Part shown: positions 1 to 51,294 of the stretch, one piece after another | Position numbering within the stretch: the stretch's first letter is position 1 | How the letters are laid out: every line of letters starts with the position of its first letter | Assembly: GCA_028287505.1 (NCBI GenBank) | Contig: JAQBPN010000031.1 | Span: 1 to 51,294 of the forward strand | Length of the DNA: 51,294 nt | DNA from: Fibrobacterota bacterium | Lineage (GTDB): Bacteria; Fibrobacterota; Fibrobacteria; UBA11236 | Direction of reading: 5' to 3' | Translations under genes and position numbers: made by a program | Notes under the pieces: model-generated | The model's database searches: none | What the model was told of the DNA's origin: nothing | What the model saw: the letters and a program-made list of their open reading frames with translations, nothing else

Positions 1-1371
1 ATGAATTTGCGGCCCGATCAGGAATCGCTCTACCGCACCCATATCCTCAGGCCCTTCGAAAAAAAACATAAGTGCATCGTCGAACTGAAGACCTATCAGG
101 ACCCCGCCAAACTGCCGGAATTGCTCGCCTCCGGAGACACCATCGATCTTGTCGACCCTCCGCTCTCCATGACGCGCAGCCTGGTGGGCCGCAATCTCAT
201 CGCTCCGCTGGATGAAATCCTCCCGCCCAAGGACCTCGCCGAACTCCGCAAGGAATATTTCCTCATGGATCTGGGATCCGTACGCGGCCAGACCTTCTTC
301 CTGCCGCGGTATCTGGAAACTCCGGTCCTGATCTATCTCAAGTCCCAGGTGGCGGAAGCGGTCCAATACTGGGATCTGCGCAAGGATGAAATCAATCGCG
401 CCCTGGTCCGGTACAACGGCAGGGGATTGCCCCGCAACTATGTCCTCGAAAAGGATCCGGCCCAATGGGATTATTTCGATCTCTTCGTGGTGGGATACTA
501 CTGGTCGAACAAGGAAGTGCAGGGCCAACGGCGCGGCCGCATCGCCCTGGGGCCGTTGGGATCGCCGGCCACGCCGCAATCCCTGATGGACAAATGCTAC
601 CAGACGGGCGCCACCCAGGAAGGCCTGTTGCGCATGAACGACGACGCCGTGGTCGACATGTTCCAATGGCAATCCGTATTGATCCGCGAAGGCATCCTGA
701 ATCCCAACCTCGTCAAATCGCAATGGAGCGAGGAGGAAATCCGCGACGGCTTCCGCAGCGGCGAACTGTTCCTTTCGGAAGGCACCCAGATGGAGGCGTT
801 CCTCATCCATGGCAACGGCACCCCGGAGATGCCGGGCCTGCTGGCCAACCCGGAGGACATGGGCGTGGCCCTGATGCCCAAGGGAGGCTCCCTGTTGCTC
901 GACGATCGGAACATGGCCCAACGCGAAGGGCGCCGCAGCGTGGGGACGCGCGGTTACTGGTGGGGCATCCCGCGCCAGGCCCGCAACCGGGAACTGTCTT
1001 TCCAGCTGGCCCACTATCTGTCCAATACGCAAAACCAGATCGAGGAAAGCTCCGCCTTCGGCATGATTCCCGTGCGCCAGGATCTGCTGGGCGAACTGGG
1101 CCTGATGTTCGGCGGCGGGTGGACTTCGGAAGTGTTCCAGACGGCCTCCCAGCAGTTGGTGGAAAACCGGTTCACGCTGGCCCCCCTGGTGGAGGAGTTC
1201 CCGGAAATGGGGAGGAATTATCTCGATGCCTTCCAGGATCTCTGCCTTCCCGGCAGCGGCCAGAAAACCCGCTTCGAGGACATCCAAAAGGCCCTGGAGG
1301 ATCGCTACATCCCCCGGCAGAAACAAATCCTGGGGCCGAAATACCCGGCTAGGGTTCTCTCGAGTCGGTAA
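1..1371 (+). CDS. Extracellular solute-binding protein, family 1 type (5'-partial)
   Basis: The product resembles the periplasmic binding component of carbohydrate ABC importers (SBP family 1). The visible protein begins inside the mature domain: the first 50 residues carry the usual helix followed by a short run ending DTIDLVDPP, which corresponds to the 'pDv' region of the family. No signal peptide is visible, so the true start almost certainly lies left of the window and the ATG at base 1 is probably internal. The C-terminal half has the family-like segment GYWWGIPRQARNRELSFQLA followed by a SSAFGMIPVR hinge-like stretch. No permease or ATPase gene follows, so the transporter partners are either upstream or absent. 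The family call is from overall pattern only; the substrate cannot be read. Confidence 0.6.
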   Translation: MNLRPDQESLYRTHILRPFEKKHKCIVELKTYQDPAKLPELLASGDTIDLVDPPLSMTRSLVGRNLIAPLDEILPPKDLAELRKEYFLMDLGSVRGQTFFLPRYLETPVLIYLKSQVAEAVQYWDLRKDEINRALVRYNGRGLPRNYVLEKDPAQWDYFDLFVVGYYWSNKEVQGQRRGRIALGPLGSPATPQSLMDKCYQTGATQEGLLRMNDDAVVDMFQWQSVLIREGILNPNLVKSQWSEEEIRDGFRSGELFLSEGTQMEAFLIHGNGTPEMPGLLANPEDMGVALMPKGGSLLLDDRNMAQREGRRSVGTRGYWWGIPRQARNRELSFQLAHYLSNTQNQIEESSAFGMIPVRQDLLGELGLMFGGGWTSEVFQTASQQLVENRFTLAPLVEEFPEMGRNYLDAFQDLCLPGSGQKTRFEDIQKALEDRYIPRQKQILGPKYPARVLSSR

Positions 1372-1479
1372 AGATTCCATTTGAAAAAGAGCCGCGGGAC
1401 TTGAGACGGGGCGCTCCGTCGTATAGATCTCGTCGGGCGACCAGGCCGCCCTCCTGGTTCCGACGCTAACGCCCTTTGG

Positions 1480-1579
1480 CGTCGGGCGTCGGGCGTTAAG
1501 AAAAAACCGAAACCGAAGAAAAATTCAGGAATCTCCCGGTTTTTCTTAACGCCCGACGCCCGTCGCCCGACGCCCGACG
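1480..1579. repeat. Long imperfect inverted repeat (hairpin) between the SBP and dUTPase genes
   Basis: A left arm at 1480-1509 is almost perfectly complementary to 1537-1565, with one extra base in an A-run and one mismatch, around a 27-base loop. The arms are built from repeats of GTCGGGC / GCCCGAC, and an additional copy of GCCCGACGCCCGACG continues to 1579. The structure lies about 110 bases after the SBP stop and 80 before the dUTPase start. It could act as a terminator or mRNA stabiliser, or be a REP/MITE-like dispersed element. There is no T-run directly after the stem, which speaks against a classical intrinsic terminator. Confidence 0.75.
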
Positions 1580-1615
1580 AAACGTCTCCCATGGCTCCGC
1601 GGCGGCAAATTCTGC

Positions 1616-1623
1616 TATCTTTC
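1616..1623 (+). promoter_or_regulatory. Putative -7 element TATCTTTC upstream of dUTPase
   Basis: TATCTTTC fits the TAnnTTTG-like -7 box used by Bacteroidetes housekeeping sigma factors and lies 36 bases before the dUTPase ATG. A second similar box, TAGCTTTT, follows at 1627-1634. No TTTG/-33 element is visible at the right distance, so this rests only on recurrence of the box before several genes in the window. Confidence 0.3.
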
Positions 1624-1658
1624 CGCTAGCTTTTCTCCACCTCATCGGAAGCCCCACC

Positions 1659-2108
1659 ATGTCAGACAAACTCGACCAACTCTTCGCCATGCAGTCCGAA
1701 CTCAACGATCGCATCTTCGCCAAGAAGGATATCCGCGATCGGGAAGGCAAGACGCTGACCATGGCGGCCCTCGTCGCCGAGGCGAACCAGGCTGAACTAG
1801 GGCCCAACACCAAGGTGAACGAATGGCTGGGCAAATACCTGCAGGCCCTGGACGATGAGTCCCGGGAGCTGAAGGAAGAACTGTTGTGGAAATGGTGGTC
1901 CAAGGATCACCTGGACATGCAGAACATCCGCGTGGAAATCATCGACCAGCTGCACTTCTGGATGTCCCTGGCCCTGACCGCCGGGATGGACGCGGAGAGC
2001 GTCTTCAAGATTTACATGCAGAAGAACGCGGTCAACCACGCGCGCCAGGAGAACAACTACTCCAAGTCCACCAAGAACGAAGCGGACAACCAGACCGTAG
2101 TGATGTAG
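1659..2108 (+). CDS. Dimeric all-alpha dUTPase (dUTPase_2 family)
   Basis: Predicted dUTP diphosphatase, which hydrolyses dUTP to dUMP and PPi and so limits uracil incorporation into DNA. The 149-residue all-helical protein has the layout of the MazG/all-alpha NTP-pyrophosphatase superfamily: an N-terminal helix with MQSELN, the acidic helix ESRELKEELLWKWW (about 68-80), then RVEIIDQLHFWMSL (91-104) whose Glu93 and Asp96 match the metal-binding E..xD pattern, and the late Y.QKN..NHARQ..NY segment (about 118-133) typical of dUTPase_2. The dUTPase_2 family is commonest in phages, kinetoplastids and some bacteria such as Campylobacter. The gene stands alone, convergent with the next lipoprotein. 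A related NTP-PPase specificity cannot be excluded. Confidence 0.78.
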   Translation: MSDKLDQLFAMQSELNDRIFAKKDIRDREGKTLTMAALVAEANQAELGPNTKVNEWLGKYLQALDDESRELKEELLWKWWSKDHLDMQNIRVEIIDQLHFWMSLALTAGMDAESVFKIYMQKNAVNHARQENNYSKSTKNEADNQTVVM

Positions 2109-2142
2109 GGGTCCGGTTCGCCGGGCCGGACGCGGACTTCCG

Positions 2143-3228
2143 CTACCTGGCCAGGCACCTGTCGGCGACGTCCTGGATCAGGATGTCGCTGGTGGAAGCG
2201 GTCGGCTGCAATTGCACGTCGAAGGATGTCTTCTCCTGTCCCGCCATGGGAATGCATTCCGCATAGGGAACCACCAGAGCGGACTCGATGTGCGTTCCGT
2301 AGACGCTGGTGACGGGCATTGCGTCCTTCACCACCAGGAGAGGCACTCCCACGTTGTCGATCTTGCCCGGGGTTCCGGTCGGGGTCACCACGTTGATCAC
2401 GCTGCCTTGGGACAGGGTGTCGCAGGATTTCAGGGCCAGGTTCACCTTGGACGTATCCAGCTTGGCCGGCACGGGCATGGCGGTATCGGTTGAGACGGCG
2501 AATTGGGCCTTGGGCGTTGAGATGCGGGCGGCCGAGTCCTTGGAAACCTCCTTGCAGGTGTACGTGACCGGCATGTTGATGGCAACGGGTTGCGTTTCCG
2601 TCACTTCCCGTACGGAGGTCGGGCTGGAGGCGAAGCGCATCCCAACGGCCATCCGGCCGATGTCCTGGGGCAGGGAACCCAAATCGTAATTGCCCGCCGA
2701 GTCCACCTTTGCGAAGCGCCCGGTGCCGCGGATGAAAATCGATCCCGAATCGATGCGCATGCCGGATATCAATCGCACCTTGCCCTTGAAATCCCTGACG
2801 GCGCGGGTGCGGAAGGTGAACAGCGTGGAGTTCTTCACATCCGGCACGGCCAAAGTGTCGAAGAACACGGTCTTCCCGGCGGATACGCCTTCCACCACGT
2901 ACTTGCCGGCGGCCTTCAATTGGATGGTGACATAACCTTTGGAATCGCTCACCATGGCCTTGGCGGCCTCGATGAGCAAGGAGGCGGGCGCGGCGCCGGA
3001 ATCCGGGCGGAACGCGGGGATGTAAAGATTCAGGGAAATGCCGGCGAGCGGCGTGCCTTCCCCGTCCACCACGCGCGCCGATATGCCGGTGATATCCACC
3101 TTGTTGTTATCCGCAACCCCGTTTTCGGTATCGGTTCCGGTGCCTCCCAGAATACATCCCCACAGCAACGCGGAAGCCAGCGAGACTGCGCAAGCGGAGA
3201 TGAGGCTGGTCTTTCGGGGGAATCTCAT
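2143..3228 (-). CDS. Fibrobacter-type lipoprotein partnered with TIGR02147 protein
   Basis: A 361-residue predicted lipoprotein: a basic start, a hydrophobic segment and lipobox LLWGC give Cys25 as the lipidated residue. Immediately after comes GGTGTDTENG (28-37), a sequence I associate with Fibrobacterota surface lipoproteins, then a carboxypeptidase-regulatory-like stretch (ISARVVDGEGTPLAGISLN, about 48-66) as in extracellular beta-sandwich domains. The rest is low-similarity beta-rich sequence with four further cysteines in the C-terminal half. Its ATG overlaps the stop of the upstream TIGR02147 gene in an ATGA, so the two are translationally coupled. The outer-membrane or surface role is inferred from the lipobox and domain type; no enzymatic function can be assigned. 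Confidence 0.75.
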   Translation of the reverse strand: MRFPRKTSLISACAVSLASALLWGCILGGTGTDTENGVADNNKVDITGISARVVDGEGTPLAGISLNLYIPAFRPDSGAAPASLLIEAAKAMVSDSKGYVTIQLKAAGKYVVEGVSAGKTVFFDTLAVPDVKNSTLFTFRTRAVRDFKGKVRLISGMRIDSGSIFIRGTGRFAKVDSAGNYDLGSLPQDIGRMAVGMRFASSPTSVREVTETQPVAINMPVTYTCKEVSKDSAARISTPKAQFAVSTDTAMPVPAKLDTSKVNLALKSCDTLSQGSVINVVTPTGTPGKIDNVGVPLLVVKDAMPVTSVYGTHIESALVVPYAECIPMAGQEKTSFDVQLQPTASTSDILIQDVADRCLAR

Positions 3229-4079
3229 GATTTCCTCTTTTTCCGCGCGGCTCCGGCGGTGAGCGGAAACAGTTGCATATTCAGATGATAGACCCGCTCG
3301 GGCTCCTGATCCTCCCCCACTTTGCGCAAGACTTCCTTGCGGGTGACGCGGATGAGCTCGATGATTTCCTTGTAGGTCCGATCGGAAAGGCTGACCGTGG
3401 AGGAACTGAAATACCTTTCGTCCTTGGGAAAGCGCGTGATGGCCTCTTCCGCCATGCGCGTCATCGCCTGATGGAACTTGGGGATGAACAGGGATTGCAC
3501 GTCCGGATCGGTCAGGATGAACTTGGACGCGGCGCGGTAGGTTCCGTCCTCGGCCTTTTCGATCAATCCCAGGCCTTCCAGCAGTTCGATGGATTTCTTC
3601 ACCTTCTTGGGCGGAACCGGCGGGGCCAGGCGTTTGCCCATGTCCTGGGCATTGTCCTTATAGGGGAAGAACGACAGCATTTCGCGGATGGCGATGTTGT
3701 ACCAATCCTTGTAGTAATCGTACTGGGCCTTCTCCAGAACGTAATGCGCGTGGGGCGTCTTGAGATCCATGAGGATGCCGAAGAAGCGATCCTTGTCCTC
3801 CAGCGTGCCCGCCTGGTTGAAGTAGACCAGGTACTTGAAATAATTCGCCTCGGAATCCGTCAGATCCAGGGCGGACGCGAATTTCGGAATGCTGTTTTCC
3901 GTGAGGTTGTGCACCCCCTCCATCACCCGCTTGAAATAATTCGGTCCGGACATGCCCGTTTTGGCCATGAAGGCGCGATGGGAAAAACCGCGCTTGTTGG
4001 TTTTCGCCCACGCGTAATACTCGCGGAGATACCGCCGGTAGTCCGTATAGTCGAAGATGGATTTCAGTGGAGCATCCAT
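3225..4079 (-). CDS. TIGR02147 family protein (Fibrobacter paralogous family, probable regulator)
   Basis: The 284-residue protein opens with IFDYTDYRRYLREYYAWAK and GFSHRAFMAKTGMSGPNYFK, which look like the N-terminal half of the TIGR02147 family, a lineage-specific paralogous family of Fibrobacterota. Residues about 28-60 read like a helix-turn-helix (RAFMAKTGMSGPNYFKRVME), and a second winged-helix-like region (KKVKKSIELLEGLGLIEKAE) occurs around 155-175, so a DNA-binding regulatory role is likely but unproven. It is the first gene of a two-gene unit with the lipoprotein downstream (ATGA overlap), suggesting dedicated control of that lipoprotein. An AT-rich tract with TATAAT lies about 75 bases upstream. 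Confidence 0.85.
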   Translation of the reverse strand: MDAPLKSIFDYTDYRRYLREYYAWAKTNKRGFSHRAFMAKTGMSGPNYFKRVMEGVHNLTENSIPKFASALDLTDSEANYFKYLVYFNQAGTLEDKDRFFGILMDLKTPHAHYVLEKAQYDYYKDWYNIAIREMLSFFPYKDNAQDMGKRLAPPVPPKKVKKSIELLEGLGLIEKAEDGTYRAASKFILTDPDVQSLFIPKFHQAMTRMAEEAITRFPKDERYFSSSTVSLSDRTYKEIIELIRVTRKEVLRKVGEDQEPERVYHLNMQLFPLTAGAARKKRKS

Positions 4080-4149
4080 GGCTGGCAGTCGGCGGAGAAA
4101 GGTAGGAAAGAGGATTGGGTCTTCAGATTCATGTCCTGGATATGTAGTG

Positions 4150-4157
4150 TATTATAA
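4150..4157 (-). promoter_or_regulatory. Putative promoter of the TIGR02147/lipoprotein unit
   Basis: On the minus strand an AT-rich tract just upstream of the TIGR02147 gene contains a perfect TATAAT within TATTATAATACA. No convincing -35 at 16-18 bases is seen (the best is TTTGGC, closer in). The tract is strikingly AT-rich compared with flanking DNA. Coordinates are approximate. Confidence 0.3.
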
Positions 4158-4349
4158 TACTTTTATAAGCCAAATGCCATGGATTTTTCCCTATTTTAAG
4201 CATATTTGTGGAGTTTTAAGTAGTGTACAAACATAAATTTTCGGCTCTTTCCAATCCGGAGCGCGGAATAGGGCCTGACCCAACCAAGAGGAAGCGCCGG
4301 AACGGTATGGGAAAGTAGGCGTTCAGGAATGAAGGGGTTGGAGGAAAAG

Positions 4350-4480
4350 AGGAATGCGGGTGCCCGGAGAGAGCCCCGCATTCCTGCCCCGGACCTTTTG
4401 GGTCGGCCGAGTCCGGGGCGGACAAAACCCCGTAGATGGACCCGGTGCGGGCAAAAGTATGGCCCGAGAGTGCGGGCCAT
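4350..4480. ncRNA. Candidate structured RNA: three tandem hairpins
   Basis: Three perfect stems follow one another: 4350-4360 with 4375-4385 (11 bp, 14-base loop), 4386-4394 with 4411-4419 (9 bp, 16-base loop), and 4459-4466 with 4473-4480 (8 bp, 6-base loop). The first two stems are directly adjacent. On the minus strand the first stem is followed by CTCTTTTCC, which could terminate a short minus-strand transcript. I do not recognise RNase P, SRP, tmRNA, 6S or a known riboswitch. A 5' leader of the nfeD operon, a free small RNA, or a palindromic repeat cluster are all possible. Confidence 0.4.
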
Positions 4481-4611
4481 GAAAGATGGAAAAGCGAAGA
4501 ATATGCCAGTTCCAATCCGGTTGCGCTTTGCCGCCAAGCGCCCGATTCCGGCGCCAAATCGGATAACCGATCGGAAACCAGTGATGATGGTCAAAGTTTT
4601 AACCTGCAAGT

Positions 4612-4642
4612 TTTGACCGACCCTTCAAAAATCCTACCTTTG
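4612..4642 (+). promoter_or_regulatory. Bacteroidetes-like promoter of the nfeD-floA operon
   Basis: TTTG at 4612-4615, a 19-base spacer, then TACCTTTG at 4635-4642 exactly matches the TTTG-N19-TAnnTTTG architecture known for Bacteroidetes housekeeping promoters. It ends 6 bases before the chosen nfeD ATG, so transcription would start at or near the start codon and give a leaderless or nearly leaderless mRNA. This is the best-matched promoter in the window. Confidence 0.5.
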
Positions 4643-4648
4643 CCGTCC

Positions 4649-6139
4649 ATGCGGCTCGCTTCTCTTCTGGTTACTTTCGCCGCGGCCGCAACGCTCGCCT
4701 TGGGCGGAGACGTGGCGACAAATCCTTCTCCCTCCAAATCGCAGGCATCGGCCGACAAGCCGGTCCGGAAAAAAGCCATCGTCATCCCCATCGAGGAGGA
4801 AGTGGACTTCGGGCTGCATGCATTCCTGAAACGGGCCGTGGCCGAAGCCTTAATCCAGAAACCCGACGTCATCGTCTTCAAGGTGAACACCTACGGAGGC
4901 GAACTCCAGTCCGCCTTCGATATCGTGGACCTGCTGATGGGCGTCTCCCAGTGCAGCACCTACGCCTTCGTGGAACAGAAAGCCATTTCCGCCGGCGCCC
5001 TGATCGCCCTTTCCTGCAACCGCATCGCCATGGGGAACGGGACCACCATCGGCGATTGCGCCCCCATCACCCAGGGAAAGGACGGCATCGTGATGCTGGG
5101 CGAGAAGATCCAATCCCCATTGCGCGCCAAGTTCCGCACCCTGGCGGAGAAGAACGGATATCCCAGCCTGATGGCCCAAGCCATGGTGACCGCGGATATC
5201 GGGGTTGTGGTCGCCGAAACGGCGAGCGCCGAAGAATATTTCACCGTCAAGCAATGGGACGCCTTGGGGGAAAAGGGCCAGGCCCGGTTCAAGAGCCATA
5301 AAATCGTCGTGCCCGAAGGTCAGTTGCTCACCATGACCGACCGGGAGGCATCCGCCTTCGGGTTCTCGCAAGGATCCTATGCGGGCCTGAAGGAGTTCCT
5401 GGACGCCAAAGGCTGGGTCCAAAGCGGCGAGGTGGACACCACCTGGTCGGAAAATCTGGTGCGCGTGATCGGCAAGTTCGCTCCCATCCTTATGATGATC
5501 GGGTTCGGCGCCTTGTACCTGGAGTTCAAGACCCCGGGCCTGAGTATTTTCGGCGTCATCGGCGTCCTCTGCCTGGCGATCGTTTTCGGGAGCAAGTACG
5601 CCGTGGGCCTGGCCGATCACACCGAGCTTCTGCTCCTGCTGGCGGGGTTCGCCTGCGTGGCGGCGGAGATGTATCTCTTCCCCGGAACCCTGATCCCGGG
5701 CGCCATCGGCCTGTTGTTGATCCTGGTGGCGCTCACCCTCTCCATGCAATCCTTCACCTTGCCGGATCCGGACATGCCCTGGGAACGCAAGAGCCTGATC
5801 GACAACCTCTTCAGCACCGTGGGCTCCATGGTGGCGGCCCTGTTGATTCCTCTCTTGGCCATCCGCTTCGTGCTGCCCCATCTGCCCGCGGGGGCCAAGG
5901 TCATCTCCGATACCACCCTGGCCGACGCGCGTTCGGTGGCTCCGGAAACCACCCGCATTTCCGTGGGGCTGATCGGCAGGACCAAAACGCCTTTGCGCCC
6001 ATCCGGCAAGGCCGTGTTCGCCGGGAACACCATCGAAGTGATATCGCGCGGCGAATTCATCGAGGCCGACAAGCCGGTGGAAGTGGCCCGCATCGACGGC
6101 AACAACGTGGTGGTACGCCCCAAGGAAGGCGCCGCATGA
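4649..6139 (+). CDS. NfeD-family membrane serine protease (ClpP-class + NfeD)
   Basis: A 496-residue protein with signal peptide (about 1-20), a ClpP/SppA-class protease domain (about 40-240), three to four membrane segments (about 270-420) and a soluble C-terminal OB-fold (about 430-490). VNTYGGELQSAFDIVD corresponds to the family NTPGG oxyanion region and AISAGALIA contains the predicted nucleophile Ser114; the partner Lys probably lies in the IQSPLRAKFRTLAEKNG stretch. Proteins of this type partner with stomatin/flotillin proteins in membrane quality control. I start at 4649 rather than the longer open frame from 4436, because only this start gives a signal peptide and the upstream part reads through the hairpin region. 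It overlaps the next gene by ATGA, giving an nfeD-nfeD-floA unit. Confidence 0.85.
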   Translation: MRLASLLVTFAAAATLALGGDVATNPSPSKSQASADKPVRKKAIVIPIEEEVDFGLHAFLKRAVAEALIQKPDVIVFKVNTYGGELQSAFDIVDLLMGVSQCSTYAFVEQKAISAGALIALSCNRIAMGNGTTIGDCAPITQGKDGIVMLGEKIQSPLRAKFRTLAEKNGYPSLMAQAMVTADIGVVVAETASAEEYFTVKQWDALGEKGQARFKSHKIVVPEGQLLTMTDREASAFGFSQGSYAGLKEFLDAKGWVQSGEVDTTWSENLVRVIGKFAPILMMIGFGALYLEFKTPGLSIFGVIGVLCLAIVFGSKYAVGLADHTELLLLLAGFACVAAEMYLFPGTLIPGAIGLLLILVALTLSMQSFTLPDPDMPWERKSLIDNLFSTVGSMVAALLIPLLAIRFVLPHLPAGAKVISDTTLADARSVAPETTRISVGLIGRTKTPLRPSGKAVFAGNTIEVISRGEFIEADKPVEVARIDGNNVVVRPKEGAA

Positions 6140-6624
6140 AACTCCTCTGGCCCATCGCCCTGCAGCTCATGGCCTTCGGCGTCGCCTTGGCCGAGGTGAT
6201 CGTCCCTTCCTTCGGCATCCTGTTGGTGGTGTGCATCGGCATCGCCGGCTATTCCTGGTACGTGATCCTCAACCAGCTTCCGCACTCCGCGGCCATTTGG
6301 TTCGGCATCGCCGATCTCATCACGGTCCCCCTCTTCATCAAGTTCGCCTTCGCCTACCTGGGCCGCTCGGCCATTTCCCACGGCACGGACCTGGGCACGG
6401 GTTCGGGACAGGACGCCCTGGACAAAGATCTCCAGCGTCACGTGGGTGTTACCGCCCTGGTTGACGCCACCCTGCGCCCCACCGGCCGCATCCGCATCGG
6501 GGACGACACTTTCGAGGCCCAGACGGGCGGGGACTGGGTGGAAAAAGGCGGGCGGGTCAAAGTCGTATCGGTAAGCGGCAGCCGCTTCCACGTCGAAAAA
6601 ATCGCGGATTCAAAGAATCAATAG
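6136..6624 (+). CDS. Short NfeD protein (membrane segments + OB-fold)
   Basis: A 162-residue protein without protease domain. Two to three hydrophobic segments (about 5-35, 38-55 and 60-80) precede a soluble C-terminal NfeD-type OB-fold (about 100-160), in which [20 protein letters not shown] and [16 protein letters not shown] are characteristic. It lies between the NfeD protease (ATGA overlap) and floA (10-base gap), a standard arrangement in which a short NfeD is thought to contact the flotillin scaffold. The role in membrane microdomain organisation is inferred from this conserved neighbourhood. Confidence 0.8.
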
Positions 6625-6634
6625 GAGTTCATCC

Positions 6635-7615
6635 ATGGATATCAAAGTAATACTTCTGGCAGCGGCCGTTCTGGTCATCATCGTGGTGGGATTCATCCTG
6701 CTCAACTTCTTCGGACTATGGTTCCAGGCGCTCATGTCCAAGGCCGACGTATCCCTGGTATCCCTGCTGGGCATGCGCTTCCGCAAAGTGCCCGCCAAGG
6801 TGATCGTGGAAGCCAAGATCATGGGGATAAAGGCGGGCCTGCCTCTGTCCACGGAGGAATTGGAAGCCCATTACATGGCGGGCGGCAACGTGCTGCGCGT
6901 GGTCCAGGCCCTGATCGCGGCGGACAAGGCCAACATCCCCCTCAACTTCAAGCGGGCCGCGGCCATCTCCCTGGCCGGACGCAACGTGCTTGAGGCCGTG
7001 CAGATGTCGGTGAACCCGAAGGTTATCGAAACCCCCGTGGTCGCGGGAGTGGCCATGGACGGCATCCAGCTCCGGGCCGTGGCGCGCGTTACGGTGCGCA
7101 CCAACCTGGACAAGCTGGTGGGCGGCGCTGGCGAAGAGACCATCCTGGCGCGCGTGGGCGAAGGTATCGTGGCCACGATCGGTTCGGCCAAGAACCACAA
7201 GTCGGTGCTGGAAAGCCCGGATCAGATCTCGAAGACCGTGTTGAGCAAGGGTCTCGATTCCGGCACGGCCTACGACATCCTTTCCATCGACATCGCCGAC
7301 GTGGACGTGGGCAAGAACATCGGCGCGGGTTTGGAAACCGATCGCGCGGAAGCGGACAAGAAAATCGCCCAGGCGAAGGCCGAAGAACGGCGGGCCATGG
7401 CCATCGCCCACGAGCAGGAGATGATTGCCCGCGTGGCCGAGATGCGCGCCAAGGTGGTGGAAGCGGAGGCCCAGATCCCCATCGCCATGGCGGAAGCCTT
7501 CCGCTCCGGCAACCTGGGCGTGATGGACTTCTACCATATGAAGAACGTCAATGCCGATACGGCCATGCGCGAAAAGATCGGCGGAGTCGGGGAACAGAAC
7601 AAGCCGAAAACCTAG
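6635..7615 (+). CDS. floA: Flotillin-like protein FloA
   Basis: A 326-residue SPFH-like protein of the FloA (former UPF0365) family. A single N-terminal membrane segment (about 5-27) precedes the conserved body: [20 protein letters not shown], the [20 protein letters not shown] stretch, then [20 protein letters not shown] and [20 protein letters not shown]. The C-terminal third is an Ala/Glu-rich coiled coil, as expected for flotillins, ending in a short [17 protein letters not shown] tail. FloA scaffolds functional membrane microdomains. Position directly after two NfeD genes supports the assignment. A Shine-Dalgarno-like AGGAG lies about 8 bases upstream of ATG. Confidence 0.93.
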
Positions 7616-7627
7616 GCGTAACCCTCT

Positions 7628-8374
7628 ATGAAACTGGAAATCATCCTCCTCCTCATCGCCGTGCAAGTGGTGTATAAGGTCATGTCCAAGCGGAAGGCCG
7701 CGAAGCAGGCCGAAGAGGCTTCCCGGAATCCCGCCGCTTCCCGCGGTCCGGCCCAGGGCGGACCTGCGGGAGCCGCCGTCACCCCGCGCAAGCCGCAAGC
7801 CATCCCGGACGGCCGGAACTCCTACGACGAGGCCCGGGACCAGGAGGATTGGGATGAACATCATATGAGCGGAGAGTCCAGGGATGCGCGCCCGGCCGCG
7901 GGCCAGCCACCGCAACCGGACCGGACCGGGAATGCCCCGGCCGCGGGCCAAGGCAAAGCCGCGGACCTGGGCAAGGACCTTCTCTCACAATTGGCCCGGG
8001 AACTGGGACTGGAAATCCCCTCCGCCCCGCAACGGAAACCGGCTTCCGCACCGGCCGCCCGCCCCCAGCCGGCGCAACCGGTCGGGCAAAAAACCAAGGC
8101 CGATACAGCCCGCCCCACGTCCCAAGCCACCACCTTGTCCAAGCGCGTAGCGGAAAAAGGGGCGGTCAAGACTGATGCGGATGGGCCCACCGACCGCTAC
8201 CGGAACGAATCCGTCCCGCGGGAGGCCCCCGGTAACACGCCCGTAACGGCGGAACCCATGGCCCGATCGCTTTCCGATCTGACGCGGGAAAGCCTCGGGG
8301 ACGCGGAATCCATCCGGCGCGCCTTCATCCTCAAGACCATCCTCGACAAGCCGATTTCGCTCCAGCCTCGATAA
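7628..8374 (+). CDS. Membrane-anchored Pro/Ala-rich protein of the floA operon
   Basis: A 248-residue protein of unknown function. One N-terminal hydrophobic segment (about 3-18, IILLLIAVQVVYKVM) is followed by a basic stretch (SKRKAAKQ), then a long disordered Pro/Ala/Arg-rich region (about 35-190) and a short ordered tail (about 215-248, SLSDLTRESLGDAESIRRAF ending ILDKPISLQPR). The tail resembles the small C-terminal motif of membrane-anchored proteins beside floA in other phyla, where a coupling role is only supposed. It starts 12 bases after floA and is the last gene of the unit. Confidence 0.65.
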   Translation: MKLEIILLLIAVQVVYKVMSKRKAAKQAEEASRNPAASRGPAQGGPAGAAVTPRKPQAIPDGRNSYDEARDQEDWDEHHMSGESRDARPAAGQPPQPDRTGNAPAAGQGKAADLGKDLLSQLARELGLEIPSAPQRKPASAPAARPQPAQPVGQKTKADTARPTSQATTLSKRVAEKGAVKTDADGPTDRYRNESVPREAPGNTPVTAEPMARSLSDLTRESLGDAESIRRAFILKTILDKPISLQPR

Positions 8375-8523
8375 CCGGGGCTCCGCAAACCGTTTTCGGC
8401 GGCCCATCCGGCCCGTTTGACGGGTTTGCCCGCATTTTCCCCGCCCTGTCCACAAACCTATTTTCATACAAAGGACCGACGCTTCGCGGAGACCTCCGCG
8501 GCGCCTACACGGGGGAGGGACAG

Positions 8524-8751
8524 ATGGCAAACGGTTATTTGGAATTGATGGAGCAAATTGATCTGTTCGTGGATGAAAGCGGTTGGACTTCCATGGAGCC
8601 GGAGGGAACGGACCCCCACCATCATCACCTCGGCGGATGGCCGTCCATTCCCCACGCCTTTGATCGGTGGGAGGGCCGGACCTATCAGGAGCCCATTCCC
8701 GAACGCGGACCCAGCCCGGCGGAGGGCGACGGCTACGGGGCGCCGGAATAG
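8524..8751 (+). CDS. Small acidic protein, unknown
   Basis: A 75-residue reading frame preceded by a purine-rich GGGGGAGGG 4 bases before the ATG, a strong ribosome-binding site. The protein starts ANGYLELMEQIDLFVDESGW, has a His4 run (HHHH, about 33-36) and an acidic Pro-rich tail. A weak box TATTTTCA lies at 8459-8466. There is no recognisable family. The frame fills most of an otherwise empty gap between the floA operon and the aminopeptidase; the ribosome-binding site is the main support. Confidence 0.5.
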   Translation: MANGYLELMEQIDLFVDESGWTSMEPEGTDPHHHHLGGWPSIPHAFDRWEGRTYQEPIPERGPSPAEGDGYGAPE

Positions 8752-8803
8752 GAATGGATACGCATAGGAATGTATACTTATGGCCTAGAACCGGAGGCCA
8801 TGC

Positions 8804-10165
8804 TTGTCCAGAAACGCCCATGCCGATGCGCTGATCGCTTTTCTCAACGCCAGTCCCACGCCCTTCCACGCGGTGCAAACCGCCGCCGATCGTTTGTCGG
8901 CCCTGGGCGCCGTGCAACTCGATGAGAAGGATGCCTGGAGCCTCAAACCCGGCCAGACCGCGTTCGTCACCCGCAACGGCAGCAGCCTGGTGGCCTTCCG
9001 CCTGCCCGCGGACGTCTCCCGTCCCAAATTCCGCATCGCGGCGGCGCATACCGACAGCCCCTGCCTTAAGCTGAAGCCCCGTTCCCCGGAACCCTCCGCC
9101 AACTATCGCCAATGGGGCGTGGAGGTATACGGCGGGGTCCTGTACAACTCATGGCTGGATCGGGATCTGGGCGTGGCCGGACGCGTCACCCGCATGGATG
9201 GAGGCGCTATCCGATCCTCCCTGGTGCGCAACGAGGGCAAACCCTTCCGCATTCCCCAGCTCGCCATCCACCTGGACCGCGGGGTCAACGAATCCGGCCT
9301 GATCCTCAATGCCCAGCGCCACCTGCAGCCGGTCCTGGGCCTGGTCGGTTCCGGCGGCCAGGGACCGGGCGGCCAGGGACCGGGCGGCCAGGGGCCGCTG
9401 GGCGCTTTGGCCGGCGGCCGCACCCTGGAAGGCTGGCTGGAGGAAACCCTGGGCGCGCCTTTCGGATCCCTCACCTTCGAGCTTCACCTGTACGATACGT
9501 CCCCGGCCGGTTACGGCGGGTTCGACGATGAATTCATCTTTTCCGGCCGCCTGGACAACCTGGCCATGTCCCACGCCGCCCTGGAAGCATTCTGCGCGGA
9601 AGGCGCCGGGCCCGGCTCCGCTTCGGGAGCCGCCGGCACCATCCAGGTGGCGGCCCTGTTCGACAACGAAGAAGTGGGCAGCACATCCGCCCAGGGCGCG
9701 AACTCCAACCTGATCCAGGCCGTGCTGGAACGCTGCCTGTTGGCCTTGGGCCGCACCCGCGAGGAGATCATGGCCGCCATGGCCCGCTCGCACATCGTCT
9801 CCGCCGACATGGCCCATGCCATCCATCCCAATTATCCCGAGAAGCATGAGCCATACCACTATCCCCTCATCAACCACGGCCCCGTCATCAAGGCCAACGC
9901 CAGCATGCGCTACGCCACCAATGCGGAGACTTCGGCGCTGTTCCGCGGTCTATGCGCCAAGGCGGCCGTCCCGTTCCAGGACTTCGTCAACCGCACGGAT
10001 CTCGCCTGCGGCACCACCATCGGGCCCCACGTGGCCGCGGCCCTGGGCATCCCTACCGTGGACGTGGGCAATCCCATGCTCTCCATGCATTCCGCGCGGG
10101 AAATGTGCGGCTCCGAAGATCACGGCATGATGATCCGCACCCTGCGGGAGTTCTTCCGCGAATAG
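8804..10165 (+). CDS. apeB: M18 family aminopeptidase (aspartyl aminopeptidase type)
   Basis: Dinuclear-zinc aminopeptidase that removes N-terminal, often acidic, residues from peptides in the cytoplasm. Metal and catalytic motifs of M18 are all present: AAHTDSP (His82), GRLDNL (Asp, about 250), FDNEEVGS (Glu pair, about 286-289) and the terminal MLSMHSAREMCG (His, about 428). The protein is 453 residues, slightly longer than usual because of a Gly-rich insertion at about 184-198 made of three GGQGP repeats, encoded by 15-base tandem repeats. The start is TTG at 8804, chosen because GGAGG (8793-8797) sits 6 bases upstream; the nearby ATG at 8800 is out of frame. It is an isolated gene. Confidence 0.92.
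   Translation: MSRNAHADALIAFLNASPTPFHAVQTAADRLSALGAVQLDEKDAWSLKPGQTAFVTRNGSSLVAFRLPADVSRPKFRIAAAHTDSPCLKLKPRSPEPSANYRQWGVEVYGGVLYNSWLDRDLGVAGRVTRMDGGAIRSSLVRNEGKPFRIPQLAIHLDRGVNESGLILNAQRHLQPVLGLVGSGGQGPGGQGPGGQGPLGALAGGRTLEGWLEETLGAPFGSLTFELHLYDTSPAGYGGFDDEFIFSGRLDNLAMSHAALEAFCAEGAGPGSASGAAGTIQVAALFDNEEVGSTSAQGANSNLIQAVLERCLLALGRTREEIMAAMARSHIVSADMAHAIHPNYPEKHEPYHYPLINHGPVIKANASMRYATNAETSALFRGLCAKAAVPFQDFVNRTDLACGTTIGPHVAAALGIPTVDVGNPMLSMHSAREMCGSEDHGMMIRTLREFFRE
9353..9397 (+). repeat. Three 15-bp tandem repeats inside the M18 aminopeptidase gene
   Basis: The unit GGCGGCCAGGGACCG occurs at 9353-9367 and 9368-9382, with a third copy differing by one base at 9383-9397. Each adds the peptide GGQGP in frame, so copy number change would lengthen or shorten a loop without breaking the gene. 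Near-identity of the copies suggests recent slippage expansion. Confidence 0.85.
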
Positions 10166-10292
10166 TCGTTCCGTTCGAATCCACTGCTGCGGCCGCGGGA
10201 CAGTAAGCGCAAAAGGTCTTTTTGGGAAGCGGTTTCAACGCCCGTACGGCGTAGAGGCCGGGCCGGATCTGGGATGCGGCCCCCGGGTTAGC

Positions 10293-10300
10293 TAGATTTC
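10293..10300 (+). promoter_or_regulatory. Putative -7 element TAGATTTC
   Basis: TAGATTTC lies 25 bases before the ATG of the 67-residue protein and matches the TAnnTTTS boxes found before other genes here. No -33 TTTG is seen at the expected distance. Confidence 0.3.
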
Positions 10301-10324
10301 CCGGAAAAACCGAAAGGACCAACC

Positions 10325-10528
10325 ATGCAGAACGATATCCGGGCGAAGCTGATCCAGGTCATCGAAGTGGAACACCTGCGGAGCGGCGAAGAAACCGCCG
10401 GGTTGCCTTCCCGCTGGGTCAAGACCTACTGGGATTTGAAGGGGAATTTCCTAAGTGAACATGACCCGCTTATCGACGAACTGAACCGGAAGGGTTCAGC
10501 CGCCACCACGGACGTCTACAACCGCTGA
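10325..10528 (+). CDS. Small protein of 67 residues, unknown
   Basis: The frame has a good ribosome-binding site (GAAAGGA, 8 bases before ATG) and a promoter-like TAGATTTC box just upstream. The product is hydrophilic with mixed charge, without signal peptide or membrane segment: an N-terminal helix (NDIRAKLIQVIEVEHLRSGE) and a central RWVKTYWDLKGNFLSEHDP region. I recognise no family. It is convergent with queD, with a 40-base gap holding GC-rich partial palindromes. Confidence 0.6.
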   Translation: MQNDIRAKLIQVIEVEHLRSGEETAGLPSRWVKTYWDLKGNFLSEHDPLIDELNRKGSAATTDVYNR

Positions 10529-10568
10529 CAGGCTCCGGTCCCGCGGAGACATCCCGGTTCCCGGGAAG

Positions 10569-10925
10569 TCAGCCCCGGTATTCCGAACGGGCGGTGCAGG
10601 TTTCATGGAGAATCACCGCGCTGAGCAGCGGAAGGCTCGGCTTCAAGCGTTCCCAAATCCATATGCAGATGACTTCCGAAGTGGGATTCACAAGCCCGGG
10701 AACATCTTCGTTCAGGAACCGGTGGTCCAGCATCTCCTCGAGGGGGCGGAATGCCTTCTTGATATCCGCGAAATCCATCACCCAGCCGGTCACCGGATCC
10801 ACGGGGCCGGTGACTTCTATTTCGCAGGTGAAACTGTGACCATGGATACGGCCGCACTTGTGCCCGGGCGGAACATTGGGAAGGAAATGCGCGGATTCGA
10901 ACCCGAACGATTTGTACAATTTCAT
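10569..10925 (-). CDS. queD: 6-carboxy-5,6,7,8-tetrahydropterin synthase (QueD/PTPS family)
   Basis: Converts 7,8-dihydroneopterin triphosphate to 6-carboxytetrahydropterin, the second step toward preQ0/queuosine. With the ATG at 10925 the protein has 118 residues, the usual size, and begins like other members ([15 protein letters not shown]). The zinc histidines are His13, His28 and His30, the catalytic Cys is Cys24 ([11 protein letters not shown]), and the downstream LDHRFLNE and the terminal Glu region ([10 protein letters not shown]) are also present. A GTG at 10943 would add six residues without family support. No queC, queE or queF is adjacent. A small chance remains that it acts in another pterin pathway. 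Confidence 0.9.
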
Positions 10926-10959
10926 GAGGCCGGTGTCTTTCACGGCCGGGGAATTTAGC

Positions 10960-10967
10960 TAATCTTC
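10960..10967 (+). promoter_or_regulatory. Putative -7 element TAATCTTC
   Basis: TAATCTTC lies 33 bases before the ATG of the 144-residue lipoprotein and is a variant of the recurrent TAnnTTTS box. No clear -33 partner. Confidence 0.25.
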
Positions 10968-11000
10968 TCCCCGCCTACCAAACCGGATGAGGCCTTTCCG

Positions 11001-11435
11001 ATGCGCAACCTAAAGTTCCTCCATTTCCCCGCGGCCCTCCCGGTATTCGCGGCAATCACGGTAATGGCCGCCGCCTTTCTGGCCGGATGCGCCGGCACGC
11101 GCACCGTGGCCTCCCCCGCCGCCGCGGAGAAAATCGCCGTGGACCTGGCCAACGACAAATGCCAGCACGAATACGGGAAACGTCCCTTCAAGACCGGACA
11201 GTTCCCGGCCACGCTCTCGGGCGACAGATGGCTATGGGGTTGGCTGGATGCCCGCGGCGGCCAGGGTTATACCGCCCAGGTTTCCTTCCATGCGGACCAA
11301 TCCCAACCCCAGGTGGCGGTGAATTTCGGCGCGGATGCCCAAGTGGATATGGAAGAGCCGGATGCGCCGTCCATGAACGGGACTCCGGATCCCGGCGCGC
11401 TCTCGCGCCAGCCGGAGCCCCAAGAGGCGGATTAG
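11001..11435 (+). CDS. Small lipoprotein, unknown
   Basis: A 144-residue predicted lipoprotein with a long hydrophobic signal and lipobox FLAGC (Cys30). The mature part has a compact central segment (about 45-110) with KCQHEYGKRPFKTGQFPATL and DRWLWGWLDARGGQGYTAQVSF, which resembles small beta-sheet periplasmic domains, followed by a disordered acidic Pro-rich tail. No known family is recognised. It is monocistronic and converges on the pentapeptide-repeat gene across a structured repeat. Confidence 0.7.
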   Translation: MRNLKFLHFPAALPVFAAITVMAAAFLAGCAGTRTVASPAAAEKIAVDLANDKCQHEYGKRPFKTGQFPATLSGDRWLWGWLDARGGQGYTAQVSFHADQSQPQVAVNFGADAQVDMEEPDAPSMNGTPDPGALSRQPEPQEAD

Positions 11436-11593
11436 TGCCCAGACAGCCCAATTGTGAAACGAAGGCGGCGAGGGATTGGGGTTCAGGGCAAGGCGCCCCG
11501 ACGCAGGAATAGTGGGCCTATTCCAAGGAGGGGCAACGCAGCCCTGGGCCCCAAGACCCGGCGAAAGCGGCTCACAATTGGGCTGTCGGGGCA
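11436..11593. repeat. 158-base palindromic intergenic element between convergent genes
   Basis: The outer arms 11436-11457 and 11572-11593 are 22 bases and complementary with one mismatch (core GACAGCCCAATTGTGA). Inside are further nested complementary blocks: CAGGGC (11484-11489) with GCCCTG (11541-11546), GCCCC (11495-11499) with GGGGC (11530-11534), and a perfect apical stem GGAATAG (11506-11512) / CTATTCC (11518-11524) with a 5-base loop. The whole segment can fold as one long interrupted hairpin. It starts right after a lipoprotein stop and ends shortly before the convergent pentapeptide gene stop, a typical place for REP/MITE-like elements or bidirectional terminators. Confidence 0.8.
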
Positions 11594-11621
11594 CTAGGAG
11601 GAACAGGAGCGGGCGCATGCG

Positions 11622-12713
11622 TCAGAAAGGCCGGTTGGCGGCGTAGATGGTGCCCGCCGCGGAGAATTCGACCTTGGGCCCCAGCCGGGCGTTCTCCCAG
11701 ACCACTTCCTGGAAATCCGAGTCGTCCATGCGCAGGAATTCCTGCGCGGAAAAGTCCTTGAAGAGACAGCCCTTGAAACTGGCTTTGTCCAGGTAACCGT
11801 CCCGGGCATGCAAACCCTCGAAGCGGCACCCATCGTACCGGCCTCCGTTGTTCAATTGGATGATGCGGGCCTGGATGTTTTTCACCGTCACGTTGGAGTA
11901 GGCGCCGCCCAGGCCGAACTCGCCCTTGCTGTCCATGTTCTGGATCAGGCAATCCTGCGCGCCCCAAAGCCCGAAGCTTCCGCTCAATCCCGACAAATCG
12001 AAGGTCGAATCCTTGAATAGCACGCTGGGAGTCTCGAACGCTTTGAGATTGGCGCCGGGCTTCACCGCTACGCCCACAATCGTGGACGCCTCGTATTGGA
12101 TGTCCTGCAAATCCGGGCCGTCGAAGGAAGGTTTTTCCAGCAGGCAATTCCCCATGTACAAATGATCGAACTTCCCGCCCGTAAACCGGGGCTCATGCAA
12201 GGTGCAGTCGGAGAAGGAGACATCGACATATTCGATGTCCTCGAAGCGTCCGTTCCTGATGACGGCCTTTTCGAAGCCGGCTTTGTCCATGCGGGTATTC
12301 GCGAACAGGGCGCCGTCGAAGGTCGTGTTTGCGAAAACGGTCCAACCCGGTTCTTCTTCGTCGAAGCGGAAGTTGCAGCCGGAAAATCCCCCTCCCTGGA
12401 ATCGGCAATCCTCGAACCGCGCCGCGGTCAGGGTGCAATGGTCGAAACTGCACTCGATGAATTCGGATTCCTTGAAGATGGTTCCGTTGAAGCCGGCGCC
12501 TTCGAACCGGCAATTCCTGAACCGGGAGCCGGCAATCCGCTGTCTCTGGAAGGTCACCATGGCGAACAGGGCGCCCTGCAGGTCCAGGCCCTTCACCTCG
12601 AAAGCGGGCCAGGTCAGGCCTTGCAGGTTCAAGGATGCCTTTCCGTATTTGCCGTTGAATCCGGCCACGTCCCTGAGCAGGCTGCCCAGGTCGCCGGTGA
12701 ATTCATTCTGCAT
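11622..12713 (-). CDS. Pentapeptide-repeat protein of the T6SS island
   Basis: A 363-residue protein made almost entirely of pentapeptide-like repeats of pattern A/C-x-F-x-x (for example SRFRNCRFEGAGFNG and ARFEDCRFQGGGFSG), predicting a right-handed quadrilateral beta-helix from about residue 30 to 350. No signal peptide. Pentapeptide proteins are common beside VgrG, PAAR and DUF2169 genes and are sometimes fused to DUF2169; their role (cargo shaping, spike extension or effector) is not settled. It is the last gene of the second vgrG module, 57 bases after the phosphoesterase gene. As an alternative it could be an immunity-like partner of the phosphoesterase. Confidence 0.8.
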   Translation of the reverse strand: MQNEFTGDLGSLLRDVAGFNGKYGKASLNLQGLTWPAFEVKGLDLQGALFAMVTFQRQRIAGSRFRNCRFEGAGFNGTIFKESEFIECSFDHCTLTAARFEDCRFQGGGFSGCNFRFDEEEPGWTVFANTTFDGALFANTRMDKAGFEKAVIRNGRFEDIEYVDVSFSDCTLHEPRFTGGKFDHLYMGNCLLEKPSFDGPDLQDIQYEASTIVGVAVKPGANLKAFETPSVLFKDSTFDLSGLSGSFGLWGAQDCLIQNMDSKGEFGLGGAYSNVTVKNIQARIIQLNNGGRYDGCRFEGLHARDGYLDKASFKGCLFKDFSAQEFLRMDDSDFQEVVWENARLGPKVEFSAAGTIYAANRPF

Positions 12714-12770
12714 GGGGCACCCCGGAAGAAGAAGGAATGGAACAAGGACTCATACTGCGACCGCGGACTT

Positions 12771-15701
12771 TCATCCGAAGGATACGGTGCTGGGGATTTT
12801 GACGCCGAGGATCTCGATGCCGCCGTTGGCCGGCGTCTTTTCCTTCGTCGCGGTCTGCGAGCCGCCGTTTCCGGAGCCTCCGTTCGAATCGCTTCCGCTG
12901 GAACCGCCGGAGCCCTGCGCCCCTTGGTCCGAATTGCCCCCGTCCAGCGAAGCCGTGGGGCCTCCCGGGGGGCGGGGGATCAGTTGTTGGTAGGCTTTGG
13001 TGGTGGGGTATTTGACGAACTCCCAATTCCGTTTCAATTGGATCTTGAAGTCATCGGCGAAAGCGCCCAGCAGACCCGTGCCCGCGGTGACGATTTTCAT
13101 GTCCACCACCACGATCCACGGTTTGGAATAGTCGTAGCGGTTGACGGTCCCCATGGGTTGGCCCGGAAGCGGTCCCAGGTGGAGCGACAGGAACCCCTTG
13201 CCTTCCGTGTCCTTTTTCAGCCAGACCAGGACGGAATCCTTGTCGCGGATGATCCATTTTTTCAGGTCATGTCTGAATTCGATCGGGCATTCGATGAATC
13301 CCGGGCGGCTGGAATCCGGGGATTTGAAGAACAGGGACCCCTTGCTGATCCCCAGCCACTTCGGCACGCCTTTGAGCAGTTCCTGTTCGAACTCCAGCTT
13401 CAAGGGGAAGTCGGTCAGGCGCTTCCGCCGCATCTGATCGAGATAATCCGAATCCATCCCTTCCGTGGTGGCGATGCCCTTGATCCAGAATACGGTGGCG
13501 TTCCAGGGCTGATCGAGGAGTTCCACGTAGTCCAAAGCGACCGCCAGGCGGGGCTGGGAAAAACGCTGGTTGGTGGGGATGCGCATCACGCTTGCCAGCT
13601 CGCCGTTCGCGTTGAACGCCAGCTTGGCGAAGGACGGCTTATGGCTTCCGTGGCCGTTGAAATCCCCGTTGATGTTCTCCCGGGGGATGGGCCCCGCGGA
13701 ATCTGAGACGATGATGTAAGGCGGGTGGAGCTTGTCCTTGAGCGCGGGGAAATCGTCCATGGAGTGGCCCGTAACGCTCACGTTGCCGCCGTCCATCTTC
13801 TCCAGGGAGTAGAGGCCGGCGCGGTGGGAATGGCCGGAAATGGCATAGTGGATTTTCTGGTCCTTGCCGGGCAGCATCATCCGGTAGACGGCTTGCCGGC
13901 GCTTTTCGCAGGCCCCCATGTTGAAATAGGAGATGTTGTCGCTGTCGCCCACGGGGAAATTCTGCTGTGCGCCGTTCTGCAGGATGGGCTCGTTGTAATT
14001 GACCCAGGTATAGTGGGAGACCAGCAGGCATTTGAGCGGACCGTTGCCATACCCCTTCTTGGCGTAGTCCGCGCCCTTCTGCACCATCGTGCCTTCCTGC
14101 ACCGTCAGGGATCCTTCGGCATTGGGCAGATGGCCCACTTCGGGACCGTTGAACAGCAGCCTTTCCTCGTCGCCCCAGCCCAGGGAAATCAACTGCATGC
14201 CCGCCATCTTGGAGGTGAAGGAATAGACCGGCGTGAACAGCAGGTAGAAGAAGTTCATGACCTCGGGCTTGAAGTTGGATTTGTCGAAAATCTTCCCGTA
14301 ATTGTCGCCGTACATCAGGCAGGCTTCCATCACCGTCAGGTTCACGTCCGCCGGGATGCCGGGATTGCCCATTTTGGCGTCCACCAGGACGCGGGGCGAA
14401 ATCCCGAAGGGCTTGTCATAGGCGTCGTGGTTGCCGGCCAGGATGACCACGGGCTTGCGGGCCGTCCGGTAGAACTCCACGATGAAATCGTAGAAGGCGA
14501 TGAAGTCCACCCCGTAGTCGTATTTCTGGCCCACGTTGGACGAGTCCGCGTTGACCATGCCGCGCACCATGTCGGCCGACATGGCTCCCTTGAAGGCGTC
14601 GGCCCCGGGGTAGCAGCTCATGGAGAAGTCGATCAAGTCGCCGCCCACCACCAGCATGCCCACGTCGCTGTCCTCGGGAGTGGCCCCGCCGATCTTCTTT
14701 CCCGCGCTGTTGAGCAGGTTCTTGACCGCCTGGCCGGTGGTACACATCTGGCTGGAGAGGGTCTCGGAATGCCCGGGGATCACGGCGAAGTCCGAATGTT
14801 TCATCACTTCCAGGCGCGAGACGATATGCAGATCGCTGATGTATCCGACGGTGAGGCAGGGCTCGTCCTCATAGAAGAAGAGCGGGTGCAGGGTGGCCAC
14901 GGGCGTGTCCGCGCGGAAATTCCAGTTCAGGATGTCGAAGGAGTTGAGCGGGCCGTCCGGACCCTTGCGCGCGGCATCCTGGGAATGCGTGAACGCGTCC
15001 GAATCCTTCTGGAACCGCTTGCCCACGAATTTGTGCTCGCCTTCCAGGGTGGCGTCCCGCAGCGCGGAGGTGACCAGGAATTCCTCGATGTCCCGGGCGG
15101 GCGCATCGGCGGCTTCGCCAAGCGTGGACCAATTGACGAAGCAATGTTCCGCCATGTCCTCGCCCAGGTTTTTCTTGATCCAGCCTTTCAATTTCGGGCC
15201 GTCCAGTTCCAGATGGTAGACGAACTTCAACAGCGCATCGAACCCGTGCTTTTTCAGTTCCGGAAGAAAAGGGGATTTGTACCCGCCCAGGACGCCGGTG
15301 GCGAAATACTTGGTGATGGCGGGATTGAAAATCGCCTGGAAGCCTTTTTCGTGGATGTCCACGATGGGATGCTCCCCGCTGGCCCAGCCTTCATCCAGGA
15401 GGACGACGCTTTTCACGATCTCCGGCTCCATCACAGTGACGGGAAAATGGAATTCCTCGCCGGTGAGCTTTCCCTTCTTGAAGCGCAAGGTCTTTTCCAG
15501 GGACATGAATTGCAGATGGCTGGCGAGGACGTAAGCCTTGATGTCGTCGTCCAGCTTTTCATTCACCGCGATCAGGAGATGCACGGAGCCGTTTCCGCAG
15601 GCCAGTTCCGGATTGCCGATGGAAGGATAGAGGATGGCGCCGTACGGGAACGCCTGCTTCAGCTTACGGCCGAAAGACTCGATCGAAGATTCATCAGCCA
15701 T
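12771..15701 (-). CDS. Large calcineurin-like metallophosphoesterase, candidate T6SS effector
   Basis: A 976-residue protein with an N-terminal region of about 270 residues that I do not recognise and a calcineurin-type phosphoesterase core (about 280-640). All metal motifs are visible: GYISDLH (about 287-293), VGGDLIDF (about 352), LAGNHDAYD (about 424-431), a SHYTW histidine (about 565) and SGHSHRAG (about 618-624). A further domain (about 680-905) and a disordered Gly/Ser-rich linker (about 915-950) precede a short ordered tail (GIEILGVKIPSTVSFG). There is no signal peptide. It sits directly after the PAAR gene (36-base gap) and before the pentapeptide gene, the classic slot for a VgrG/PAAR-delivered effector. 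The substrate (nucleotide, nucleic acid or lipid) cannot be read. A housekeeping phosphodiesterase is less likely given size and context. Confidence 0.7.
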   Translation of the reverse strand: MADESSIESFGRKLKQAFPYGAILYPSIGNPELACGNGSVHLLIAVNEKLDDDIKAYVLASHLQFMSLEKTLRFKKGKLTGEEFHFPVTVMEPEIVKSVVLLDEGWASGEHPIVDIHEKGFQAIFNPAITKYFATGVLGGYKSPFLPELKKHGFDALLKFVYHLELDGPKLKGWIKKNLGEDMAEHCFVNWSTLGEAADAPARDIEEFLVTSALRDATLEGEHKFVGKRFQKDSDAFTHSQDAARKGPDGPLNSFDILNWNFRADTPVATLHPLFFYEDEPCLTVGYISDLHIVSRLEVMKHSDFAVIPGHSETLSSQMCTTGQAVKNLLNSAGKKIGGATPEDSDVGMLVVGGDLIDFSMSCYPGADAFKGAMSADMVRGMVNADSSNVGQKYDYGVDFIAFYDFIVEFYRTARKPVVILAGNHDAYDKPFGISPRVLVDAKMGNPGIPADVNLTVMEACLMYGDNYGKIFDKSNFKPEVMNFFYLLFTPVYSFTSKMAGMQLISLGWGDEERLLFNGPEVGHLPNAEGSLTVQEGTMVQKGADYAKKGYGNGPLKCLLVSHYTWVNYNEPILQNGAQQNFPVGDSDNISYFNMGACEKRRQAVYRMMLPGKDQKIHYAISGHSHRAGLYSLEKMDGGNVSVTGHSMDDFPALKDKLHPPYIIVSDSAGPIPRENINGDFNGHGSHKPSFAKLAFNANGELASVMRIPTNQRFSQPRLAVALDYVELLDQPWNATVFWIKGIATTEGMDSDYLDQMRRKRLTDFPLKLEFEQELLKGVPKWLGISKGSLFFKSPDSSRPGFIECPIEFRHDLKKWIIRDKDSVLVWLKKDTEGKGFLSLHLGPLPGQPMGTVNRYDYSKPWIVVVDMKIVTAGTGLLGAFADDFKIQLKRNWEFVKYPTTKAYQQLIPRPPGGPTASLDGGNSDQGAQGSGGSSGSDSNGGSGNGGSQTATKEKTPANGGIEILGVKIPSTVSFG

Positions 15702-15736
15702 GACGTACCCGCCTTTTCCTGCGACTCATCCGGGCC

Positions 15737-16810
15737 TCAACTTTTCTTCTTTTTCCACTTTATCTTCACGGGGCCGCTCGGCAGGTCCGACAATTGGGCC
15801 TTGCCCGAGGCGTCCAGGGATCCCTTTTTGACGGTGTCGTCCGCGAAGGTCAATTCGTATTCCATGCCTTTGACGGCTTCGCCGTTTTCATCGACCAGTT
15901 TCAGCTCCAGGGTGTCGCTGATCTTGAGCGTCTTGCTCACGCCCACCAGCCCTTCCGCATAGGCCATGAAAAAGTAGCCCTGCACCTTGGCTCCGGTCGC
16001 CGGGGCGATTTCCCCGCTGTCCTTGTCGCCGAGCTTATAGTCGCCTTCCAGCTTGCCGCCCTTGACCTTGACGGGCAGGAGCTTGACCATCAGATACTCG
16101 TTGTGGCCGGTCTCCTCGAACACCGCCAGGGACGCGTCCAGTCCGTCCGCCAGTCCATCGGCCTTGGCGCTCATCTTCACCGCGTCGCCCATCTTGCCGG
16201 CCGTCTTGTCCCATTGCGCGTCCGAAAGGCCCTGGACTTCCACCTTGAAGGAACCGGCCTTGGCGTAACCGCTGTGGTAGATGCGCCCTTCCGTGGACGT
16301 GACGCCGACGATTTCCCCATTGTCCGGATCGGTGAGCTTGTACTTGACGCCGCCCAGCGGCCTGCCCGCGCTGTCCACCACTTCGCATTCCAGGTAGTGG
16401 TTCTCCGTGGTGGCGGGCGGTTCCCCCAAGGGGAAAGGGGAGATGCCTACGGGCGGGGAACTCCTGGACGCGGCCGCGGCCACGGCGGATGCGGCGCTGC
16501 CCGCCTGGGAGCCGCTGCCCGCTTCGCCGATGAGCACGGTCATGCAGCCCAGGATCGGCATGGACGGCGGGCCCACGCATACGGAAACGTCCGAGATGCG
16601 CGATCCCGGTTTCTTGCCGATCAGGACGCCCGTGCTCCCGAGCGTGATGGGGCCGCCCACATGGGGCACGGGGCCCGTCAACATGGGGCAGACATGCATA
16701 TCGCCCATGGCGGCCGAAGGCATCTTGCCGATCAGCACCATGGGATTGCCCAGGGTGATGGTTCCGCCATGCGCGGTCGTGTCTCCCATTCTTGCCGCCG
16801 GTTTGCCCAT
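15737..16810 (-). CDS. PAAR-domain spike protein with C-terminal beta extension
   Basis: A 357-residue protein. Residues 1-100 are a PAAR domain: MGKPAARMGDTTAHGG, then ITLGNPMVLIGKMPSAAMGD with MHVCP, and a second set GGPITLGSTGVLIGKKPG and CVGPPSMPILGCMTVLIG. The His/Cys residues are those expected to hold zinc at the spike tip. An Ala/Ser linker (about 100-130) leads to two beta-sandwich-like repeats (about 138-225 and 295-357), the first reading YLECEVVDSAGRPLGGVKYK and the second LELKLVDENGEAVKGMEYEL. These look like Ig-type adaptors for holding cargo. The gene is 20 bases after the DUF2169 gene and 36 before the phosphoesterase, so it probably caps VgrG1 and carries that protein. Confidence 0.88.
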   Translation of the reverse strand: MGKPAARMGDTTAHGGTITLGNPMVLIGKMPSAAMGDMHVCPMLTGPVPHVGGPITLGSTGVLIGKKPGSRISDVSVCVGPPSMPILGCMTVLIGEAGSGSQAGSAASAVAAAASRSSPPVGISPFPLGEPPATTENHYLECEVVDSAGRPLGGVKYKLTDPDNGEIVGVTSTEGRIYHSGYAKAGSFKVEVQGLSDAQWDKTAGKMGDAVKMSAKADGLADGLDASLAVFEETGHNEYLMVKLLPVKVKGGKLEGDYKLGDKDSGEIAPATGAKVQGYFFMAYAEGLVGVSKTLKISDTLELKLVDENGEAVKGMEYELTFADDTVKKGSLDASGKAQLSDLPSGPVKIKWKKKKS

Positions 16811-16829
16811 ATCGTCCTCCCGAGGAAGC

Positions 16830-17948
16830 TTACGCCTTGATTCCGTGTTCCAATTTGGTGAACTTGGCCATGTCGGCCAGGCCCCCGTAACCGGCGCATC
16901 CCCGCCAGACCAGGCTCAGCTGGTTGGTGGGCTTGTAGATGACGACGGTATGCAAGACCATCTCCATTTCCGTGGGACCGTTGCCCACGTCCAACCAGCA
17001 CTTGGGGCGTTCCCCGGGAAGGTTGAAGGTGAAGCGGCCCAGTTTGGGATCGAGATTGGCCATCCGGATGGGCTCGTTGCCAATCAGGTAGGGGAATTTC
17101 ATTCCCGGCGAAGCGCCGTTGAAGAACTCCAGGTTCATCATGGGCGGCACCTGCTGGGGCTGCTGGGAAGGCTTGGTCCCCACTTCCGGGTTCTTCTGGA
17201 GCGCGCGTTGGCGATCGGCCTCCGCATCGGCCCAATGTTCCGGCGGCAATCCCGCCAGGGTGTAGCGCGGATAGGAGTTTTTGTTCATGCAGCCCAATCC
17301 CATCGGATCGGGATACTGCTTCCAGTTTTCGAACTTGCCCAACACCAGATTCTGAGGCGTGATCAGCTTGGTCGGATCCTCGAAGTTGGGCAGCGCCAGA
17401 TCCTGCAGGGCCGCCGTCGTGTTCTTCACGATGAAGCCCTTGCCCACCTGGTTCTTGGGATAGGTGTACATCACGCCGGGATCGGATTTCTCATCCTTGC
17501 CCCCGTAGGCGCGCCGGTAGTCCAAAAGCATTTCCGAAAAAGGCTCGGGCTGGGAGAAGGCGATGCCGGTGCCGGTCACGAACACCTTGCGGTTGCCGAT
17601 GGCGCGGCCGATCTTGCGCGCCGCGCCCACCTCGATGCCGAAGTCGAGCTGGGGCATCTGCCCTCCGCCGGGCACGCACGCCTTGCCGACGAAGATCACG
17701 TCGGTCATGGGCTTGTAGGCCACCAGATCGGATTCCAGCCGCAGGGCGTCCGTGGCCGCATTGCCTCCGCCCATGAACTCGTCCGCTTCCAGGAAGGGGA
17801 TCTGCTCCTCTTCATCCACCCAGGCGGTCTTGCCGTTGTCGAAACGGTAGGTGCGCTTCCCCAGCACGGACATGATGGGAGTGCCGGAGGGCGAGGTTCC
17901 GGGCATGAATTGGGACAGCCATTCGGTGCTCAAGGTTTGCGGATCCAT
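16830..17948 (-). CDS. DUF2169 T6SS effector adaptor
   Basis: A 372-residue DUF2169 protein. Recognisable segments are the opening VLGKRTYRFDNGKTAWVDEE, PMTDVIFVGKACVP, KIGRAIGNRKVFVTG, EMLLDYRRAYGGKDEKSD (a family hallmark), NPMG-like DPMGLGCMNKN and PRYTLAGLPPEHW. DUF2169 proteins are adaptors needed to load specific effectors onto VgrG/PAAR. There is no signal peptide. Its start overlaps the end of the upstream lipoprotein gene by 19 bases, and the PAAR gene follows after 20 bases, so lipoprotein, adaptor, spike and cargo form one unit. Confidence 0.9.
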   Translation of the reverse strand: MDPQTLSTEWLSQFMPGTSPSGTPIMSVLGKRTYRFDNGKTAWVDEEEQIPFLEADEFMGGGNAATDALRLESDLVAYKPMTDVIFVGKACVPGGGQMPQLDFGIEVGAARKIGRAIGNRKVFVTGTGIAFSQPEPFSEMLLDYRRAYGGKDEKSDPGVMYTYPKNQVGKGFIVKNTTAALQDLALPNFEDPTKLITPQNLVLGKFENWKQYPDPMGLGCMNKNSYPRYTLAGLPPEHWADAEADRQRALQKNPEVGTKPSQQPQQVPPMMNLEFFNGASPGMKFPYLIGNEPIRMANLDPKLGRFTFNLPGERPKCWLDVGNGPTEMEMVLHTVVIYKPTNQLSLVWRGCAGYGGLADMAKFTKLEHGIKA

Positions 17949-18949
17949 TCCAGAAGGGGTTTAGCGTCTTTGGGGCCTTTGTAGGCGGCGAGGAAGTCTT
18001 CCGCTTTGGTCTTTTCCGCGGCATGGCCTTTGAAGATGTCGGAAGCGGATTTCGGCGTCGCGGAGCCCGCCAGCCCCAGCAGGTTGGGAAGGAAAATGTC
18101 GATGAGATTTTCCTTGGTCTCGCCTTCGCCCGGGTGCGACAGCATTCGGAACAGGGCCAGGCCCAGGCGGTTGGCATATCCGGCGGGAAGACCGGGATTT
18201 CCTTCCACCGAAGAGGAGATCTTTCCGAGCAAGGTATACTGCATTCCATAGGTCAGTCCCGGCGACTCCAGGAATTGCATCATGCGCTCGTACGCCGCCG
18301 GGTTCTTGAGGCAGTTTTCCGAAGCGCGTTGCCACAGATAATTGGCGAATTGGTCGCTCAGCTTGGGCGCTTCCGCCGAAGCCATCCGCAGGGTTTGTTC
18401 GAGGTTATTGGATCCCTTTTCGATGGTCGCGGCCAGACGGACATCCGCCAGAGCGTCCTCCGCAGGCAAGATCTTGTCGCACCCGGAATCCGCCAGCGCG
18501 GCGAGGACGGACGCGCCCTGCACTTTGGAAAACACGATGAATTCTTTGCCGACCGCGAGTTCCAGATTGGACCACACCCCGGGTTTTGCGAACTGGCGGG
18601 AAAGCGTGCTTACGTATTGGTCCACTTGCGCCGTGACCGTCGTCCCTTCCGGTTCCGTGAACTTGCCCTTGAAGATTCCTTTAAGGAGGAGCTTGAGCGT
18701 AGCCTTGCGGACGTTCAACGCGGAACTCGTCGGAGTCGGTTGCGCGGCGCCGAAATCCGCCTGCTGCACCTGGATCCAGAGGATGCCCGCGGCCCTGAGG
18801 ATATCGGACGGGGAGTCCTTCACGATTTCCATGGCTGCCGCCCTTTCCGCAGAGGGGTTTCGAGGCTGCGCGGGTTTGACGGGGCCGCCCGCCGCGCACG
18901 CGCCCAAAAAGATAAAAAGCAGAAACTGCCAGGGACGGCGCGTTCCCAT
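17930..18949 (-). CDS. Lipoprotein within the vgrG1 module, possible immunity protein
   Basis: A 339-residue predicted lipoprotein with short signal peptide and lipobox FLGAC (Cys18). The mature part is largely alpha-helical and rich in Ala/Leu; I see no named domain. It is far larger than a TssJ lipoprotein and lacks that small beta-sandwich pattern, so it is not the T6SS membrane-complex component. Overlap with the DUF2169 gene by 19 bases ties it to the effector module, and the periplasmic location would suit protection against a periplasm-acting cargo such as the phosphoesterase or the cell-wall-binding protein. That role is inference. Confidence 0.6.
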   Translation of the reverse strand: MGTRRPWQFLLFIFLGACAAGGPVKPAQPRNPSAERAAAMEIVKDSPSDILRAAGILWIQVQQADFGAAQPTPTSSALNVRKATLKLLLKGIFKGKFTEPEGTTVTAQVDQYVSTLSRQFAKPGVWSNLELAVGKEFIVFSKVQGASVLAALADSGCDKILPAEDALADVRLAATIEKGSNNLEQTLRMASAEAPKLSDQFANYLWQRASENCLKNPAAYERMMQFLESPGLTYGMQYTLLGKISSSVEGNPGLPAGYANRLGLALFRMLSHPGEGETKENLIDIFLPNLLGLAGSATPKSASDIFKGHAAEKTKAEDFLAAYKGPKDAKPLLEWIRKP

Positions 18950-18995
18950 ATGATTCCTTCCGCCCCATGACGGGCCAGCATGTTAGGATTTTTTT

Positions 18996-21900
18996 TCATG
19001 AGCGTGCATCCGTGGCCAGCATGTTCAGGGAAATCGGGAAGCGCGTTTCCAGTCCCGAGCCCTGCACGGGCTGGGCCAGACCGGTTCCTGCGTCCTTCGC
19101 CATGGTCACCGCGCCCGCGGGAGCAGGAGTGGAGGCCCCCGTGGCCGGATTGAAAGTGAAGCCCAGCCTGATTTGCCAGGTATTGGTCATGACCCTGGAG
19201 TACAAGCGACTGGCCGGATCATCGGCCGTGGGCGCGGCGGTTTTCGCGATGTTGGTCCAGAAGCACAGGTCGCTCCGGAAATCCAGATTGAAACGATACG
19301 CGGTCAGGGTACCGGGCAGGAACCCATGGGCGGAAGGGCAATTGTCCCCCGGGCTGTCCCACATCTCAATCTGCCAGGTTTGGCCCACCGCGAGCGCGGT
19401 CTTGGTGATCGGTAGGGGAGGGCCCACCCGGCCTTCCGTGCCCACGCACAGGTTGCCGCCCGTGCCCGGATTCGCGAAGTTGGTGGTGTCGAGCACGGGT
19501 CCGGAAACCAATGCAGGCGCGGCGCCTCCCGGCGCGAAGGTGGAGCCGGCGGCGGCCGAGACCCAGACGCTGATGCGGCGGTGGACGACGGGCGGCGCAA
19601 CCGTCGTATCCGTGTATTCCGAAACCACGTCTTCGCCCAATGGCGCCGTCGGCGAGGTGGCGACCGCCAATTCATTGTTGACCCAGCCTCCGAAAAGACT
19701 GTCCAGTCCTCTTTTGCCGTCCCCGCCGCCGCCGGTGACGGTCACGGAGGCATCATTATGCACCGCGGAAGTGGTCCCATTGACGAAAGCGCCCGTGCTG
19801 ACGCCACAGCCGGTGGCCGAAGTGGGGACGGCCGGAGTGACGCGGATCTGGCTCGATCGCGCCAGGCTCCGGTTGCTGGCGCCCTTGATGCGGATCAGCA
19901 CCAGATTCATGATGATGAACGGCTCGAATCCGATCCCATCCTCGAAAGTCCCGTTCCCGTTGCAGTCCACGAAGGGCCGGAGGTGGAAGGACCCCACCGC
20001 ATCCGCCACCACAGTGGCCGAGAGCGCGCCCGCTGAAGTCGCTTTCAGGGTAGGCAAAGGCTTGGGAGACAGGGCGATAGTGGTGGCGTCGTCCCCATTG
20101 GGCGCCGGACGGGTATCCCGCTGCACGCTCCAGAGGACGGGAACGCCGGCCGGTTCCACTTCCACGGACAGCTTCAACGGATCGGCCGCCAGCAGGGAGT
20201 TCTCTATCAACACGATGGGCGGGTTGGCCGTGAAGTCCACGTCGAAATCCGCCGCGACGGGCGCGGCTCCGGTGGCTTTGTCCAATTTGTGACGGTTGAC
20301 TGGCGAATTCCCCGAGCGGCTCGTCTGCGCGGGAGTGGACGGCACATCGGCCTTGAAATTCTTCAGGCGGATCACTGTCAGGGAAACCTTGTCGCCTTCC
20401 GGATCCACGTCCTTGACGCCCAGGGTGAATCCCGTATCGCGCAAGGCGCCGCTGACCGTGGCGCCTTCCACGAACAGTTTCAGGCCGCCGGAGGGGATGC
20501 TGGCATTGTCGATTTCGTCCGGATCCGCCACGGCGGTCTCGCCCGCGGTGGGGCGTTCATTGGGGAAGACCTTCAGCTTGGCGTCGTTCCTTTTCAGCAC
20601 CAGTTTGCCGGCGAAGGCCGCGGGCCTGGCCTTTTGCACGATGATCATGGCCCGGCCCTGGAAGCCGCCGGGATCCTGGATGTGGAGGAAGCGGCCGTCG
20701 TCCACCTTGTTGGGCGAGAAGCCGGGCAGGCCCAAGGTGGTGGGATCGGTCGAGGCGCTGTTGCGGCTCTGGCAGAGATCCAGAAAGACCTCCACCGCCG
20801 TGAGCTTCACCACGGCGGGCGGGCCCACCTTGAAGGAGCCGCCGCTCAGGGTCAGGGTCAGATCGATGTCGTCCACGGCCGTGCTGGGTGCGGTGCCCTC
20901 GGCGAACAGATTCACGCCCGCGGTGAGTTGCGCGCCCGTGAACTTGTTGTCCGTGCCGTTGAAGGTCAGCGCGACGCCGGCGGTGGCCACGGTGAAAAAG
21001 GCTATGCCCGGCTTGGAGATCGTCAGCAACCCCGTGCCGTCGAAAGGCGCGCTGGTCTTGAGGGTGAATTGCTTGCGCGCGGTTTTGGTATAGGGCTTCT
21101 TGACCAGGATGGTCCGCGTGGTCGCGGTCAGGGTGGGGTTGGGCGTGACCGGCGGCGGCGGAGACGGCGGCGTGACGCCGGGAGCCGGGGCGGGCGTGGT
21201 CGAAGCCGGCGTGGGCGAACCCGAAGCGGGAGCAGGCGCTGGGGCCGGCGCCGAACCCGATCCGCTGGACGGAGTGCCGGCCGGCGGGGTTCCGGGCGCT
21301 GAAGACGGCGGCGAACCCGCAGGTGCCGAGGCGGGCGCGGACCGGGCGGAAATTTCGGGGCTGACATCCTCGCCGGGTTTGGGCACGATGGGGACGGGTT
21401 CGAATTTGAATTCTTTTTTCTTGTAGACCGGGCACTCCGACGGAATGCAGGCCCCGGCCCCTTTATGGCAATCCAATACGGGAGACTGCTCCGGCAGGAA
21501 AAAGAGAAGTTCCACCCGGCGATTGGTCTTGCTGCGGAAATTGTCCTTGTCGGCGGCCTCGATGGGGAAGTTCTCCCCGCAGCCGACCGAAGTAGGACCC
21601 GTGGTGATGAAACGCAGGGCGTCCCGATGCGGGGCCAGTCCGTTGCGATCGGTATCCAGCAGGTTTCCCAGCGCCTCCATGTACACGTCGAAAATCGCGC
21701 CCCAGGTCTCCGGGCCGATGGCGCCGTCCACGGCGATCGACTTGCCGAAGTCCAGGTTGTAGGATTTCTGGAACTCGCGCAGGGCGGCCTTGGTGGCCGC
21801 ATCGTCGGTATTGTTCACCGCGCCCGGATCGCTGGCCCATCCCTGCACCTTGGCGGTCCACTTCAGGATCAGCTTGTAATCCTCGACCTTGTGTTTGTGA

Positions 21901-22295
21901 TCCGAGATCCGCACCCACTCCGCGCGGTTGCCCACCAGGATATGCAGGACGGAGTCCGCGCGCTGTTGCGACAGCTTGACGTTATAGTCGGCCGCGCCGC
22001 TGGTATCCGTATGCCCGGCGATGAGCAGGGATTCGTCCGCATGGGTCTCGGCCTGGATATAGCAGGCGCGCAGCGCCGCCAGACCCCGGAAGCGGACCTC
22101 GCCGGCTTTCTGATCCTTCTGCTCCTCCGGTTTGAACTCCGGCAGGAACACGGCGCTGTCGTGGTTGAAATGGAAATCGCCCACTTCCAGGCAGAACGCC
22201 TTGAACCGCTCCAGCTTGAACAGGAACGATTGCCCCGTGGTCAGGGAGAACGGCGCGCTGAATAGGGTCTTTTCGGTGAGTTCGATTTCGGGCAT
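18996..22295 (-). CDS. OmpA-like / peptidoglycan-binding multidomain protein without signal peptide, candidate VgrG cargo
   Basis: A 1099-residue protein. An OmpA C-terminal-like domain starts at DFHFNHDSAVF (40-50) and continues through AGHTDTSGAADYNVKLSQQRAD (split here as residues 93-114), the motif that binds diaminopimelate. It is interrupted by an inserted PG_binding_1-like helical domain (about 150-210, ATKAALREFQKSYNL and GAIGPETWGAIFDVY), after which the OmpA fold resumes at KTNRRVELLFFLP (about 266-278). A Pro/Ala/Ser-rich linker (about 318-395) and several beta-rich repeats (about 400-1099) follow. No signal peptide or membrane segment is visible. It lies 28 bases after vgrG1, so delivery by VgrG1 or use as a spike-attached wall anchor is plausible. 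A cytoplasmic-start protein exported in another way is the alternative. Confidence 0.75.
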   Translation of the reverse strand: MPEIELTEKTLFSAPFSLTTGQSFLFKLERFKAFCLEVGDFHFNHDSAVFLPEFKPEEQKDQKAGEVRFRGLAALRACYIQAETHADESLLIAGHTDTSGAADYNVKLSQQRADSVLHILVGNRAEWVRISDHKHKVEDYKLILKWTAKVQGWASDPGAVNNTDDAATKAALREFQKSYNLDFGKSIAVDGAIGPETWGAIFDVYMEALGNLLDTDRNGLAPHRDALRFITTGPTSVGCGENFPIEAADKDNFRSKTNRRVELLFFLPEQSPVLDCHKGAGACIPSECPVYKKKEFKFEPVPIVPKPGEDVSPEISARSAPASAPAGSPPSSAPGTPPAGTPSSGSGSAPAPAPAPASGSPTPASTTPAPAPGVTPPSPPPPVTPNPTLTATTRTILVKKPYTKTARKQFTLKTSAPFDGTGLLTISKPGIAFFTVATAGVALTFNGTDNKFTGAQLTAGVNLFAEGTAPSTAVDDIDLTLTLSGGSFKVGPPAVVKLTAVEVFLDLCQSRNSASTDPTTLGLPGFSPNKVDDGRFLHIQDPGGFQGRAMIIVQKARPAAFAGKLVLKRNDAKLKVFPNERPTAGETAVADPDEIDNASIPSGGLKLFVEGATVSGALRDTGFTLGVKDVDPEGDKVSLTVIRLKNFKADVPSTPAQTSRSGNSPVNRHKLDKATGAAPVAADFDVDFTANPPIVLIENSLLAADPLKLSVEVEPAGVPVLWSVQRDTRPAPNGDDATTIALSPKPLPTLKATSAGALSATVVADAVGSFHLRPFVDCNGNGTFEDGIGFEPFIIMNLVLIRIKGASNRSLARSSQIRVTPAVPTSATGCGVSTGAFVNGTTSAVHNDASVTVTGGGGDGKRGLDSLFGGWVNNELAVATSPTAPLGEDVVSEYTDTTVAPPVVHRRISVWVSAAAGSTFAPGGAAPALVSGPVLDTTNFANPGTGGNLCVGTEGRVGPPLPITKTALAVGQTWQIEMWDSPGDNCPSAHGFLPGTLTAYRFNLDFRSDLCFWTNIAKTAAPTADDPASRLYSRVMTNTWQIRLGFTFNPATGASTPAPAGAVTMAKDAGTGLAQPVQGSGLETRFPISLNMLATDARS

Positions 22296-22322
22296 GGTTT
22301 TTATCCGGTCCGCGACGCGGTC

Positions 22323-24494
22323 CTAGTTGATCATCACCATGGCGCCCTTGAGCGTGTTGATGGCCGTGGATTCCACGTTCGTCATCGTGCCCGTCACCTT
22401 GTTCTGCACGCCGGCCTTGGACTCGACGTTGACCTTGCCTTCCACCTTCACGTTGAGGCCCTTGATGCTGGCGTCCATGGTGGCTTCCAGCGTCACCTTC
22501 TGCTTGGCCTTGGCGCTGACGTTCATGCCGTCCAGCACCAGGTCCTGCTTGGCCTTGAGGTTGATGGCGCCTTGCTTGGCTTCCAGGTTGATTTCCTTGG
22601 CTTCGATGTTGAGCGCGCCCTTGGCCTTGAACTCCATGTCCCCTTCGGTGACGATGGTGACCTTGCCCCCGTCGGCGTCGATCTGGATGATATGCTTGCC
22701 CTTGCCGTCCTGCAGGGAGATCAGCTTCTTGTCGTCGTTCAGCTGCAGGATATGCCCGTCCTTGGTCTGCATGGCCAGGGCCTTGGCTTCGTCGTCCATG
22801 GTGAGCTTGTGGCCGTACTTGGTTTCCACGGAGAAGACTTTCTTGTCGTAGTCCATCTTCAGGGTGTGCGCTCCTTCCGGCGTGCACAGGTGGATGTTCT
22901 TGTTCTTGTCGTCGAAGACGAGTTCGTTCCCGTTCGTGGTCTTGACGTGGATTTCCTGGTGGTCGGCGTCATCGTTGAGGGTGATGACGTGCTTGCCCTT
23001 GGTGATGATTTCGATGACGGTCTTGTCGTCCTTGTCGTCCAGGCGGATCTGGTGGCCGGAAGCGGTGCGGATGATGCTCTCGGACGGGTTGCGCTTGTTG
23101 ACGGGCGAGCCGTGGGCGGGATTGGGCACGGTGCCCAGTACGATGGGGCGATCCGGATCCCCGTCCTCGAACCCCAGGATGATCTCGTTGCCGTTGTGCA
23201 CCGGGAAATGCATGCCGTAATTGGGTCCGCCGTAGGGCTGGTTCATGCGGATGGGCAGGCTGGCCTGGCCGTCCTTGCTGTCGGTCAGATCGAAGGGCAG
23301 CTTGGCGTGGTAGCGGCCGTCGTCGTCCAGGTAGGCGTACTGGCCGTCCACGCCGTCCACCTTGGCGGACAGGACGCCATGGATGCGGGGCTTGGGCGTG
23401 CGCAAGGCGGGACGGTAGACCATGTCCGCGGGCATGCACTGGAACGTGTTGGAATAGATGAGTTTGTCCTTATCGCCTTCGAAACCTTCCCGCTGATCTC
23501 CGTGGTGGACCACGCGCAGCAGGGTGTATTTGCCCTCGAAATGGCTCTTGCCGTGCGGGTCCTTCAGTTCGAAGCGCATGCCGGTGCGGAAGGAGCGGCA
23601 GATGCCTTCGCCTTCCAGATGCACCTTGCCGGTAGCGTGCATTTCCGCGCGCACGGTGGCGATGCGTTCCGCTTCCGAGGTATTGAGCGCCTGGGGACCG
23701 TAATGGTAGCTCTCGCCCTGGCCCGGCTTGGACGCCTTGCCGATGACGTTGACCCCGGGAGTCCGGTCGTTGTAGTCCTTGATGGTCACCTTGCCGGTCA
23801 CCATGCGCTGGGTGCGGCGGATGCGGGAGACATGATCGGGGGAATCCCCCTCCTTGGCCAGATGGGAAAGCCCCGCCTCATCCAACAGGTCCACCACCGG
23901 GTGTTGCGCAAGCGGTTTGACCCCGTCGACGGAATCCGCCAGCATCAGTTTGTCCTTGTCCCCCGAATGGTCGAAGTAATAGAACACGCCCTCGTCCTCG
24001 AGCATGCGGTTGAGGAAATCGAGATCCGACTCGTTGTACTGGACCGTATAATCGCGCTGGCGCAAAGCGCCCTTGATCTCGATGTCATGCACGATGGAAT
24101 TGGCCTTGAGGACTTCTTCCACGATGGCCTTCAGATTCTTCTTCTGGAAGATGCGGTTCTGGGTGGTGAAGGACAGGAGTTTGAGATGCGGCTCGATGAT
24201 GATTTCGTACAGATAGCTTTCATGCCCGAAGTTCTCGCTGGCGTCCGGATACTGGTTGAACTCCGTGACCACGCCGTGATGGGTGACGGGGAAATCCTGG
24301 CCTTCCACCCGCAGGGTCGCATCCATGCCGATCATGTCCGCGTAAGCCACGTTGCCGTCCTCGGAACTGGCCTGGATGTGCAGGTGGAAACATTCCGAAA
24401 TGGCTTCATTCAGGGTGAACTCCAGTACCCGGAATTTGTCCGGCGCCAGGGATCCGATTTTCAGGCTGAATTTGAGGCTGGTTGAGGAGGGCAT
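22323..24494 (-). CDS. vgrG: VgrG spike protein 1 (TssI)
   Basis: A 723-residue VgrG. The gp27-like region (about 1-370) includes EFTLNEAISECFHLHIQASS-type N-terminal sequence and the conserved TVQYNESDLDFLNRMLEDEG (about 148-167) and VFYYFDHS. The gp5-like OB region follows with the hallmarks GVDGQYAYLDDDGRYHAKLP, RMNQPYGGPNYGMHFPVHNG and NEIILGFEDGDPDRPIVLG. The C-terminal part (about 480-723) is a needle of repeated short beta units, Lys/Glu-rich and ending LKGAMVMIN. There is no extra effector domain. It opens the second module; the OmpA/PGB gene follows after 28 bases. The needle repeats at DNA level are also seen in the second vgrG. Confidence 0.96.
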   Translation of the reverse strand: MPSSTSLKFSLKIGSLAPDKFRVLEFTLNEAISECFHLHIQASSEDGNVAYADMIGMDATLRVEGQDFPVTHHGVVTEFNQYPDASENFGHESYLYEIIIEPHLKLLSFTTQNRIFQKKNLKAIVEEVLKANSIVHDIEIKGALRQRDYTVQYNESDLDFLNRMLEDEGVFYYFDHSGDKDKLMLADSVDGVKPLAQHPVVDLLDEAGLSHLAKEGDSPDHVSRIRRTQRMVTGKVTIKDYNDRTPGVNVIGKASKPGQGESYHYGPQALNTSEAERIATVRAEMHATGKVHLEGEGICRSFRTGMRFELKDPHGKSHFEGKYTLLRVVHHGDQREGFEGDKDKLIYSNTFQCMPADMVYRPALRTPKPRIHGVLSAKVDGVDGQYAYLDDDGRYHAKLPFDLTDSKDGQASLPIRMNQPYGGPNYGMHFPVHNGNEIILGFEDGDPDRPIVLGTVPNPAHGSPVNKRNPSESIIRTASGHQIRLDDKDDKTVIEIITKGKHVITLNDDADHQEIHVKTTNGNELVFDDKNKNIHLCTPEGAHTLKMDYDKKVFSVETKYGHKLTMDDEAKALAMQTKDGHILQLNDDKKLISLQDGKGKHIIQIDADGGKVTIVTEGDMEFKAKGALNIEAKEINLEAKQGAINLKAKQDLVLDGMNVSAKAKQKVTLEATMDASIKGLNVKVEGKVNVESKAGVQNKVTGTMTNVESTAINTLKGAMVMIN

Positions 24495-24719
24495 GATTCC
24501 CCTTCGGACTTGGGTTTCTCGGCCCCGGAACGCCGAAAACGGCCGCCGGAGAACACTTTCAATAATAGTATGTTTCCCGCGCCGCCCTGTCGGTGACCCC
24601 GCTCACATACCCCGGATACTCCCCTCCCGGACTCAGCCCCCGGGAGGCAGCCAAACCCTTTCAAGACCCTTTTTGGGGACCCTACCCGCTTTCCGTCCTG
24701 AGGCTTTGCTATTTTTCGG

Positions 24720-24727
24720 GACGCGCT
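24720..24727 (+). promoter_or_regulatory. Putative -7 element TATTTTTC
   Basis: TATTTTTC lies 27 bases before the lipoprotein ATG and fits the TAnnTTTS box seen elsewhere in the window. No clear -33 partner. Confidence 0.3.
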
Positions 24728-24754
24728 TCAAACACATTACTCAGGAAGGGACAT

Positions 24755-25273
24755 ATGACCCCCAGTCTCCGCTTTGCCTTGGCTTTTTCCGTCTTCCCGT
24801 TTCTCTTAGCCCTGGTTGCTTGCGATAGCGGCACCTCTACCGGCCCGGCCGGCGCGGGAGGCATCCAATTGACCCTGGGGACATACTTCATCCAACACGA
24901 TGCGGATGATTCCTACCAGTATGATCAATATTTCGAGGTGTTGCCGGACCACCATTGGGAATTCGTGGAATACGGATACGTCGGACTCGATCACGCCAAT
25001 CTCTGCCAGCTCACCCGTCAGGCGGGAACCTACTCGGCCACGGATACCAGCCTGACCGTGACCGAACTTTCCTATGGCGAATCGATCGATAAATGCCACA
25101 TGACCAAGGCCGATTTCCAAGCCTATCCCATGACCGCGATTCCCGAACGGCCCACCCAGGTTTTCCGCATCCGCAATCCGACCGCCGCGGGTTTCGAAGG
25201 CGAGGATCTTTTCATCGATAATTCCGGCTGGAAGACCTATGCCAAGGTCGCGGACCCCTACGGATTCTATTGA
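24755..25273 (+). CDS. Small lipoprotein, unknown, in the gap between the two vgrG modules
   Basis: A 172-residue predicted lipoprotein with hydrophobic signal and lipobox ALVAC (Cys23), followed by DSGTSTGPAG, a usual flexible tether. The mature part is beta-rich with many aromatic and acidic residues (YFIQHDADDSYQYDQYFEVL). The ATG at 24755 has AGGAAGGG 6-13 bases upstream and gives the signal peptide; a longer frame from 24593 does not. No family is recognised. It is transcribed against the surrounding island and ends in a TTGA overlap region with the cupin gene. Confidence 0.7.
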   Translation: MTPSLRFALAFSVFPFLLALVACDSGTSTGPAGAGGIQLTLGTYFIQHDADDSYQYDQYFEVLPDHHWEFVEYGYVGLDHANLCQLTRQAGTYSATDTSLTVTELSYGESIDKCHMTKADFQAYPMTAIPERPTQVFRIRNPTAAGFEGEDLFIDNSGWKTYAKVADPYGFY

Positions 25274-25275
25274 AG

Positions 25276-25806
25276 ATGGCGGGGAAGACCAAATCCAAGC
25301 CGGGCCGTCTTCCGACCGAGGCCGACGGAACCGGCAAGGCCAGGGCCCTGATCAAGAGTCTTGGCCTTCAACTCCATCCCGAAGGCGGCCATTTCAGGGA
25401 GGTCCACCGATCGGTTGAAACCGTGCAAACCGGCAAAGGCCGCCGTTCCGCACTCACCACCATCTATTTCCTCCTCCGGCGCGGGGAGAAAAGCGTGTTC
25501 CATCGCGTGCTTTCGGACGAGGTGTGGCATTTCTACGAGGGGGCGCCGCTCAAGTTGCTCCGTGTCGGCGCGGACTTCAAGTCGCAGGAAACCGTAGTTC
25601 TGGGACCCACGGCCAAGGGATCCGTGCAGGTTAAGGTAATCCCGAGGCGTGATTGGCAGGCGGCCGAGACCACCGGGGACTATACCCTGGTGGGGTGTTC
25701 GGTGGGACCGGGGTTCGACTTCGCGGATTTCAGGATGATGCGGGAGGATGCCCGGGCGGCCGCCCGTTTGCGGAAGACCTTTCCCTCCCTGATCGATTTC
25801 ATCTGA
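25276..25806 (+). CDS. Cupin_5 (DUF985) family protein
   Basis: A 176-residue cupin-like protein. The family signature is visible: ALIKSLGLQLHPEGGHFREV (about 25-44), TTIYFLLRRGEKSVFHRV (about 62-79) and DEVWHFYEGAPLKLL, with metal-site candidates His77 and His87-like positions, and VGCSVGPGFDFADFRMM near the C-terminus. DUF985 proteins are small beta-barrels of uncertain enzymatic role. I use ATG at 25276; a TTG at 25270 overlapping the upstream TGA would add two residues. It is coupled to the lipoprotein and shows no link to secretion, so the pair looks like a passenger between the modules. Confidence 0.88.
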   Translation: MAGKTKSKPGRLPTEADGTGKARALIKSLGLQLHPEGGHFREVHRSVETVQTGKGRRSALTTIYFLLRRGEKSVFHRVLSDEVWHFYEGAPLKLLRVGADFKSQETVVLGPTAKGSVQVKVIPRRDWQAAETTGDYTLVGCSVGPGFDFADFRMMREDARAAARLRKTFPSLIDFI

Positions 25807-25829
25807 ATTGAATCAGCCTCGCGTCCGGT

Positions 25830-26216
25830 TCAGCCGGGCTCCATGCCTTTGACCCGAATCTTCTTCCAAAGCGGCCCCAACCCGCGCACTTCATAGCGTA
25901 CAGCCACTTTCTGCCCGACCTCGTAAGCCTTGCTGCCAATCGTATCCAAAGCGAACATGGCCTGGCCGACTCCGTCCAGGTTCAAGTCGAACACATAGGC
26001 TTCGTTGATGCGGATTTGGTTGGGTGTCCAGCTTTGGCGGATGGCGTTGGAGGGATAGCGGGTGATGGTATGGGCGTCCAGGAACGTCTTGGCCTGGATG
26101 GTGCCGGAGCCGGTTTGTTCGGGGACTTGGCGGACGAATGCGAACCAGAGGATGAGGGCGGCAGGGGCGGCCACGGCGGCGAGGGTGATTTGCATGAGGA
26201 CGAAGGGTCGGGGCAT
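25830..26216 (-). CDS. Small membrane-anchored protein, unknown
   Basis: A 128-residue protein with a single N-terminal hydrophobic segment (about 8-28, MQITLAAVAAPAALILWFAF) and a soluble beta-rich part on the far side of the membrane. The latter contains AKTFLDAHTITRYPSNAIRQ and VGQKVAVRYEVRGLGPLWKK, which resembles OB- or SH3-like barrels. No family is recognised. It is the last minus-strand gene of the Rhs module, 96 bases after the HEAT-like gene, and its GC content is closer to the chromosome than the AT-rich immunity genes. It may or may not belong to the immunity stack. Confidence 0.55.
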   Translation of the reverse strand: MPRPFVLMQITLAAVAAPAALILWFAFVRQVPEQTGSGTIQAKTFLDAHTITRYPSNAIRQSWTPNQIRINEAYVFDLNLDGVGQAMFALDTIGSKAYEVGQKVAVRYEVRGLGPLWKKIRVKGMEPG

Positions 26217-26312
26217 GTGTGGCTCCTTTTTCGAGGAAAGGTAGTTCGCGGGGAGTCAGTGGCGGAGGACTTTGAATTGGATTTATTTGGTGAGTAGTTC
26301 TTATACGATGGG

Positions 26313-26747
26313 TTATCGCGATTCCGGCAGTTCAGGGTTTCGATCGAATCTTTTTATGAGGCTTGAAAAAGACAGTTCATAAATCCGACTGAGTTTCGAA
26401 AGGGATTTGATTCGTTCGATGGCGAGTTGGGAAATCGGCTCGGGGTAACCTTGCGCAATGTAAGCACTCAGGGTTCCCACCGCTGCTATGGCGACCGAAT
26501 CATCCGAGGAAAGAAGCATACGTGTGATGATCGGCATTCCGCGTTCAATGGGGGCTGTATCCAAGGCATCAGCAAGCCTGCGCTGCCAACCGGGTTTCCG
26601 GCTCTCCCATGAAGCGGCAAGTTTCTCCCAATCTTCGGGTTGAAGTTTGGTGACCATATCGTTTGCGATGAGCACGGCATCATCTGACCAATAGTTTTCG
26701 TTATAGTCAGGCTCTAGAAAAGCGGAAAGGTCTTCGAGGAGGGTCAT
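26313..26747 (-). CDS. Helical-repeat protein, putative immunity protein
   Basis: A 144-residue all-helical protein with HEAT-like organisation (WQRRLADALDT, GMPIITRMLLSSDDSVAIAA, VGTLSAYIAQGYPEP). No signal peptide. It lies in the AT-richer stretch after the Rhs gene, in the same orientation, the usual position for cognate or orphan immunity proteins of polymorphic toxins, many of which are HEAT-like. Its target is unknown and no cognate toxin domain is visible in the window, so it may be an orphan left from a previous Rhs tip. Confidence 0.5.
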   Translation of the reverse strand: MTLLEDLSAFLEPDYNENYWSDDAVLIANDMVTKLQPEDWEKLAASWESRKPGWQRRLADALDTAPIERGMPIITRMLLSSDDSVAIAAVGTLSAYIAQGYPEPISQLAIERIKSLSKLSRIYELSFSSLIKRFDRNPELPESR

Positions 26748-26829
26748 TTCTTGCCTTCTCTGGTTTCTTCTGGCACTGTGTCTACGAACCTTGTTTTCAA
26801 TGCCAAGGCGATTGGGCTTGCATAAGATT

Positions 26830-27267
26830 TCATAGAACGGGAATCTTCCTGAATTGATAAGGAATGCTTAATAAGTCGGTTTTGTTTTTATCCCAGTAGC
26901 CCCTCGACTCATTTAAACACATGACTTTTTTGTCATAGTGGAAAATCGGAATCTCTCCGCCAAACAGAAGAGCGGCATTTGAGATCTTCTCGTCCTGAAT
27001 AACAGCAAGTGAAAACCGGATAAGTGCGGTGTATGCGAATTTTGGTTCGGCGAACTTGTCCATTGTGATCGTGCAAGCGGTAATCGGCACGAATCGGAAA
27101 TTTTCAAAAATATTCTCTCTCATGTAGGTTGTGATTTCGAATAATGATGCGGTCAATGGGAATGGAGCTTCAAACGCTCTCTCGCTTGTTGATAGCCGCT
27201 CGATTTCGGTATCAATAAAAACTGCACCAAGCTTTGCGTCGAGGAACAAATCATATTCAAGGGCCAA
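26830..27267 (-). CDS. SitI3-like putative immunity protein
   Basis: A 145-residue protein starting MALEYDLFLDAKLG, which resembles the N-terminus of the SitI3 immunity family known from Myxococcus Sit toxin loci. The start is TTG at 27267 with GGAGGAG about 7 bases upstream. The body is mixed alpha/beta with YMRENIFENFRFVPITACTI and RGYWDKNKTDLLSIPY. It is clearly AT-richer than the flanking island genes, suggesting recent transfer. The cognate toxin is not in the window. The family name is from resemblance of the N-terminal part only. Confidence 0.5.
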   Translation of the reverse strand: MALEYDLFLDAKLGAVFIDTEIERLSTSERAFEAPFPLTASLFEITTYMRENIFENFRFVPITACTITMDKFAEPKFAYTALIRFSLAVIQDEKISNAALLFGGEIPIFHYDKKVMCLNESRGYWDKNKTDLLSIPYQFRKIPVL

Positions 27268-27278
27268 GAAAACTCCTC

Positions 27279-27386
27279 CTACGGGAAAATTTTGGCTATG
27301 ACGCTGTTTTCCTGACTCTTGACTTCCGTCCTAATTCCATGGCCTTGCAGCAGTTCTTTGAATCCGGTTTCGTCGATCTTTTCCAT
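27279..27386 (-). CDS. Very small frame (35 residues) coupled to the SitI3-like gene
   Basis: An ATG-started frame, MEKIDETGFKELLQGHGIR and so on, ends with TAG 11 bases before the SitI3-like start; the ribosome-binding site of that gene directly follows the stop codon. The peptide is hydrophilic and probably helical. It could be the surviving end of an older toxin or immunity gene, or a leader coupling translation of the downstream gene. There is no ribosome-binding site of note before its ATG, so it may not be expressed. Confidence 0.3.
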   Translation of the reverse strand: MEKIDETGFKELLQGHGIRTEVKSQENSVIAKIFP

Positions 27387-27450
27387 ATTTTAAATCAGTA
27401 CTTCAATAGTGGCTAACATCAATAATTGTTTTCAACTAAGCGCATCTCTG

Positions 27451-27816
27451 TCAATCCTTCGGACGTTGGTTCGCTTTTTGGGCCTTGGTCAAGGCGACTA
27501 AGGTCGGGATTTCATTGTTGGCTCTAATTTCCTGCTTATACCAGAAATCGGGCTTGTCTCCGGATGCCTTTCCAAATATTGCAAGCCGCCCGCATGTTGG
27601 ACATTCGTACACTTGCATGATTCCTGGTGTTCCCAGGAAAAAAATCCTATACACTTTTTTCTTCAACTCTTCTTTCGTACTTGTTCCAATTGATGAGTCT
27701 GAGATCGAGTCCAAAAAGTCCTCTATTATTTCTTCATGGAGCAATTTGAATCCATTTTTGTTCGGAACTTCGCTTAAATTTATGCTTTCTCCGCATATGC
27801 AATTTAGTTTTGGCAT
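27451..27816 (-). CDS. Putative immunity protein for the Rhs toxin tip (Cys-rich)
   Basis: A 121-residue protein starting 23 bases after the Rhs stop, the standard place for the cognate immunity gene. It has two cysteine pairs: NCICGESINL near the N-terminus (Cys6, Cys8) and YECPTCGRLAIFGK (about 70-83), which suggests a zinc ribbon. Between them is an acidic helical region (EEIIEDFLDSISDSS), suitable for binding a basic nuclease. The gene is AT-rich like the Rhs tip itself, as expected if tip and immunity moved together. Function is inferred from position and composition. Confidence 0.6.
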   Translation of the reverse strand: MPKLNCICGESINLSEVPNKNGFKLLHEEIIEDFLDSISDSSIGTSTKEELKKKVYRIFFLGTPGIMQVYECPTCGRLAIFGKASGDKPDFWYKQEIRANNEIPTLVALTKAQKANQRPKD

Positions 27817-27839
27817 GGTTTTACCTCATACCGCCAGTA

Positions 27840-30800
27840 TTAGCGGGATTGATCACTAATTATGTTTCCATCTTTTACGACAATAACTCTATCAACGCTG
27901 TGGCCTGGGGTACCTATAATATCCTGGGCCATTTGATTCGCTTGAGCATCACTTATCGAACCGCTTTTTCCTTGTCCCAGTTCAATCACCACTGCTTTTG
28001 CTTGCCCGCTTTTTTCAATCGTATTAAGAGCGATACTGTCGGGATTCCCGGATTGCGGCTGATAAAGATCAGCCGGAAGAACTGTTCCATCATCAGTGGT
28101 AACCCGATAGTCACCGCTTCTCTGTTTGGGAATTTCAGCAGCCCCTTCAAATGATTTAATGCCGGGTATTTCTCCGTTTTGGGCCTTTTCGTGCATCAGC
28201 CCGCCAACGCGAGTTTCATCGGCTGTTGCCTTGGGGTTATTATTTTGATACGGCGTTTTCGGAGGCGACTCATTGTCCTTACAATCTTGACAATCAGGAT
28301 CAGTATGGTCAGGGTGATTCGGGCACTTCAACCCCCGCACATCCACCCACCGCAACGGATTCCCCTCCGCATACGCATACAGATTCAACCCACCCGAAAT
28401 CCCCTCCGGATCCGACTGCAGGTACCGCCCCAACTCCGGGCTGTAATACCGGAACCGATTGTAATTCAGCCCCGTTTCCGCGTCATAATAATGGCCGGGA
28501 AAACGCAAAGGCATGTGGAAATTCTGCCCTATGGCCACGATGGCGTTGCCATAGGCCTCGATGCGCGCCGTCCACACTGGATCGCCCTTTTCATCCTCCA
28601 CCAAGGTGGGCGCACCCAAATGGTTGGTGAAGATGAAATACATGCGGCCCTTGACGGGATCGGCGTCCACGCTGTCGTAATCCAGGAAGGCCGTGGGCGT
28701 GAGGGCGAAGGTGTCCGGATAGACGTAGAGGCGCAGCTTGCCCTTGGGATCGATTTCCGCCATCAGGCGGTCGCTGTCCCAGAAAAACTTCCAGGATTTG
28801 CCCAGGTGGGTTTTACTGATGCGGCGGCCCAGGGGATCATATTCCGCCGACCAGATGGCTTGGCCGTTGCGGATCACCTTGTTCAGGAAGCCGCGGGAGT
28901 CATAGCCGTATTCGGTTTCGCCGGAAACGCCTTTGCGCATGGACATGTGGTTGCGGATGTCGTATTCGAAGGTATCGCCGTTGGCGGTGCCCAGGCGGTT
29001 GCCTTCCAGGAGGGAGACTCCGAACAGGCCGGGTTGCTGGATGAGATTGTTCCCGGCATCATGCACGTAGGCGGATTCCCGACCGTCGGGATGGGTTTCC
29101 TGGGTCAGGCGATGGGCGGCATCGTAGGCGAAACCGGTGACTCCGAAATGGGTGTCCATTTCCTCAAGCAGATCGCCTTCATCCGTATAGGCGTAGCGGC
29201 GGACCCATTCCTGGCCGTAGCGCTCAGGGCCCGAGGCCACCTTGGACAGGGCGCGGCCGTCCCGGTCGAACTGGGTCCATTCGCGGCTGCTGTTGGGGAA
29301 CTGCTTCAGCACCAGGCCGTTCCCGAGCAGTTTGATCTGGATGTCTTTGCCGCCGGGTAGGCGGATGGCCAAGGTATCCGCGCCTTTTTGGGCGTACTTG
29401 AAGATGAACTTGTCCAGGATGGTGGTTTCGGACAGGGCGTCGTTCTTATAGGCATGGCGCACGCCCAGGCCGTCACGGAGGACTTCCGTGCGGTTGCCGG
29501 TTTCATCGTACGCGAAGGTGGTCTTGGACGTGAGGGTGGCGGCCTCCACGTAGCGGCCGTGCTCGTCGTACTTGAACGAGTGATTGTCGCCCGAGGCCAA
29601 GCGGCGGGACTTGATTTGGTTGCCCTTGCCGATTTCCATCTTGAGGAGAACGGTGCCGTCGCCGGCGCGTTTCTCGACCAGGTTGTCCGCGGAGTCGTAA
29701 AGGTATTCGTCCTTGACCGCGCCGTGGCGTTTGACCTTTACCAGCCGGTCCTTGAGATCATATTCGTACAGGCTGCGGGCGCCGCCGGGTCCGATCATTT
29801 CGGTCAGCTTTTCGCCGTCGTTGTAAGCGTACTTGGTCTCGCGGCCCAAGGGATCGATTTCCTTGGCGAGATGGTTCCAGGAAACGTACTCGTACTTGAA
29901 AACGGCCCGATCCCGATCGCGATAGGCCGCGACGTTGCCGTTCTTGTCGTAGGCCCAGGCTTTGGCGGAAGCGCCGGCGGCGGTTTCCTTGGTCAACTGT
30001 CCGAAAATGTCCTTGACCGGTTTGGGAGGCAGGATGGACCGCAAGGCTTTGGCTTCCGCATCCGCGGGTTCTTCGCCGGTTTCCGGGATGGGCCTTTGGA
30101 TGATTTTGAAATGCCGTTGGAGGATGGGCGGGATGACTTCCAGGACTTCGCTTTTCCAGGTGGGGGCGAGGATGGATTCGCTTTGCAGCAAATCGCCCAG
30201 CTCGTATTGCACGGGATTGGCGGGGACCCGGTGTTCCAGCGGGTTGGGCGTCTCCGTGCCCTGGGAGGCGAATCTGCCGAAGGGCGTGACCTTGCCCACG
30301 GGGTTCCCGGCCTCGTCGTAGACCACCTTGGTCACGTTGCCGTTGGGGTCCGCCTCTTCCACGACCTTGCCGTCTTCATCGTTCTTGAAAACCTTCACGC
30401 CGCCGTAGGGGTCGATGATCTGGTAGAGAACCTTGCTCTCGTCGAAGAAATAGGTCCACTTCCCGCCGTTCCCGCGGGTCACTTCCGTGATACCTTCCCT
30501 GGGGGCATAGCGGAGGCTCACGTCTTCGACGCCGTCCTGACCCCGGGAGCGGACGCAGCGTCCGGCGGCATCGTATTCGAAAAGGAAGGTATAGCCGCGC
30601 CGATCGGTCTTGGCGATCATGCGGTTTTCGGCATCGTACTTGTATGAGAATGCGTTGCGATAGGGATCGACGCCTTCGAGCAGGTTGCCCACGGCGTCGA
30701 ACTTGTATCCCATCAGCGGGCGCGGGGCCTTGCCTTGGGCCTCGTGCAGGAACATGAGGCGGGTGCGCGCGGCCTCGTCATGGCGGATTTCGATCCAGCG

Positions 30801-31292
30801 TTTCCGGCTGTCGATGACGGATTCCAGGCGGGAGTCCTTGCCGTACTTGAATTCGATCTGGTGCTTGCCCAGGAAAACCCGGGTGACGGGCACGGGCTTG
30901 TCGAAGAAGTTGAAGCGGAATTCCCCGACGGGCTTCCGGTTCTCTTTGACATGGTATAGGTTCTTTTCGATCCGCTCCAGGGTCAGGCCGTTGGCGACGT
31001 GTTTTTCGCCATCCGCTTCCAGAAAGGGAAAGCCGGTCTCGGTCCCGTCGGCGGCCAGGTAGCGCATGCCGTCCACATCGAACAGGAGCCAGCGGTCGAA
31101 TTCGTGGGCGTGGCCCATGCCCATGGTCCGGCGCGTGCGGTTTTTGCCGCTGTCGTAGTAGCGGTACCAGTCCAGGGGGAGCGGTCCGTCCAGATGGAAG
31201 TCCAGGGCCCGATCGGTGCTCGCCCCGGTGATGACATTGATCGGATCGCCTACCAGGCGCGGATCGGATGTCGGATTGGAGTCGCAGCGCAT
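27840..31292 (-). CDS. Rhs/YD-repeat toxin with CdiA_C-like nuclease tip
   Basis: A 1150-residue Rhs protein. The N-terminus (GDPINVITGASTDRALDFHL, then LPLDWYRYYDSG) is a DUF6531-type plug, followed by many YD repeats (about 180-880) that form the cocoon. The conserved core end reads YYDAETGLNYNRFRYYSPEL and GRYLQSDPEGISGGLNLYAY, finishing at DVRGLK (about 990). The variable tip (about 990-1150) contains GDYRVTTDDGTVLPADLYQP, ALNTIEKSGQAKAVVIELGQ and SVDRVIVVKDGNII, which resembles the C-terminal tRNase domain of CdiA proteins (PD-(D/E)XK-like). The core is GC-rich and the tip clearly AT-richer, showing tip replacement. No PAAR domain is fused; the adjacent gene supplies it. Nuclease activity is inferred. 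Confidence 0.9.
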   Translation of the reverse strand: MRCDSNPTSDPRLVGDPINVITGASTDRALDFHLDGPLPLDWYRYYDSGKNRTRRTMGMGHAHEFDRWLLFDVDGMRYLAADGTETGFPFLEADGEKHVANGLTLERIEKNLYHVKENRKPVGEFRFNFFDKPVPVTRVFLGKHQIEFKYGKDSRLESVIDSRKRWIEIRHDEAARTRLMFLHEAQGKAPRPLMGYKFDAVGNLLEGVDPYRNAFSYKYDAENRMIAKTDRRGYTFLFEYDAAGRCVRSRGQDGVEDVSLRYAPREGITEVTRGNGGKWTYFFDESKVLYQIIDPYGGVKVFKNDEDGKVVEEADPNGNVTKVVYDEAGNPVGKVTPFGRFASQGTETPNPLEHRVPANPVQYELGDLLQSESILAPTWKSEVLEVIPPILQRHFKIIQRPIPETGEEPADAEAKALRSILPPKPVKDIFGQLTKETAAGASAKAWAYDKNGNVAAYRDRDRAVFKYEYVSWNHLAKEIDPLGRETKYAYNDGEKLTEMIGPGGARSLYEYDLKDRLVKVKRHGAVKDEYLYDSADNLVEKRAGDGTVLLKMEIGKGNQIKSRRLASGDNHSFKYDEHGRYVEAATLTSKTTFAYDETGNRTEVLRDGLGVRHAYKNDALSETTILDKFIFKYAQKGADTLAIRLPGGKDIQIKLLGNGLVLKQFPNSSREWTQFDRDGRALSKVASGPERYGQEWVRRYAYTDEGDLLEEMDTHFGVTGFAYDAAHRLTQETHPDGRESAYVHDAGNNLIQQPGLFGVSLLEGNRLGTANGDTFEYDIRNHMSMRKGVSGETEYGYDSRGFLNKVIRNGQAIWSAEYDPLGRRISKTHLGKSWKFFWDSDRLMAEIDPKGKLRLYVYPDTFALTPTAFLDYDSVDADPVKGRMYFIFTNHLGAPTLVEDEKGDPVWTARIEAYGNAIVAIGQNFHMPLRFPGHYYDAETGLNYNRFRYYSPELGRYLQSDPEGISGGLNLYAYAEGNPLRWVDVRGLKCPNHPDHTDPDCQDCKDNESPPKTPYQNNNPKATADETRVGGLMHEKAQNGEIPGIKSFEGAAEIPKQRSGDYRVTTDDGTVLPADLYQPQSGNPDSIALNTIEKSGQAKAVVIELGQGKSGSISDAQANQMAQDIIGTPGHSVDRVIVVKDGNIISDQSR

Positions 31293-31302
31293 GGTTATTC
31301 CA

Positions 31303-32289
31303 TCAGGCCGGGCAGCTCGCGCAGCCCGCGTTGGCGGCTTCGGCGGCCGCGGCTTTCTTTTTGGCGCGCATGGCCTTGATCTTGTCGAACAGGAGATGCG
31401 CGGGGTTGGGGAAGTTGATCATCGGAAAACCGCCGATCATCACATTGGGCATTCCCACCGTCACCATGCCGAAGGAAGGCGGGACCGCCATGTCCACGCC
31501 CATGGCCGCGGTGATGGCCATGGTGGCTGCGTCGACGGCCATCTGGGCCGCGCCCATGGCGGCGGCAACGCCTGAAGCGGCGGCAACGGCCGCATCCGGG
31601 CCTCCGGCATCGATGGAATCGGCGACCACGCCCGAGAGGGCGATCACCTGGCCCGCGGCCGCCATGCCCGCGGCGATGCCGCGCACGGCTCCGGCTATAG
31701 AGGGCGTGCAGGCCTTGGCCATGTCCGTCATCCGCGCGGCGCGCATGCCGCCTATGAAGACCTTGGAGGACCCCATGAAGATTTCGAAGGCGGGGCAGAT
31801 GCCCACGCAGGTGATGGCCATGCCGATATCGCCCGCGCGCGCGGCGGGCATGCCTGCGATCAGGACCTTGATGCTGGTGCCCAGCATGACGGGGCCCAGG
31901 CTGGGCAGCGGTATCGGCGCCGGAGTGGCGGGAGGCGTAAAGCTGGGCGGATGCAAGTGTCCATGGGGCGGGGCCAGATACAAAGAGCCTAGAGTGGCCG
32001 CGGGGAGTGCGGGGAAAATGGCGGCAATCTTGTTGGTGGCCACCGCGAAGCCCGTATTCATCATTTCCAGGGGCGCGTTGATGGCGGCCATGGCCGCGCC
32101 CGCGACTTTCTGGACGGTGCGGGCGGGATTGAAGGGGGCCGGCGGCGAGCCCGGAGGCGGGGATGCGAAGGCTTCCGTGATGGGATTGGCGACCGCGTCC
32201 AGAGGGCCCTTCATGGTGGTAAGGGCGATGCTGCCCCGCACGCCGGTGGCGTCCCCGACCGCGGTATCCAGGGAATCCAGGAAGCTCAT
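31303..32289 (-). CDS. PAAR-like (DUF4150-type) protein paired with Rhs
   Basis: A 328-residue protein with hydrophobic, Ala/Gly-rich segments and two PAAR-like blocks: PVMLGTSIKVLIAGMPAARA with GDIGMAITC (about 135-165), and MGSSKVFIGGMRAARMTDMA (about 172-191), plus a third similar block VGMPNVMIGGFPMINFPNP near 280-300. A CxxC-like tail (GCASCPA) ends it. It starts 16 bases after the TPR gene and ends 11 bases before Rhs. In many systems this region is the N-terminal part of one Rhs polypeptide; here it is a separate gene, so the two must assemble after translation. It may also contain the pre-TM segments used by Rhs effectors. Confidence 0.8.
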   Translation of the reverse strand: MSFLDSLDTAVGDATGVRGSIALTTMKGPLDAVANPITEAFASPPPGSPPAPFNPARTVQKVAGAAMAAINAPLEMMNTGFAVATNKIAAIFPALPAATLGSLYLAPPHGHLHPPSFTPPATPAPIPLPSLGPVMLGTSIKVLIAGMPAARAGDIGMAITCVGICPAFEIFMGSSKVFIGGMRAARMTDMAKACTPSIAGAVRGIAAGMAAAGQVIALSGVVADSIDAGGPDAAVAAASGVAAAMGAAQMAVDAATMAITAAMGVDMAVPPSFGMVTVGMPNVMIGGFPMINFPNPAHLLFDKIKAMRAKKKAAAAEAANAGCASCPA

Positions 32290-32305
32290 ATTCCGCCGAT
32301 CCTTT

Positions 32306-33532
32306 TCATCCTATCGCCTGCAATTCCCTGGCCACGGCTTTTTCCCGTTCCTGATGGCCCGTCTCCTTGAACAACATCTGCTTGTGCTTCAGGACCTCTT
32401 TCTGCAGGTCCTTTTCACCCATGCCTTTGGCGAGCACCAAGGCCGCGTCCCAGGATTCCAAAGCTTCCTTGGGGCGCTGCTGTTGGTACTGGCATAATCC
32501 TTTGTTGTCCAAAGACTGGATGCACGTCTGGGGAATCAGCATCGCCTTGGCCAAGGTGGCCGCGCTATCATAATAGATTTCCGCCTCGGCCCACACCTTG
32601 TGCTTGGCCATCAGGTTGCCCAGGTTGAGCGTGATGTTGAGCAACACGGGTTTGGCATCGCCTTCGATGGCCGGAGTCAAGGCGGCCTCGAAATGGGCCT
32701 TGGCTTCCTTCGGGTTTTCCATGCGGTTGTAGGTTTCGCCCATGCCATTCAGCACCATGGCCGTAAAGGTACGGTTCCCCACCGTCGCGTAATATTTCAG
32801 GAGCACGTTGTATTTCTTGAGCGCGTCCGGATAGCGGCGATGGGAATAATCCATGTTCGCCAGTATGAGGGTATTCTGAAGGCGTTCCGGCAGGGGCGCC
32901 TTTTCATCGGCGGCTTCCTCTTCCATGCTCTTTTCCATGGCCGCCACGCTGAGGTCCGGATGGTATTCCTGAACGCGGCCCACCTTGGCGGGCAAACCTT
33001 TGAGCAGATGGATGACCGGTTCATCGCGGACCAATATCCGCAGGTGATGGCACCAGGGATACGGCATTTCATGCTTCAAAAGGTTTTCGAACAGGGCCGT
33101 GTATTCCAGCGGGGCCTGGATGTCCATGGGGAAAAAGGTCCACACCACGGCATGGCCTTCCAGCTTGGGAAGAAGGATGCGCGAGAAGATCATCAGGGCG
33201 CGCAGGCGTTGGAAGGGAATGCCTTTCGGATCGGCCGCTTCCGGCGGCAGGCCGGGCCAGGGCTCCATGCCGTCCTGCTCCTGGAGTTTTTGCACGGCTT
33301 CGAGCTTCTGCCGGAACCCGTCCACGATCAGGTCCACGTAAGCGCGGGCGCCCTGGAACGGTTCCGCATAGCTCCAATACAGATTGGCCGTGTCGGTTTC
33401 GTCCTCGCCCTGGATGATCTTGAGGATGTAGGCGCTTTCGTGGGACGGGGAACGCACCGCCAGGGCGACGGCGTCCCGCTGGGCGACGAACCCCCGTATC
33501 CTCTCCGTTACTGCGTCGAAAAGCTTCTTCAC
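32306..33532 (-). CDS. TPR protein, putative T6SS loading adaptor
   Basis: A 408-residue cytoplasmic protein. The N-terminal 200 residues form an unrecognised mixed domain containing ALMIFSRILLPKLEGHAVVW and YPWCHHLRILVRDEPVIHLL. The C-terminal half (about 215-400) has four to five TPR-like helical pairs (TLILANMDYSHRRYPDALKK, MVLNGMGETYNRMENPKEAK, ITLNLGNLMAKHKVWAEAEI, DNKGLCQYQQQRPKEALES). It is placed between vgrG2 and the PAAR/Rhs pair with gaps of only 7 and 16 bases, the position of effector chaperones in Rhs modules of other species, where it would connect Rhs cargo to VgrG2. This is positional inference. Confidence 0.75.
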   Translation of the reverse strand: MKKLFDAVTERIRGFVAQRDAVALAVRSPSHESAYILKIIQGEDETDTANLYWSYAEPFQGARAYVDLIVDGFRQKLEAVQKLQEQDGMEPWPGLPPEAADPKGIPFQRLRALMIFSRILLPKLEGHAVVWTFFPMDIQAPLEYTALFENLLKHEMPYPWCHHLRILVRDEPVIHLLKGLPAKVGRVQEYHPDLSVAAMEKSMEEEAADEKAPLPERLQNTLILANMDYSHRRYPDALKKYNVLLKYYATVGNRTFTAMVLNGMGETYNRMENPKEAKAHFEAALTPAIEGDAKPVLLNITLNLGNLMAKHKVWAEAEIYYDSAATLAKAMLIPQTCIQSLDNKGLCQYQQQRPKEALESWDAALVLAKGMGEKDLQKEVLKHKQMLFKETGHQEREKAVARELQAIG

Positions 33533-33539
33533 CCGGACC

Positions 33540-35675
33540 TCAGCCTATCTTGATCAAGGCTCCGCCGATTTCATGGATCCCCACCGCCGAGGCGCTCACC
33601 TTGGCCCCGGAAGTGGAAACCCCGTCCGGCTTGCAGGCCACCGTGCTGCTGGCCACGGTCATGCCCGCCTCCTTGGAGGAGTTGAGGGCCACCTTGTCGG
33701 ATCCGGTGAGGCTGATGCTCTTGCCGTCCACGGTGACCGCGTCGCTGCCGGTGATGTTCACCTTCTTCCCGGAAATCGTGATGGTGCCGTCGCTGCCCAG
33801 GGTGATGGAACTGTCCCCGGACGTCAGGCTGATGGAGCTCTTGCCCGTGATCACCACCTTGGCGTCGGCCGCGATGTTCACTTCGTTGCCGGCGGCATTG
33901 ACAACCACGTGGTTTTTTCCGCCGCTGTCCGCGATGGTGATGGCTTTGCCGGCGTCGTCCAGATTGACATGGAGCTTGCCCGTCGAGACGATATTGATGG
34001 CCGTGTCCGTGTCGGTCAGGGTGAGGGAGTGCCCGCCTTTGGTGGACAGGCTCGCCTTCTTGCCGGCGTCATCCAGGGCCAGGCTGTTCCCGCCCGACGT
34101 GCCCATGGAGATCCCCTTGGTCGCAGCCGAGTCGTCCTGGGAGATGGAATGCCCGCCCGAGGTGACGATATGGATCCCGGTCTTGCCTTCCTTATCGTCC
34201 AGGGTTACGGAATGTCCCGAGTGGGACTTGATCATGTTCTGGGATTTGTTGCCCGCCTTCACCGGCGTGCCTTTGCCGGGATTGGGCACCGCGCCCAAGC
34301 CGATGGGCCGGTCCAAATCCCCGTCCACGAACCCGACCACGATTTCCGTGTCCGTGTGCAGGGGGAAATGCATGCCGTAGCCGGCGCCTGCATAGGGTTG
34401 GGCCAGGCGGATGGCCTTGCTGGCTTTGCCGTCCTTGTCCTCGCTGCGGTCGAAGAACAGCTTCATGCGATAGCGGCCTTCCTCGTCCAGGTAGGCGTAG
34501 GATCCCTTCTGCCCGTCCACCTTGGCGGTCAGGATGCCCGGGGCCTTGGGTTTGGGCGTCGCCAGGGCGGGCCGGAATTGCACCAGGGCGGGAATGGCCT
34601 CGAAGCTGTTGGTGTAATGGGGGATGGGACGGGTGATTGCGTCCACGGTCCCGTCGTCCTGGCCGCTGCCCAGGGCGCCTTTGTGGGTGACGCGCGTGAT
34701 CAGGTAGTCGCCGTTGAATCCTTCCGCGCCCGCCAGTTCCAGGGTGAAACGATATCCCGGGCTCGCGTCCCGGGCCACGCTGGTGCCGTGGTAGATTTCC
34801 TTTTCGCAGGCGAACATCTCGGTGCGGATTTGCGCCAGGCGCTTGGCCTCATCGTTGGTCTTGACGTGATCGCCGAAGTGGTAGTATTCCCCCGGACCTT
34901 CCATTTCGTAGAAGCCCATCACCTTGGTGTCGGGAGTGCGGTAGTTGTAGTCCTTCATGGTGGCCCGGCCGGTGACGAACTTCATGCTCTTCATCATGCT
35001 GTCCACGTATTCGCCCGCTTCCATATGCATGCCGGATTCCGGACGGAAGGGAAGCTTGGGGAAGTTGGGCAGCGGCTTGATGGCGTCCTTCTTGTTGGAG
35101 ATGATCATCACCTCCCGATCGCCTTCATGGTTGAAGAAGTAGAAGATCCCTTCCTCCTCCAGCAGCCGTTGGACGAAATCCAGATCGGATTCGTTGTACT
35201 GCACCGTGAACTCGCGCTTGGCGTATTTTTGCCCTTTGGCCTCGAACTCGGCGTCGATCTTGAAGTCCGTATCCTTGATGAAATAATCGCCCAGCACCGC
35301 CTCGACGATTTCCAGCACGTCCTTGTTCTGGAAGATGCGGCTCTGGACCATGTAGGACGATATTTTGATGCGCGGTTCCAACACGAACTCGTAGGTGGAG
35401 TTGAGCATGACGGTGCCGTCGCTGTCCGGCACCTGGGTGAAGCTGGTGATCATGCCGAAATGCTTGACGTCGAAATCCGCGCCGCCCACGTAGAGCGCGG
35501 CGGCGACGCCGATGCCCTCGTCGAACTTCATGTCCAGGTCGAAGGCCACGGCCCGGATGGTGAAGCTGTAGCATTCGGAAAGCGCTTCCCGGCCGATGAA
35601 TTCGATGACCCGGAAGGTGTCCAGGGGGAATGCGCCCACCTGTAAGGAAAAAATCGATGTGTCAGCTGAAGCCAT
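33540..35675 (-). CDS. vgrG: VgrG spike protein 2 (TssI)
   Basis: A 711-residue VgrG related to the first one. FTVQYNESDLDFVQRLLEEE and GIFYFFNHEGD mark the gp27-like part (about 1-370), and KGSYAYLDEEGRYRMKLFFD, RLAQPYAGAGYGMHFPLHTD and EIVVGFVDGDLDRPIGLGAV the gp5-like part. The C-terminal needle (about 480-711) differs from VgrG1: it is Gly/Ser/Thr/Asp-rich with repeats such as GGHSISQDDS and GGNSLALDDA, and ends GIHEIGGALIKIG. No effector domain is fused. The gene opens the Rhs module, and the divergence of the two needles probably defines the different PAAR tips (PAAR with extension versus PAAR-like/Rhs). Confidence 0.96.
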   Translation of the reverse strand: MASADTSIFSLQVGAFPLDTFRVIEFIGREALSECYSFTIRAVAFDLDMKFDEGIGVAAALYVGGADFDVKHFGMITSFTQVPDSDGTVMLNSTYEFVLEPRIKISSYMVQSRIFQNKDVLEIVEAVLGDYFIKDTDFKIDAEFEAKGQKYAKREFTVQYNESDLDFVQRLLEEEGIFYFFNHEGDREVMIISNKKDAIKPLPNFPKLPFRPESGMHMEAGEYVDSMMKSMKFVTGRATMKDYNYRTPDTKVMGFYEMEGPGEYYHFGDHVKTNDEAKRLAQIRTEMFACEKEIYHGTSVARDASPGYRFTLELAGAEGFNGDYLITRVTHKGALGSGQDDGTVDAITRPIPHYTNSFEAIPALVQFRPALATPKPKAPGILTAKVDGQKGSYAYLDEEGRYRMKLFFDRSEDKDGKASKAIRLAQPYAGAGYGMHFPLHTDTEIVVGFVDGDLDRPIGLGAVPNPGKGTPVKAGNKSQNMIKSHSGHSVTLDDKEGKTGIHIVTSGGHSISQDDSAATKGISMGTSGGNSLALDDAGKKASLSTKGGHSLTLTDTDTAINIVSTGKLHVNLDDAGKAITIADSGGKNHVVVNAAGNEVNIAADAKVVITGKSSISLTSGDSSITLGSDGTITISGKKVNITGSDAVTVDGKSISLTGSDKVALNSSKEAGMTVASSTVACKPDGVSTSGAKVSASAVGIHEIGGALIKIG

Positions 35676-35809
35676 GGTTTCCCTCAGGCATTAGACAGTG
35701 GTGAGGAACACTAGGTACCCTGAAAAGCCCGTATTCCCTATCAATAGAGCCAAATCCGGGGGCGGGAGATGTGATTGGGGTCACAGGCCGGGGGGCGGTC
35801 CCCCCTCCG

Positions 35810-38626
35810 TTATGCGGCTTCTTCGGCCGTAGTGGCTTTGCTGCGTCCCTTGACCGGGGTTTCCTCGTCTAGAGCCCCGGTTTCCGCTTCCCCGGAATCC
35901 TCTGCCGCTTCGGGCATTTTGAAATCCCCCACGGAGAAGCTGCAGGAGAATCCGGTTTTTTCGTCCGAGGCCAGGAAGAGGTGGGTGAAGACCTTGTCTT
36001 CCGCCATGTGGATCAGGATGTGCTTGGAAATCTCCGGCATCAGCTTCTGATCGATGATGGTGTCGATGTTGCGCGCCCCGCTCTGGGAGGTGGTGCACAG
36101 GAGCACGATGTCCCGGACCACTTCCGGCGCCACGGCGAAGGCCAGGCGGTGCTTTTCCATCAGGCGCTTTCCCAGCTTCATCAGCTTGAGGAAGACGATG
36201 CGCTTGAGCACTTCCGAATCCAGGGGCAGGAAGGGGACCACCTTGCAACGCGCCAGCAGGGCCGGGGCGAAATGGTCGGTCAGTTCCTGGAGGATGCCAT
36301 CGCGGATATCGTCCAGGGTATAGGCGTTGCCGTCATTGGCCATACGCGTGATGGTATCCAGGCCCAGATTGCTGGTCATGATGATGACGGTATTGCGGAA
36401 GTTGATGTCGCGGCCTTCGCCGTCCCGCAGCATGCCCTTGTCGAACACCTGGTAGAACATGTTGAGCACGTCCTTGTGGGCCTTCTCCACTTCGTCCAGG
36501 ATGACGACCGTATAGGGGCGCTTGCGCACGCCTTCCGTGAGCACGCCGCCGTCCCCGTAGCCTACGTATCCGGCGCTAGCGCCCTTCAGCTGGGTGATGG
36601 ACATGCTGTCCTGGTATTCCGACATGTTGATCGTGACCACGAACTTCTCGCCGCCGAACAGGACGTCCGAGATGGTGCGCGCGACTTCCGTCTTGCCCAC
36701 GCCCGAGGGGCCGGTGACTAGGAAGACGCCCATGGGGGCTTCGGGATTGCCGAGGCCGAGCTTGGCGCTACGCAGGGTGGAGGCGATTTCACGGACGCCC
36801 GCTTCCTGGCCCACCACCTTCTCATTGATGGTTTTCTCCAGGTCGATCAGGGCCTGGGCTTCGTTCTTGAGCATGCTGCCCGTGGGGATGCCGGTCCATT
36901 CGCCGATGATCTGGGCGATCACTTCGCGGGAGACGTGGGCGTGCACCATGGGGCTTTCGCCCTGGATGGCTTCGAGGGCCTTCCACTTGGCGTCCATGTC
37001 CTTGCGCAGGGCCGCTTCCTCGTCGGCGGAAAGGGCCACGGGCGCATCCTTCGCATCCTTGGCGGGAGCTTTTTCAGATTTGGCGGCCTTGTCGCCTTTG
37101 GCGGCATCGGCGGCGGCTTTGCCTCCGACCAGCTTGTCCTGGATGGCGATGATTTCCTTCACCGCTTCCAGTTCGGCCTTCCACTTGGTTTCCACTTCCG
37201 CGGCTTCGGCCGTGACCGATTCCAGGCTCTCGCGGCACTTGCCCAGGATTTCCTTGTCCGCCAACACTCCGGCGGATTCGTCCTTTTCCAGGGCGGCGAT
37301 TTCGATCTTGAGGTTCTCGATGGCCTGATCCAGGTTGACCAGCACCGGGGGCTTGGCGGTGAGGCCCATCTTCACGCGCGCGGCGGCGGTGTCGAGCAGA
37401 TCCACGGCCTTGTCCGGCAGCTGGCGGCCGGCGATGTATTTGTGGGAGAGTTCGCAGGCGGCTTTGATGCCTTCATAGGTGATCTTCACGCCGTGGAACT
37501 TCTCGTAGTTGACGCGCAGGCCGCGCAACATGATGGCGGCGGTTTCCGGATCCGGCTCTTCCACCTTCACCATCTGGAAGCGGCGGGCCATGGCCGGATC
37601 CTTTTCGAAATACTTGCGGAACTCGGTGAGGGTGGTAGCGCCCATGATCTTCAGTTCGCCGCGGGCCATTTCCGGTTTCAGCAGGTTGGCCGCGTCGTTC
37701 TGGCCGGCTTCGCCGCCCGCGCCGATGATGGTGTGGGTCTCGTCGATGAAGAGGATGACGGGGGTGGCGGAAGACTTCACTTCCTTGATGACGCCTTTGA
37801 GGCGGTTCTCGAACTCGCCGCGCACGCCCGCGCCGGCGGCCATCAGGCCCATGTCCAGCCCGCGGATTTCCACGTTCTTGAGGATGTCCGGCACCTGCCC
37901 TTGCGCGATGCGCAGGGCCAGGCCTTCGATCACGGCGGTCTTGCCCACGCCCGCTTCGCCCACCATGATGGGGTTGTTCTTGCGGCGGCGGGAAAGGATG
38001 TCGATGACCATGCGGATTTCGTTGTCGCGGCCGAAGATGGGATCGACCTTGCCCTTGCGGGCCTGTTCGGTGAAGTTCACGGTAAAGCGCTGGAGGTTGG
38101 AACCTTCCGCGGGAGCGCCGTCCTCGCCGCGCGCACCTTCGGGAGCTTCTTCGGTTTCCTTGGAATGGGCCGTGATCTCGGCGAACTTGGCCAGCAGGGA
38201 TTCGGTGTTGATCATGGCGAGTTGATCGGAGAGTCCGCGCGAAATGGAACCGGACATCTTCTTGAGCGCCAACACGATGCCGGCGGTCCGCACGGTGGAC
38301 GTCCCCAGGTTCAGGGAGGATTCCGCCCAACCGGCTTCCAACACGTTCATGAAGGTGGGGGAGAAGACCGGGCGGCCGGTGTTACCCATCCGCAGTTCCT
38401 TCAGTTCCTGTTGCAAGGCGGTCTTGAACAGGCCTTCGTTGATCTTGAAATACGCGAGGATATAGGAGAGATCGCCTTTTCCTTCTTCCATGGCCTGGGA
38501 GAGGAGATGGCTGTAGGTGATTTCGTAATGAGAGCGGGTGACTGCCGAACCGACCGCCCCTTCGAGCAGGCTCTTCGTGTACTTATTCAGCTTTTCGAGG
38601 ATGGCGCGGGGGGAATTGGAAATCAT
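35810..38626 (-). CDS. clpV: ClpV (TssH) sheath-recycling AAA+ ATPase
   Basis: A 938-residue double AAA+ protein that disassembles contracted T6SS sheath. The N-domain (about 1-160, ILEKLNKYTKSLLEGAVGSA and SHYEITYSHLLSQAMEEGK) is T6SS ClpV-like rather than ClpB-like. Walker A1 is GEAGVGKTAV (about 222), with Walker B VILFIDETH; Walker A2 is GPSGVGKTEV (about 638), with VVILDEVEKAH. The coiled middle domain carries an Ala/Lys-rich insertion (about 504-530, ADAAKGDKAAKSEKAPAKDA). The C-terminus has an acidic extension of about 40 residues (AAEDSGEAETGALDEETPVK). It is transcribed toward vgrG2 with a 134-base gap containing GC-rich palindromes but no T-run. Confidence 0.95.
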   Translation of the reverse strand: MISNSPRAILEKLNKYTKSLLEGAVGSAVTRSHYEITYSHLLSQAMEEGKGDLSYILAYFKINEGLFKTALQQELKELRMGNTGRPVFSPTFMNVLEAGWAESSLNLGTSTVRTAGIVLALKKMSGSISRGLSDQLAMINTESLLAKFAEITAHSKETEEAPEGARGEDGAPAEGSNLQRFTVNFTEQARKGKVDPIFGRDNEIRMVIDILSRRRKNNPIMVGEAGVGKTAVIEGLALRIAQGQVPDILKNVEIRGLDMGLMAAGAGVRGEFENRLKGVIKEVKSSATPVILFIDETHTIIGAGGEAGQNDAANLLKPEMARGELKIMGATTLTEFRKYFEKDPAMARRFQMVKVEEPDPETAAIMLRGLRVNYEKFHGVKITYEGIKAACELSHKYIAGRQLPDKAVDLLDTAAARVKMGLTAKPPVLVNLDQAIENLKIEIAALEKDESAGVLADKEILGKCRESLESVTAEAAEVETKWKAELEAVKEIIAIQDKLVGGKAAADAAKGDKAAKSEKAPAKDAKDAPVALSADEEAALRKDMDAKWKALEAIQGESPMVHAHVSREVIAQIIGEWTGIPTGSMLKNEAQALIDLEKTINEKVVGQEAGVREIASTLRSAKLGLGNPEAPMGVFLVTGPSGVGKTEVARTISDVLFGGEKFVVTINMSEYQDSMSITQLKGASAGYVGYGDGGVLTEGVRKRPYTVVILDEVEKAHKDVLNMFYQVFDKGMLRDGEGRDINFRNTVIIMTSNLGLDTITRMANDGNAYTLDDIRDGILQELTDHFAPALLARCKVVPFLPLDSEVLKRIVFLKLMKLGKRLMEKHRLAFAVAPEVVRDIVLLCTTSQSGARNIDTIIDQKLMPEISKHILIHMAEDKVFTHLFLASDEKTGFSCSFSVGDFKMPEAAEDSGEAETGALDEETPVKGRSKATTAEEAA

Positions 38627-38761
38627 GGCGGTTCTCCCATGGGTGGAAAGGCGATATACAGGTCTAAAAGTTAAAAAAAGCCTGTTCTTCCCGGAGGAAG
38701 CGGCCCTGAAAAGCCGGGTTCTTTTTTAAATTTGGAACGGAAAGGGCCGTTTCCATTTTCA

Positions 38762-38792
38762 TTGTCCCCGACTCGGGACCTTGTTACCTTGA
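38762..38792 (+). promoter_or_regulatory. Putative promoter of the Ser/Thr kinase gene
   Basis: TTG at 38762-38764, a 20-base spacer and TACCTTGA at 38785-38792 fit a TTG-N20-TAnnTTGA variant of the Bacteroidetes-type promoter. It ends 12 bases before the kinase ATG. Confidence 0.35.
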
Positions 38793-38804
38793 ACGGCACT
38801 CGAA

Positions 38805-40724
38805 ATGTCAAAACCGGGGAAGGGCGCAGCCCACCTTAAATTCGGCCGTTACAACGCCCTGACCAAGTTGGGACAGGGCGCCATGGCCACCGTTTACCTG
38901 GCGGAAGACCCGTCCCTCAACCGGATGGTGGCGATCAAGGTCATCCATTCCCATCTTTCCTCCAATGCCAGTCTCCTGGATCGCTTTACGGTGGAAGCCA
39001 AGACCGCGGCCAGCCTCCGCAATCCCAATATCGTGGAAATCTTCGACTACGGTCTGGAAGATGACGCCCAGTATCTGGTGATGGAATATATCGACGGGCC
39101 CAATCTGCAGTTCGTCCTGAACCTGCTGGGCGGCCAGCCCATGCCGCCGGAAGTGTGCGCCGCCATCATCTGCCAGGCTTCGGACGGGTTGATTACGGCG
39201 GAAAAGTTCGGCGTCGTGCATCGGGATATCAAACCCGAGAACATGATGTTCAAATCGGAGGGCGTCCTCAAGATCGCGGATTTCGGCATCGCCCATATCA
39301 GCGAACAGAACATGACCCAGACGGGGAGCATCCTGGGTTCTCCGAACTTCATGTCGCCGGAACAGGTGGAGGGCAAAAAGCCCTCCCATCTCACCGACAT
39401 GTTCTCCCTGGGGGCCGTGTTCTATTACTGCATGGCGGGCCGGAAGCCGTTCTCGGGAGCGAATATCCCCACAATCATGCGGCATATCTGCGATCTGCCC
39501 CACGATCCATTGAGTTCCATCATTCCCGACGCGGATCCCTTCCTGGAAAATCTGGTGGATACCCTGTTGCAAAAGGCGCCCGAGAACCGGGGCAAGGGCG
39601 CGCGCTGGCTGTCCCTGCAACTGCGCAGCTATCTCAATCAGAAGGGGTTGCTGGACCTGACCGAGGCGACCAAGGATTTTCTGGAAAAAACCGGGAAAAT
39701 GGGCAACCAGACGGTGGTGGACCTGACCCCGGCCCCGGGTCCGGACGAATCCTTGCGCAAGGCTCCCCTGAAACCGGGCATGAAGGTGGAGCGGGCCAAG
39801 CCCGGCACCGGCATCCGGCCTGGAACGGGCTTGCGTCCCGGCACCGGCATCCGTCCCGGCTCGGGAGTGCGTCCCGGAACCGGCATCCGACCGGGCACCT
39901 GGCAGGCCGGTCCCGGCGGGGACGACTATGATTTCAACGGCAGCCGCCCGGGCTCCGGGAAAAAGAACACCTTCATGTGGATCGGCGCCGGCATCGTCGG
40001 GGTGGCCTTGCTGGCCACGGCTTTGTTCCTGGTCCTGGGCCATGGGAGCGATTCCCACGGCGCCGCTGGAAAGGCGATCGCCGGCACGGAAGCCAAGCCG
40101 CCCGCGCACAATTCCGATGTCGCGTCCGTAGTACTGCAACCGGGTTCCATGGAGTTGCAGGCGGGACAGAAGCGCAAGTTCATCGTGGAAATCCAACCGC
40201 CGGAAGCGCCCACCAATGTCCGGTGGGAAAGCGCGGATCCCACCATCGCCTCCGTCCAGGATGGGGAGATCTGGGGGCAAAAGCCCGGTCAGACCACCAT
40301 CCGGGCCATTTCCCAACAGGATGGATCGAAACAGGGTTCCGCCGAAGTCATCGTCGATGCGGCTCCGGTCGCCTACCCGGTTCAGGAAAAGCCGGTCAAG
40401 CCCATCAGGCCCAGCCATGAATATGACGGCGGCACGGCAGTGGTCAAACCCAATCCGAATCCCAATCCGGATAAGCCTCTGGAGGACGAACCCCCCGTCG
40501 AGAAGCCCGTAAGCAATAAAACCCTCCTGACCATCACCTCGGCGCCGCCTTTCGCGGAAGTGATCGTGGACGGCCGCTTCATGGGAACCACTCCGGTCAA
40601 GGACAAGGAGCTCACTCCCGGCCGGCACAAGCTGCAAATCACCCATCGCAGCTTCCCCACGGTGGACACGGTGGTAAACCTCGGCCCGGGGGAAAAGTCC
40701 CTGCGGTTCCGCCTCTTCAAGTAA
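38805..40724 (+). CDS. Membrane Ser/Thr protein kinase with PEGA domain, T6SS-linked
   Basis: A 639-residue Hanks-type kinase. The kinase domain spans about 14-285: glycine loop KLGQGAMATV, Lys45 in VAIKVI, catalytic HRDIKPEN (Asp141), DFG at about 159 and the activation segment GSPNFMSPEQ. A Pro/Gly-rich juxtamembrane region (about 333-366) contains PGTGIR-type hexapeptide repeats. One membrane segment follows (about 392-412), then an extracytoplasmic Big_2-like domain (about 435-515) and a C-terminal PEGA domain (about 565-639, SAPPFAEVIVDGRFMGTTPV). It is divergent from clpV. Ser/Thr kinases such as PpkA control T6SS firing in Pseudomonas, so regulation of this system by an envelope signal is likely but unproven. 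Confidence 0.9.
   Translation: MSKPGKGAAHLKFGRYNALTKLGQGAMATVYLAEDPSLNRMVAIKVIHSHLSSNASLLDRFTVEAKTAASLRNPNIVEIFDYGLEDDAQYLVMEYIDGPNLQFVLNLLGGQPMPPEVCAAIICQASDGLITAEKFGVVHRDIKPENMMFKSEGVLKIADFGIAHISEQNMTQTGSILGSPNFMSPEQVEGKKPSHLTDMFSLGAVFYYCMAGRKPFSGANIPTIMRHICDLPHDPLSSIIPDADPFLENLVDTLLQKAPENRGKGARWLSLQLRSYLNQKGLLDLTEATKDFLEKTGKMGNQTVVDLTPAPGPDESLRKAPLKPGMKVERAKPGTGIRPGTGLRPGTGIRPGSGVRPGTGIRPGTWQAGPGGDDYDFNGSRPGSGKKNTFMWIGAGIVGVALLATALFLVLGHGSDSHGAAGKAIAGTEAKPPAHNSDVASVVLQPGSMELQAGQKRKFIVEIQPPEAPTNVRWESADPTIASVQDGEIWGQKPGQTTIRAISQQDGSKQGSAEVIVDAAPVAYPVQEKPVKPIRPSHEYDGGTAVVKPNPNPNPDKPLEDEPPVEKPVSNKTLLTITSAPPFAEVIVDGRFMGTTPVKDKELTPGRHKLQITHRSFPTVDTVVNLGPGEKSLRFRLFK
39801..39902 (+). repeat. 18-bp degenerate repeats encoding PGTGIR hexapeptides
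   Basis: About five and a half copies of a degenerate 18-base unit encode PGTGIR, PGTGLR, PGTGIR, PGSGVR, PGTGIR and PGTW. The codons are varied, so the array is older than the near-identical GGQGP array in the aminopeptidase gene. It forms a flexible, positively charged spacer between kinase domain and membrane. Confidence 0.8.
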
Positions 40725-40729
40725 CCCCT

Positions 40730-40765
40730 AAAAAAACGGCCCCTCCGGTCATGGACCGAAGGGGC
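40730..40765 (-). terminator. Intrinsic terminator of the histone-H1-like gene
   Basis: On the minus strand GCCCCTTCGGTC (40765-40754) pairs with GACCGGAGGGGC (40750-40739) with one wobble position around a 3-base loop, followed by CG and seven Ts (40736-40730). It lies about 32 bases after the stop of the basic protein. On the plus strand the stem is preceded by the A-run, so it acts mainly for minus-strand transcripts. Confidence 0.85.
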
Positions 40766-40796
40766 GCGACTGGTGCGATGTGAGGTAACCTGAAAG

Positions 40797-41372
40797 TTAC
40801 TTCTTCTTGCCTTTGCCTTTTTTCGCCGCCGGCTTGGCTTTCGCCTTCGCCTTGGGAGCCTTCTTTGCGGGCTTCGCCTTGGAAGCGAGCTTCGCGGGCT
40901 TGGCCTTGGAGGCGGCTTTCTTCGACTTGCCTTTCGCCTTGGCGGGCGCGGCTTTCTTCTTGGTGGCTACGGGCTTTTTGGCCGCTGCCTTCTTGGAGGC
41001 GGGCTTCTTGGCGGGCGCGGCCTTCTTCTTCGTGACTACGGCTTTGGCCTTGGGAGCGGCCTTCTTGGTCGCCGCCGGTTTCGCGGCAGGCTTGGCTTTG
41101 GCCTTGGCTTTGGGAGCCGATTTCTTCGTCGCTACCTTCTTGGTCGCGGAAGCGGCCGTGGTCTCCGGAATGGAATCCCCGGAGGTTCCGGGAGTGGCGA
41201 TATCATCATCCAAGTCCCACAGATCATCCTCATCCTTGTCGGCTGCATCCGCGGTCGCCGCGGGTTCAGCCGGTCCGCCCTTGAATTCATCGTCTTCTTC
41301 GATGTTCTCCGAGGGTACGGTGCTGGAGTTGGGGTATTTGTCGTCTTGCGTATCGTCCAGGTGTTCGGTCAT
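40797..41372 (-). CDS. Histone H1-like Lys/Ala-rich protein with acidic N-terminus
   Basis: A 191-residue low-complexity protein. The first 75 residues are acidic (EENIEEDDEFK-like and KDEDDLWDLDDDI), while the rest is a repeat of AKPAAKK/KKAAPAK units typical of bacterial histone H1-like DNA-binding tails. It probably compacts or bridges DNA or RNA, with the acidic part acting as a self-inhibitor or partner site. The ATG at 41372 lies 9 bases after AAGGAG; a GTG at 41375 is also possible. A TATATTCT box lies about 45 bases upstream. A clear terminator follows, so it is monocistronic. Because of low complexity, family assignment cannot be firm. Confidence 0.75.
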   Translation of the reverse strand: MTEHLDDTQDDKYPNSSTVPSENIEEDDEFKGGPAEPAATADAADKDEDDLWDLDDDIATPGTSGDSIPETTAASATKKVATKKSAPKAKAKAKPAAKPAATKKAAPKAKAVVTKKKAAPAKKPASKKAAAKKPVATKKKAAPAKAKGKSKKAASKAKPAKLASKAKPAKKAPKAKAKAKPAAKKGKGKKK

Positions 41373-41490
41373 CACATGGGTCTCCTTGGTTGGAAGAATC
41401 GAAGCAATAAGTTTCCAGAATATAATCAGTTTTTCAATTAATAAGGACCGAATTCGGCCGGGAACCGTCGATGCCCCGGGAGGTCGGGCA

Positions 41491-42462
41491 TCAGGACTTG
41501 GAGACCAACTCGGCTTTGATGGATCCCACGGGTATCTTGCTCTGCATTTTCACCGGCGTATGCGCCGCATCGTCGGTCACCCAAATCGTCAATTTTCCTT
41601 TGGCTTTGAAGAGGCCGTCGTCCTTGAGGACCGGCTCCACCACCAGGGTTTCGAATGTCCCGGCGGGCACGGTGATGGTTTCCCGCCCATGGCATAGGAC
41701 TTTCAAGTTGTACTTCTTTTTCCCCGAAACCGCGGCCAAATCGAGGGTGTCTCCCACCTCGATTTTCTGGGTGCGGATGAAATAGAACGCGGACAGCACA
41801 TCATGAGTAAAGGGTTCGATGGAAAAAGTGGTGTCCTGGGTTTTGAGGGTATGGGCCACCTGATCGTACCGGGCGGAGATATCGGCATGATAGGAGCCTT
41901 CATTGAGATGCTTGTCGAATTGTAATGGGTAGACGCCCCGGGAGTCAATCAAGGAGGAGACCGTGTCCTGGACTGGATAGAAGCTCTGGAAAAAGCCCGT
42001 GCACCAGGCCAAGGATCGGATCTTCCATACCTCCGGCCGGTCCGTGGGAAGCAGTTCGAGGGTGGACCGCCCCGCCCTGACCCACCGGAAGCTCCAACCT
42101 CCCCAAATAATGTCGAAGACGAGTTTTTCCGGGACTTTCAAGGCTTTCTGGCCCAGATTGCGGAGAGGCGGCGGCACGGTATCCGTCTTGGGCGGGACCG
42201 GCTGTTTCACGGCGGACGGTTGCACGGCCTCGGTTTTGGCCGGGACCGTAGCGGTGGGAGCAGGGCTTTTTTTAATCGGCTCCGGGGTGACATGGGTTTT
42301 GGGTTTCGCCGGGGAGGCTGCATGGGAGACCGCGCTTTTCGCCTTGGCCGCCGGTTTCGCCAGGGTATCGCTTTGGGCATTGGCCATGCCGGACAGGGCG
42401 ACCGTCAAGACCAGAAATTTGCGGACCCTGCCGGGTAAGACCCGGGCGCGCTGAAAAATCAT
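41491..42462 (-). CDS. DUF3108 family periplasmic protein
   Basis: A 323-residue protein with an N-terminal signal-like segment (about 14-29, KFLVLTVALSGMANAQ), then a Pro/Lys/Ala-rich low-complexity linker (about 35-100) and a DUF3108 beta-rich domain (about 110-323). The domain is recognisable from VPEKLVFDIIWGGWSFRWVR, the YPVQDTVSSLIDSRGVYPLQ stretch, AFYFIRTQKIEVGDTLDLA and VPAGTFETLVVEPVL. The LolA-like fold suggests binding of a hydrophobic or polysaccharide ligand, but the function is not known. The gene follows purD by 5 bases and may be cotranscribed. Confidence 0.82.
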   Translation of the reverse strand: MIFQRARVLPGRVRKFLVLTVALSGMANAQSDTLAKPAAKAKSAVSHAASPAKPKTHVTPEPIKKSPAPTATVPAKTEAVQPSAVKQPVPPKTDTVPPPLRNLGQKALKVPEKLVFDIIWGGWSFRWVRAGRSTLELLPTDRPEVWKIRSLAWCTGFFQSFYPVQDTVSSLIDSRGVYPLQFDKHLNEGSYHADISARYDQVAHTLKTQDTTFSIEPFTHDVLSAFYFIRTQKIEVGDTLDLAAVSGKKKYNLKVLCHGRETITVPAGTFETLVVEPVLKDDGLFKAKGKLTIWVTDDAAHTPVKMQSKIPVGSIKAELVSKS

Positions 42463-42467
42463 TCCGT

Positions 42468-43751
42468 CTAAGGTACCAATCTGGCAAGCCCTTTTTTGCC
42501 GATATCGTTGCGGAATTGGGCACCCGGAAAGCCCACCTTGGCGGCGCCTTCATAGGCGGCCTCGATGGCGTCCTGCAGGGTGGGGCCTTGTCCCACCATT
42601 CCCAGCACGCGTCCTCCCGCGGTCGCCAATTTGCCCTGCATCCGCTTGGTGCCGGCATGGATGGCATGGGAGTTGGAAAGGCTTTGCACCTGTTCCAGTC
42701 CCGAGATGGGGATGCCTGTTTCATAGGGACCGGGATACCCTTTGGAAGCCATTACCACTACCGCGGCCCATTCTTTTGGAGGCGAGACTTTCAACCTATC
42801 AAGCCGGCCTTCCAGGGAAGCCAGGATCAACTCCAGGAGATCTTCCTGCAAAATGGGCAGGACCACCTGGGTTTCCGGATCCCCGAAGCGGCAGTTGTAC
42901 TCGACCACCTTTGGGCCCTTGGACGTGATCATCAAGCCCACGTAGAGGATTCCCTTGTAGGGCGTCCCTTCCCGGCGCATCCCGTCCAGGGTGGGGGTGA
43001 TGATGGTACGCGAGGCCTCTTCCAGCAACTCCTGGGTCATCAGCGGGGCGGGCGCATAGGCCCCCATGCCGCCGGTATTGGGACCCGTATCCCCATCGCC
43101 GATGCGCTTGTGATCCTGGGCCGTGGGCAACAACACGAAGGATTCCCCGTCCGTGAGGGCGAAGACGGAGGCTTCTTCGCCTTCCATGAACTCTTCCATC
43201 ACCACTTCCGATCCCGCCAGGCCGAAGACGGCTTTGGGACCCAACATGGATTGCAGGGCGCTTTCGGCTTCCTGCATGGTCATGCACACCACCGCGCCTT
43301 TGCCGCCCGCCAAGCCGCTGGCCTTGATCACGATGGGGGCGCCCATTTCGCGCAGGTGCGCCCGCGCCGGTTCCAAGGCCCTGAAGGTCTGGTACCCGGC
43401 GGTGGGAATTCCGTGCCGGCCCATGAAATCCTTGGCGAATGCCTTGCTGCCTTCCAAGGCGGCAGCCGCGCGGTCCGGTCCAAAAATCCGCAGGCCGTTG
43501 GCCTCGAACAAATCAACCAATCCGCCCACCAGGGGTTGCTCCGGTCCTACGATGGTAAGGTCCACCTTCTGTACCTGCACCAAGGTCAACAAGCCGCGGA
43601 AATCGTCCGGTGCCACCGAAAAGCAGGAACCCAGTTCTTCCATCCCGGGGTTGCCGGGAGCGAAGATCAGGGTCGGTTTCTTCGGGGACGCGGCTAACTT
43701 GCGGCCGATTGCATGCTCTCTGCCACCGTTTCCAATGATCAATACTTTCAT
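42468..43751 (-). CDS. purD: Phosphoribosylamine-glycine ligase (GAR synthetase)
   Basis: Second step of de novo purine synthesis: ATP-dependent joining of 5-phosphoribosylamine and glycine. The 427-residue product has the N-terminal MKVLIIGNGGREHAIG, the middle VGPEQPLVGGLVD, the ATP-grasp segments PIVIKASGLAGGKGAVVC and DHKRIGDGDTGPNTGGMGAY, and VEYNCRFGDPETQVVLP, all family signatures. The start at 43751 is fixed by MKVLIIGNGGREH; a longer frame to 43859 is spurious. TATTTTCA (43757-43764, minus) sits immediately upstream, so the transcript may have a very short leader. No other pur gene is adjacent. Confidence 0.96.
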   Translation of the reverse strand: MKVLIIGNGGREHAIGRKLAASPKKPTLIFAPGNPGMEELGSCFSVAPDDFRGLLTLVQVQKVDLTIVGPEQPLVGGLVDLFEANGLRIFGPDRAAAALEGSKAFAKDFMGRHGIPTAGYQTFRALEPARAHLREMGAPIVIKASGLAGGKGAVVCMTMQEAESALQSMLGPKAVFGLAGSEVVMEEFMEGEEASVFALTDGESFVLLPTAQDHKRIGDGDTGPNTGGMGAYAPAPLMTQELLEEASRTIITPTLDGMRREGTPYKGILYVGLMITSKGPKVVEYNCRFGDPETQVVLPILQEDLLELILASLEGRLDRLKVSPPKEWAAVVVMASKGYPGPYETGIPISGLEQVQSLSNSHAIHAGTKRMQGKLATAGGRVLGMVGQGPTLQDAIEAAYEGAAKVGFPGAQFRNDIGKKGLARLVP

Positions 43752-43756
43752 GGGTT

Positions 43757-43764
43757 TGAAAATA
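43757..43764 (-). promoter_or_regulatory. Putative -7 element TATTTTCA before purD
   Basis: The minus-strand box TATTTTCA ends 5 bases before the purD ATG, similar in position to the nfeD promoter. A matching -33 TTTG is not seen. Confidence 0.3.
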
Positions 43765-43934
43765 GTAATCCCTCCTTTTGGGGTGGCGCTCTGTGTGTCC
43801 CCCGGTCCGGGCGCGCGGCGGGGGGTACGGGCCCTACGGCTACAGTGGATTCGCGGCAATTCTGTGGGTCAAATGCCTCCCTGAAGGCCAAAGTGGTGTG
43901 TCACGGGCCCTCTCTCGCGATGGCGGGTTTAGAG

Positions 43935-44156
43935 GTGGGGTGGGGGCATCCCTGACTGGCGGGGTCGCTACGCCCAATGGCTAATCCCTTGCATTGAGTC
44001 AACCGGACCTCCTTGGGTCCAGACAGTGATTCTGCCGCAATCACTCGCGATGGACGCCGCTCGCAAGCGGGGTCTCGCAGGCGCTCGTTCTTGCCCCCGC
44101 GTCAGTCCTGCCAAAGGGCTCCGCTCCCATGCCAGTCAGGGATGCCCCCACCCCAC
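43935..44156. repeat. 222-base structured element: 26-bp perfect inverted repeat enclosing three hairpins
   Basis: The arms 43935-43960 and 44131-44156 are perfectly complementary over 26 bases. The 170 bases between them contain three small perfect stems: 44005-44009 with 44016-44020, 44025-44031 with 44039-44045 (AGTGATT/AATCACT) and 44057-44061 with 44066-44070. The element therefore folds like a multibranched RNA or a non-autonomous transposable element. It sits in the gene-free 43752-44233 stretch between purD and a 57-residue protein gene. No target-site duplication or transposase is obvious. The remaining sequence on either side is GC-rich without recognisable genes. Confidence 0.75.
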
Positions 44157-44233
44157 GGACTTCCCGTCGGGGCGGTGGGGTCTCGGGGAGAGGGAGTCGA
44201 AGGTTCGCTGGAGGAGCGGTTTGCGGGATGGGT

Positions 44234-44407
44234 TTAGGGCTTTTTTTCTTCTGGCTGGCTTTCGCCGGAGTCCTTCATGGTGTCCATCATTTGTTCGACG
44301 ATGGAGTTCATGAGGCCGCTGAAATCGGAGGTGCCGAATTTTTCTTTCATGACTTTTTCGAGCCTGGTTTCGGCTTGGGGATCCTTTTCGGGATTTTCCT
44401 TTTCCAT
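44234..44407 (-). CDS. Small 57-residue charged protein, unknown
   Basis: A short frame with ribosome-binding site AAAGGA about 6 bases before its ATG (44407). The product begins MEKENPEKDPQAETRLEKVM, has a hydrophobic-faced helix FSGLMNSIVEQMMDTMKD and ends in a charged ESQPEEKKP tail. The heptad-like spacing suggests a small amphipathic or coiled-coil protein. No family is recognised. It is 237 bases after rseP on the same strand and could be the end of that operon or independent; the intervening bases contain only small GC-rich palindromes. Confidence 0.6.
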   Translation of the reverse strand: MEKENPEKDPQAETRLEKVMKEKFGTSDFSGLMNSIVEQMMDTMKDSGESQPEEKKP

Positions 44408-44644
44408 TGCGGTTCCTTTTTTGGGGCTGAACTTGTGTGTCGTGGGTTCGATGGGGTTTTGAATTCGTGGGTCTCTAAAGGCGCGGCGGCTGCCTGCGGC
44501 AGCGCGCTTCAGTTGTAGCGGTCACGTGGGTGGCTCACAGCCCCCCGGGCTGTTCGCGGGATCGTTGAAGTACTGCGGTATAGGAGAGGAGTAGGATGCC
44601 GTCGATTGGTTGACGGTTCTCCAGCCATGGTCATTAAGAACGGA

Positions 44645-45976
44645 TCAATTCAAGAACCAGGGGATGCGGATGATGTCTTGGAAGGTGACGAAGAGGAAGA
44701 GGAGGAGGAAGAAGCTGAATCCTACTCTGTTGATGATCCCCTGGGTATTGAGGCTTAGGGGCTTCCTGCGGATGGCTTCCAGGAGCAGGAACATGACTAC
44801 GCCGCCGTCGGTGATGGCCAGGGGGAGGATGTTGAGGACGGCCAGGTTGGTGTTGAGGAGGGCCATGAACTCGAGGAACTTCTGCAGGCTTTGGCGGAGG
44901 CTGCCGGCGATCATCTGGACGATGCCGATGGGGCCGGAGAGGGCTTTGAGTTTGATCTTGCCGGTGGCGATGCCGGTGAGGGTGCGCAGGACCATGGTGC
45001 CGGACTCGTAGTTCTTTTCGAGGCTTTTCTTGAAGGCTTCGCCGGCGTTGCGTTTGACGAGGACGGTGGGGACGTTGAGGCCGGGATAGATGCCGACGAT
45101 GAAACGCTTGGTGCCGTCGTCCATGATGGGGGTGACCTGGATTTCCTGTTTCACGTTGTCGCGGACCAGGGCGATGGTGATGGGCGCGCCTTTGGAGCCG
45201 TTCACCATTTCGATGAGGGCGGTGGCGGAGGGGATGCGGATGCTGTCCACCGAGAGGATCTTGTCCCCTTCCTTGAGGCCGGCTTTTTCGGCGGGCTTGC
45301 CGGGGATGACCTTGGCCACCACCACTTCGGCTTCGCCGGTGATGCCGGAAAAGGCGATGCCGAACTTGGGATTGATTTCCGATTGCAGGCTCAGGGTGGT
45401 GTCTTTGCCGGCGCGGCGGATGGTGAGGGGGACCGGGTGTCCGCCTTCCATGGCCACGTCCTGCATGAACTGTTCCCAGCCGGCCTGGGTCTTGCCGTTC
45501 AGCTTGAGCACTTCGTCGCCGGGGCGGATGCCGGCGATGGCGCCCGCGGAGCCTTCTTCCACTTCGCCCACGACCATGGAGTCTTTGGCCTCCTGGACGC
45601 CGGAGAGATAAAGGCCGAAAAGGATCATGAATGCGAAAATGAGGTTGGCGGCGGGGCCGGCCACGGCTATCCCCAGGCGGGCGGGGATGGATTTGTTGCG
45701 GAACTCGTCCGAGTTGCCGTAGCCGCCGTCGTCGGGATTCTCGCCGGCCATGGCCACGTAGCCGCCGAAGGGAATGGCCGAGAGGGCGTATTCCGTATCG
45801 CCGCGCTTGAACTTGATCAATTTCTTGCCGAAGCCGATGGAAAAGGTATGCACCTTGACGCCCACCCACTTGGCCACGGCGAAATGGCCGAGCTCATGGA
45901 TGAACACCATCATGCTCAGGCCGATGAGGCCCACGGGGACCTGATAGATAAGGGACCAGTAACCTGTGAGATGCAT
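44645..45976 (-). CDS. rseP: Site-2 metalloprotease RseP
   Basis: An intramembrane zinc protease that cuts anti-sigma factors and signal peptides. The 443-residue protein has four membrane segments. Its first segment holds VFIHELGHF (His27, Glu28, His31), followed by GVKVHTFSIGFGKKL and FGGYVAMAGE. Two PDZ domains occupy the middle (about 115-300, EEGSAGAIAGIRPGDEVLKL and IPGKPAEKAGLKEGDKILSV). The third catalytic region is NLAVLNILPLAITDGG, where the usual LDG is TDG but the zinc Asp is kept. I start at ATG 45976 (MHLTGYW, with GGAAAGGA upstream), not at the longer frame to 46270, which runs into dxr. It follows dxr by 31 bases. Confidence 0.92.
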   Translation of the reverse strand: MHLTGYWSLIYQVPVGLIGLSMMVFIHELGHFAVAKWVGVKVHTFSIGFGKKLIKFKRGDTEYALSAIPFGGYVAMAGENPDDGGYGNSDEFRNKSIPARLGIAVAGPAANLIFAFMILFGLYLSGVQEAKDSMVVGEVEEGSAGAIAGIRPGDEVLKLNGKTQAGWEQFMQDVAMEGGHPVPLTIRRAGKDTTLSLQSEINPKFGIAFSGITGEAEVVVAKVIPGKPAEKAGLKEGDKILSVDSIRIPSATALIEMVNGSKGAPITIALVRDNVKQEIQVTPIMDDGTKRFIVGIYPGLNVPTVLVKRNAGEAFKKSLEKNYESGTMVLRTLTGIATGKIKLKALSGPIGIVQMIAGSLRQSLQKFLEFMALLNTNLAVLNILPLAITDGGVVMFLLLEAIRRKPLSLNTQGIINRVGFSFFLLLFLFVTFQDIIRIPWFLN

Positions 45977-46007
45977 GGAAAAAATCCTTTCCGGAAGGGG
46001 CGGGCCC

Positions 46008-47249
46008 CTACCGTTCCGCCGCTTTGGCCGTCGATTGCCTGGCGGGCGCGGCGGGGACGTCCGTCCCGTCGCTTGCTTGTGTGTCCATGATGCGGAGGGC
46101 GGCTTTGCGCGCCCATGCGTCCGCTTCGATAACGTGATCCAGGGTGGGATGCTGGCGGATTTCCGCCGCGTCCAGCACCGAGGCCAGGATGCGCGGGATG
46201 TCCGTGAAACCGATGGCTCCCGCTTCCCGGGGGGCGCGGTCTTCCAGGAAGCGCGCGACCACGGCTTCATTGGCCGCGTTGAGGATGGCCGGCGCGGTGC
46301 CGCCCAGGTTTCCGGCGCGATAGGCCAGGCCCAGACAGGGAAACTTATCGATATCGGGCGGGAAGAATTCCAGCTTGGCGATTTTCGCCATGTCCAGGCG
46401 ATCCACGTTGAGGGGCCAGCGCTCGGGATAGGAGAGGGCGTACTGGATGGGCAATTGCATATCCGGGCATCCGAGTTGCGCCATCAGGGAGCCGTCGCGG
46501 AACTGCACGAAGGAGTGGACGATGGAAGTGGGGTGGATGACGACCTTGATGTTCGCGAAGTCCACGCCGAAGAGGTAATGGGCCTCGATCACTTCCAGGC
46601 CCTTGTTCATCAGGGTGGCGGAGTCGATGGTGATCTTTTCCCCCATCACCCAGGTGGGATGCTTGAGGGCATCGGCCTTGCGGATGGCGCCGAATGCGGC
46701 CTTGGGGCGTTCCCGGAAGGGTCCGCCCGAGGCGGTCAATTCGATGTGTTCGACTTCGGAAGCGGGGCGACCGGCCAGGCATTGGAAGATGGCGGAATGT
46801 TCGGAGTCGATGGGGATGAGCCGGCTGGAGGGATTGCGGCGCAGGGCGGCGTTGATGAGTTCGCCCGCCATCACCATGGTTTCCTTATTGGCCAGGCCCA
46901 CATGCTTGCCATGGGAGATGGCTTCCAGGGTGGGGCGGCAGCCGATGGCGCCCACCAGGCCGTTCAGGACATAATCCACTTCCGGGAGGGAGACCATTTC
47001 CAGGAGGCCTTCCATGCCTTCGAGAACCCGGGCCTGGGTGTGCTTGCGGAGCTCTGCGGCCGCGGATGCGTCCCAAATGCACACCTTTTCGACTTTGAAC
47101 TCGTTGATGATGGGGAGGAGTTTTTCCCACTGGCGCCCGGCCGCCACTCCCACCAGGCGGAACTTGTCCGGGTGCTGGCGGAAAACCTTGAGGGAGGCCA
47201 ATCCAATGGAGCCGGTGGCGCCCAGCAAGGCGATGTTTTTCTTTCTCAT
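46008..47249 (-). CDS. dxr: 1-deoxy-D-xylulose 5-phosphate reductoisomerase
   Basis: Second enzyme of the MEP isoprenoid pathway, reducing and rearranging DXP to MEP with NADPH. The 413-residue product shows NIALLGATGSIGLASLKV at the N-terminus, ANKETMVMAGELI, the substrate segment IPIDSEHSAIFQCL, ELTASGGPFRE, ITIDSATLMNKGLEVIEAHY, VIHPTSIVHSFVQFRDGS and LNAANEAVVARFL. The C-terminal 25 residues (TQASDGTDVPAAPARQSTAK) are an extra disordered tail beyond the normal family end. A TATATTGA box (47256-47263, minus) lies 7 bases upstream of ATG. The dxr-rseP order is widespread. Confidence 0.96.
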   Translation of the reverse strand: MRKKNIALLGATGSIGLASLKVFRQHPDKFRLVGVAAGRQWEKLLPIINEFKVEKVCIWDASAAAELRKHTQARVLEGMEGLLEMVSLPEVDYVLNGLVGAIGCRPTLEAISHGKHVGLANKETMVMAGELINAALRRNPSSRLIPIDSEHSAIFQCLAGRPASEVEHIELTASGGPFRERPKAAFGAIRKADALKHPTWVMGEKITIDSATLMNKGLEVIEAHYLFGVDFANIKVVIHPTSIVHSFVQFRDGSLMAQLGCPDMQLPIQYALSYPERWPLNVDRLDMAKIAKLEFFPPDIDKFPCLGLAYRAGNLGGTAPAILNAANEAVVARFLEDRAPREAGAIGFTDIPRILASVLDAAEIRQHPTLDHVIEADAWARKAALRIMDTQASDGTDVPAAPARQSTAKAAER

Positions 47250-47404
47250 CCCTGGTCAATATAAAAAATGTCAATTGGCGAATTTATTCTGATTTCTCCG
47301 GATTGCTCATTATCCCAAAGATGGCCGGCCGAGGGTAGGGCTAATTTCCTGCCGAAGCTCCGTTTCCAGCCTTCCGTTTTGTCATGAATACGCCGCTCTC
47401 GGGG

Positions 47405-47413
47405 TGCTATAAT
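47405..47413 (+). promoter_or_regulatory. Extended -10-like promoter of the binding-protein/kinase operon
   Basis: TGCTATAAT (47405-47413) is a perfect extended -10 of sigma-70 type, 48 bases before the GTG of the first gene. A -35 at 17 bases is poor; TTGTCA is found further upstream at about 23 bases. Confidence 0.4.
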
Positions 47414-47461
47414 CGCTGCGGATGTCATATGCAGTAGCCTCGAATCCGGGAGCGGCCTGAA

Positions 47462-48157
47462 GTGAGCCGCCTCTTCGGAGTAATCCTCAGCCTCGCCTTT
47501 CTGGGAAGCGCCGCCGCGGGCGCCAAGGTCTTCGTTTTCTATCCATCGCTGGCGCGTCCGTTGGCCATCCAGGATGCATTGGCCAAGAAATGCCCGGGCC
47601 TGGAAATCACGGTATTCGGACGGCTCACGGATTTGCAGGCGCTGGTGGAGCGTGAGCATCCCACGGCCATCGTGGCCCAAGCCGACGTCCTCAAGCAGTT
47701 CCCGGCCTACCTGCCCAAACTGCAAGGCCTTCGCAAGGGATCGGCCACGGAGGATTTCGTCCTCCTTTCCATCGACAAGCCCTTTGACGTGGCCAAGGTT
47801 TCCACCTCTTCCATCGGAGTGGTGGGCATGCTGGATCGCCGGGAAATGGACGGCTTCGTGGCCGGCCTGGTCTCGGGGGCGCCGCATATAAACCGGGTGA
47901 CCAAGGTGGAGGATTTGCTTCCGCTTCTCATCTTCCAATCCGTTTCCGCGGTGCTGGTGTCCGAGGCGAACATGAAGGAGTTCCGGAAGAAATCCCAGGC
48001 GAACCTGGTGGAAGTGAAGCTGGAAAAGGCCAAGGTGGGCCTGGTGGCGGCGGGCGTCAAGGATGGCGCTTCGGATGCGGAGAAACAGGTCCTTCCGGCC
48101 TTGAAGTCCCTGGATGCGGGTACTTTGGCCATGCTGGGAGTGGACGCATGGAAATGA
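47462..48157 (+). CDS. Periplasmic binding-protein-like component, first gene of the signalling operon
   Basis: A 231-residue protein with a signal peptide (about 1-19, LFGVILSLAFLGSAAAGA) and a small type-II periplasmic-binding-like fold: KVFVFYPSLARPLAIQDAL, then VVAQADVLK-like AIVAQADVLKQFPAYLPKL, and SSIGVVGMLDRREMDGFVAG. It resembles phosphonate/PhnD-type binding proteins only in outline and is shorter than most. The start is GTG with GGGAG about 10 bases upstream. It overlaps the next gene by 10 bases. No permease or ATPase genes follow, and the third gene is a kinase, so it is probably a sensor input rather than a transporter part. Confidence 0.65.
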   Translation: MSRLFGVILSLAFLGSAAAGAKVFVFYPSLARPLAIQDALAKKCPGLEITVFGRLTDLQALVEREHPTAIVAQADVLKQFPAYLPKLQGLRKGSATEDFVLLSIDKPFDVAKVSTSSIGVVGMLDRREMDGFVAGLVSGAPHINRVTKVEDLLPLLIFQSVSAVLVSEANMKEFRKKSQANLVEVKLEKAKVGLVAAGVKDGASDAEKQVLPALKSLDAGTLAMLGVDAWK

Positions 48158-49110
48158 AGCGGCTGCTCCCGGCATTGTTGCTTGTCGCGGGGGTTTCGGC
48201 CCGGGCCGCGGATCGCATTCTCATCCTGCGCGCCGAAGGCGTGAATTTCCAGGAGACGACCCGTTCCCTGGAACATGAACTCGGCCCGGAATTCCAATGC
48301 GAGGATCGCGTGCTGGGTTCCGGCATGGATGCGGGCGTGCTGTCCGTCGCCATCGCCAAGTCCAGGCCCAAGGCCCTGGTGCTGATGGACAACGATGCCA
48401 TCAAGCTTTACGCGGAAGTGCAGAAGCAATGGCGCGACAGCGTGCCTTATCCGCCCAGCATTTCCCTGATGGCCATCCGCGTGGACAAGGCCATCTCCGG
48501 GCTGCAGCGCGCGACCGGCATCTTTTACGAGGTGCCGGGGGTGACCATCCTGGTCAACCTGCGATCCCTGGTCAGCGAACCGGTGCGCAGGGTGGGCGTG
48601 ATCGTGCGGCCGTCGATGGAGGACTTCGTCCGCGAAAGCGCCAAGTGGTGCAAGTACGAGAACATCGAACTGATCCCCTTCTCGGTCCCGGAAGACCGCA
48701 AGGACGTGGCGCGGGCCGTGCGCCAAGGCGTCCGACGCCTGCGCGACCAGGAACAGGTGGATGCCTTGTGGATCCTCAACGACAATTTCTTCCTGACTCC
48801 GGAGATCATCAGCGGCGGCTGGCTGCCCGCCCTGGAACGGTTCCGGAAACCCGTGCTGGTGGGCGTCGAGAATTTCGTTACCGCCCGGTCCCGTTTCGGC
48901 ACCTTCGCCATCCTGCCGGACCATTACGGCCTGGGAGTCCAGGCCGCGGGCATGATATTGCGCCTCAAGGAAGAGGAATGGGAGCTTGACGGGACAGGCA
49001 AGGTGGAACAGCCCCTGGCGGTCCTGAAAATCCTGAACCTGGAACAGGCCCGCAAGTCCGTGCACGTCAAGGAGGCCGGGCTTGTAGAGGTGGACAAGGT
49101 GATCCGATGA
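48148..49110 (+). CDS. ABC_sub_bind-type periplasmic binding protein, second gene of the signalling operon
   Basis: A 320-residue protein with a cleavable signal (about 3-21, KRLLPALLLVAGVSARA) and the two-lobed layout of ABC_sub_bind (PF04392) proteins. Characteristic segments are SRPKALVLMDNDAIKLY, ATGIFYEVPGVTILVNL, EPVRRVGVIVRPSMEDFVRE, and DALWILNDNFFLTPEIISGG with KPVLVGVENFV in the second lobe. GGGAG lies 7 bases before the ATG at 48148; an internal ATG at 48154 is an alternative. It overlaps the kinase gene by ATGA. Pairing with a kinase and absence of permease genes suggests ligand sensing, as in LuxP/LuxQ- or TorT/TorS-like pairs. The ligand is unknown. Confidence 0.75.
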   Translation: MEMKRLLPALLLVAGVSARAADRILILRAEGVNFQETTRSLEHELGPEFQCEDRVLGSGMDAGVLSVAIAKSRPKALVLMDNDAIKLYAEVQKQWRDSVPYPPSISLMAIRVDKAISGLQRATGIFYEVPGVTILVNLRSLVSEPVRRVGVIVRPSMEDFVRESAKWCKYENIELIPFSVPEDRKDVARAVRQGVRRLRDQEQVDALWILNDNFFLTPEIISGGWLPALERFRKPVLVGVENFVTARSRFGTFAILPDHYGLGVQAAGMILRLKEEEWELDGTGKVEQPLAVLKILNLEQARKSVHVKEAGLVEVDKVIR

Positions 49111-51294
49111 CGACTGAACCCGCGCCGATGACGGCGGAAGCCGCGGCCGCCCCCCGGGGCCCGGCCGGAAGCATCCAGAAAAAACTGATCGCCAGTTCCG
49201 TGGTGGTGCTGGTCACTTCCCTGGCGGGATTCCTGGCCGCGGTCATCTGGATCAACGCGTCCCTGGCCTCGCGCCAGAAGGAAGACGCCTTCCAATCCAT
49301 CCGCAACGGACTGATTGCCAAGGGCAGCATCCTGGTCTCCAACAACAGCCAGGCCCTGCAGGGCATGGTGGCCGACAACGCCTTCCTGGCGGTGGCGGGC
49401 CTGGTGGCTTCCACGGTCCAGGACGACGAGGACGTCATCTATGGCATATATATGGATGATGCCCGGAGGCCCTGGGTCTACGCAGATTCGGCCAACCCGA
49501 ATGGGAACATCGATGTGCCGGTCGCCTTGGAGGATTCCGCCAGCTTGTGGGCCGCGAAGGCCACGGGCGCCGGGCATCGCCGCTTCAACATGGGAGGGAC
49601 GGATGTCATCGAGTTCTTCGCGCCCGTCAGGAGCGAGGACAAGGTTCTGGGCGTGGTCCGCTACGGGCTCACCACCGCCCGCATGAACGCGGCCCTGGAC
49701 GCGGCCTCGCGGTCTTCCCGGCAGGCCCTGATGCGCACCATCCTGGCGCTGGTGTTCCTGGGAGGCGTAGCGGCCTTTTCCGCCTTCCTGGCCGCGCGCC
49801 GCCAAGCCATGCGCATCACGCGCCCCATCAAGGAGCTCCAGGCGGTGGCGAACGCCATCGCGGGCGGGGACTATGCGCGCCCCGTGTCCATCGTCAGCGA
49901 CGATGAGATCGGATTGCTCGCCGCCGATTTCGATTTCATGCGGCGCACGGTGAAGGAATACACTGAACGCCTGCAGGACATGGTCGCCGAGAAGATCCAG
50001 GAGATCAAGGACATCTTGGACAACATCGAGCAGGGCCTCTTCACGATAAACCTGGACGGGAAGATCAATCCCGACTACGCCCTATCCACCAACATGATCC
50101 TGGATGTCGAAGACGTGTCCCGAAGCGATCTGGCTGGCCTGTTCCGCCTGGAACCCGACAAGGCGGCGGATTGGATGGACTGGCTGGAAATGGTGCGGCA
50201 ACGCCACGGCGCCTTGCGCTGGGAAAAGCTGGTGCGCCTTTGTCCCATCCGGGAACTGCGCCTGTCCGACGGCGGCGCCGGGGAGCGCATCATCCTGGTG
50301 GGATACCAGAAGATGTTCGATCGCCAGAAGAAGCTGAACAAGCTGATGGTGCTGGTACAGGACGTGACGGACGCGCGGCGCGTGGAGCGGATGATCAAGG
50401 AGGAAAAGGATCGCCACGACAACGAGGTGAAGGCCATCCTCGGCATCGTCAGGTATTCCGCCTTCATCCCGGATTTCCTGGCGGACGTGGAAACGCGCTT
50501 GCGCGCCATCGGGGGCGGCATCCACCGCGCCCCCTCGGCCACGGACGCTGTCCTGGGCGAGTTGACCGCGGCCATGTCCCGGGACTTGCACACGCTCAAA
50601 GGCACCGCCGCCACCTACGGTTTCGAATCCCTGTCCCGCCTCGCGCGCGAAGCGGAGGAAACCCTGGAGGAATTGCGCAAACCGAACCATCCCCCCATGT
50701 CCGACGAATGGGCCGTAATGGCGGGATTCGTGGAGAGCATGGAAAAGGTCCTGGTGGAAATCCGCGCCCTGGTGAAAAGCCTCACCGGAGCGGGCGCGGA
50801 GGCCGCCGTGGCCATCCCCGAACAGCGCATCCGGGAGTTGCGGTCCCTGAGCAAATCCCTGGACGGCGCCGGCCGGGATCCTTCCGAACCCTTGGCCAGG
50901 CTGTTGCGCGCCTGCAGATCCATCGACCACGTGCCCCTGGACAAGCTGGCCGACAAGTACCGCACCATGCTCCAGCGGGTGGGCGAGCGTTTGGGCAAGC
51001 GGCTCGAGTTCCGGGCGGTGCCGGACGGCCTGGAAGTCTCTCCGTCCCTGTTCGCGGCTTTGGACGAACCGCTGGTCCATCTGCTGCGCAACGCGGCCGA
51101 TCACGGCATAGAGATGGAGGCCACGCGCCTCCTGCATGGGAAACCCGGAACCGGCCGCATCCAACTGATCCTCAAATCCGGGGAACAGGGATGGGAGATC
51201 ACCGTTTCCGATGACGGCAACGGTATCGACGTGGAAGTGCTGGCGAACAAGGCGCTGAGCAAGGGCCTGGTGGAGGCGGAGCGCCTGGCGGAGA
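49107..51294 (+). CDS. Membrane histidine kinase with HAMP, Hpt and CheA-like ATPase (3'-partial)
   Basis: The frame is open to the window end (729 codons visible, no stop). Membrane segments at about 27-49 and 208-230 enclose a periplasmic sensor region of about 160 residues without recognised fold. A HAMP domain follows (about 231-283, RITRPIKELQAVANAIAGGD), then a linker and PAS-like region (about 290-430). An Hpt-type domain has LHTLKGTAATYGF with phosphoacceptor His495. The ATPase domain contains HLLRNAADHGIE (about 658-668) and SDDGNGID (about 700-706). Placing the Hpt before the kinase core is CheA architecture, unusual in a HAMP-type membrane sensor. No DHp H-box like HExxxP is visible. 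It is coupled to the binding-protein gene by ATGA, suggesting that the two binding proteins are its periplasmic inputs. The missing end may carry CheW or receiver domains. Confidence 0.85.
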   Translation, partial: MTTEPAPMTAEAAAAPRGPAGSIQKKLIASSVVVLVTSLAGFLAAVIWINASLASRQKEDAFQSIRNGLIAKGSILVSNNSQALQGMVADNAFLAVAGLVASTVQDDEDVIYGIYMDDARRPWVYADSANPNGNIDVPVALEDSASLWAAKATGAGHRRFNMGGTDVIEFFAPVRSEDKVLGVVRYGLTTARMNAALDAASRSSRQALMRTILALVFLGGVAAFSAFLAARRQAMRITRPIKELQAVANAIAGGDYARPVSIVSDDEIGLLAADFDFMRRTVKEYTERLQDMVAEKIQEIKDILDNIEQGLFTINLDGKINPDYALSTNMILDVEDVSRSDLAGLFRLEPDKAADWMDWLEMVRQRHGALRWEKLVRLCPIRELRLSDGGAGERIILVGYQKMFDRQKKLNKLMVLVQDVTDARRVERMIKEEKDRHDNEVKAILGIVRYSAFIPDFLADVETRLRAIGGGIHRAPSATDAVLGELTAAMSRDLHTLKGTAATYGFESLSRLAREAEETLEELRKPNHPPMSDEWAVMAGFVESMEKVLVEIRALVKSLTGAGAEAAVAIPEQRIRELRSLSKSLDGAGRDPSEPLARLLRACRSIDHVPLDKLADKYRTMLQRVGERLGKRLEFRAVPDGLEVSPSLFAALDEPLVHLLRNAADHGIEMEATRLLHGKPGTGRIQLILKSGEQGWEITVSDDGNGIDVEVLANKALSKGLVEAERLAE

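What the first reader, a model, noticed from the sequence alone, without database searches (positions are those of the whole stretch)
43935..44156. 26-bp perfect inverted repeat enclosing three hairpins
The arms are perfect and the interior is not random: three short perfect stems occur in a row. It might be a structured RNA of unknown class, a MITE, or a stable cruciform regulating the purD-side spacer.
Basis: seen in the sequence. Interest (0 to 1): 0.6.

Follow-up and report, generated by a model that had tools for sequence, protein, structure and literature searches.

The report
Gene-end hairpin elements with covarying arms
The inverted repeat is one copy of a previously undescribed family of about 230-base hairpin elements, found only in one genus of Fibrobacterota, that mostly sit just behind the stop codons of ordinary genes and keep two long arms perfectly matched although the arm sequence differs in nearly every copy.

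Summary
In detail: arms 43935-43960 and 44131-44156 are a perfect 26-bp inverted repeat, and three small stems lie inside. The three stems are not conserved (whole stem in 1, 1 and 2 of 26 relatives). The large hairpin is. It belongs to a dispersed family that a core-only covariance model (arms left out) finds in five of six genomes of this genus and in none of 162 other Fibrobacterota genomes. Of 41 copies inspected, 32 carry 18-35 bp arms (97% Watson-Crick), although the arms of different copies are no more alike than shuffled ones. Eighteen of 26 copies not used to build the model that found them show arms at the model ends. A long-range inner helix covaries. In 29 of 41 copies the left arm starts 3-46 bp after a stop codon; 22 of 38 lie between converging genes, against 42 of 294 intergenic regions sampled. 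I found no target-site duplications, RAYT/Y1 transposase, integron R boxes, Rfam match or intrinsic terminator. Best reading: a gene-end hairpin that folds alike in transcripts of either strand, with arms kept matched by template switching. A MITE-like history is nearly as likely. The window copy is atypical: antisense, upstream of purD.

The parts
43935..43960 (+). left arm of the element (26 bp, perfect)
   Evidence: sequence unique in the genome apart from its own right arm, up to 3 mismatches
43961..44130 (+). conserved core of the element
   Evidence: found by core-only covariance model R1 at 135 bits; the window copy was among the 13 training rows
44005..44009 (+). 5' strand of the long-range inner helix (called P4 here)
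   Evidence: covariation: 7 of 8 pairs changed on both sides, score 0.516 vs shuffled mean 0.140
44104..44108 (+). 3' strand of inner helix P4 (weak in this copy, GGAC/GTCC)
44131..44156 (+). right arm of the element
44157..44233 (+). G-rich right flank; one GGGTC here, six on the + strand across 43860-44644
44449..44512 (+). second shared segment (X), also right of the three closest copies
43770..43925 (-). right half of an older element of the same family, orthologous to the full copy upstream of purD in G002; broken at the centre
   Evidence: 72% over 224 bp
42468..43751 (-). purD (phosphoribosylamine-glycine ligase), neighbour
   Evidence: Pfam GARS_N/A/C
44234..44407 (-). 57-aa conserved small ORF, neighbour, function unknown
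   Evidence: alignable in G002 (81% DNA over 89 bp); no Pfam match
44645..46270 (-). rseP-type M50 protease gene, neighbour (reading-frame coordinates)
   Evidence: Pfam Peptidase_M50 and PDZ

Best explanation
The feature is one copy of a genus-specific family of non-coding gene-end hairpin elements (about 220-290 bp: mostly 25-33 bp arms, conserved core, oriented G-rich GGGTC flank). Shown by sequence: the family, matched but sequence-free arms, a covarying inner helix, orientation, and placement right behind stop codons and between converging genes. Inferred: because the arms are an inverted repeat, RNA read from either side folds into the same long GC-rich hairpin, which shields the 3' end of the upstream mRNA and hinders readthrough from the converging gene. 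It would work with Rho or RNA trimming rather than as an intrinsic terminator. Also inferred: arms stay matched because template switching copies one arm onto the other, helped or not by selection. In the window the copy is antisense between a small ORF and purD, so its local role there is less certain.
For: Core-only model finds copies in 5 of 6 species; arms appear at the model ends in 18 of 26 copies not used to build the model that found them. 887 arm pairs: 860 Watson-Crick, while arm-to-arm similarity between copies equals the shuffled level (0.44 vs 0.43). Inner helix covariation 0.516 vs 0.140, 0 of 500 shuffles. Left arm 3-46 bp after a stop codon in 29 of 41 copies, right arm usually 165-1065 bp from a gene. 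22 of 38 copies in convergent gaps vs 42 of 294 in the sample. At shared gene ends the core is conserved in 11 of 12 locus pairs (z 2.0-7.5) while arms and right flanks mostly are not. GGGTC 12.2 per kb in right flanks vs 1.1 overall, strand-specific. Published: inverted repeats are enriched behind stop codons in E. coli (PMC6060812); template switching can maintain hairpins (PMC8794818).
Against: No transcript data. No T-tract behind the arm and no intrinsic-terminator match at the element. Arm mismatches are not enriched in G-U on the + strand (1 G-T, 8 A-C, 18 others), so selection on RNA is not evident. Seven copies, including the window's, have the left arm at a gene's start. Copies are often most similar to another copy in the same genome, which suggests spread or conversion rather than pure vertical retention. 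Position and family do not prove function.
Confidence: 0.45

Rival explanations
1. A non-autonomous mobile element (MITE-like) that is tolerated or targeted just behind stop codons; hairpin arms are needed for its movement and are re-matched by template switching or by the transposition process itself.
For: Multi-copy, patchy among close species (21, 13, 5, 2, 1, 0 matches); rseP-purD gap lacks it in G001, and none follows rseP in G005; some copies closest to a neighbour in the same genome (G4 C100A/B, C99a/c, G0 C24/C25, the three G003 copies); half elements and nested inserts.
Against: No target-site duplication signal (mean 1.59 vs null 1.58); no common terminal sequence; no Y1/RAYT transposase in four of the five element-bearing genomes; the neighbours identified are housekeeping genes; about a dozen gene ends or starts carry a copy in two or more species.
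Confidence: 0.38
2. A DNA-level site: a cruciform or folded single strand bound by a structure-reading protein (recombinase, SMC/MatP-like or hairpin nuclease), without any RNA role.
For: Near-perfect Watson-Crick arms without G-U enrichment; conserved central block; half elements broken at the centre; integron-type integrases present in 4 of 5 element-bearing genomes.
Against: Strong bias to stop codons and converging genes points to transcript ends; no integron R boxes at 32 element ends; no element near the integrase genes apart from one marginal 97-nt match, E 0.057.
Confidence: 0.12
3. Neutral leftover: arms stay matched only through template switching and the core is homogenised by gene conversion; no function.
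For: Template switching is known to re-match stems (PMC8794818); arms are unconstrained in sequence.
Against: Core conserved at shared loci while the adjacent flank is not; oriented placement.
Confidence: 0.05

Closest known systems
ERIC/IRU (enterobacterial repetitive intergenic consensus)
   Same: Intergenic, transcribed with neighbours, orientation-dependent effect on mRNA stability (PMC2229807); long imperfect hairpin and optional internal inserts (general knowledge)
   Different: ERIC is 127 bp with 7-bp terminal repeats, target-site duplications and TA ends (PMC2229807); here arms of about 28 bp, no shared ends, no duplications, stop-codon placement
Correia/NEMIS elements of Neisseria
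   Same: Mostly intergenic, long (24 bp) terminal inverted repeats, 107-155 bp (PMC2229807)
   Different: Correia elements have TA ends and target-site duplication (PMC2229807) and conserved arms (general knowledge); here arms differ in nearly every copy
REP/BIME and REPIN
   Same: Gene-end palindromes, mRNA 3'-end protection, vertical persistence (general knowledge)
   Different: Short conserved palindromes moved by RAYT; no Y1 transposase in G000, G002, G003, G004 or G005
Integron attC sites
   Same: Placed just behind stop codons in sense orientation, structure conserved more than sequence (general knowledge)
   Different: attC ends are conserved R boxes and the apex varies; here ends vary and the interior is conserved; 0 of 32 copies have R boxes
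Paired DNA uptake sequences or bidirectional terminators between converging genes
   Same: Inverted repeat between converging genes that folds on both strands (general knowledge)
   Different: No conserved uptake word in the arms, no T-tract

Membership tests
MITE (bacterial, sensu Delihas, PMC2229807) | terminal inverted repeats | tested here: met
   32 of 41 copies
MITE (bacterial, sensu Delihas, PMC2229807) | target-site duplication | tested here: not met
   observed equals null
MITE (bacterial, sensu Delihas, PMC2229807) | conserved terminal sequence, TA ends, A+T-rich | tested here: not met
   left arms 86% G+C, similarity between copies at shuffled level
MITE (bacterial, sensu Delihas, PMC2229807) | cognate transposase | tested here: inconclusive
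   only Y1_Tnp tested: absent from G000, G002, G003, G004 and G005, present in G001; other transposase families not searched
REPIN/RAYT | Y1 (RAYT) transposase in the genome | tested here: not met
   none in four of the five element-bearing genomes
Integron attC | RYYYAAC / GTTRRRY boxes at the ends | tested here: not met
   0 of 32
Integron attC | integron integrase in the genome | tested here: met
   over cut-off in G000, G001, G002, G004, not in G003 or G005; no element beside it apart from one marginal match
Intrinsic terminator | hairpin followed by a T-tract | tested here: not met
   mean 1.9 T in the first 12 nt after the arm; none at the element
Rfam families | covariance-model match | tested here: not met
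   nothing above gathering score
Gene-end mRNA hairpin / transcription barrier | position just behind stop codons, convergent bias | tested here: met
   the window copy itself is an exception (left arm toward the purD start)
Gene-end mRNA hairpin / transcription barrier | RNA 3' ends or stability effect | not testable with these tools
   no RNA data

The most novel reading that the evidence does not exclude
A new class of gene-end element whose specificity lies in shape rather than sequence: a perfect but sequence-free stem on a conserved core, actively kept perfect by template switching and used in this genus as a two-way transcript-end signal between converging genes.
Probability: 0.25. Interest if true: 0.75.

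Novelty: new variant of a known kind. Interest (0 to 1): 0.52.

Why it matters
Bacterial intergenic repeats are normally defined by a shared sequence. Here the shared things are position, core and the fact that the arms match, while arm sequence drifts freely in 18-35 bp stems. That gives a natural test bed for how long perfect stems are maintained (template switching versus selection) and may reveal how a poorly studied phylum ends transcripts between converging genes.

Tried and rejected
Rfam match (only sub-threshold noise). Plasmid or viral origin: no match. REPIN/RAYT. Integron attC. Intrinsic terminator. Conserved meaning of the three inner hairpins. GGGTC as a general intergenic motif (not general). 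A strand call from G-U versus A-C mismatches: arms lean to the - strand (8:1), inner helix to the + strand (8:4), so undecided. A full-length covariance model with arms was not made because MAFFT does not align the arms in register.

Full report
Observation. The window holds a perfect 26-bp inverted repeat, 43935-43960 and 44131-44156, enclosing 170 nt. In 451 kb of the same genome 10 perfect repeats of at least 17 bp were found and none in three shuffled versions. The three small stems are real but are whole in only 1, 1 and 2 of 26 related copies, so they are not the point.

Organism. The window is contig C100 of a 6.07-Mb genome in 130 contigs. In the window the order on the - strand is rseP, a 57-aa ORF, the element (antisense), half of an older element, purD.

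Family. A DNA search of the own genome and relatives gave full copies at C9 of the own genome and two places in G004. These share the core but not the arms, yet each has its own matched arms. Long perfect repeats of the same span also surrounded several of the partial hits. An alignment of 13 cores without arms gave covariance model R1. R1 found 27 matches in 21 genomes, all in the own genus; in 168 Fibrobacterota genomes of 41 genera again only that genus. A second model from 33 rows gave 21, 13, 5, 2, 1 and 0 matches in G000, G004, G002, G003, G001 and G005. First-look filters limit the number scored, so these are lower bounds.

Arms as an independent test. Arms were left out of the models. 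Of 13 new copies found by R1, 9 have arms of score 16 or more at the model ends (re-measured). Of 13 further copies found only by R2 and not known before, 9 do, including marginal matches with E up to 0.08. Overall 32 of 41 copies have arms of 18-35 bp, 860 of 887 pairs Watson-Crick, and left arms of different copies are as alike as shuffled ones (median 0.44 vs 0.43). Mismatches are 1 G-T, 8 A-C and 18 others. The inner helix (window 44005-44009 with 44104-44108) pairs in 93.5% of cells and has covariation score 0.516 against 0.140 for shuffles and at most 0.098 when slid.

Position. In element orientation the left arm starts 3-46 bp after a stop codon in 29 of 41 copies and within 75 bp of a start codon in 7; the right arm is usually 165-1065 bp from the next gene (for the copy L043:3871-4096 the stop codon was read from the sequence, because the gene caller missed it). 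Of 38 copies with both neighbours called, 22 lie between converging genes, against 42 of 294 intergenic regions in the sampled genome. Neighbours identified by Pfam include secF, Fe/Mn superoxide dismutase, a bacterial sugar transferase, an HDOD protein, rseP and purD. Gene calls are ORF plus codon-position heuristics, so single distances may be off.

Right flank. The first 160 nt beyond the right arm are G-rich (40% G, 23.5% C) and carry GGGTC 12.2 times per kb against about 1.1 in the genome sample, with GACCC at 0.57. This is specific to gaps with elements and oriented. Read from the other strand it is C-rich and G-poor, which resembles a Rho loading tract; that is inference only.

Evolution. 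About a dozen gene ends or starts carry a copy in two or more species. At 12 such pairs the core is above the shuffled level in 11 (z 2.0-7.5), while arms are at random level in most and the right flank in 11. Yet several copies are closest to another copy of the same genome, the rseP-purD gap has no element in G001, none follows rseP in G005, and the orientation there differs between G000/G002 and G003/G004. In the window the element abuts the right half of an older element; G002 also has a half copy broken near the centre. So the family is old and tied to gene ends, but not static.

Mechanism. Two things need explaining: matched arms with free sequence, and position. For the first, template switching between arms is a published mutation route (PMC8794818) and explains double-sided changes without G-U intermediates. 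For the second, the simplest reading is a gene-end structure that works in RNA of both strands, in line with the enrichment of inverted repeats behind stop codons in E. coli (PMC6060812) and the mRNA-stability effect of some ERIC copies (PMC2229807). No T-tract follows, so intrinsic termination is unlikely. A mobile history is almost as likely; the target-site duplication test was negative, and of transposase families only Y1 was tested.

Verdict. The finding stands and is larger than reported: a genus-restricted family of gene-end hairpin elements for which I found no description in the library searched, though the library is not complete. Family and geometry are shown; the function is inferred.

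Noticed in passing
window 11433-11596: Another hairpin repeat with conserved arms (AGTGCCCCGACAGCCCAATTGTGAG), also at L062:10910-11071 and L078:9262-9491.
   Followed up: no
window 1483-1562: Inverted repeat CGGGCGTCGGGCGTTAAGAAAAA; related arms at L078:3073-3275 and a CGTCGGGCG-rich repeat at L081:17378-17584.
   Followed up: no
window 44449-44560: Segment X and a second small palindromic repeat (GGCTCACAGCC..GGCTGTTCGCGG); the latter occurs inside the element at C9 (L044) as a roughly 70-bp insert and near C99 copies.
   Followed up: partly
window 43770-43925: Right half of an older element, broken at the centre; G002 has a second half copy broken near the same place.
   Followed up: partly
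window 44234-44407 (-): 57-aa ORF conserved next to rseP in G000 and G002, no Pfam family.
   Followed up: no
L149-L152 (G000:C53, G002:C17, G004:C13, G001:C17): Integron-type integrases over the curated cut-off in four of six genomes, without recognisable attC sites in the 8-14 kb around them.
   Followed up: partly
L058 between 10219 and 10844: The gap between the two facing elements downstream of secF holds a further imperfect palindrome of about 145-bp arms, 79% alike.
   Followed up: no
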